This document shows positions 1 to 33,583 of a stretch of DNA of 33,583 nucleotides, piece after piece. A model generated the notes under the pieces. It saw only the letters and a program-made list of their open reading frames with translations, was not told where the DNA came from and did no database searches. Origin of the DNA: a bacterium (GTDB lineage: Bacteria; Patescibacteriota; Microgenomatia; UBA1400; PJMF01); contig JAQBYG010000007.1 of assembly GCA_027620445.1 (NCBI GenBank), forward strand, positions 1-33,583, written 5' to 3'. Both the position numbers and the translations under genes were made by a program. Each line of letters starts with the position of its first letter. Within the stretch, counting starts at the first letter, position 1.

Positions 1-189
1 AATGGTGATCTCCCAACCACCATCGTCTAGCCAAGAAAAGCGATCGTCAACCCAGATGCCAATACGATGTTTCTCGCCTAAGACCTGATTTTCCAATCCA
101 ACATAGGGGTAGTACATATCTCGAACAAAGCCATGGTTGTCGAGACAGACCACAAACGTACCATTTCCTAGTGTAAGAGCACGCGCCAC
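1..189 (-). CDS. GH15 glucoamylase-like protein, N-terminus only (runs off left edge)
   Basis: This is the first 63 codons of a glycoside hydrolase family 15 protein (glucoamylase, or trehalase of the same fold), which would release glucose from the non-reducing ends of alpha-glucans. I translated it by hand because it is short and cut by the window edge. It starts with LTLGNGTF, continues through RDMYYPYVGLENQ, and ends with HRIGIWVDDRFSWLDDGGWE. That is the characteristic opening beta-sandwich of bacterial and archaeal GH15 enzymes. The start is GTG at 189, preceded by GGAGG with 4-base spacing; an in-frame TGA lies a short distance upstream. It follows the GH57 gene by about 75 bases on the same strand. 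The catalytic (alpha/alpha)6 barrel is outside the window, so activity and exact specificity cannot be judged. The family call is confident. Confidence 0.85.
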   Translation of the reverse strand, partial: MARALTLGNGTFVVCLDNHGFVRDMYYPYVGLENQVLGEKHRIGIWVDDRFSWLDDGGWEITI

Positions 190-257
190 AGGACCTCCAA
201 GTTTGTTACTACAGTAGCTTCAGCACTTCCTAGTGTAGCAAGCTTCTTGAGGTCCTG
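189..257 (-). promoter_or_regulatory. Inverted repeat covering the GH15 ribosome-binding site
   Basis: Two 9-base arms (189-197 and 249-257) are perfectly complementary, and an adjoining AAG/CTT pairing is offset by one bulged base. On the minus-strand transcript the downstream arm contains the GGAGG Shine-Dalgarno and touches the GTG start of the GH15 gene, so pairing would hide the ribosome site. The loop holds TGCTACACT (minus strand), an extended -10-like element. A transcript starting there would lack the upstream arm. Regulation by this hairpin is inference. Confidence 0.4.
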
Positions 258-264
258 ACAAGAT

Positions 265-1446
265 CTATTCCAGACGTTCGCGAAGATGTGCTAACACCAC
301 AGCATACTGACGGTACGCTTCGTAGGGAGAGTTGTACGGGCTAAAATATGCGTGTACATCGCCGTCGGCAGCCCATTTTGTACACATATAGTAAAAATGG
401 TCACTCGTTTGTAAGAAGCGCCAGTCGGCCAATAGCTGCTCGTCATTTTTTTCCTGCACGGCTTGTTCAAACGAGTACAACAATCGCAATGTATCTTGCT
501 GTAAGGCATTCCCGGTCCACGCGGTGAGGTCACGATCGACATCAGCCCAAGATATGGGATCGGGAACGTCATACTCACCAGCGGATTTTGCCCGCAAAGC
601 AACACTCGGAGTGATGAAGGCATGTTTTTTTGCACGAATTGCGTCAGAGACAAACTTGGAGAAAAACTCAAAGATCCCCGTGTCCTCCCACTGGTGCTCG
701 CCAAACGTCTCAAAATCCATAAACAAATTGACACACTCGTTGGGGCCGTACGACTCAAACCACTGCAAGTACTGGGCAACAGAAAGGGGATGCCACCTCC
801 AACTTTTGTCTGAAAAGCGAAACGCAATGTCATCCGAAAGCTGCGCTTGTTTAAGCAGTAATGGCAGTCGTGATTTTGTCGAACTGTGATAGACCTGGGT
901 CGGCGGTCGGCTGTCAAGATAACGAGGCACTGCTTCGGTTAACATTCCTCTATAACCAAGCGCTCTAACTTGCTCTGCAATGGCATTCGAGTAAATCAAT
1001 TCGGTATTGCGAAACACTGTCGGCTGTACACCAAATAACTGCTTCAGTAATTGCTCGTGCTTGGTAACTTGGGCAACAAATTCTGTCGTGGAGTACAAGC
1101 TCGCCAAGCTGTGGTAGTACGTTTCTGCCAATAACTCCACGCGGCCCGTCTTGACAAGTTGCTGTAACAATTTGAGTACTCGTGGCTCGTAGGCCTCTGC
1201 CTGTTCCAAAAAAACACCAGAGAGTGAAAGTGCGAAAGTAAAGGTTGGCTCTTTCCGCAAAAGCTTCAGGAGCAACTGGAGCATGGGGTAGTACGACTTC
1301 TTGGCAACCTTAGAAAAAATTTCTTTATTGTCGTCTCGCTCTGCTTGGCTGAAGTACGACTCTATCAACGCACCCAGAGATGTCAGAGGGACGGGAGCCA
1401 AACGCAATGGCTGATGTAACTCAAAGTACAAACAAATGTTCGCCAT
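265..1446 (-). CDS. GH57 family alpha-amylase-like glycoside hydrolase
   Basis: This is a 393-residue glycoside hydrolase family 57 protein, acting on alpha-1,4 glucans by a retaining mechanism in a (beta/alpha)7 barrel. Visible family regions in order are HQP near residue 11, GRVELLAETYYHS near 101-113, FRNTELIY with the catalytic nucleophile Glu at about 149, and MDFETFGEHQ with the catalytic acid Asp at about 244. No signal peptide is seen, so it is probably cytoplasmic. I chose the ATG at 1446; a GTG codon directly before it (1449) is an alternative. The ATG overlaps the TGA stop of the glycosyltransferase upstream (TGATG), which implies translational coupling. The neighbours (GT4 and GH15) make glycogen-like storage or turnover the likely role. 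Whether it hydrolyses, transfers or branches is not decided by these motifs. Confidence 0.88.
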   Translation of the reverse strand: MANICLYFELHQPLRLAPVPLTSLGALIESYFSQAERDDNKEIFSKVAKKSYYPMLQLLLKLLRKEPTFTFALSLSGVFLEQAEAYEPRVLKLLQQLVKTGRVELLAETYYHSLASLYSTTEFVAQVTKHEQLLKQLFGVQPTVFRNTELIYSNAIAEQVRALGYRGMLTEAVPRYLDSRPPTQVYHSSTKSRLPLLLKQAQLSDDIAFRFSDKSWRWHPLSVAQYLQWFESYGPNECVNLFMDFETFGEHQWEDTGIFEFFSKFVSDAIRAKKHAFITPSVALRAKSAGEYDVPDPISWADVDRDLTAWTGNALQQDTLRLLYSFEQAVQEKNDEQLLADWRFLQTSDHFYYMCTKWAADGDVHAYFSPYNSPYEAYRQYAVVLAHLRERLE

Positions 1447-2618
1447 CACGCCCCCAAGAAAGCAGTGCGATACACCTGCCTTACTTGCTCTGCGGCTCGC
1501 GACCAGGTCGCTTTTGACACCTCAGATTGTTGGGCAACTACCTGATTATTTCTCAACTGTTTATCACGCAACAGGCTTACAACCTGCGTTGTCATGAGAT
1601 CAATGTCCCAGAAATCTGCCACCGATGCACTCGGCATCACTTCATGCACGCCGGATTGTTTTGAAACAATAACTGGCGTATTGCGCTGAGCCGCTTCGAG
1701 CGCCACCAGACCAAATGGTTCTGATACCGAGGGCATAACAAAGACGTCGGACCGATCAAGTAACAACTCACGTTGGTTGTCACGCACGAAACCAGAGAAA
1801 AGCACTGAGGCTGTCAGGTGCTGATCTGCCACGCGCCAGAGCAACTCGTGATACAGATCACCATCTCCAGCCATGATAAATAAAGCGTTCGGAATCTGTT
1901 TAAGCACTTGCTGGGCTAACGTGAGAAAAAACTCTGTCCCTTTTTGCATGGTCATGCGACCCATAAACGTTACTACCGGTCGTTTGGTAGTAAACGGTGA
2001 GACCGAGAGGCTTGCCTGAGGAAGCTGAGAAACGCCATTGTGGACAACCGAAATTTTATCCCGCGGAATGCCATACTTGCTTACCAATAGCTCTTTGGTG
2101 TAGTAACTCACCGCGATCACTCGGGTAGCAGCCGCCAGTCCCTCATACTCGGTATTTTGGATAAACCGACTACCACCTCCTGTTGGAATACGATCGTACT
2201 CAGTCGAGTGCACGTGTGCGATCAATGGCTTAGCAAGTTCGTCCGCTGCCCTGATTGCAGCCGGGAAAGACATCCAGTCGTGAGCATGAATCACATCACT
2301 CGTGCGGTGGAGCAGCGCTTGGTCGACAACCATTTTGCCATACTCTGCAACCTGTTGCTCCATACTCGATTGAGGCGCCGAGTTTCTGTCATACGCAAGA
2401 AACGGAGGTTGCGTTAGCTGCGCTCCCGAAACACTGCAATCAATCACATCCATATGACTAGAACTGAAGCCAGTCGTATACGGCAAGGTAAAGTAAATTT
2501 GGGTGTTTTGTTCAGCGAGAGCTTGCGTTAGACCTTGGCAGGCAACGCCCAGTCCACCACTATTGTGTGGCGGATACTCCCAGCCAATCATAAACACAAC
2601 TGATGGTGGTGTTTGCAT
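1446..2618 (-). CDS. GT4-type glycosyltransferase, glycogen/starch synthase-like
   Basis: This is a 390-residue retaining GT-B glycosyltransferase. The N-terminal Rossmann half begins with WEYPPHNSGGLG, where the GGLG loop near the start is shared by glucan synthases and related GT4 enzymes. It continues with HAHDWMSFPA and HVHSTEYDR. The C-terminal half has FMGRMTMQKG, then the donor-binding SEPFGLVALEA with the E-x7-E pair. A longer reading frame opens at 2693, but those first 25 codons come from the IS30 inverted repeat, so I place the start at the ATG at 2618, 8 residues before WEYPP. It is the first gene of a minus-strand set with GH57 and GH15. The context suggests synthesis of an alpha-1,4 glucan from a nucleotide sugar. 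The exact donor is not visible, and another hexosyl transfer remains possible. Confidence 0.82.
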   Translation of the reverse strand: MQTPPSVVFMIGWEYPPHNSGGLGVACQGLTQALAEQNTQIYFTLPYTTGFSSSHMDVIDCSVSGAQLTQPPFLAYDRNSAPQSSMEQQVAEYGKMVVDQALLHRTSDVIHAHDWMSFPAAIRAADELAKPLIAHVHSTEYDRIPTGGGSRFIQNTEYEGLAAATRVIAVSYYTKELLVSKYGIPRDKISVVHNGVSQLPQASLSVSPFTTKRPVVTFMGRMTMQKGTEFFLTLAQQVLKQIPNALFIMAGDGDLYHELLWRVADQHLTASVLFSGFVRDNQRELLLDRSDVFVMPSVSEPFGLVALEAAQRNTPVIVSKQSGVHEVMPSASVADFWDIDLMTTQVVSLLRDKQLRNNQVVAQQSEVSKATWSRAAEQVRQVYRTAFLGA

Positions 2619-2634
2619 AGTACTAACTGTCTCT

Positions 2635-2664
2635 AGTGTACCTGTGAACAGAGAGTAAATGCAA
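2635..2664 (-). promoter_or_regulatory. Promoter of the glucan cluster
   Basis: On the minus strand TTGCAT (2664-2659) is followed after 18 bases by TACACT (2640-2635). The predicted start would be about 10 bases before the glycosyltransferase ATG at 2618. The sites lie just outside the IS30 left inverted repeat, so the insertion left them intact. Confidence 0.5.
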
Positions 2665-2667
2665 CTC

Positions 2668-3648
2668 CTACATTCTAGGTCGAATTGCACCACTTCGTGC
2701 TAACTCCTTTCTGAATTCTTCCACAGGGGTGTGAAAATGCAAGCACTTTCTGGGTCGGTTGTTGAGTTCTTTTGCAATGTCATCTCATTCGGCTTGAGTA
2801 ACTGGTGCAAAGTCTGTGCCTTTGGGAAAATATCTTCGCAGTAAGCCATTGGTGTTTTCATTGGTTCCTCTCTGAAAACTGGAATACGGGTCAGCAAAGT
2901 AGACTGGTACCTCAAACCGTTTGTGAAAGTAAAACTCTTTGCCATTATCGAGTGTTGTACTTTTCTTCAGGTGTTTTGGTAACCAAGAAAACAAGAGTCT
3001 TTGAGCTTTGAGAGTTTCTTCACTGGTTAAGTTCTTGAGTTTGACTACCAAGGTGATTCTGGTTTTTCGTTCCACTTGCGTGTGTATTCCGCTCTTGTGT
3101 ACTTTGCCTTCCACACTGTCTCCTTCCCAGTGACCAGCCACTTGTCTACCTTCTACTTCCTCTGGTCGCTCATGGATGCTCACTCGATCTGGAATGCGAC
3201 CCCGCTGACTCTTCCTGCCGTATTTTTTCCTGCGCCTCTTCTGTTTTCGAGGCAGTTTTTCCCACAGCTTTTTGTCAGTATTTGCCTCTGCGTAGATGAA
3301 TTGGTAGATGGTTTTATGACTGATGACTTTACTACCATGCTCAAGGTGCAACCTGCCAGCAATCTGTTCTGGACTCCATCCCCATCTAAGTTTTTCAAGT
3401 ACATACGAGTAGGTCACTGGATCTTTTAATGGCTCTCGTTTTCCTGCAACTGATTTTCGTTTCACCGCTTTGGCTTGTGCCGAAATGGCGACATAGTACG
3501 CACCAGACCGATTGCGCCTAAGTTCTCGTACCAAGCTTGTGTGGTTTCTTCCGAGTCTGCGAGCACACTCCCGAATACTAACTCCTCTAGCTCTCCACAC
3601 TGAAAGTTGCTCCCGTTCCTTACTGGTTAGATGGGTAAATCTTGCCAT
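2668..3648 (-). pseudogene. IS30-family transposase interrupted by an in-frame TGA
   Basis: The readable part is 287 residues (3648 to 2785). It has an N-terminal helix-turn-helix region (LTSKEREQLSVWRARG then IRECARRLGRNHTSLVREL) and an IS30 DDE integrase core. The catalytic residues are Asp177 (HWEGDSVEG), Asp234 (TTLDNGKEF) and Glu264 (GTNENTNGLLRR). After VTQAE a TGA stops the frame at 2785-2787, but the same frame continues for 38 codons with DDIAKELNNRPRKCL and TPVEEF. That is the normal conserved C-terminus of the family. TGA is a true stop elsewhere in this window, so I read this as a recent nonsense mutation that removes the tail while leaving the catalytic triad intact. Activity is therefore doubtful. 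Rare readthrough cannot be excluded. Confidence 0.82.
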
Positions 3649-3677
3649 CCGTTATTCTAACGAGTGGTGCAATTCGA
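2680..3677. mobile_element. IS30-family insertion sequence (about 998 bp)
   Basis: The element is bounded by perfect 15-base inverted repeats, TCGAATTGCACCACT at 2680-2694 and its complement at 3663-3677, and encodes one IS30-type transposase on the minus strand. Pairing may extend a few bases outwards with mismatches. I found no convincing 2-3 bp target duplication at either boundary, which fits an old or rearranged insertion. It sits between the divergent promoters of the glycosyltransferase and transketolase genes. The inverted repeats read outward as M-V-Q-F-D, so they create false N-terminal extensions of both neighbours. Confidence 0.85.
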
Positions 3678-3699
3678 TTTTGAACTTAGGACTAGCTAC

Positions 3700-3728
3700 T
3701 TGACGGTTTTTTGGGTTACACTGGTAAT
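3700..3728 (+). promoter_or_regulatory. Possible promoter of the transketolase genes
   Basis: TTGACG (3700-3705), 17 bases, then GGTAAT (3723-3728). This would start transcription almost at the ATG at 3733. TACACT at 3717-3722 is an alternative -10 that fits the short spacing seen at other genes here, but it lacks a good -35. Both lie immediately outside the IS30 right end. Confidence 0.35.
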
Positions 3729-3732
3729 AGAA

Positions 3733-4575
3733 ATGCCGCCCACGCAAACTGTTCTAACCGCCAAGGCCCAAGAAATTCGTCGCCACATCATGATTATGTT
3801 GGAACGTGCTGGAACAGGCCATAGCGCCGGTGCCCTCGGTATGGCTGACGTTTTTACCTCGCTGTATTTTGATTTACTGAAACACGATCCTAACAATCCA
3901 ACCTGGCACGAACGAGATAGTGTCATTTTGTCCAACGGACATATCTGTCCTGTTCTGTATGCCACCCTCGCCACAGCCGGCTACTTTTCTCCTGACATGT
4001 TACAAACCCTCAGGAAATTTGGCTCGCCGCTCCAAGGTCATCCGCATCTAGGCAAACTTCCTGGCGTAGAAAACTCGAGTGGACCTCTTGGTCAAGGTCT
4101 CTCGCTCGCAACGGGTATTGCGTACGGCCTCAAGTATGACAATGCGACAAACCACGTCTACTGCCTCATGAGTGACGGCGAGCACCAAGAGGGACAGGTC
4201 TGGGAGAGCTATCTGTTTGCTGCCAAGTACAATCTCCACAACCTCACCGTCATGATTGATCGCAACCAGATTCAAATTGAAGGCTTCACTGAAGACGTGC
4301 TGCCACTTGAATCACTGCATAACAAAATCGCGAGCTTCAATTGGCACGTACTCGAGATAGATGGCCACGACCACCAAGCAATTGCAGATGCTGTGCACGA
4401 GGCGAAAGAGTACGATCTTCAACCCACTGCCATCATTTGCCATACGACACCAGGTAAAGGTGTGGCTTTCATGGAGGGAAGGCCCGAGTGGCATGGCAAA
4501 CCTCCAAACACAGCCGAGGCGCAAGAAGCCCTCCAACAACTACGAATGAGCACAGGAAATCACTGGCGTGAATAA
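3733..4575 (+). CDS. Transketolase, N-terminal (thiamine-diphosphate-binding) subunit
   Basis: This is a 280-residue protein covering the PP domain of transketolase, which moves two-carbon units between sugar phosphates in the non-oxidative pentose phosphate pathway. Visible motifs are SNGH near residues 68-71, GHPHLGKLPG near 102-111, and the thiamine-diphosphate/metal motif SDGEHQEGQVWE (147-158), followed about 20 residues later by DRNQIQ. The usual first Gly of the GDG motif is Ser here, which I believe occurs in split transketolases. The frame opens at 3664, but the first 23 codons derive from the IS30 inverted repeat, so I start at ATG 3733. Its stop overlaps the GTG start of the C-terminal subunit by 8 bases, so the two halves are made together and must associate for activity. 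Confidence 0.92.
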   Translation: MPPTQTVLTAKAQEIRRHIMIMLERAGTGHSAGALGMADVFTSLYFDLLKHDPNNPTWHERDSVILSNGHICPVLYATLATAGYFSPDMLQTLRKFGSPLQGHPHLGKLPGVENSSGPLGQGLSLATGIAYGLKYDNATNHVYCLMSDGEHQEGQVWESYLFAAKYNLHNLTVMIDRNQIQIEGFTEDVLPLESLHNKIASFNWHVLEIDGHDHQAIADAVHEAKEYDLQPTAIICHTTPGKGVAFMEGRPEWHGKPPNTAEAQEALQQLRMSTGNHWRE

Positions 4576-5512
4576 TACACTCGGCAAATCTACCAGAGAC
4601 GGTTTTAGTGACTCGATGGTTGAACTCGGCCAAGTACACCAAAACCTATTTGCCCTGAGCGCTGATCTCACCGAGTCGGTTCGCCTTACTGCCTTTGAGA
4701 AGCATTTCCCCGATCGCTGTATTCAAGTTGGCGTGGCCGAACAACAACTGGCGGGCGTCGCTGCAGGCCTCGCTCTGGCTGGCAAAATCCCTGTTGCCGC
4801 GAGCTACGCCGCTTTCCAGCCGAGTAACTCCTGGGGAGTTATCCGCACGAGCATTGCGCTACAGAACCTGAATGTAAAACTCATTGGCGCACATGCGGGT
4901 CTTGCGACCGGACCAGACGGAGCCACACACCAAGCCCTCGAGGATATTGCGCTCATGCGGGTGCTGCCAAACTTTGTAGTACTCCAACCAGCAGATTACA
5001 CCGAAGCAATCGAGGCAATGCGCGCCGCCATTGCTCACAGAGGCCCAGTCTACTTGCGCACCAGCAAAGTGGAAGTTCCGAATCTCCAATTCTTGCATCC
5101 ATTCGAACTGGGAAAAATCCGCACGCTCCAGCAGGGTAGTGACATCACAATTATTGGTACCGGGGCTGTTTTTTCTGAAATTCTCGAGGCAAATGAGCAA
5201 CTTCTGAAGAGAAACATTTCAGCCAGAATTCTAAACTGCTCGACAATCAAGCCGCTTGATGAAGCCACTATTCTGCAAGCTGCTAGGGAAACTGCTGGCC
5301 TCATTACGGTCGAGGACCACCAAGTAACCGGTGGTATGGGCTCAGCTGTTGCAGAAGTGCTCGCAGCGACAACAATTGGCAAACCCTGCATTCGGCTTGG
5401 CGCGCAAGATCGTTTCGGTGAATCTGGCAACCAAGCGGAGCTCTACCAAAAATACGGTCTGTCTTCCAAAGCTATACTCGAGACAGCTAATCGCATCTTG
5501 GCAAAGGGATAA
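4568..5512 (+). CDS. Transketolase, C-terminal subunit
   Basis: This is a 314-residue partner of the preceding gene, with the pyrimidine-binding domain and the C-terminal domain. LSADLTESVRL is followed by VGVAEQQLAGVAAGLALAG, whose Glu is the family's catalytic glutamate that activates the thiamine ring. SYAAF, the Gly-rich stretch HAGLATGPDGATHQALED, and PVYLRTSKVEVP follow, then the C-terminal Rossmann-like domain with VEDHQVTGGMGSAVAEVL. The start is GTG at 4568, overlapping the previous stop as GTGAATAA. No Shine-Dalgarno is evident, so translation probably depends on coupling. The same two-subunit layout is known in archaea and many uncultured bacteria. The 1-deoxyxylulose-5-phosphate synthase family is related, but the split structure and motifs favour transketolase. 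Confidence 0.92.
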   Translation: MNNTLGKSTRDGFSDSMVELGQVHQNLFALSADLTESVRLTAFEKHFPDRCIQVGVAEQQLAGVAAGLALAGKIPVAASYAAFQPSNSWGVIRTSIALQNLNVKLIGAHAGLATGPDGATHQALEDIALMRVLPNFVVLQPADYTEAIEAMRAAIAHRGPVYLRTSKVEVPNLQFLHPFELGKIRTLQQGSDITIIGTGAVFSEILEANEQLLKRNISARILNCSTIKPLDEATILQAARETAGLITVEDHQVTGGMGSAVAEVLAATTIGKPCIRLGAQDRFGESGNQAELYQKYGLSSKAILETANRILAKG

Positions 5513-5527
5513 AAAGAGGCATACACT
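5498..5527 (+). promoter_or_regulatory. Promoter of the lactate dehydrogenase gene
   Basis: TTGGCA (5498-5503), 18 bases, then TACACT (5522-5527). Only 6 bases separate the -10 from the ATG at 5534, so transcription would begin at or beside the A of the start codon. It overlaps the end of the transketolase gene. Confidence 0.5.
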
Positions 5528-5533
5528 AACTAT

Positions 5534-6454
5534 ATGAAGTTCGACAACAACAAAGTGAGCATAGTTGGCTGCGGCAACGTGGGCATGACTGCAGCGTTTT
5601 CTCTCCTGCACACAGGTCTGGTGAACGAACTAGTTCTGTTTGGACGGTCTAAAGCAAAACTCATGGGAGAGCAATTAGATTTAGAGCACGCCCTCAGTTA
5701 CCTACCACACGCAAAAATACAAGCGAGTGAAAGTTGGTCAGATCTTGCCAACAGCGATGTCATAGTCTATGCCGCTGGCGCAGCACAAAAACCTGGGCAG
5801 ACCAGACTCGATCTGGTTGTCACCAATGTAAAAATTCTTGAGTCTATGTTGCCAAATATCATCAGACACGCTCCAAATGCAGTGCTGCTAATCGTGACGA
5901 ATCCTGTCGACATATTGACCTACAAGGCCTATCAAATGGCTGGCTGGCCTAAGGGAAGAATTTTTGGCTCTGGCACCGCACTCGACACCGCTCGGTTTCG
6001 TTTTCATCTCTCAGAATTTTTACACCTCAATCCAAAAAGTATTCATGCCTACATCTTAGGTGAGCACGGCGACAATTCTTTTCCCGTGATATCAAGTGCG
6101 ACCGTCGGCGGGCAACGCCTCAATAACCTGGATACCTTTAGCGAAGAGCAGGCGCTCAAAGCGTACAAACAGGCAAGAGATGCCGCCTACTGCATTATTG
6201 ATTGCAAAGGTGCTACCTGTTACGGGATTGGCGTTGTTGTCTCCAACATCGTCAGCAAGATACTACAAGACGCACGGACGGTAATGCCTCTCTCTATCCC
6301 GCTGCACCAGTATCATGGTCACTCAGGCGTGGCACTCAGTGTCCCGTGCGTACTCGGTAGAGCTGGGGTGCAAGACACACTCGAAGCTAAACTCGATTGG
6401 AAAGAACAGCAGCAACTCGAAAAAGCTGTAGTGACACTCAAACAATATCTCTAG
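5534..6454 (+). CDS. ldh: L-lactate dehydrogenase, possibly NADP(H)-preferring
   Basis: This 306-residue member of the lactate/malate dehydrogenase family would reduce pyruvate to lactate to regenerate oxidised cofactor. The Rossmann motif GCGNVG is at 12-17. The substrate loop AAQKPGQTRLDL carries Gln85, where lactate dehydrogenases have Gln and malate dehydrogenases Arg, and then Arg91. TNPVD, the Asp151/Arg154 pair, and the catalytic His178 in GEHGDNSFPV follow. The odd feature is after the second beta strand: where NAD enzymes have an Asp (LVLxD), this protein has LVLFGRS (Gly37-Arg38-Ser39). That pattern in Rossmann folds usually admits the 2'-phosphate of NADP. Its TAG stop shares a palindromic CTAG with the convergent fpg stop. 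The dehydrogenase call is firm; the cofactor switch is inference. Confidence 0.9.
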   Translation: MKFDNNKVSIVGCGNVGMTAAFSLLHTGLVNELVLFGRSKAKLMGEQLDLEHALSYLPHAKIQASESWSDLANSDVIVYAAGAAQKPGQTRLDLVVTNVKILESMLPNIIRHAPNAVLLIVTNPVDILTYKAYQMAGWPKGRIFGSGTALDTARFRFHLSEFLHLNPKSIHAYILGEHGDNSFPVISSATVGGQRLNNLDTFSEEQALKAYKQARDAAYCIIDCKGATCYGIGVVVSNIVSKILQDARTVMPLSIPLHQYHGHSGVALSVPCVLGRAGVQDTLEAKLDWKEQQQLEKAVVTLKQYL

Positions 6455-7305
6455 GTTAGAATTTGCTGACACTCCGGACAGAAAAACGTCCCCCGCCCAC
6501 CTACTTTTATTCGCTCGATCGATGCTCCACAATTTGGACAAGGCTCGCCTTCCTTACCATAGGTACGGACAACATCCTGGTAAGCACCGGCAAAACCGTC
6601 GATGTGTCGAAAGCTGTGAATAGTGGCTCCCTGTCGCTCTATACCTAGGCGAATAACTTGTTGTAGGGCAGCAAGTAGTGTGTTTGATTCCTTACTACTG
6701 AGCGAGTCCGCAGGTCGAGCTGGGTGGATTTTAGCCAAGTGCAGTGCGTCATTGGCATAAATGTTGCCAACCCCGGCAACGACGCGTTGGTCCAACACAA
6801 CTATCTTGACCGACTGACGACTGCGTTGTAACTCTGCAAAGAAATATGAGGGGGTAACATCTGGCGAAATAATATCCGGTGCGTACTTTTGCAACTCTTG
6901 CTCAAGTAGTTTTGGAGTTACCACCTTGACCCAACCAAACAAGCGCATATCGTTAAAAAAAACGTTTGAGTTATCTGAAAACTCAAGAATGGCTCTTGTG
7001 TGTTTGCTCGGCAACTCTGCAACCCAGTCAGCTGTTGGGTGACCACCACCCAACCTCGTAGCTTGATCCTGATAGAGAATTTGCCCTGTCATCTTGAGGT
7101 GAATGAGAATCGCATTGTGATTTGAAAACTCAATAATCAGCATCTTTGCTCTGCGAAAAACGTTTGTTACTACAGCTGATTCAACCAAAGAAAAATCTCC
7201 TCGCACACTCTTTGCATGACGCGTAACTACGCTTAGTAACTTTTTTCCAATGAGGTAGGGCGCAATTCTTCTCGCAATTGTTTCTACTTCGGGTAATTCT
7301 GGCAT
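6451..7305 (-). CDS. mutM: Formamidopyrimidine-DNA glycosylase
   Basis: This is a 284-residue base-excision repair enzyme that removes 8-oxoguanine and formamidopyrimidines from DNA and nicks the resulting abasic site. The protein must start Met-Pro-Glu, because the proline after the removed Met is the Schiff-base nucleophile. I therefore choose ATG at 7305 (MPELPEVET) over an in-frame TTG two codons earlier. Further evidence is Glu3, the conserved Lys near position 54 (RRAKMLIIEF), the HLKMTG strand, the NIYANDALHLAKIHP helix of the H2TH module, and a C-terminal four-Cys zinc finger (CPNC then CPEC) with the DNA-binding Arg in GGRGTFF. It converges on the ldh gene with a 4-base overlap and is divergent from tRNA-Lys. 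Confidence 0.96.
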   Translation of the reverse strand: MPELPEVETIARRIAPYLIGKKLLSVVTRHAKSVRGDFSLVESAVVTNVFRRAKMLIIEFSNHNAILIHLKMTGQILYQDQATRLGGGHPTADWVAELPSKHTRAILEFSDNSNVFFNDMRLFGWVKVVTPKLLEQELQKYAPDIISPDVTPSYFFAELQRSRQSVKIVVLDQRVVAGVGNIYANDALHLAKIHPARPADSLSSKESNTLLAALQQVIRLGIERQGATIHSFRHIDGFAGAYQDVVRTYGKEGEPCPNCGASIERIKVGGRGTFFCPECQQILT

Positions 7306-7315
7306 CTGCAAGCAG

Positions 7316-7321
7316 AGTATA
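7316..7321 (-). promoter_or_regulatory. -10 element of mutM
   Basis: TATACT on the minus strand, 10 bases before the ATG at 7305. No good -35 match is seen 16-18 bases upstream, where the sequence is shared with the divergent tRNA-Lys promoter. Confidence 0.4.
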
Positions 7322-7339
7322 CCCGTCTGGCAAGTTTCT

Positions 7340-7348
7340 TGCTATAAT
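7340..7348 (+). promoter_or_regulatory. Extended -10 promoter of tRNA-Lys
   Basis: TGCTATAAT, an extended -10 with a perfect TATAAT, ends 18 bases before the mature 5' end of tRNA-Lys. The -35 region is poor, which extended -10 promoters tolerate. Confidence 0.55.
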
Positions 7349-7366
7349 TCGCGGCACTGCCTTGTT

Positions 7367-7439
7367 GGGTCCGTAGCTCAGTCGGTAGAGCAGAAGCCTT
7401 TTAAGCTTTGTGTCCCGGGTTCGAGTCCCGGCGGACTCA
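7367..7439 (+). tRNA. tRNA-Lys (anticodon UUU)
   Basis: A complete cloverleaf: acceptor GGGTCCG pairs with CGGACTC (one G-T pair), the D arm is GCTC/GAGC, and the anticodon stem GAAGC/GCTTT carries the 7-base loop CTTTTAA with anticodon TTT. The T stem is CCGGG/CCCGG with loop TTCGAGT. The discriminator base is A. The 3' CCA is not encoded as such, so it would be added by the nucleotidyltransferase. Confidence 0.97.
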
Positions 7440-7464
7440 CCCTTGATTTCTAGCCTGGTTCCAG

Positions 7465-7473
7465 TGCTATACT
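7465..7473 (+). promoter_or_regulatory. Extended -10 promoter of the LytR_C membrane-protein gene
   Basis: TGCTATACT ends 8 bases before the ATG at 7482. A TTGATT (7443-7448) lies 19 bases upstream of the hexamer. The expected transcript begins within a few bases of the start codon. Confidence 0.45.
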
Positions 7474-7481
7474 AATAACGA

Positions 7482-9173
7482 ATGCTGAATACACAGAAAC
7501 TGCTCTACATTCTCCCCGATGTGGCCTACATTGCCGAGTTGCTTCCGACCAAAAAGCCTCACTCTTTTTCAGTTCAAACATTTCGACAGATAAATGGTAC
7601 TTTTCTTGATGACAATGAGTTTATCCCTGAGAATGTTTTTAAGCTTTTTTCTAAACTAGAGGAAGGTGAGTCGTACACACTCGTTCTACCTGATTTTCTC
7701 TTTACCAATACAATTGTTACAGTCAACGAAACATCAGACGTAAAAATCAAGCAGTACCTCAAAACCTCGTTGCTGCCAGAGTTGACCCTAGACCCCAAGA
7801 CACACCTTATCGAAACGTTTGTCTTGACAGAGCTGAAGGGCAGTGCTCGCGTGCAACTCTCCGCCATTGAACACTCGGTCCTAGCGCCCATTCGGGTCGG
7901 CGCTCACTCGGCAAAAGTGACGGTGACTTCGGTTTCTCCCATTAGCTGGGCGATCAAATCGATCGTTTCGCTCGAACCTTCCATTACTGTTTTGCAAATC
8001 GGCAACACGCTACACAGCGCCCTGCAGTACATCGGCGTCGACCAAACCATGCAGACAACGGTTGCAGACACAAAAGTGATTGCAGAGACCATCAAGACGC
8101 TCAAGGGTGCGGAGCCGAGCATCCAAACAATTTACTTACTAACGAATGACTTGGTTGAAAAACGCCTGGCAGAATTACTCTCAAACACGCTGCCACTCCA
8201 ACAACTCAGCTCACTCTCTGACGATGCAGAAAAAATGCCGTCCTATGTTCGCCAAATCATTGAATCCAGCATGCGAACCTTTTCAATCGAGGATTACCCA
8301 GTACCAAAATTTGCTGTAGCAGCTGCTACAGAAGCTGAGATAGCAGAGTACAAAGAACAATTGGCCACTGTGCCACAAGGAGAAGCTATGCCCAATGACG
8401 ATCTTCCAAAACCAACAAAACAGGCCGAGCCTGAGCTTGCAGTAGCGCCAGAGGTAGAAGATGCGGAAGTGATAGAAGAGCCGGAAGAGGAAAAACCAGT
8501 AGAGGTGGAAACCGAAGTGGAGGATACTATTGAAGAAGTAAGCGTGCTCAAAGACGTCAATATTTCACAGTTTACACCAAGTAAGGAACCTGCTAAAACT
8601 GTTGCAGAACAGCCAGCAGCAAAAGATATGCAAGAAACAATCGAAAAACCAATCATCAAAAACAAACAAACTGCCGCTCCAATGCTCAAAATGGTATTTA
8701 TTACCGTTGCAGCATTTGCAGTTACTGTAGCGATCGGAATCGGAGTAGGGCTCTTATTTCTCAAGTTTACTGGCAGCTCACAGACCGAAACAAGTCCAGT
8801 TGTTGTAGTAGAGGAACCGACCACTACACCAGAGCCCACAGTCGTCCCAACACCAGAAGCATCTCCGGCAGCTAGTATTGATGTAAAGACATTCAAACTG
8901 CATGTAGTTAACGCCACAACCAAAGCTGGATACGCCGGTACAATTAAAACAAGCTTGACTGATGCAAAGTTTGCCAAAGTTACTTCGGGCAACGCCAAGG
9001 AAGAGTATGACAAGCCTGGTACATATTTATTACCATCTGTAGACTTCAAAGAGAATGCGGAACTCATAAAATTGGTAGAAACAGCTACAAAACTCACAAT
9101 CACAGAAATGGATGAGAAGGATGCTGAAGACCCCGCAAAAACATACGACGCGGTGTTGGTTTTAGCTGAGTAA
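7482..9173 (+). CDS. Single-pass membrane protein with C-terminal LytR_C-like domain
   Basis: A 563-residue protein with no close recognised homologue. Residues 1 to about 270 form a folded, mixed alpha/beta region (VLPDFLFTNTIVTV, then ITVLQIGNTLHSALQYIG). This loosely recalls the actin-like PilM/GspL proteins, but I see no clear nucleotide site. A long acidic, Pro/Glu/Val-rich linker follows (about 280-390), then one membrane segment (about 402-428) and a short Thr/Pro/Val-rich stalk. The tail from about 465 (FKLHVVNATTKAGYAG to YDAVLVLAE) fits the LytR_C domain found at the ends of cell-wall LytR-CpsA-Psr and related proteins. The topology would be N-terminal domain inside and LytR_C outside. 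It stands alone between tRNA-Lys and the ATP synthase operon. An envelope role is likely; a PilM-like role is only a suggestion. Confidence 0.6.
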   Translation: MLNTQKLLYILPDVAYIAELLPTKKPHSFSVQTFRQINGTFLDDNEFIPENVFKLFSKLEEGESYTLVLPDFLFTNTIVTVNETSDVKIKQYLKTSLLPELTLDPKTHLIETFVLTELKGSARVQLSAIEHSVLAPIRVGAHSAKVTVTSVSPISWAIKSIVSLEPSITVLQIGNTLHSALQYIGVDQTMQTTVADTKVIAETIKTLKGAEPSIQTIYLLTNDLVEKRLAELLSNTLPLQQLSSLSDDAEKMPSYVRQIIESSMRTFSIEDYPVPKFAVAAATEAEIAEYKEQLATVPQGEAMPNDDLPKPTKQAEPELAVAPEVEDAEVIEEPEEEKPVEVETEVEDTIEEVSVLKDVNISQFTPSKEPAKTVAEQPAAKDMQETIEKPIIKNKQTAAPMLKMVFITVAAFAVTVAIGIGVGLLFLKFTGSSQTETSPVVVVEEPTTTPEPTVVPTPEASPAASIDVKTFKLHVVNATTKAGYAGTIKTSLTDAKFAKVTSGNAKEEYDKPGTYLLPSVDFKENAELIKLVETATKLTITEMDEKDAEDPAKTYDAVLVLAE

Positions 9174-9184
9174 CCAGCTACCTC

Positions 9185-9212
9185 TTGCCAGGCCTGATGT
9201 TGCAGGTATAAT
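9185..9212 (+). promoter_or_regulatory. Promoter of the ATP synthase operon
   Basis: TTGCCA (9185-9190), 16 bases, then TATAAT (9207-9212). Transcription would start near 9219, giving a leader of about 40 bases before atpB. The leader contains a small CAGCA/TGCTG hairpin around 9214-9227. There is no obvious Shine-Dalgarno before atpB. Confidence 0.65.
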
Positions 9213-9257
9213 CAGCAGCTGTGCTGTGAGTAAAAATACGCATCTAAGACGTACCTT

Positions 9258-10151
9258 ATGAGCGCCGATAGTATTCATATTTCTCTGTCAGCCGAAACAA
9301 TTTTTCATGTCGGTGGAGTTGCCATAACAAACTCGATGTTTACCACAAGCATCGTAAGCGCCCTTCTCATTTTGTTCGCGGTAGTGGTCAACCGAAGCCT
9401 GACAACAACCAATAGACCAACAGGCATCCAAAATTTTGCCGAGTGGATAATAGAAGCACTCTTTACTTTGGTGCACTCCATTACCCATGATCTTAAGAAA
9501 ACTTATCGCTTTTTCCCTCTCATCGCTACCTTTTTCTTATTTATTTTGCTCAACAATTGGTTCGGACTGCTGCCTGGAGTCGGCACGATTGTTGTAAACG
9601 AAAAATCGGAGCATGAGACAACAAATATCTCAGACACCGCAATGATTCCAGACACAGCACATGTAGAAGAGGAACTAGTCGTTAACTCGCATGGGGAACC
9701 GGTGGTCAGCACTGAAAAAACTGGACAAGTAGTTGCAAAAGAAACCCACAAACCTGCACCACCGCTCTTTCGTGCCGGCACTGCCGATCTCAACACGACT
9801 CTAGCTTTGGCTGTTATCTCGATTATAGCCACTCAACTCTTTGGCATTCAAGCGCAACAACTTGGTTACTTCAAAAAATTCTTGAACTTTAGCAGTCCAA
9901 TCATGTTCTTTGTCGGCATTCTAGAGTTGGTTTCGGAAGTTGCAAAAATGATTTCCTTTGCCTTTCGTTTGTTTGGCAACATCTTTGCCGGTGAGGTTCT
10001 GCTCGTTGTAATTGCGGCACTTGTTCCACTTGTGGTACCACTGCCATTTTATGGACTCGAGCTCTTTGTTGGCTTTATCCAAGCGCTTGTATTTTCTATG
10101 CTCTCACTAGTATTTTTTAACATGGCAACAATAAGCCATGATGAACATTAA
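9258..10151 (+). CDS. atpB: F-type ATP synthase subunit a, with an extra loop
   Basis: A 297-residue integral membrane subunit a, which forms the two ion half-channels against the c-ring. The essential Arg is residue 237 in SFAFRLFGNIFAGE. The family's polar partners appear in GLELFVGFIQ (Glu268, Gln275) of the last helix. TADLNTTLALA marks the conserved third-helix region. Between LLPGVG (about 105-109) and that point lies an unusual hydrophilic, acidic insertion of about 55 residues (roughly 114-170, including AHVEEEL). It would hang in a loop on one side of the membrane and explains the length above the usual 230-270. First gene of atpBEFHAGDC. Confidence 0.95.
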   Translation: MSADSIHISLSAETIFHVGGVAITNSMFTTSIVSALLILFAVVVNRSLTTTNRPTGIQNFAEWIIEALFTLVHSITHDLKKTYRFFPLIATFFLFILLNNWFGLLPGVGTIVVNEKSEHETTNISDTAMIPDTAHVEEELVVNSHGEPVVSTEKTGQVVAKETHKPAPPLFRAGTADLNTTLALAVISIIATQLFGIQAQQLGYFKKFLNFSSPIMFFVGILELVSEVAKMISFAFRLFGNIFAGEVLLVVIAALVPLVVPLPFYGLELFVGFIQALVFSMLSLVFFNMATISHDEH

Positions 10152-10379
<228 letters not shown>

Positions 10380-10403
10380 GGTGCAAAACCAAGAAGGGTA
10401 CTC

Positions 10404-10886
10404 ATGAACATACAGCTCGCACAACTTGTGTACCAGGCACTCAACTTCTTGATTGTCTTTGGTGCGCTCTCGTACTTGCTCTACAAACCGATTCTCAAAA
10501 TTTTTGCAGAACGATCCAAACGAATTGAAGAAGGACAGAAGGCAGCTCAAAAAGCACTAGCCGAACAAGAAAAGTTTGAAGAGACAAAGCAAAAAGCAAA
10601 AGCAAAAATCGAGAAAGAGCGAGAAAGCATTCTCAAAGAAGCGACAGACACTGCAAAGGAACAAGCAGCGCAGATTGTTGTTGACGCTAAAACGCAGGCA
10701 GAGTCAGAAATCGCACAACTCAAAGAGCAGTGGAAAGATCAGCAGCGTAAGGAAAAAGCTGAGATGGAGTCGCAATTGGTCGAACTCGTTATTGCAACTA
10801 CAAGTAAGGTTCTTGGATCAGAGTTAACTATCAAAGATCATCGAGCACTCATTAAAAAAGAACTACAAGTGATCGCTGCGCAGTAA
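10404..10886 (+). CDS. atpF: F-type ATP synthase subunit b
   Basis: A 160-residue peripheral-stalk subunit. One N-terminal membrane helix (about 8-26, ALNFLIVFGALSYLLYKPI) is followed by a long Lys/Glu/Gln-rich amphipathic helix that dimerises and reaches up the side of F1. The length is ordinary, so it has not absorbed the delta N-terminal domain that is missing from the next gene. A GAAGGG-type ribosome site precedes the ATG. Confidence 0.95.
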   Translation: MNIQLAQLVYQALNFLIVFGALSYLLYKPILKIFAERSKRIEEGQKAAQKALAEQEKFEETKQKAKAKIEKERESILKEATDTAKEQAAQIVVDAKTQAESEIAQLKEQWKDQQRKEKAEMESQLVELVIATTSKVLGSELTIKDHRALIKKELQVIAAQ

Positions 10887-10895
10887 AGAAATGGA

Positions 10896-11336
10896 ATGAA
10901 ACAAAAAAACGAGATTACCGTTGTCACGCCGCAGGTGCTTTCTGCAACACAGAAAAAAAACCTGGAAACTGTGCTGACACAAAAACTCGGTGTAGTGACG
11001 CCTAAGTACTTGGTTGATCCCGCGATTGTTGGTGGACTCAAAATCAACATCAACGGACAAGAACTTGATGGCACACTCTTGGGAGAAGTCCAGAGATTGC
11101 GATCCCAATTACCAGTCGTAACAATCACAACTGCTGTTGAACTTACCGCTGCAGAACAAACACAGATTGAAAACATCGTCGACAAAAAAATCGGCTCAGC
11201 AGAGTACAAAATCACCGTTGACCCCAACGTACTCGGTGGAATTAAAATCGTACTCGGCAGTGAGGCATTCGACGGCACACTCAAAGGAAAGTTGCAAACC
11301 CTGCGACAAGTACTGCTTAAAAAAGTAGCGTCATAA
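10896..11336 (+). CDS. atpH: F-type ATP synthase delta subunit built from two tandem C-terminal domains
   Basis: It sits where atpH belongs, between atpF and atpA, and has 146 residues (a normal delta/OSCP has about 175-185). A normal delta has an N-terminal helical bundle that grips the alpha-subunit N-termini and a C-terminal domain that holds subunit b. Here the N-terminal bundle is absent and the C-terminal domain is present twice, at about 7-72 and 75-140, offset by 68 residues. Each copy has the family signature: VDPAIVGGLK and DGTLLGEVQRLR in the first, VDPNVLGGIK and DGTLKGKLQTLR in the second. The alpha subunit still has its N-terminal amphipathic helix, so something must replace the lost contact. 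Identity as delta rests on these motifs and the operon position. Confidence 0.85.
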   Translation: MKQKNEITVVTPQVLSATQKKNLETVLTQKLGVVTPKYLVDPAIVGGLKININGQELDGTLLGEVQRLRSQLPVVTITTAVELTAAEQTQIENIVDKKIGSAEYKITVDPNVLGGIKIVLGSEAFDGTLKGKLQTLRQVLLKKVAS

Positions 11337-11347
11337 GAAAGTAGCAT

Positions 11348-12845
11348 ATGAAGCAACAAGACCAACTACAAGCATTACTCGGCGAATTGATCGCAGAGGC
11401 AAATATCACCACAACTCCAGAGTCAGTTGGAACAATCATGTCCTTCGGCGATGGTGTTATCCGTGTCAAAGGTCTTGAGTCTGTCCAGGCAGGAGAACTC
11501 GTAGATATTGGCGAAGGTCAATTTGGTCTTGCACTCAGTTTAGAAAAAAAAGACACTGCAATCGTTGCGCTTGGTGCTGCCAAACACATTAGTACCGGTC
11601 AAACCGTCAAGCGTACTGGTAGGATCCTCTCGCTCCCCGTTTCCAACGATATCATCGGTAGAACTGTCGGCTCGCTCGGCCAAATTCTCGACGGCGGCAA
11701 GTCGCTCACCAAAACAAAAGACATGGTTTTGGAGAAAATTGCTCCGGGCGTTATGGCACGAAAATCGGTTTCTGTGCCACTACAAACTGGCATCAAAGCA
11801 ATCGACGCCATGATTCCCGTCGGACGGGGACAGCGCGAGCTCATCATCGGCGATAGAGCAACAGGCAAAACAGCGGTCGCACTCGGCACAATCCTCAATC
11901 AAAATGATCAGAATGTCATTTGCGTCTATGTCTGTATTGGACAGAAACGATCAAACTTGGCACAAATCATCAGCATGCTCAAAGCAGCAGGAGCTATGAA
12001 GTACACCACTATTGTGGCGGCAACAGCGTCTGATACCGCCGCAGAACAATTTCTTGCCCCATACGCTGGTCAAGCTATAGCCGAGTACTTTTTGGAGCAG
12101 GGCAAAGACGTGCTCATTATCTTTGACGACCTCTCAAAACATGCTCAAGCGTATCGGGAAATCTCCCTGTTGTTGCGCCGACCTTCTGGACGTGAGGCAT
12201 ATCCAGGCGACGTCTTCTACTTGCACTCACGCTTGCTCGAGAGGGCCTGTCGCCTCAACGAAGAACACGGTGGTGGCTCTATTACCGCCCTGCCAATTAT
12301 CGAAACACAAGCAAATGATGTGTCCGCGTACATTCCAACCAACGTCATCTCCATCACCGATGGCCAAATTTACCTGGAATCAGATTTGTTTAATGCTGGC
12401 ATGAAACCAGCCATCAACGTCGGCCTTTCCGTTTCTCGCGTCGGTTCTGCTGCACAAATCAAGCTCATGAAACAAGTGGCAGGTACAATGAAACTCGACC
12501 TCGCCCAATTTCGAGAACTCCAGGCCTTTGCGCAGTTTAGCTCAGACCTCGACGATAGAACGAAGAAGCAACTTGCTCGAGGCGGTCGTGTCAACGCAGT
12601 TCTCAAACAGGGTTGGGACACTCCACTAAAAGTAGAAGAGCAAGCTATTGTCATCTTTGCAGCCACCCGTGGTTTACTCGACAGCATTCAAGAAGAAAAG
12701 ATTCCTACCTGGGAAGCCGAGTTCATCTCTCACATGCGAACGTCGCAGAAAAAACTCCTTGCGCAATTGGTTAAAGACGGCAAGTTTGAAGAAAAAACTG
12801 AAAAAGAACTGCAAACAGTTATTGAATCATTTAATCAAACACACT

Positions 12846-12853
<8 letters not shown>
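11348..12853 (+). CDS. atpA: F-type ATP synthase subunit alpha
   Basis: A 501-residue non-catalytic hexamer subunit. An amphipathic N-terminal helix (about 6-20) precedes the beta-barrel (GTIMSFGDGVIRVKGL), then Walker A GDRATGKT at 168-175 and the Walker B strand DVLIIFDDLSKHAQAYRE. The arginine-finger segment with SVSRVGSAAQ follows. Length and motifs are standard. Its stop overlaps the atpG start by 8 bases (ATGTCTAG). Confidence 0.98.
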
Positions 12854-15117
<2,264 letters not shown>

Positions 15118-15125
15118 GAATTTAG

Positions 15126-15545
15126 ATGTCAGGTCTACTACTGAGGGTCGTTTCGCAAGAAGAAGAACTCGTCAATGCGAAAGTTTCGCAGATTACTGCA
15201 CCCGCAGCTAGTGGTGAGATTACGATTTTGCCAGGCCATGCCGCGTTAGTCACGCAGCTACAGCTGGGCGAGTTAACCTATCTCGAAGATGGCAAACCAA
15301 ACACACTCGTGGTTTCGACCGGGTTTCTCACCATTTCTCGAGCAAATGAAGTGATTGTCATTGTCGACACCGCCGTTGCCGAACGAAATATCAGTTTGCA
15401 AAAGGCAGAGGCAGCCGTCAAAGCAGCAGAGCAATCGATCGTTTCGAGCGACAAGAGAGAGGACTTAATCCAAGCTGAGGCTTCACTACGCAGAGCGCTG
15501 CTTGAGATGAAAGTTGCCCTCAGGTCCAAAAAAACAAAAATTTGA
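15126..15545 (+). CDS. atpC: F-type ATP synthase subunit epsilon
   Basis: A 139-residue rotor subunit. The N-terminal beta-sandwich includes the signature GEITILPGHAALVTQL, and the C-terminal helical hairpin (residues about 90-135) is Ala/Glu/Lys-rich. In many species that hairpin can extend to inhibit ATP hydrolysis. It is the last gene of the operon and ends with TGA at 15543-15545, so close to greA that the greA promoter begins 8 bases later. Confidence 0.95.
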   Translation: MSGLLLRVVSQEEELVNAKVSQITAPAASGEITILPGHAALVTQLQLGELTYLEDGKPNTLVVSTGFLTISRANEVIVIVDTAVAERNISLQKAEAAVKAAEQSIVSSDKREDLIQAEASLRRALLEMKVALRSKKTKI

Positions 15546-15552
15546 TTTCATA

Positions 15553-15580
15553 TTGCCAGAACAAAAAAAGGCACTATACT
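15553..15580 (+). promoter_or_regulatory. Promoter of greA
   Basis: TTGCCA (15553-15558), 16 bases, then TATACT (15575-15580). It has the same -35 and spacing as the atp promoter. Eight bases separate the -10 from the ATG at 15589, predicting a leaderless or near-leaderless mRNA. Confidence 0.6.
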
Positions 15581-15588
15581 CAACCAGT

Positions 15589-16077
15589 ATGAAAAACTCG
15601 GACACACCCATCGATCAGATCATTACCCTGACACAGGCGGGTCTTGACGAACTCAATGAAGAGCTTCGCATCCTTGTCGAAGAAAAACTGCCAAAAGTCA
15701 TCGAACGCATCACACTTGCTCGAGAGCACGGTGATCTGTCTGAAAATGCAGAATACCACAGCGCCCGAGACGAACAGCAGTTGTTGCAAGCAAGAATTGA
15801 TGAAATTGAAGCAATTCTCTCGAAAGCAATGGTTGCAAACAAAACCACAAGTCACACCTCTATTGGTCTTGGCTCAACAGTCAGCATCCAAAAAGTTGGC
15901 AGTAAAAAAGCAAAAACAGTCACCATAGTGGGAGAGTTTGAAGCAAGTCCAGAGGAAGGCAAAATCTCAAGTGCTTCACCACTCGGCAAGGCTCTCGTCG
16001 GCAAAAAGAAGGGCGAGGAAGCGAAAGTAGCAGCACCCGCGGGGGAAATTGTCTACAAAATAATCGCAATCAAATAA
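15589..16077 (+). CDS. greA: Transcript cleavage factor GreA
   Basis: A 162-residue factor that enters the secondary channel of backtracked RNA polymerase and stimulates cleavage of the RNA 3' end. The N-terminal coiled coil carries the acidic tip DLSENAEYHSARDEQ, the hallmark that coordinates the catalytic metal. The C-terminal FKBP-like domain includes TVSIQKVG, ISSASPLGKALVGKKKGEE, and the final YKIIAIK. The frame is open for 25 codons before ATG 15589, but those codons overlap the promoter and the atpC stop, so the internal ATG is preferred. Confidence 0.95.
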   Translation: MKNSDTPIDQIITLTQAGLDELNEELRILVEEKLPKVIERITLAREHGDLSENAEYHSARDEQQLLQARIDEIEAILSKAMVANKTTSHTSIGLGSTVSIQKVGSKKAKTVTIVGEFEASPEEGKISSASPLGKALVGKKKGEEAKVAAPAGEIVYKIIAIK

Positions 16078-16096
16078 AAAAGGTCACAAGACTTGA

Positions 16097-16122
16097 AACC
16101 CCGCAACAAGCGGGGTTTTTTT
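16097..16122 (+). terminator. Rho-independent terminator after greA
   Basis: CCCCGC (16099-16104), loop AACAA, GCGGGG (16110-16115), then seven T. It is extended by two A-T pairs at the base. It separates greA and the atp operon from lysS. Confidence 0.92.
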
Positions 16123-16152
16123 GTTTCGTATGAAAAAAAGAACACTTGCCAG

Positions 16153-16158
16153 TACAAT
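16153..16158 (+). promoter_or_regulatory. -10 element of the lysS operon
   Basis: TACAAT, 12 bases before ATG 16171, with an AAGGA ribosome site inside the short leader. The -35 is weak (TATGAA at 16129-16134, 18-base spacing). Confidence 0.35.
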
Positions 16159-16170
16159 ACAGAAGGAATC

Positions 16171-18555
16171 ATGAACACAACACAACAATCGAATCATTGG
16201 CTCGATGCAGTCACCGCAAGGTTGCTCGAGTGGCAAAAAAAAGAAGCGATCGAAAAACTACATGTTGATGACATGAAAACTCCGTCCGGGCGAGTGCACA
16301 CCGGGGCTTTGCGCGGCGTAGTACTACATGATTTGGTAGCCAAAGCTCTCTCTACAGTTGCAACGGCCCAAATCACCAACACCTACGTGTTTAATGACAT
16401 GGACCCTATGGACGGATTACCGAGTTATCTGCCGGCAGCCAAGTTCGAAAGGTACATGGGCGTTCCCCTCTACAAAATTCCGGCACCGAGTATCGAAGAA
16501 TCCGGAGTTGATTTTTCGAATGCATCAGCTGTAGAAAAAACCCGCTACAAAAATGCAAGCAGCTTTGCTGAGTTTTATGCCTTTGACTTTATCGATGCGT
16601 TTCAGCGACTCGGCTGCTCACAAGAAATTATTTGGAGTCACGAACTGTATGAGTCTGGCAAAATGGACACGGTGATCAAAACAGCCCTCGACTCGATTGA
16701 ACAAATTCGCACAATTTATAAAGAAGTAGCCGATTACCAACTCCCTGACAGCTGGTACCCATTCCAAGTGACCTGTCCTACTTGTGGCAAAGTTGGCACC
16801 ACCCTCACTACAAACTGGGATGGAAAAGAGGTGTCGTTTGAGTGCCAACCAAGCAAAGTGACCTGGGCAAAAGGATGTGGGCACAAAGGATCTATCTCAC
16901 CATTTGGCGGCACAGGTAAATTGCTCTGGAAGGTCGATTGGCCAGGTCACTGGACAGCTCTAGGAGTTACGGTCGAAGGCGCTGGCAAAGATCACACAAG
17001 TGCGGGTGGCTCTCGAGACATGGCAAATGCCCTCTGCGCTCGAGTATTTGGAATCACCCCGCCATTTGATATTCCGTATGAGTGGATTCTCATCCGTGGC
17101 GCAAAAATGAGCTCGAGTAAAGGAGTCGGCACATCTGCCAGAGAGTTTGTTCAGCTGTTTCCACCAACCGTCGGGCGGTTTTTATTTGCGAGCAAAGACT
17201 ACAACCAAGTCATCGACTTTGACCCGGCATCACTGTCTATTCCCGACCTTTTCGATGAGTACGACCAAGGTGCGCGAATTTTTTGGAAACAAGAAGAAGG
17301 TGACCAGCGACTTGCCCGTGCCTTTGAGCTTTCACAAAATGGCGAAACTCCGACAGGACACTTTTTGCCTAGATTCCGTGATGTTGCGCTCTGGATGCAG
17401 CACCCTGAAATTGATTTAGTCGAACAATTTTCTCAGATTGCCGGTGCGCCACTAAGCTCAGAGGAGTTGGAAGAGTTAGAACTGCGTCGCCTGTATGCAG
17501 AAAAATGGGTGCAAAGCTATGCACCAACAGAGTATCAGCTACGGCCAAAAGCAGAACTGCCAGAAGAGGCAAATGCGCTTACTCAAGAAGAGCGCGCATT
17601 TCTGCGAGATGCAATCGATGTAACTGCAAAAAAAGAATGGGACCCTGCGGAGCTGCAACAAGCATTATTCGAGTTGGCAAAACGAGGCATCGGGCCAAGA
17701 AAAGCTTTCCAAGCTATCTATCTAGCGTTCTTAGGTAAGAAATCTGGACCGAGAGCTGCTTGGTTTTTGCTCTCGATTGAGCCGGGGTTGCGTACCAAAC
17801 GGATTGCAATGTTATTTGAGAAAAAACAGGAGAGCTCTGCTAGTTACAAGTTCTCTAATGAGGCACGTCCCGGGATTTTAACAATCTCAGATTCTATACG
17901 CCAACACTATCCATCACTCATCATCGGCACTGCCATCATCAAAGGGGTGACTATTGCTGAGAGCTCAAAGGAGCTGCGAGATAAGTTGCAAAGCACATAT
18001 GATGCCGTGCAGGGAATCACAACAGCACAGATCAATGAATCAGTAAAAATTCAGTCCTATCGTCAAGCAATAAAGCAAAGTGGCATAGACTGGCACTCGC
18101 GTCGTCCAACCATGGATGCGCTGCTCAGAAGAATTGGAAAAGGTCAGCTCCCTCCGTCAATCAACAATGTTGCAGACATTGGCAACTTGCTAGCTGTCAA
18201 ACATCAAATGAGCCAAGGGCTATTCGACTTTGACAAAATTTCTACCCCAATTATTTTTAAGGAAGCCGTTGGTGGAGAAACAGCAATACTCTTTGGAAGC
18301 AATGAACCACTTGAATTAAAGGCTGGAGAGATTTGTTACTTTGATGCAATTGGTCCATTTGCGGTTGATCTCTGTTGGCGTGACTCACAGCGAACCAGTG
18401 TGACAGAAAACACGACCAACCTGCTAATACAAACAGAGGGTGTCTTTGACATTACGAGACAACAAGTTGAAACTATGCTACAAGACCTCATCGACCACAT
18501 TACACAATATGCTGGAGGTGTTGTAGAGTATGCAGGAATTACAGAAACAACATGA
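16171..18555 (+). CDS. lysS: Class I lysyl-tRNA synthetase fused to a B3/4 editing-type domain
   Basis: A 794-residue protein. Residues 1 to about 550 are a class I (archaeal/spirochaete-type) lysyl-tRNA synthetase. The HIGH-like motif is TPSGRVHTG (37-45), zinc-type cysteines are CPTC (202-205) with Cys225 and Cys236, and the catalytic KMSSSKG is at 312-318. The alpha-helical cage-like anticodon-binding region follows. Residues about 565-785 are a B3/4 domain, the fold of the editing domain in the beta subunit of phenylalanyl-tRNA synthetase and of free-standing trans-editing proteins. Matching segments are SYRQAIKQSG, RRPTMDALLRRIGKG, SINNVADIGNLLAV, FDFDKIS, and LKAGEICYFDA. Class I LysRS is normally about 500-550 residues and lacks this. 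The start is ATG 16171, after AAGGA. Its TGA overlaps the ATG of the HD gene (ATGA). The hydrolysed substrate is unknown; a mischarged tRNA is the natural guess. Confidence 0.92.
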   Translation: MNTTQQSNHWLDAVTARLLEWQKKEAIEKLHVDDMKTPSGRVHTGALRGVVLHDLVAKALSTVATAQITNTYVFNDMDPMDGLPSYLPAAKFERYMGVPLYKIPAPSIEESGVDFSNASAVEKTRYKNASSFAEFYAFDFIDAFQRLGCSQEIIWSHELYESGKMDTVIKTALDSIEQIRTIYKEVADYQLPDSWYPFQVTCPTCGKVGTTLTTNWDGKEVSFECQPSKVTWAKGCGHKGSISPFGGTGKLLWKVDWPGHWTALGVTVEGAGKDHTSAGGSRDMANALCARVFGITPPFDIPYEWILIRGAKMSSSKGVGTSAREFVQLFPPTVGRFLFASKDYNQVIDFDPASLSIPDLFDEYDQGARIFWKQEEGDQRLARAFELSQNGETPTGHFLPRFRDVALWMQHPEIDLVEQFSQIAGAPLSSEELEELELRRLYAEKWVQSYAPTEYQLRPKAELPEEANALTQEERAFLRDAIDVTAKKEWDPAELQQALFELAKRGIGPRKAFQAIYLAFLGKKSGPRAAWFLLSIEPGLRTKRIAMLFEKKQESSASYKFSNEARPGILTISDSIRQHYPSLIIGTAIIKGVTIAESSKELRDKLQSTYDAVQGITTAQINESVKIQSYRQAIKQSGIDWHSRRPTMDALLRRIGKGQLPPSINNVADIGNLLAVKHQMSQGLFDFDKISTPIIFKEAVGGETAILFGSNEPLELKAGEICYFDAIGPFAVDLCWRDSQRTSVTENTTNLLIQTEGVFDITRQQVETMLQDLIDHITQYAGGVVEYAGITETT

Positions 18556-19085
18556 CACTTCCAACCCGCCAAGCATCTCAAGAAATGGTAGCAGAGTACA
18601 TCAAAAATCCTGCGCTGCTTAAGCATTGTTACATGGTGGCGGCAGCTATGGAAGCATACGCCAAAGACCTCGGCGAAGACAGTGAGTTGTGGTATCAAGC
18701 GGGACTGTTGCATGACCTCGACTGGGAAGCGTATCCCGACGAACACCCCAACAAAGCCATTGCTGAAATTCTGAGTGATTACCCAAGCGAACTTCTGCAA
18801 GCAATTGCTGCGCATGCTCCCGATCGCACTGGCAAAAAGCCCGAGACAAAGATTGAGTGCTATTTATTTGCTTGCGACGAGCTATCAGGTCTCATGCACG
18901 CCGTCTCGCTCATGCGTCCTAGTGGATTTTCTGATATGGAACCAAAATCCATCAAGAAGAAGCTCAAAGACAAATCATTTGCCGCCAACGTGAGCAGAGA
19001 AGATATTAACCAAGGTTTTGAACTCATCGGTAAAACACCCGATGAGCATATCGCGTTTTTGATCGCGGTATTTCAAAATGAGTAG
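18552..19085 (+). CDS. HD-domain phosphohydrolase
   Basis: A 177-residue single HD domain, a metal-dependent phosphohydrolase fold. The metal ligands appear in order: His25 (LLKHCYMV), His54-Asp55 (GLLHDLDWEAYPDEH), then His65 and His88 (AIAAHAPDR), with Asp109 (ACDELSG) near the end of the core. This spacing is typical of small HD proteins that act on nucleotides or cyclic nucleotides. The substrate cannot be told. It is translationally coupled to lysS by an ATGA overlap and followed 9 bases later by serS. A link to tRNA charging or nucleotide clean-up is possible but unproven. Confidence 0.8.
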   Translation: MTLPTRQASQEMVAEYIKNPALLKHCYMVAAAMEAYAKDLGEDSELWYQAGLLHDLDWEAYPDEHPNKAIAEILSDYPSELLQAIAAHAPDRTGKKPETKIECYLFACDELSGLMHAVSLMRPSGFSDMEPKSIKKKLKDKSFAANVSREDINQGFELIGKTPDEHIAFLIAVFQNE

Positions 19086-19094
19086 GAGAAAAAT

Positions 19095-20369
19095 ATGTTG
19101 AACATCCAGTACATTACAGAAAATCAAGCAGCGCTCGAGACCGCATGCAAAAATAAAAATCTCGATCCAAGCATTGTGGCCGAAGTCATCTCAATTGACA
19201 AAAAACGCAGGGATCTGCAGGGCAAAACTGATGCGCTTCGTAAGCGAAGTAATGAAATTGCAGAGGCAATTAAACAAGCCGTCGGCGCCGGAAACAAACC
19301 AGCCCCAGAGCAAATTGAAGCAGGTAAGGAAGTCAAGGAACAGCTGAAGTTGATAGAGCCAGAGCTCAAAGAGATTGAGGCAGCTTTTTCCGAAAAAATG
19401 CACTACGTGCCAAACGTCCCCGCAGCAGATGTGCCGATTGGTCCTGACGAATCTGGTAATCAAGTAGTGCGGAAAGTTGGAACACCACCAGAGTTTTCCT
19501 TTACCCCAAAACACCACCATGAACTCATGGAAGCAGCCAATATACTCGACACCAAACGGGCGGTTCGCATTGGTGGTTTTCGCGCTTACTTTTTGAAGAA
19601 CGATGGGTTACTGCTCGAACAAGCGTTATTGCAATTCGCCCTGAGAAAACTAGAAAAAATCGGTTTTACGCTGCTCTCTGCACCAGTGTTGGTTAATGAA
19701 GAAACAATGTGGGGCACCGGCTACTTACCTTGGGGACAAGAGGATCACTACCTGACCCAAGATAAACAGTTTTTGGCTGGCACCGCCGAAGTCGCGCTTA
19801 CCGCCTTTCATGCTGGAGAAGTCCTGAGAGAGAAAGATTTACCGATCAAAATGGCCGGCATCTCTCCTTGCTTTCGCAGAGAAGTGGGGTCTTATGGCAA
19901 AGATACGCAAGGAATTATCCGCGTACATCAATTTAATAAAGTTGAGCAGGTTGTGTATACCACGGCAGACGAAGACGAAACACGAGTCTGGCATGAGCGC
20001 ATGACTGCTTTAAGCGAAGAATTACTGAGCGACCTGGGTCTTTCGTATCAGGTGCTACTCATGTGTACGGGTGACATGGGAGCGGGGCAACGCAAAAAAT
20101 ATGATGTGGAAACATGGTTCCCGGCACAAGAAAAATACCGAGAGACGCACTCAGCCAGTTACTTCAACGATTTTCAAGCCCGCCGACTAAACATCAAATA
20201 CCAGGCGAATGACGGCAACAAAAAATTTGTCTACACCCTGAATAACACAATGGCGGCCTCACCTCGTCTCTTGGCTGCGATTGTCGAGAATTTTCAGCAA
20301 AAAGATGGTAGTATTGCCATTCCTGCTGTTTTACAAGAATTTATGGGCAAGAAGCTCATTGCCAGATAG
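19095..20369 (+). CDS. serS: Seryl-tRNA synthetase
   Basis: A 424-residue class II enzyme that charges tRNA-Ser with serine. The N-terminal long antiparallel coiled coil (about 30-105, rich in Lys/Glu/Ala) binds the long variable arm of tRNA-Ser. The catalytic core has TAEVALTAFHAGE, motif 2 (CFRREVGSYGKDTQGIIRVHQF) and a C-terminal motif 3 (NNTMAASPRLLAAIVENF). Motif 3 reads NNTMAAS where many bacteria have NGSGLAVGR, but the conserved Arg is kept. A GTAGGAGAA ribosome site lies before the ATG. Confidence 0.96.
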   Translation: MLNIQYITENQAALETACKNKNLDPSIVAEVISIDKKRRDLQGKTDALRKRSNEIAEAIKQAVGAGNKPAPEQIEAGKEVKEQLKLIEPELKEIEAAFSEKMHYVPNVPAADVPIGPDESGNQVVRKVGTPPEFSFTPKHHHELMEAANILDTKRAVRIGGFRAYFLKNDGLLLEQALLQFALRKLEKIGFTLLSAPVLVNEETMWGTGYLPWGQEDHYLTQDKQFLAGTAEVALTAFHAGEVLREKDLPIKMAGISPCFRREVGSYGKDTQGIIRVHQFNKVEQVVYTTADEDETRVWHERMTALSEELLSDLGLSYQVLLMCTGDMGAGQRKKYDVETWFPAQEKYRETHSASYFNDFQARRLNIKYQANDGNKKFVYTLNNTMAASPRLLAAIVENFQQKDGSIAIPAVLQEFMGKKLIAR

Positions 20370-20375
20370 GAACGC

Positions 20376-23210
20376 ATGCTCGGCTTTTTGAACAAATTAT
20401 TTGATAGCAATCAAAAACAACTTGATAAATATCAGGCGATTGTCTCTAAGATCACCGCACTTGAACCCGACATTCGCAAGTTGTCTGATGTCAAACTCGC
20501 AGCACAGACCAAAAAATTTGAAAAGATCATTGCTGAGGGCCACGAAGCAAACAAGGATGATGCAACAATTCTGAGCGAGATTTTGCCAGAAGCCTTCGCA
20601 ACCGTTAGGGAAGTTTCTCGACGTGTACAAGGCATTCGACAGTTTGACGTACAACTGCTGGCCGGCATTGCCTTGCATCACAGCTCCATTACCGAGCAAA
20701 AAACAGGTGAAGGAAAAACACTCACTGTCGTCGGACCGCTGTATCTAAACGCGCTCTTGAAAAAAGGCGCTCACCTTGTGACAGTCAATGACTACCTTGC
20801 AGAACTCGGCGCTGGCTGGATGGGACCAATTTATTCCTTTCTCGGTCTCAGCACCGCAGTTATCGTGCACGAAAAATCGAGTCTCTACGATGCTAAGTAT
20901 GATTCCGAAGAACGCGGCGACGAACGCCTCGAACACTTCAGGCCGATAACTCGCAAAGAAGCGTATGCGGCAGACATTACCTATGGCACCAACAATGAGT
21001 TTGGATTTGATTACCTGCGCGACAACATGGTGCAGTCACTCGAGCAAATGGCTCAGCGTCCTCGTGACACTCACCACTTTGCTATTGTCGACGAAGCTGA
21101 CTCTATCTTGATTGACGAAGCGCGTACCCCCCTCATTATTTCTGCACCTGATAGCGAGCCAACCAAAAAATACTTCGAGTACTCCAGAATGGTCACTTCA
21201 CTCGAAAAAGGCGCTGACTTTTCGATCGATGAAAAGGCACGCAGCGTCTCTTTAACTGACCTTGGCGTCAAACGGATTGAGCAAAAACTGGGAGTCAAAA
21301 ACTTGTACGAGGAAAGTTTCGACACTATTCACCATATCGAAGCCGCACTCAAAGCAAGGACAATATTCGTCCGAGACAAAGACTATATAGTTCGAGACAA
21401 ACAGGTTGTCATAGTTGACGAGCACACTGGTCGTCTTATGTTTGGTCGTCGCTACTCCGATGGTTTGCATCAGGCAATAGAGGCAAAAGAAAATGTGCCA
21501 ATTCAACAAGAATCCCGCACACTCGCAACAGTTTCTATTCAGAACTACTTCCGTCAGTACAAAAAACTCTCTGGTATGACTGGTACTGCGCTGACCGAAG
21601 CAGAGGAGTTCAAGCAGATTTACAATGCTGAGGTCTTGGTCGTTCCAACCAATGTAGAGGTTGTGCGTCAAGATAAGGCAGATATTGTGTATAAAACAGC
21701 TGCTGCTAAATACTCTGCTATTGCTACAGAGGTCGCGCGCATTCATGAAACTGGACAACCTATTCTAATCGGCACGCGCTCGATCGAACACAACGATATT
21801 GTCTCGCAATTTTTGACACGCAAAAAGGTTCCACACCAAGTTTTGAACGCGAAAAATCATGAGCGAGAAGCATTTGTCATCGCCGACGCGGGGAAAGCGG
21901 GTGCTATTACTGTCGCCACTAACATCGCGGGGCGTGGTGTGGATATTGTCCTCGGCGGTTCCAAACCAGAACAAAAAGATTTTAAAACAGAGGCCCAATA
22001 TAAAAAAGCAAAAGAAAAATGGCAACAGGCGCATGATGCAGTGGTAGCTACTGGTGGCTTGTATATCCTGGGCACTGAGCGCCATGAGTCTCGTCGCATC
22101 GACAACCAGCTGCGAGGAAGAGCTGGCCGTCAAGGCGATCCAGGCGCCTCACAGTTCTACATTTCGCTCGAAGATGAGATCATGCGGATTTTCGGGGGAG
22201 AGCAAATCGCAAAAGTCATGGATTTCCTCAAGATAGAGGAGAATCAGCCCATCGAGCACGGCATGATCGGCAAATCAATTGAGTCCGCACAAGTAAAAGT
22301 CGAAGGCTTTTTCTTTGACCAACGCAAACGTCTGGTTGAGTTTGACGATGTGATGAACAAACAGCGCGAGATTATCTACAAGCGTCGCCGTCGCTTACTA
22401 GAACAAGCAAGTGCCGGTGAAAAAACTGAGACCTCCGACTTGCGCGAAGAAATTGTCGGGTATGTGCGCGATGAAGTGGCGAGCATCGTCGCTCTACACG
22501 CACCACAGCAATACACGGACAGCGAGTATGGCGAGTTAGTACGTGAATTTTCGAAACTCATTCCGTTTGATACCACCTCGCAACAACAACTAGCCAAACA
22601 ATTGAGTCAAAAAAATACAACTGAGGAAATAAGCGAGGAATTAACCGAGTTAGCCGATCGGGCCTACAAAACCAGAGAGAGGCAGTTCGGAGCCAAGCAA
22701 ATGCGGTTTCTTGAGCGTGTAATCTCACTCACGACACTCGACGAACGCTGGATGGAGCACTTAGATTCTATGGAAGGTTTGCGAGACGGCATTTGGTTAC
22801 GGGGAGACAAGCAGACGGTGCTTTCGGAGTACAAAAAGGAAGCCTTTGGCATGTTCACAAAACTGGTCGATGGCATTGAGTCGAGTATTGCCAGTCGTAT
22901 TTTCCGCGTGCAACCACGTGATCCCGCAACCCAATCAGCAATACCTACCAGAGTTATTGAGCATAAAGACGATATTCATGAGTCACTCGCTAAAGAAGTC
23001 GCTGATGCGACTCCCAAGCAAGCAGCTAGTAAAAACACATCAGGCAGCACTAGCGACTTAGCCGCCGCACTTGGATCCGCTCGCGCGCAGGCCAAACCAG
23101 AACCTGGTTCAAAAAAAATCAAGATCGGTCGCAATGATCCTTGTCCCTGCGGAAGTGGTTTAAAATATAAAAAGTGCGGTCTGATCGGAGCAGCCGAACA
23201 TAGAGCCTAA
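20376..23210 (+). CDS. secA: Protein translocase ATPase SecA
   Basis: A 944-residue motor that pushes preproteins through SecYEG. Walker A GEGKT is at 111-115 (TEQKTGEGKTLT), Walker B is DEADSILIDEARTPL, and later come SGMTGTALTEAEEF, TNIAGRGVDIVLGG, and ESRRIDNQLRGRAGRQGDPG. The C-terminus ends with the zinc-binding SEC-C motif (GRNDPCPCGSGLKYKKCG) after a low-complexity linker. All helicase-type motifs look intact and length is within the usual range. It follows serS by 6 bases, with AGGAA before the ATG. Confidence 0.98.
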   Translation: MLGFLNKLFDSNQKQLDKYQAIVSKITALEPDIRKLSDVKLAAQTKKFEKIIAEGHEANKDDATILSEILPEAFATVREVSRRVQGIRQFDVQLLAGIALHHSSITEQKTGEGKTLTVVGPLYLNALLKKGAHLVTVNDYLAELGAGWMGPIYSFLGLSTAVIVHEKSSLYDAKYDSEERGDERLEHFRPITRKEAYAADITYGTNNEFGFDYLRDNMVQSLEQMAQRPRDTHHFAIVDEADSILIDEARTPLIISAPDSEPTKKYFEYSRMVTSLEKGADFSIDEKARSVSLTDLGVKRIEQKLGVKNLYEESFDTIHHIEAALKARTIFVRDKDYIVRDKQVVIVDEHTGRLMFGRRYSDGLHQAIEAKENVPIQQESRTLATVSIQNYFRQYKKLSGMTGTALTEAEEFKQIYNAEVLVVPTNVEVVRQDKADIVYKTAAAKYSAIATEVARIHETGQPILIGTRSIEHNDIVSQFLTRKKVPHQVLNAKNHEREAFVIADAGKAGAITVATNIAGRGVDIVLGGSKPEQKDFKTEAQYKKAKEKWQQAHDAVVATGGLYILGTERHESRRIDNQLRGRAGRQGDPGASQFYISLEDEIMRIFGGEQIAKVMDFLKIEENQPIEHGMIGKSIESAQVKVEGFFFDQRKRLVEFDDVMNKQREIIYKRRRRLLEQASAGEKTETSDLREEIVGYVRDEVASIVALHAPQQYTDSEYGELVREFSKLIPFDTTSQQQLAKQLSQKNTTEEISEELTELADRAYKTRERQFGAKQMRFLERVISLTTLDERWMEHLDSMEGLRDGIWLRGDKQTVLSEYKKEAFGMFTKLVDGIESSIASRIFRVQPRDPATQSAIPTRVIEHKDDIHESLAKEVADATPKQAASKNTSGSTSDLAAALGSARAQAKPEPGSKKIKIGRNDPCPCGSGLKYKKCGLIGAAEHRA

Positions 23211-23212
23211 CT

Positions 23213-24109
23213 ATGAAAGTTGTAACGGGTACAGCAAATCCAAATCTAGCAAAAACAATTGCTGAAAATCTGCAAGCAGAGTTTGTTGTAGCCGAGTGTA
23301 GCACTTTCAAAAACGGCGAGCAGAAAGTTCTCATTGATGCCAAGTTTGCTGGCGAAACAGTAGTGCTCGTGCAGTCTCACACCGATCCCGCTGACGCAAA
23401 TATTATGCAGCTACTCTTCATGATCGATGCCGCAGAGCGTCAAGGCGCCAAACAGATCTTCCTCGTCATCCCCTGGTTGGGTTACTCACTGCAGGACAAA
23501 GTTTTTCGATCGGGTGAGGCAATTGCCGCCAAGGTTGTCGCAGACATACTCTCTCGACCGAGTGTTGATAGAATTTTCTTGGTGGACTTGCATAGTAACA
23601 GCATCCCCGGATTCTTCTCGAGGCCAACCACACCACTCAGTGTGCTCGATTTATTCAGAGACTATGCCAAAGAACACTTTGAGCTGGCGAACTGCGTCGT
23701 GGTGAGCCCCGACTTTGGCGGTATCAAACGCGCGCGACAATTTGCAGAAGCACTCAACACTCCCTTTACAAACATCGACAAACAAAGAGATGTCATCACA
23801 GGGGCAGTGACCACAAACGCAATCCATGGAGTAGTAAAAGACAAAGTATGTCTGACGTACGATGACGCAATTGTTTCTGGTGGCACTATCATAGAAACGA
23901 CACAGCTGCTCAAAAAAGAGGGTGCCAAAGAAGTACATATCTTTGCTAGTCACGGCATTTTTGCAAAAGATGCTGAGACGATTATCAAAAAATCTGGAGC
24001 AGACTCTATAGTGGTCACCAACTCTGTTGCCCAGAAAAAGCACGACGCAAAAATAAAAATTATTGATATTGCTCCGAAAATTTCTGAGGCTGTTTCTCAG
24101 TTTGTATAA
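23213..24109 (+). CDS. prs: Ribose-phosphate pyrophosphokinase (PRPP synthetase)
   Basis: A 298-residue enzyme that makes PRPP from ribose 5-phosphate and ATP for nucleotide, His and Trp synthesis. Visible features are FKNGEQKVLI, the flexible-loop region PWLGYSLQDKVFRSGEAIAAK, the DLHSNSIPGFF strand with its conserved DLH, and PDFGGIKRA. The ribose-phosphate loop is YDDAIVSGGTI, a variant of the usual DD.-.-.GT pattern. The length and variant loops resemble the shorter archaeal-type enzymes more than classical bacterial class I. It starts 2 bases after the secA stop with no Shine-Dalgarno, so translation is probably coupled. Confidence 0.9.
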   Translation: MKVVTGTANPNLAKTIAENLQAEFVVAECSTFKNGEQKVLIDAKFAGETVVLVQSHTDPADANIMQLLFMIDAAERQGAKQIFLVIPWLGYSLQDKVFRSGEAIAAKVVADILSRPSVDRIFLVDLHSNSIPGFFSRPTTPLSVLDLFRDYAKEHFELANCVVVSPDFGGIKRARQFAEALNTPFTNIDKQRDVITGAVTTNAIHGVVKDKVCLTYDDAIVSGGTIIETTQLLKKEGAKEVHIFASHGIFAKDAETIIKKSGADSIVVTNSVAQKKHDAKIKIIDIAPKISEAVSQFV

Positions 24110-24114
24110 ACACA

Positions 24115-24123
24115 TGTTATACT
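24115..24123 (+). promoter_or_regulatory. Extended -10 promoter of the proS T-box transcript
   Basis: TGTTATACT lies just after the prs stop. Transcription would begin near 24130 and read through the T-box leader. No strong -35 is seen. Confidence 0.45.
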
Positions 24124-24125
24124 GT

Positions 24126-24363
24126 CAGCACAAACTTGTTGCAGTGCTGCAACACGCGAGCTCCTAACTCGTGGTTTCTTCGAAAAAGAGTTGGTGGGGA
24201 TCCAAAGTTGCTAACCCATCCGGCAGACGGCCGTAACCTTCCGCCACACTGTACTAAGCAGTGAAAAAGTTTTTGCTCGCGAGAGCAGAAAGAAGCAAAG
24301 TGGTACCGCGGTTTTCCGCCTTTGCAGCACGCAGTTTGCGTGTTTGTAATAGGCGGTTTTTTT
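24126..24363 (+). promoter_or_regulatory. T-box riboswitch (tRNA-sensing leader) of proS
   Basis: The diagnostic T-box core is present. An antiterminator helix is formed by GCAAAG (24295-24300) and a downstream CTTTGC, with the 7-base bulge TGGTACC (24301-24307), then GCGG/CCGC closed by TTTT. The bulge's UGGU complements the ACCA end of uncharged tRNA-Pro, whose discriminator is A. The competing terminator pairs CCGCC (24316-24320) with GGCGG (24352-24356), includes an inner CACGCA/TGCGTG stem, and ends in seven T. A stem III-like hairpin (CACTG/CAGTG, 24247-24263) and a TGCTC/GAGCA hairpin (24274-24287) precede it. Stem I is not confidently resolved; a CCU proline codon at 24163-24165 is a candidate specifier. 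Uncharged tRNA-Pro would allow proS transcription. Confidence 0.9.
24316..24363 (+). terminator. Regulated terminator of the proS T-box
   Basis: CCGCC and GGCGG flank an inner CACGCA-GTT-TGCGTG stem, followed by seven T. The 5' side overlaps the antiterminator strand CCGCCTTTGC, so the two folds exclude each other. The gene's ATG follows 19 bases after the T run. Confidence 0.85.
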
Positions 24364-24381
24364 GTAACAAAAAAGGAAAAT

Positions 24382-26085
24382 ATGAAATACTCAAAACTTT
24401 TCGGCAAGGCAACTTTTGACTCGAGTAAAGACTCAAAATTTGCGAGCTATAACTTGCTCATGAAGGGTGGCTTTATTCGCGAATCGAGTGCGGGCAGATT
24501 TTTCTTTTTGCCCCTTGGGTGGCGCGTTCACGACAAAATCAAAGCAATCATAAAAGAGGAAATGGACAAGACGGGTGCGCAAGAAATGCTCGTGCCGACG
24601 CTCCATCCTCTTGGACTCTGGGAAGAAACAAATCGCACCAACTCTGTGGGTTTTGAGTTAATGAAAGTTCAGGATCGTAACGGGGCAGAGTTCGCTCTAG
24701 GTGGTACGGCTGAAGAAATGTTTGTTGATGTGGTTAGAAAACTCCATCTTTCATACAAAGATTTGCCAATCAACCTCTATCAATTTTCTAACAAATTTCG
24801 CGATGAGTTTCGTGCTCGCGGTGGGCTGTTGCGCGTTCGTGAGTTTGTCATGAAAGATGCCTACTCCTTCCACACGAGTGAAGAAGACTTTTTGAAAGAA
24901 TACGAGGCGATGGCCGCTGCATATAAGCGGATGTATGACCGAATGGGTCTCGAAGCTCTGCAAGTTTCTGCTGATAACGGCTACATCGGCGGCGAGTACT
25001 GCCATGAGTTTCAGGTAGAGAGTGAGCTCGGTGAAGGTAGATTCTTTGTGTCAGAGGATGGGAAGTACTCAGCGCATGAAGATGTGGCAGAATTTTTGAA
25101 AGAAGATAAAAACAGTCAAGAAGAGATGGGAGAAATTCGAGAAGTAAGGACAAAGAGGGGAACTACAATGGAGGATGCTGCCAAGTTTCACAACTTACCT
25201 CTCTGGCAACAAATGAAGAATGTCTTGTATAGAGATGAAACCGGACGCTATATTATGGCGAGCGTTCGAGGAGACTTTGATGTAAATGAAGAAAAAGTTA
25301 AGCACGTTGCAGGCGTTCACCATCTTGAGATGGCTACAGAAGACGAAGTCAAAAATAAAATTCACTCGGTACGGGGTTTTATCTCTCCATACAAAATCCG
25401 CGACCAAATTGAAAAAGACGTGCAACTCTTGCTTGTGGGTGACGACTCTGTTCGGACGATTCGTAATACATATATTGGTGCAAACAAAGACCAAGTTGAG
25501 ATGTTAAACGTTAATCTTGATAGAGATTTTTCTTTTGACATTGAGGGTGACATCGCCATGGCCCAACCTGGATTTAAAACGAAGGACGGCACAAGCACCT
25601 TGGTCGAGAAGCGGGGGATTGAAGTTGGCAATATTTTTCAACTCGGGTATCACTACTCGAAGAAAATGAGAGATGCCACCTTTACTAGTGAATCGGGTGA
25701 GCAGCAGCCCTTCTACATGGGCTGTTATGGCTTTGGCATCGGACGCACGCTCGCAACGGTGGTTGAAAAACATCATGACGAGAAAGGTATCATCTGGCCT
25801 AGCTCTATCGCTCCATATCAGGTGCATCTCATTTCACTACAAGGAGGAGAGGATCAGTCCGCCGCAGTCTATGAGCAACTGCAAGCAGCTGGTGTCGAAG
25901 TACTCTGGGATGATCGTGAGGAATCTGCTGGAGCAAAGTTTGCCAATGCTGACCTTATCGGCATTCCAACTCGCCTCATTATTTCCAAAAAAACGGGAGA
26001 CAAGATTGAGTGGAAAGCGCGAAACAGCAAAGAAAGTGAGCTCATTAGCGTGGAAGAGTGTCTTGCTCGCTGCAACAATTCCTGA
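24382..26085 (+). CDS. proS: Prolyl-tRNA synthetase (bacterial type with editing insert)
   Basis: A 567-residue class II enzyme charging tRNA-Pro. The frame opens earlier, inside the T-box terminator, but ATG 24382 follows AAAAAGGAAAA and begins the standard MKYSKLFGKATF. The core runs through RESSAGRFFFLPLGWRVHDKI, QEMLVPTLHPLGLWEETNR, the TAEEMF and RDEFRARGGLLRVREFVMKDAYSFH motif 2 region. An INS (YbaK-like) editing insert comes next (about 240-370), with VLYRDETGRYIMASVRGD and EVKNKIHSVRGFISP. Motif 3 is FYMGCYGFGIGRTLA, and a C-terminal anticodon domain closes the protein. It ends at TGA 26083-26085. Confidence 0.96.
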   Translation: MKYSKLFGKATFDSSKDSKFASYNLLMKGGFIRESSAGRFFFLPLGWRVHDKIKAIIKEEMDKTGAQEMLVPTLHPLGLWEETNRTNSVGFELMKVQDRNGAEFALGGTAEEMFVDVVRKLHLSYKDLPINLYQFSNKFRDEFRARGGLLRVREFVMKDAYSFHTSEEDFLKEYEAMAAAYKRMYDRMGLEALQVSADNGYIGGEYCHEFQVESELGEGRFFVSEDGKYSAHEDVAEFLKEDKNSQEEMGEIREVRTKRGTTMEDAAKFHNLPLWQQMKNVLYRDETGRYIMASVRGDFDVNEEKVKHVAGVHHLEMATEDEVKNKIHSVRGFISPYKIRDQIEKDVQLLLVGDDSVRTIRNTYIGANKDQVEMLNVNLDRDFSFDIEGDIAMAQPGFKTKDGTSTLVEKRGIEVGNIFQLGYHYSKKMRDATFTSESGEQQPFYMGCYGFGIGRTLATVVEKHHDEKGIIWPSSIAPYQVHLISLQGGEDQSAAVYEQLQAAGVEVLWDDREESAGAKFANADLIGIPTRLIISKKTGDKIEWKARNSKESELISVEECLARCNNS

Positions 26086-26266
26086 ATAATGTTCGGGAAT
26101 TATGTAGGCTTATAACTAACATTCCTGCAATCAGTGAATGCGTTATAGCTCTATACTTCAATACATTTTCCTGCTGTGCATTTTCTATATCACGCCATAT
26201 ATTACTCATACATTCCGGTGAGGAATACCCACGACAACTGACCTGATTCATTCTGAATTTTGGCTC
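26086..26266. other. AT-rich spacer after proS, no gene supported
   Basis: About 180 bases that look more AT-rich than the neighbourhood. The proS stop is within an imperfect inverted repeat (AATTCC with GGAATT at about 26077-26100) that has no T run, so it is a weak terminator at best. A minus-strand frame from 26251 crosses this spacer into proS, but it has no Shine-Dalgarno or promoter and no family I recognise. Confidence 0.5.
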
Positions 26267-26281
26267 TTGTGGTGGGTTTTC

Positions 26282-26290
26282 TGTTATACT
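26282..26290 (+). promoter_or_regulatory. Extended -10 promoter of the DHH gene
   Basis: TGTTATACT ends 6 bases before ATG 26297, so the mRNA should begin at or next to the start codon. A TTGGCT (26260-26265) is 19 bases upstream of the hexamer. Confidence 0.5.
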
Positions 26291-26296
26291 CCAGGT

Positions 26297-27172
26297 ATGA
26301 AACGACGCAGAGCAATTGTTATCCATCACGCACCTGATCTAGACGCGATAGGTGGGGTGTGGCTCTTTACTAGATTTGCTGCGCAAGATTTTGCCAATGC
26401 AAAAATCCTTTTTGTAAATCCTGGTGACACACTCTCGCCAACAGAAATTGCAAAACAACAGCTCGACCCACAGGATGTCATTCATGTCGACACAGGCCTC
26501 GGCCAATTTGATCATCATACGGTAGAAAAAAGCAGCCGCTCTATCTGTGCGACCTCGCTCGTGTACGAGTACCTCAGTAGCAAGCACATGGAAATCGCCC
26601 AGGACAAAGCACTCAAATCCCTCGTCGGGTTTGTAACTGAAATTGATCACTTTGGCGAAATCTACTGGCCGGAGGCAGAAAACACTCGCTACGCCTTTAT
26701 GATTCACGAGCTCATTCGCGGCCAAGAACTAGCTGACCAACAGAGTGATGAGCGGCAACTCCAATTTGGGCTCCAGTGTTTAGACAACGCTTACAACGTT
26801 CTCGTTCAACAACATAAAGCAGCGGAAATTCTCAATTCTGAGGGACTGACGTTTGCGATCAAAGCAGGGAAGTGTCTTGGCATCACCAGTAAAAATGATG
26901 ATGTGATCAAACTCGCGCAAAAAATGGGTTACACGCTGGTAATTCGCAAAGATCCAGAGATGGGAAACATCCGCATCAAAACTCGTCCAGACAGCTCCTT
27001 CACTCTAGAAAAACTGCACCAAGCCATACTCGCACAAGACAGCATCGGCTCTTGGTACTATCATCCGAGTGGCAAAATGCTCATTAATGGCTCGAGAAAA
27101 AACACAGCTCAAAAAGCATCGCCGCTCAGTTTGGAAACAATTATCTCACTCACCAAAGAATTATATGGATAA
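26297..27172 (+). CDS. DHH-like phosphoesterase-family protein
   Basis: A 291-residue protein. HHAPDLDAIGG (about 8-18) matches the first DHH-superfamily metal motif (D-x-D), VDTG at about 64-67 gives another Asp, and FDHH (about 71-74) is the DHH box itself. TEIDHFGE (about 116-123) supplies a further Asp. The C-terminal part has NIRIKTRPDSSF and SWYYHPSGKMLINGS, resembling the substrate-gripping DHHA1-type end without its classical GGGH. Members cleave phosphodiesters such as short RNAs or cyclic dinucleotides, or pyrophosphate; the substrate here is unknown. I chose ATG 26297 because the promoter sits directly before it. Its TAA overlaps the HIT gene start by 8 bases. Confidence 0.75.
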   Translation: MKRRRAIVIHHAPDLDAIGGVWLFTRFAAQDFANAKILFVNPGDTLSPTEIAKQQLDPQDVIHVDTGLGQFDHHTVEKSSRSICATSLVYEYLSSKHMEIAQDKALKSLVGFVTEIDHFGEIYWPEAENTRYAFMIHELIRGQELADQQSDERQLQFGLQCLDNAYNVLVQQHKAAEILNSEGLTFAIKAGKCLGITSKNDDVIKLAQKMGYTLVIRKDPEMGNIRIKTRPDSSFTLEKLHQAILAQDSIGSWYYHPSGKMLINGSRKNTAQKASPLSLETIISLTKELYG

Positions 27173-27644
27173 CGCTAACTGCATTTTCTGCCAAATTGTA
27201 GAAAACAACATGCCCTCACACAAAATTTGGGAAAGTGAGTCGCACCTGGCCTTCCTCTCAATTTTTCCAAATACAGAAGGATTTACCGTTGTCATTCCCA
27301 AAACTCATCTTGGGAGCAATCCATTTGAACAGTCCGATGCTGCTTTACACGAACTGATATCTGCTACCAAACAAGTTGCAAATATTCTGGTTGAGTTCTT
27401 TCCCGATATCTCTCGCTGCGGTATGTTCTTTGAGGGATTTGGGGTTGATCACCTCCATAGTAAGCTCTATCCCATGCATGGCACAGGAAACCTCGAGACC
27501 TGGAAAAAAATTGAGTCGGGGCCTATCGATACCTACTTTGAGACGTACCCAGGTTACCTGAGCTCTCACGACTCCCACCGCGCTCCAGACGACCAATTGG
27601 CGGAGTTAGCCAAAAGTATTAGAGCCTCTTACCAAAACGCGTAA
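27165..27644 (+). CDS. HIT-family nucleotide hydrolase/transferase
   Basis: A 159-residue histidine-triad protein. CIFCQIVENNMPSHKIWES is the usual N-terminus with the CxxC-type zinc pair, and PNTEGFTVVIPKTH is the central sheet. The active site reads VDHLHSKLYPMHG, so the triad H-x-H-x-H has Lys in the third place while the middle nucleophilic His is kept. HIT proteins act on nucleoside phosphoramidates, dinucleoside polyphosphates or adenylated products. The frame opens upstream, but ATG 27165 starts the family N-terminus and overlaps the DHH stop (ATGGATAA). Confidence 0.88.
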   Translation: MDNANCIFCQIVENNMPSHKIWESESHLAFLSIFPNTEGFTVVIPKTHLGSNPFEQSDAALHELISATKQVANILVEFFPDISRCGMFFEGFGVDHLHSKLYPMHGTGNLETWKKIESGPIDTYFETYPGYLSSHDSHRAPDDQLAELAKSIRASYQNA

Positions 27645-27651
27645 CTGGCGT

Positions 27652-27657
27652 TATAAT
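27652..27657 (+). promoter_or_regulatory. -10 element of rpsU
   Basis: A perfect TATAAT 9 bases before ATG 27667. The -35 is not evident. It predicts a leader of only a few bases. Confidence 0.5.
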
Positions 27658-27666
27658 AGCCACCTT

Positions 27667-27915
27667 ATGCCAATCATAATTCGAGCAAAAAAGAGTGATA
27701 GTGTTCACGACCTTATTAAACGCTTCAAAAAAGCGGTTACACAAACCGACATAGTGCAAATTGCCAAAGACGGCATGTACTTTGTCAAACCGTCAAAGAA
27801 GCGAGCAATAAAGCGTATCGAGAAAAACCGTCTACGACGAAGAGCCCTCAGTCTCAAACGCATGAAAAACGTTTCTCCCGTTGCTCTGCAAAGAATCAAA
27901 GAGCGACTCGGTTAA
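27667..27915 (+). CDS. rpsU: Small ribosomal subunit protein bS21
   Basis: An 82-residue, strongly basic protein. SVHDLIKRFKKAV matches the conserved first helix of bS21, and YFVKPSKKRAIKR matches the F-Y-E-K-P-S-x-x-R-x-R segment. A long basic tail (RLRRRALSLKRMKN) follows. bS21 binds near the 3' end of 16S RNA and helps mRNA recruitment. No Shine-Dalgarno is seen before its ATG. The gene is alone on this strand and is followed 5 bases later by the end of a convergent gene. Confidence 0.9.
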   Translation: MPIIIRAKKSDSVHDLIKRFKKAVTQTDIVQIAKDGMYFVKPSKKRAIKRIEKNRLRRRALSLKRMKNVSPVALQRIKERLG

Positions 27916-27920
27916 TTCCC

Positions 27921-28406
27921 TTATTTTCTTCTAGTTTTAACTTTTGCCGCGACAGAAAATTCCCACTGGTCACCATCACTGGTGTCAAAACTTTTGGAGT
28001 TGGTAAGTTGAAAGTAATTCAGCAGGTGATTGCTCAAGGTCTCTTCGAGCTCCTTCTTTTGTGCAGAAAGCTCGGCAATTGAGTTGCGGATGGCCACCGT
28101 TTGTGGACTCGCAAGCAATCGAGCTTTTTCTTCTTTCACTTGTGCAGACTTCTGCTGCGCAATCTCATCAGCTTCCGAGAGACGAGCATCATTTTCGTAC
28201 ACTGATCGCAAACTTTCTCGCTTGAGCTTCAGCTCTTCAGCCACTCGTTCTGACTCCAACGCGTTGCGCTCAATGACGCTTTGGAGGTTTGTTAAAGAGT
28301 CAGCAAGGTCATCTGATTGCCCGACTTCGTCGAGTGAAGTACCGGAATCGGTCGAAGCCAATGCTTCCTCTGCGAGGTCCTGTGCTGATTTCGTTTGCGC
28401 TGTCAT
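27921..28406 (-). CDS. Hypothetical coiled-coil protein
   Basis: A 161-residue acidic protein that I do not recognise. Residues about 40-130 are rich in Glu, Lys, Ala, Leu and Gln in a heptad-like arrangement (ESERVAEELKLKRESL, QKSAQVKEEKARLLA, AQKKELEETLSNHLL), so a long coiled coil is likely. The end (SDGDQWEFSVAAKVKTRRK) is basic. There is no signal peptide or membrane segment. It has a good ribosome site (AGAAAGGA) before the ATG and is divergent from pyruvate kinase. The start and codon pattern look real. Confidence 0.7.
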   Translation of the reverse strand: MTAQTKSAQDLAEEALASTDSGTSLDEVGQSDDLADSLTNLQSVIERNALESERVAEELKLKRESLRSVYENDARLSEADEIAQQKSAQVKEEKARLLASPQTVAIRNSIAELSAQKKELEETLSNHLLNYFQLTNSKSFDTSDGDQWEFSVAAKVKTRRK

Positions 28407-28447
28407 GGTGGTCCTTTCTGATCAATACACTCAACATAATCTTCTAC

Positions 28448-28476
28448 TTGAGAAGAACTGTCAACCATTGGATAAT
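28448..28476 (+). promoter_or_regulatory. Promoter of pyruvate kinase
   Basis: TTGAGA (28448-28453), 17 bases, then GATAAT (28471-28476), and 7 bases to ATG 28484. One of the clearest leaderless arrangements in the window. Confidence 0.6.
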
Positions 28477-28483
28477 GGGAACA

Positions 28484-29911
28484 ATGATATCCTTACCAAA
28501 ATCCACAAAAATCGTCGCGACCATTGGCCCAGCTACCGAAACTGAAGAAATTCTCGAGCAACTCATTCTCGCTGGCATGAACGTAGCACGCTTTAATACA
28601 AAGCACGGCACACCAGAGTGGCATCGCGAGCGCATCTTGCGCGTCAAAGCGGTGGCCCAACGTCTACAGGTCCCACTCGCTGTTCTAATTGACTTACAAG
28701 GCCCAGAGATTCGTATCCAAACTCCCGGAGAGCAACCACTGGAGATTTCCGAGAATGAGCACATCACCTTTAGCACAGTCCAACAAGGCGATGAAAAAAC
28801 AATCATTATCCCCCAAGAAGTCATTGATGCGGAACAAGAAGGCAACACGCTTATCATCGACGACGGACTCGGTGAATTTGTGATTATTGGTAAAGAAAGC
28901 GATTCATTGATTGCGGAAGCAAAAAATACCTGCACCATTGGAAATCGAAAATCACTCAACACTCCTGGCGTTGTCATCAACATGCCGCCACTCGTCCCAC
29001 AAGACTATGTGCATCTTGATGCGGCCACAAACGATATCGTGGAGTTTGTCGGACTGTCTTTTGTGCGCAGCGCCCAAGACATTCACAACCTGCGTGAAGA
29101 GCTACGAAAACGAAACCTGCAAGCAGACATAGTTGCCAAGATTGAGAATCAAGCAGCCTTAGACAACATCGATGAAATTGTTGCCGCTACAGATGTGGTG
29201 ATGGTTGCGCGCGGAGATCTTGGGGTAGAAGTGCCGTATGAAGAATTAACCCACTGGCAAAAAACAATCATTACTCTCTGCAGAGAAAAAGCAAAACCAG
29301 TTATTACTGCCACACAGATGCTCAAAACCATGATTAATTTTCCGTATCCATCCAGAGCGGAGGTGAGCGATGTAGCCAATGCGGTGTACGATGGCACCGA
29401 TGCTGTAATGCTGTCTGACGAAACAACTATTGGTAAGTATCCAGTCAAAGCTGTCGCAACGCAGGCAAAGATTGTTGCCTACAATGAGCAATTTGCGGTG
29501 CCTCCAATCATCCAGGTTCCAGATATAGATGTCAGTCACTGGGTGACGCATGCCGCCTCAATGCTGCTCAATACCTCAAGTGACCCAGCCAAAAGTCTTG
29601 TTATCCATAGGGTCATTTGTTTTTCAGAAACTGGCACCACTGCAAAGCAACTCATGCGCTTTCGACAAATTCGAAGTATCGATGTAGTCACTAATTCACA
29701 ACTAACATGCAATCAACTCAGCATGTTGTATGGCGTGCGACCTTGGTTGCTCTCGCTCGAAAATGAGAACTTATCGGATACCGAACAACTGGTTACCAAA
29801 TTAAAAGAACTCGGCATCGCGAAAAGTGGCGAAGTCACTCTACTCATTCATGGCTCGCACTGGAAACAACCTAGTCTCACTAATGTATTAAAAATAGTAA
29901 CAATTCCTTAG
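28484..29911 (+). CDS. pyk: Pyruvate kinase
   Basis: A 475-residue glycolytic enzyme making ATP and pyruvate from phosphoenolpyruvate. STKIVATIGPATE opens the barrel. Next are MNVARFNTKHG (usually RLNFSHG), LIDLQGPEIRI, and the metal/substrate strand VAKIENQAALDNIDEI. MVARGDLGVEVP, PVITATQMLKTMI and the family signature region PSRAEVSDVANAVYDGTDAVMLSDET follow (usually SGET). The C-terminal domain is complete. A longer frame starts at 28289 inside the divergent coiled-coil gene; I use ATG 28484 because MISLPKSTKIVATIGP is the family N-terminus and the promoter abuts it. With lactate dehydrogenase nearby it supports a fermentative end of glycolysis. Confidence 0.95.
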   Translation: MISLPKSTKIVATIGPATETEEILEQLILAGMNVARFNTKHGTPEWHRERILRVKAVAQRLQVPLAVLIDLQGPEIRIQTPGEQPLEISENEHITFSTVQQGDEKTIIIPQEVIDAEQEGNTLIIDDGLGEFVIIGKESDSLIAEAKNTCTIGNRKSLNTPGVVINMPPLVPQDYVHLDAATNDIVEFVGLSFVRSAQDIHNLREELRKRNLQADIVAKIENQAALDNIDEIVAATDVVMVARGDLGVEVPYEELTHWQKTIITLCREKAKPVITATQMLKTMINFPYPSRAEVSDVANAVYDGTDAVMLSDETTIGKYPVKAVATQAKIVAYNEQFAVPPIIQVPDIDVSHWVTHAASMLLNTSSDPAKSLVIHRVICFSETGTTAKQLMRFRQIRSIDVVTNSQLTCNQLSMLYGVRPWLLSLENENLSDTEQLVTKLKELGIAKSGEVTLLIHGSHWKQPSLTNVLKIVTIP

Positions 29912-29920
29912 GAGGAACAA

Positions 29921-30199
29921 ATGGCAAAACAAAAAGGGTTCTTTTCACTCATAACCGGCGTGGTACTTGGTGCCGCTGCTGCGTATCTTTCAAATGACAA
30001 GAACAGAGCCAAGACTAAAGCGGTGATTGCAAAAACAGCCGCTAAGGTAAAAAAAGCTGAGGCAGAGTACAAGAAAAATCCAACTGCATTCAAAAAAAAG
30101 GTGGTCGCTGAAAGCAAAAAAGTTGCAAAACGAACAGTCTCAAAAGCAAAAAAGTCTCTAGCGACGAAGACCAAGAAAAAGACGAGTAAAAAAGCTTAA
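29921..30199 (+). CDS. Small YtxH-like protein with lysine-rich tail
   Basis: A 92-residue protein. A short hydrophobic Gly/Ala-rich N-terminal segment (FFSLITGVVLGAAAAYL, about 7-23) recalls the glycine-zipper membrane anchor of YtxH-type proteins. A tail of Lys/Ala repeats resembling a histone H1 tail follows (AKVKKAEAEYKKNP, then AKKSLATKTKKK). A strong AGGAGG stands before its ATG, and it follows pyruvate kinase by 9 bases. A membrane-anchored basic tail could bind nucleic acid or anionic envelope polymers; that is a guess. Its TAA stop shares TTAA with the convergent gene. Confidence 0.75.
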   Translation: MAKQKGFFSLITGVVLGAAAAYLSNDKNRAKTKAVIAKTAAKVKKAEAEYKKNPTAFKKKVVAESKKVAKRTVSKAKKSLATKTKKKTSKKA

Positions 30200-30957
30200 T
30201 TCTCTCGAGATTTCATTAGCTCAGAAACTTTGGCGAGTTCGGCCGGTGTATTGATGCCAAGAGCTTCCTCAGCTTCGATATGTATGGTTGCAACTTTTTG
30301 TCCTTGATCGAAAGCAGCCTTGAGTAAATCAGTGAGATAGTACTCGTGTTGTGCATTAGTGTTTTCTAGCTTGGTAATATTTTCCCACAACCACTTGGCA
30401 GAAAAACAGAAGTAACTTGGATTAACTTCCGTGATTTGCTTTTCTTCTTCTGTGGCATCTTTGACCTCGACAATTCTGCCGACAGTCCCATCAGGATTAC
30501 GAATAACACGACCAAAGTTGATAAGCGCTTCTCGCCACCCAGAAAAATCCGGAACCTTGACCACACCAAGCGTCATGACAGCATCCTCCTCTTGATGCTT
30601 GGCTACCAATCGCTCAACCATGCGAGCTGACACCAACGGGTGGTCACCATACAAAGTCACAATCGTATCGGCCGTCCCCTGCAGCGACTCACGCGCACAG
30701 CCTACAGCGTGCCCCGTACCGAGCTGCTCGGCCTGCAGAACGTAGTGAAAATCTGGACCCAAGTACTCTTTGACCATCTCAGCTTTTGAACCGACGATAA
30801 TTGTCGGTGGTTGAGAAAGCGCCAATTTTTTTAGCTCTGCAACCAAGTAACCAACGATAGGCTTGCCGTTGAGTGGCGTTAGCACCTTTGGCAACTCACC
30901 GCCCATACGCTTGCCCAAGCCTCCAGCTAAAACAATGATTCTTACAGTATCGAGCAT
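30196..30957 (-). CDS. GlmU-like sugar-1-phosphate nucleotidyltransferase
   Basis: A 253-residue protein of the nucleotidyltransferase fold. The activation motif is VLAGGLGKRMGGELPKVL, then QAEQLGTGHAVGCA (the uridine-binding signature of GlmU) and YGDHPLVSARMV with the metal-binding Asp. EVNPSYFCF and NAQHEYYLTDLL are close to the GlmU uridylyltransferase pattern. It stops where GlmU's left-handed beta-helix acetyltransferase domain would begin, so it is at most the uridylyltransferase half. The frame opens at 30993 but the -35/-10 pair lies in that extension, so I use ATG 30957. N-acetylglucosamine 1-phosphate is the likely substrate, though another sugar 1-phosphate is possible. Confidence 0.85.
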   Translation of the reverse strand: MLDTVRIIVLAGGLGKRMGGELPKVLTPLNGKPIVGYLVAELKKLALSQPPTIIVGSKAEMVKEYLGPDFHYVLQAEQLGTGHAVGCARESLQGTADTIVTLYGDHPLVSARMVERLVAKHQEEDAVMTLGVVKVPDFSGWREALINFGRVIRNPDGTVGRIVEVKDATEEEKQITEVNPSYFCFSAKWLWENITKLENTNAQHEYYLTDLLKAAFDQGQKVATIHIEAEEALGINTPAELAKVSELMKSREN

Positions 30958-30964
30958 ATCGGCT

Positions 30965-30993
30965 ATTATCGCTTGCGTCCTGCCGAAAGGCAA
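30965..30993 (-). promoter_or_regulatory. Promoter of the GlmU-like gene
   Basis: On the minus strand TTGCCT (30993-30988), 17 bases, GATAAT (30970-30965), then 7 bases to ATG 30957. The -35 overlaps a TGCC-GAAA-GGCA palindrome (30981-30992). Confidence 0.6.
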
Positions 30994-31013
30994 GCTAGAG
31001 TCATCCGCTGGGG

Positions 31014-31019
31014 TATAAT
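31014..31019 (+). promoter_or_regulatory. -10 element of tRNA-Arg
   Basis: A perfect TATAAT 9 bases before the tRNA 5' end; no good -35 is seen. Confidence 0.45.
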
Positions 31020-31028
31020 AACTACGTT

Positions 31029-31102
31029 GCGCCAGTAGCTCAGCTGGATAGAGCAGCTGCCTTCTAAGCAGCAGGTCGTGAGTTCGAGTCTCGCCTGGCG
31101 CA
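31029..31102 (+). tRNA. tRNA-Arg (anticodon UCU)
   Basis: A complete cloverleaf: acceptor GCGCCAG/CTGGCGC with all seven pairs, D arm GCTC/GAGC, anticodon stem GCTGC/GCAGC with loop CTTCTAA (anticodon TCT), and T arm GTGAG/CTCGC with loop TTCGAGT. Discriminator A; CCA not encoded. One base separates it from the convergent membrane-protein stop. Confidence 0.97.
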
Positions 31103-31103
31103 C

Positions 31104-32459
31104 TTACTTTCCTCCATACCGCGACTCAATCAGCCAAGCATTGTTGTCATCTTTGAACTGCTCGACATACTGTTCGTGTGTCTGACTCCCCAACAAATAC
31201 TTGAGTGATCGATTGGCAACGAACAATCGCGGAATCAGTAAAAGCAAAGCAATAGCTAGCACAATGATTGGCCAAAACGATTCCTTGCGCCGAGAGAGCC
31301 AAACTAAAACGATAAGCAATCCAGAAATAAATCCGGCCAATGCATATCTTGTAGACGGCGGCGGCACAAACCACCAGATAGCTAATTGATTTATGGTGAA
31401 CAGAACAAGCAGCTGCAGCTGTCTATTTTGTCGAATTTGTTTGCGAATCACCACCAAGGCAACAGGCAATACTCCAAGCAAAGGCGAGGTGTAATCTTTG
31501 GTAAAAAAGAGATCGAGGAAAAATTGTGGAATAGCTTGCAAGCGTGCCAACACTAAGCCAGGTAGAGAATTGGAGCTGGTGAATGAGTCGAGCTCGCCAA
31601 CATGTTTTTCTATCGAGAAAAAGTACGAACCCGTATTTTGAAAAGCAAACAAGTAAAAGGGGAGAGCCAAGATTGGTAACACCAAAATAAATTGCGGCAG
31701 AGTGACCATAAATCCGAAGAGCATAAAGGGAAGTAGTAACAGCGAAAATCCCTTACTCGCTAATGTCGCTGAAAAACTGAGCGCCGCCAACAACGCAAAT
31801 TTTCGCTGTATCACTTGCTTTCTTGTGAGCAAACACTCCAAAAGAAACCAAAGTCCAGCTAGCTCGAATACCGCCTTGGCTACGTCTATATAAAAACTGG
31901 CCGACTGCCACGAGACAACTTGGAACACACTCACAGAGATCACTGCCAGTAGCGACCACTTGCGGGGAAGAAAAATGCGAGCAAGTTGGTACGTAGCTGC
32001 AATCAGGGTAAGTCCAAACCCAAACGCCACAAGCTTCGCCCCCAAACTCTCCCACAGCAAATAGCCAAGGGCAAAAATACTGTCGGCAAACAATGGATTT
32101 GCTGTCTGGTATAACTCTGGTTGATACGTAAATTGATGGTTTTCACTCAATAACTCAGCGATCGGTAAGTGGTACCAGAGCGCATCAAAACCTGATTCTG
32201 GCACAAACACCTGTAGCAGATGGAGTAACCAAATAAAGCTCAGCAACACAATGAGAGTCTTTTCAAACCGAGACAGTGAAAAACTGACTTTGCCAATCTG
32301 CCAGACAATAACGAACAATATTCCAAGAGGAAGCAACAAAAACACCCAGAGCCAAGAGTAAAAAAAACCAAAAAACCCCGCCAAGCTCGCAACTGCTCCG
32401 CAAGCCAACCAACTCATCACTAGTAATACTGTTAGTACTCGGCTTCTCAGCATAGACAC
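31104..32459 (-). CDS. Polytopic membrane protein, GT-C glycosyltransferase-like
   Basis: A 451-residue protein with about ten hydrophobic segments. After the first two membrane spans there is an extracytoplasmic loop with ESGFDALWYHLPIAELL (about 87-103). An acidic residue followed by YHLP in the first loop is typical of GT-C enzymes that use lipid-linked sugars, such as ArnT and PMT relatives. A second loop near 285-300 is hydrophilic (EKHVGELDSFTSSNSLPG), and VPPPSTRYALAG precedes the last spans. It probably transfers a sugar from a polyprenyl carrier to an envelope polymer or protein; the acceptor is unknown. The start is GTG 32459 or ATG 32453; TATTAT lies 8 bases before the GTG. Confidence 0.65.
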   Translation of the reverse strand: MSMLRSRVLTVLLVMSWLACGAVASLAGFFGFFYSWLWVFLLLPLGILFVIVWQIGKVSFSLSRFEKTLIVLLSFIWLLHLLQVFVPESGFDALWYHLPIAELLSENHQFTYQPELYQTANPLFADSIFALGYLLWESLGAKLVAFGFGLTLIAATYQLARIFLPRKWSLLAVISVSVFQVVSWQSASFYIDVAKAVFELAGLWFLLECLLTRKQVIQRKFALLAALSFSATLASKGFSLLLLPFMLFGFMVTLPQFILVLPILALPFYLFAFQNTGSYFFSIEKHVGELDSFTSSNSLPGLVLARLQAIPQFFLDLFFTKDYTSPLLGVLPVALVVIRKQIRQNRQLQLLVLFTINQLAIWWFVPPPSTRYALAGFISGLLIVLVWLSRRKESFWPIIVLAIALLLLIPRLFVANRSLKYLLGSQTHEQYVEQFKDDNNAWLIESRYGGK

Positions 32460-32466
32460 CGTAGTC

Positions 32467-32472
32467 TATAAT
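32467..32472 (+). promoter_or_regulatory. -10 element before the tRNA fragment
   Basis: TATAAT 10 bases before the tRNA-like fragment. It looks like the remaining promoter of a former tRNA gene. On the other strand the same A/T run gives TATTAT, 8 bases before the GTG of the membrane-protein gene. Confidence 0.4.
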
Positions 32473-32482
32473 ACTCCAATCT

Positions 32483-32512
32483 GGTGGTATTAGCTCAGTT
32501 GGTTAGAGCGTC
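32483..32512 (+). pseudogene. Truncated tRNA 5' half (tRNA-His-like)
   Basis: Thirty bases matching the 5' part of the tRNA-His gene at 33074-33103. GGTG is shared, then 3 substitutions in the acceptor arm, then 22 identical bases covering the D arm to the first anticodon-stem bases (32491-32512 equals 33082-33103). Beyond this point there is no anticodon loop, T arm or complementary acceptor strand. It cannot fold as a tRNA. Confidence 0.85.
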
Positions 32513-32532
32513 AAGAATCCGCAGAGAGGTAC

Positions 32533-32561
32533 TTTAACATTTTTACTCGGTCATTTACAAT
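32533..32561 (+). promoter_or_regulatory. Possible promoter of the HNH gene
   Basis: TTTAAC (32533-32538), 17 bases, then TACAAT (32556-32561), 8 bases before ATG 32570. It has the same short spacing as the other genes. Confidence 0.35.
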
Positions 32562-32569
32562 CAAATTGG

Positions 32570-33070
32570 ATGCCACAAATCCCATGCTTGATTTGCAATA
32601 AGGACTTTTATGTAAAGCCAAGTCATCAAAAACTTGGATGGGGCAAATTTTGCTCGGTCAAATGCAGAAGCATCGGTCAACTCAAGGGAAAACAAGTGCA
32701 TTGCAAAATTTGCAGCAAGAAAACATACAAGTCTCCTGCTCAACTAAAGCACTCAAAAAGCGGAAATTTCTTTTGCTGTAAATCGTGTCAGACTAAATGG
32801 CGAAACACTTTTTTTCTTGAAGAGAAGCACCCGAACTGGAAGACAGGGGTGCGCACATATCGCAATATCCTGCTTAGAACAAATGAAGATCGTGCTTGCG
32901 TTAGTTGCGAACTGAGAGACATAAGATTGTTATCAGCTCACCATGTCGATCATAATCGCAAAAACAATACTGCATCAAATCTAATTTGGCTTTGCTTTAA
33001 TTGCCATTACCTCCTGCATCATGACAAAGATTTTGAAAAGTCCTTGCTGTTACAATATACGAGTAAATAA
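32570..33070 (+). CDS. HNH homing-type endonuclease
   Basis: A 166-residue protein. The N-terminal half carries zinc-type cysteine pairs (CLICNKDF, FCSVKC, CKICSKKTY, FCCKSCQTKW), as found in the DNA-binding parts of homing endonucleases. HPNWKTG (about 84-90) is a motif shared with phage and intron HNH enzymes. The C-terminal HNH nuclease has CVSCELRD, AHHVDHNRKNN with the catalytic His, ASNLIWLCFNCH with the Asn and structural Cys pair, and ends LLHHDKDF. It sits between the two copies of the tRNA 5' half. The gene looks intact and AT-richer than its neighbours, which fits a recent mobile origin. The cleavage site is presumably the tRNA sequence, not shown. Confidence 0.88.
   Translation: MPQIPCLICNKDFYVKPSHQKLGWGKFCSVKCRSIGQLKGKQVHCKICSKKTYKSPAQLKHSKSGNFFCCKSCQTKWRNTFFLEEKHPNWKTGVRTYRNILLRTNEDRACVSCELRDIRLLSAHHVDHNRKNNTASNLIWLCFNCHYLLHHDKDFEKSLLLQYTSK
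33048..33056 (+). promoter_or_regulatory. Extended -10 promoter of tRNA-His
   Basis: TGTTACAAT ends 17 bases before the tRNA. It lies inside the last codons of the HNH gene, so the element may supply the tRNA's promoter. Confidence 0.35.
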
Positions 33071-33073
33071 TTT

Positions 33074-33148
33074 GGTGCTTGTAGCTCAGTTGGTTAGAGC
33101 GTCGCTCTGTGGCAGCGAAGGTCGCGAGTTCAAATCTCGTCAGGCACC
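33074..33148 (+). tRNA. tRNA-His (anticodon GUG)
   Basis: Acceptor GTGCTTG pairs with CAGGCAC, with the extra G at position -1 (33074) facing C73 (33148), the tRNA-His identity pair. The D arm is GCTC/GAGC, the anticodon stem TCGCT/AGCGA carries loop CTGTGGC (anticodon GTG), and the T arm is GCGAG/CTCGT with loop TTCAAAT. No full CCA is encoded. The last nine bases overlap the end of the convergent recombinase gene. Confidence 0.96.
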
Positions 33149-33583
33149 CATTGCGGGATTTTCAGATAAAAATAACTTGAATTGCTCCGAATTATCAACG
33201 CTTTCAAGAGGTTCAAACGCTTTCGCAGCGTTGCTAACAGTTTCTGCGATCTCATTTACCATTTTGAGCGGTCTTTTAAGCTCTATATCTAGAACGTGAT
33301 TGGTGAGGGTGAGGTTCGAGCCAAGATAGGCAATAATCTCTCGACGCTTATGATCATCTGCGTCAGCAAAAGCAGCGCAAGCAGTAACCGCAAAACTGAG
33401 GTCTTGATCTAGCTCTTGGATGCGTTCATTCACGCGAGAGTCAATGCCATCCAGCACCTTCTTGCGAACCTCCTTTGTTTGTTCTAGCTCACTTAGTTTT
33501 CGTTGATAAAACTCCTCAGGCAACTTTCCCTCAAGATATTTTTCAACCAATGTATCTAGTTGCTCGATGCTTTCATCGTAGTT
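33140..33583 (-). CDS. Serine recombinase, C-terminal part (runs off right edge)
   Basis: The last 147 residues of a protein that continues beyond 33583. A coiled-coil-rich stretch (EKYLEGKLPEEFYQRKLSEL, residues shortly after the edge) is followed by KRREIIAYLGSNLTLTNHVLDIELKRPLK. That combination closes many large serine recombinases, where a Lys-Arg-x-Ile-x-x-x-Leu-Gly-Ser-Asn-Leu segment is common. The catalytic resolvase domain would be outside the window. Its stop (TGA, 33140-33142) and last codons lie inside the tRNA-His 3' end. This is the expected place for an integrase of an island inserted at a tRNA. The exact family cannot be proven from the tail alone. Confidence 0.7.
   Translation of the reverse strand, partial: NYDESIEQLDTLVEKYLEGKLPEEFYQRKLSELEQTKEVRKKVLDGIDSRVNERIQELDQDLSFAVTACAAFADADDHKRREIIAYLGSNLTLTNHVLDIELKRPLKMVNEIAETVSNAAKAFEPLESVDNSEQFKLFLSENPAMGA

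What the first reader, a model, noticed from the sequence alone, without database searches (positions are those of the whole stretch)
16171..18555. Class I LysRS fused to a B3/4 editing-type domain
Seen: one uninterrupted 794-codon frame with the HIGH-like and KMSSSKG motifs of class I LysRS, then about 220 residues with the B3/4 signature (SYRQAIKQSG, RRPTMDALLRRIGKG, SINNVADIGNLLAV, KAGEICYFDA). Known: B3/4 is the editing fold of PheRS beta and of free-standing proteins; class I LysRS has no editing domain of this kind. Inference: a synthetase carrying a proofreading module for a mischarged tRNA, perhaps tRNA-Lys. I do not know of a described fusion of this kind.
Basis: partly seen in the sequence, partly recalled or inferred. 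Interest (0 to 1): 0.85.

Follow-up and report, generated by a model that had tools for sequence, protein, structure and literature searches.

The report
Lysine tRNA synthetase with added proofreader
In this tiny-genome bacterium (Patescibacteria) the enzyme that loads lysine onto its tRNA carries an extra domain related to one that strips wrongly loaded amino acids off tRNA; the same domain recurs in about 80 sampled relatives on both unrelated kinds of lysine enzyme, which suggests a proofreading step that lysine enzymes were not known to have.

Summary
Confirmed and larger than reported. ORF 16171-18555 (794 aa) is a class I LysRS (residues 1-549, motifs intact) fused in frame to a complete B3/4 domain (566-794). 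The AlphaFold2 model of that part (pLDDT 94.5) matches the canavanyl-tRNA-Arg deacylase CtdA best (Z 25.3, 224 residues), ahead of PheRS-beta (Z about 19). It is no assembly artefact: 78 complete LysRS-B3/4 fusions were found in named genomes, all Patescibacteria bar one probable mis-bin: 69 on class I and 9 on class II LysRS. On a tree the LysRS-linked domains form one lineage (one clade not rejected, p 0.29), while the class II-linked ones interleave with the class I-linked ones (one clade rejected, p 4e-40). So the domain follows lysine specificity, not the synthetase fold. The window's domain is a divergent subtype swapped in at residue ~550: its LysRS body is 75-81% identical to congeners, its domain under 31%. 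Related B3/4 domains are also fused to ArgRS, TyrRS, TrpRS and MetRS in Patescibacteria, all listed as lacking editing domains. I found no description of these fusions.

The parts
16171..18555 (+). Coding sequence of the LysRS1-B3/4 fusion, 794 aa (stop codon included)
   Evidence: homologous fusions
16171..17817 (+). Class I LysRS body, residues 1-549 (catalytic core and anticodon-binding helices)
   Evidence: TIGR00467 9-538, tRNA-synt_1f 9-389, 1irx aligned 9-546
16297..16308 (+). HIGH-like motif (HTGA, residues 43-46)
   Evidence: H43 and G45 invariant in 46 homologues
17104..17124 (+). KMSSSKG signature (residues 312-318)
   Evidence: read; conserved
17818..17865 (+). Linker between body and added domain (residues about 550-565); the homology breakpoint lies here
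   Evidence: pLDDT below 50 at 552-557; identity to congener falls from 76% to 27%
17866..18552 (+). Complete CtdA-like B3/4 domain, residues 566-794 (Pfam B3_4 core 631-760 = 18061-18450)
18552..19085 (+). HD-domain hydrolase gene overlapping the LysRS stop by 4 bases (ATGA); stands next to LysRS in relatives and is fused to it in a few (L163, L070, L071)
7366..7442 (+). tRNA-Lys (TTT), the expected substrate tRNA; the only tRNA-Lys in the window

Best explanation
The protein is a self-editing lysyl-tRNA synthetase. The class I LysRS part charges tRNA-Lys (inferred from intact motifs; no other complete LysRS was found in the genome). The C-terminal B3/4 domain, joined by a short flexible linker, hydrolyses the ester bond of tRNA-Lys that the synthetase has loaded with a wrong amino acid, as CtdA does for canavanyl-tRNA-Arg and the PheRS B3/4 domain does for Tyr-tRNA-Phe. 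Shown: architecture, fold, recurrence, association of one B3/4 lineage with both LysRS classes. Inferred: catalysis, that tRNA-Lys is the substrate, and that the flexible tether lets it act in cis or on the tRNA just released. Unknown: the amino acid removed; my leading guess is a cationic lysine look-alike (ornithine, thialysine, hydroxy- or methyl-lysine) taken up from the host or surroundings, then Ser/Thr.
For: B3_4 profile above cut-off; structure nearest to CtdA, Z 25.3 over 224 residues, PheRS about 19; 69 class I and 9 class II LysRS fusions among 80 named loci, the two others cut by contig ends; the LysRS-linked domains are one lineage not rejected as a clade (p 0.29) while class II-linked domains as one clade are rejected (p 4e-40); every LysRS-type domain seen in a complete gene was fused; columns invariant in 80 LysRS-type domains include R654, N665, D669, N672, G683, D725, D738 (numbering); the other partners (ArgRS, TyrRS, TrpRS, MetRS) also lack editing domains (list of editing synthetases in PMC11415595); CtdA activity shown in PMC10018355.
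Against: No biochemical test. The PheRS editing residues His (Tth 261) and Glu (334) are not kept; CtdA lacks them too. About 20 unfused LysRS1 in the same family do without the domain, so it is dispensable there. The window's copy departs at conserved positions (Y671 to G, N735 to C, A781 for C). The placement of the domain relative to the active site is not resolved (pTM 0.68).
Confidence: 0.66

Rival explanations
1. The B3/4 domain has lost catalysis and serves as an extra tRNA-binding or positioning module that raises affinity for tRNA-Lys.
For: B3/4 folds occur in proteins with other roles (LRRC47 on the human 40S, rows); substrate-pocket residues of PheRS are not conserved; C-terminal placement next to the anticodon-binding part.
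Against: The strict conservation of polar residues shared with the active deacylase CtdA (N672, D669, E703, D725, R737, T742) and retention through swaps between unrelated synthetases fit catalysis better than general binding.
Confidence: 0.18
2. The domain edits a tRNA other than tRNA-Lys, for example canavanyl-tRNA-Arg like CtdA, and is only parked on LysRS.
For: Nearest solved relative acts on tRNA-Arg.
Against: LysRS-linked domains form their own lineage apart from CtdA, solo and ArgRS-linked domains; they differ at signature positions (S681, F685, P693, D738); G009 carries a separate solo CtdA-like gene beside its LysRS fusion; ArgRS has its own fusions.
Confidence: 0.08
3. In this genome the domain is a decaying or re-purposed copy; the proofreading role holds for the wider family but not for the window's subtype.
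For: Window domain is 27-46% identical to the other LysRS-linked domains compared and has changed Y671 and N735.
Against: Frame intact; model confidence high; the subtype is shared with a second member of the order, G045/L093 Beckwithbacteria (99% support), and loosely with the first copy of a tandem pair in L119, so it is maintained.
Confidence: 0.1
4. Assembly or gene-calling artefact joining two genes.
For: Metagenome-assembled contigs.
Against: Same joint in many independent assemblies, including complete chromosomes (CP011210, CP066689), with the same downstream gene in fused and unfused relatives.
Confidence: 0.01

Closest known systems
CtdA, canavanyl-tRNA-Arg deacylase (PMC10018355; PDB 9f7e, 9mkl)
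   Same: Same B3/4 fold along the whole domain (Z 25.3), shared polar residues, related to PheRS B3/4
   Different: CtdA is free-standing and acts on tRNA-Arg; here the domain is fused to LysRS, only 15% identical, in a separate lineage with its own signature
PheRS beta-subunit B3/4 editing domain
   Same: Fold and B3/4 Pfam family; an editing module on a synthetase
   Different: Lower structural score (about 19); His and Glu of the Tyr-editing pocket not kept; outgroup on the tree
Class I LysRS (LysRS1; 1irx, TIGR00467)
   Same: Catalytic and anticodon-binding parts throughout residues 1-549
   Different: Known LysRS1 ends there; no editing domain described
ProXp-ST1/ST2 trans-editing of Ser/Thr-tRNA-Lys (PMC7373986, PMC11295145)
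   Same: Clears mischarged tRNA-Lys
   Different: Unrelated INS-type fold, free-standing, broad tRNA range

Membership tests
Class I lysyl-tRNA synthetase | Family profile and full-length alignment | tested here: met
   TIGR00467 307 bits, cut-off 147.55; 1irx E 9e-60
Class I lysyl-tRNA synthetase | HIGH-like and KMSKS-type motifs | tested here: met
   H43-T-G-A and KMSSSKG, conserved
Class I lysyl-tRNA synthetase | Charges tRNA-Lys with lysine | not testable with these tools
   No assay; no other complete LysRS found in the 96%-complete genome
B3/4 domain (PF03483) | Profile score above cut-off | tested here: met
   66.1 bits, cut-off 29.3
B3/4 domain (PF03483) | Fold | tested here: met
   AF2 model, Foldseek E 2e-15 to CtdA, 1e-10 and weaker to PheRS
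CtdA (canavanyl-tRNA-Arg deacylase) | Groups with CtdA sequences on a tree | tested here: not met
   LysRS-linked lineage separate from the Pantoea and Rhizobium CtdA-like proteins
CtdA (canavanyl-tRNA-Arg deacylase) | Free-standing protein | tested here: not met
   Fused to LysRS
CtdA (canavanyl-tRNA-Arg deacylase) | Hydrolyses canavanyl-tRNA-Arg | not testable with these tools
   No assay
PheRS beta B3/4 editing site | His (Tth 261) and Glu (334) of the Tyr pocket | tested here: not met
   G683 in place of His; Q at the Glu position (residue roles from own knowledge)

The most novel reading that the evidence does not exclude
Patescibacteria have equipped several synthetases described as lacking an editing domain (both unrelated LysRS classes, ArgRS, TyrRS, TrpRS, MetRS) with B3/4 deacylase modules of different specificity, including a new tRNA-Lys-directed lineage that passes between class I and class II LysRS; the window's LysRS carries a swapped-in variant with possibly new amino acid specificity.
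Probability: 0.6. Interest if true: 0.87.

Novelty: new variant of a known kind. Interest (0 to 1): 0.78.

Why it matters
[quoted passage not shown] class II LysRS is credited with pre-transfer editing (PMC7373986). A LysRS with a built-in deacylase would add a missing piece of translation quality control, and the sharing of one domain lineage by two unrelated LysRS folds makes its substrate (misacylated tRNA-Lys) directly testable. It also bears on fidelity in host-dependent bacteria that scavenge amino acids, and gives ready-made candidate editing modules for tRNA-Lys, tRNA-Arg, tRNA-Tyr, tRNA-Trp and tRNA-Met.

Tried and rejected
Assembly artefact: rejected. PheRS as the nearest relative: CtdA scores higher by sequence and structure. 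One inheritance of the domain within the window's family: rejected (p 3e-6). All ArgRS fusions as one origin: rejected (p 7e-4). Riboswitch or T-box near the gene: nothing but tRNAs at Rfam gathering scores. HD neighbour as a partner specific to B3/4: rejected, it also follows unfused LysRS (15 of 20). Paper searches for earlier descriptions found none, but most subscription journals and preprints are not held, so absence from the literature is not established. Substrate could not be derived from sequence; no ligand-bound structure or coordinates of CtdA were available. DUF2000 against PDB gave only a marginal hit to a hypothetical protein.

Full report
WHAT IS THERE. The frame at 16171-18555 is open and encodes 794 residues. 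Residues 9-538 match the class I LysRS equivalog TIGR00467 at 307 bits, tRNA-synt_1f at 2e-81 and the solved LysRS1 1irx at 9e-60 over 9-546. Residues 631-760 match the B3/4 domain PF03483 at 66 bits, well over its cut-off of 29.3. The genome (909 kb, 96% complete, Ca. Pacebacteria kin by the names of its closest records) has one other B3/4, in a 676-residue frame taken to be pheT. Against the bacterial class II LysRS profile it shows only a 335-residue class II core that resembles EpmA/GenX, so the fused enzyme is the only complete LysRS found.

NOT AN ARTEFACT. Within the window's family 7 of 42 genomes carry the full fusion and 20 carry LysRS1 without it. In fused and unfused relatives the same HD-domain gene follows, so the B3/4 segment of about 240 codons sits exactly between LysRS and that gene. 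A scan of 84,980 species genomes returned 80 loci; 69 are class I LysRS fusions, 9 are class II LysRS fusions and 2 are cut by contig ends. All are Patescibacteria (Roizman-, Gottesman-, Levy-, Davies-, Woese-, Beckwith-, Pace-, Dojkabacteria, WWE3, CPR3 and others) except one labelled Deltaproteobacteria, whose LysRS nests inside Gottesmanbacteria and is probably a mis-bin. In a sample of the class, complete LysRS-type domains in long frames occur in about 50 of 374 genomes.

WHAT THE ADDED DOMAIN IS. A profile of the fused domains finds PDB 9mkl and 9f7e (CtdA) at 2e-11 and 6e-11, ahead of PheRS-beta. An AlphaFold2 model of residues 551-794 has pLDDT 94.5 and pTM 0.91. Its best structural match is CtdA, Z 25.3 over 224 residues, with PheRS-beta at Z about 19 over about 182. 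CtdA is a free-standing deacylase of canavanyl-tRNA-Arg, shown in vitro and in vivo (PMC10018355); that paper does not mention fusions. The His and Glu associated with the Tyr-editing pocket of PheRS are absent here, as in CtdA, while N665, D669, N672, G683 and D725 are invariant across 80 fused domains.

WHY tRNA-LYS. On a tree of 84 B3/4 domains the LysRS-linked domains form one group (SH-aLRT 87; core of 35 rows 95), and holding all LysRS-linked rows together, including the outlier L074, is not rejected (p 0.29). Holding the class II-linked rows together is rejected (p 4e-40). The domain has therefore moved between two synthetase folds that share only lysine and tRNA-Lys. No LysRS-type domain was seen alone in a complete gene or on another synthetase. 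This is the strongest evidence that it acts on aminoacyl-tRNA-Lys.

MODULE EXCHANGE IN THE WINDOW. Against its congener G036 the window protein is 58-98% identical in every 50-residue block up to residue 550, then 19-34%; the congeners G035 and G036 resemble each other evenly. The window's domain groups instead with G045 (99) and loosely with the first copy of a tandem pair in a Roizmanbacterium. One clade for the family's domains is rejected (p 3e-6). The window subtype has G at 671 and C at 735, where nearly all others have Y and N, so its specificity may differ.

WIDER PATTERN. Related B3/4 domains are fused N-terminally to ArgRS (more than 20 read) and TyrRS (5), C-terminally to MetRS (2), and lie between a YbaK-type editing domain and TrpRS (2). 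None of these synthetases is in the published list of those with editing domains (PMC11415595). Some LysRS fusions also carry the HD protein, DUF2000, or a second B3/4.

MECHANISM. Most likely the tether holds a deacylase near LysRS so that tRNA-Lys carrying a wrong amino acid is hydrolysed before or just after release. The flexible linker (pLDDT under 50 at 552-557), the uncertain relative orientation (pTM 0.68) and the insertion of an HD domain before B3/4 in L071 argue against a rigid PheRS-like geometry. The amino acid removed is not known. Class II LysRS is known to activate homocysteine, homoserine and ornithine and clears them before transfer (PMC7373986); Ser/Thr-tRNA-Lys is cleared elsewhere by ProXp-ST. 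The candidates I name are inference.

LIMITS. No activity data; the literature library is partial; the trees used a short search; the frequency figures come from samples; partners of long frames were read only in part.

Noticed in passing
L045, L046, L081, L082, L084-L086, L176, L177, L180, L193, L194, L196, L199-L202, L205-L210: B3/4 domain fused to the N-terminus of ArgRS in many Patescibacteria, of more than one origin (one clade rejected, p 7e-4); an obvious candidate for built-in canavanyl-tRNA-Arg editing.
   Followed up: partly
L030 (G033), L173 (G362), L174 (G126), L179 (G293), L181 (G443): B3/4 domain fused to the N-terminus of TyrRS; the frame in L181 stops within TyrRS (402 aa).
   Followed up: partly
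L175 (G143:C91), L195 (G541:C13): Triple fusion: YbaK-type tRNA_edit domain, B3/4 domain, TrpRS.
   Followed up: partly
L178 (G293:C3), L192 (G542:C2): MetRS with a C-terminal B3/4 domain.
   Followed up: partly
L119:1355-4684: Roizmanbacteria class I LysRS with two tandem B3/4 domains of different subtypes (1109 aa).
   Followed up: partly
L161:2441-5113, L071:1-2619: Class II LysRS-B3/4 fusions carrying DUF2000 (PF09391), in L071 also an HD domain before B3/4; hints that DUF2000 and this HD family act on tRNA or with LysRS.
   Followed up: partly
window 18552-19085: HD-domain gene overlaps the LysRS stop codon and is a conserved neighbour of LysRS with or without B3/4, sometimes fused to it; function unknown.
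   Followed up: partly
L191:1432-2439 (G000:C4:4461-5381): 335-aa class II LysRS-like core resembling EpmA/GenX, beside a gene that looks like a radical-SAM protein, in the same genome.
   Followed up: no
L151 (JAMCYH010000215.1): Contig labelled Deltaproteobacteria whose fused LysRS nests within Gottesmanbacteria; probably a mis-binned contig.
   Followed up: partly
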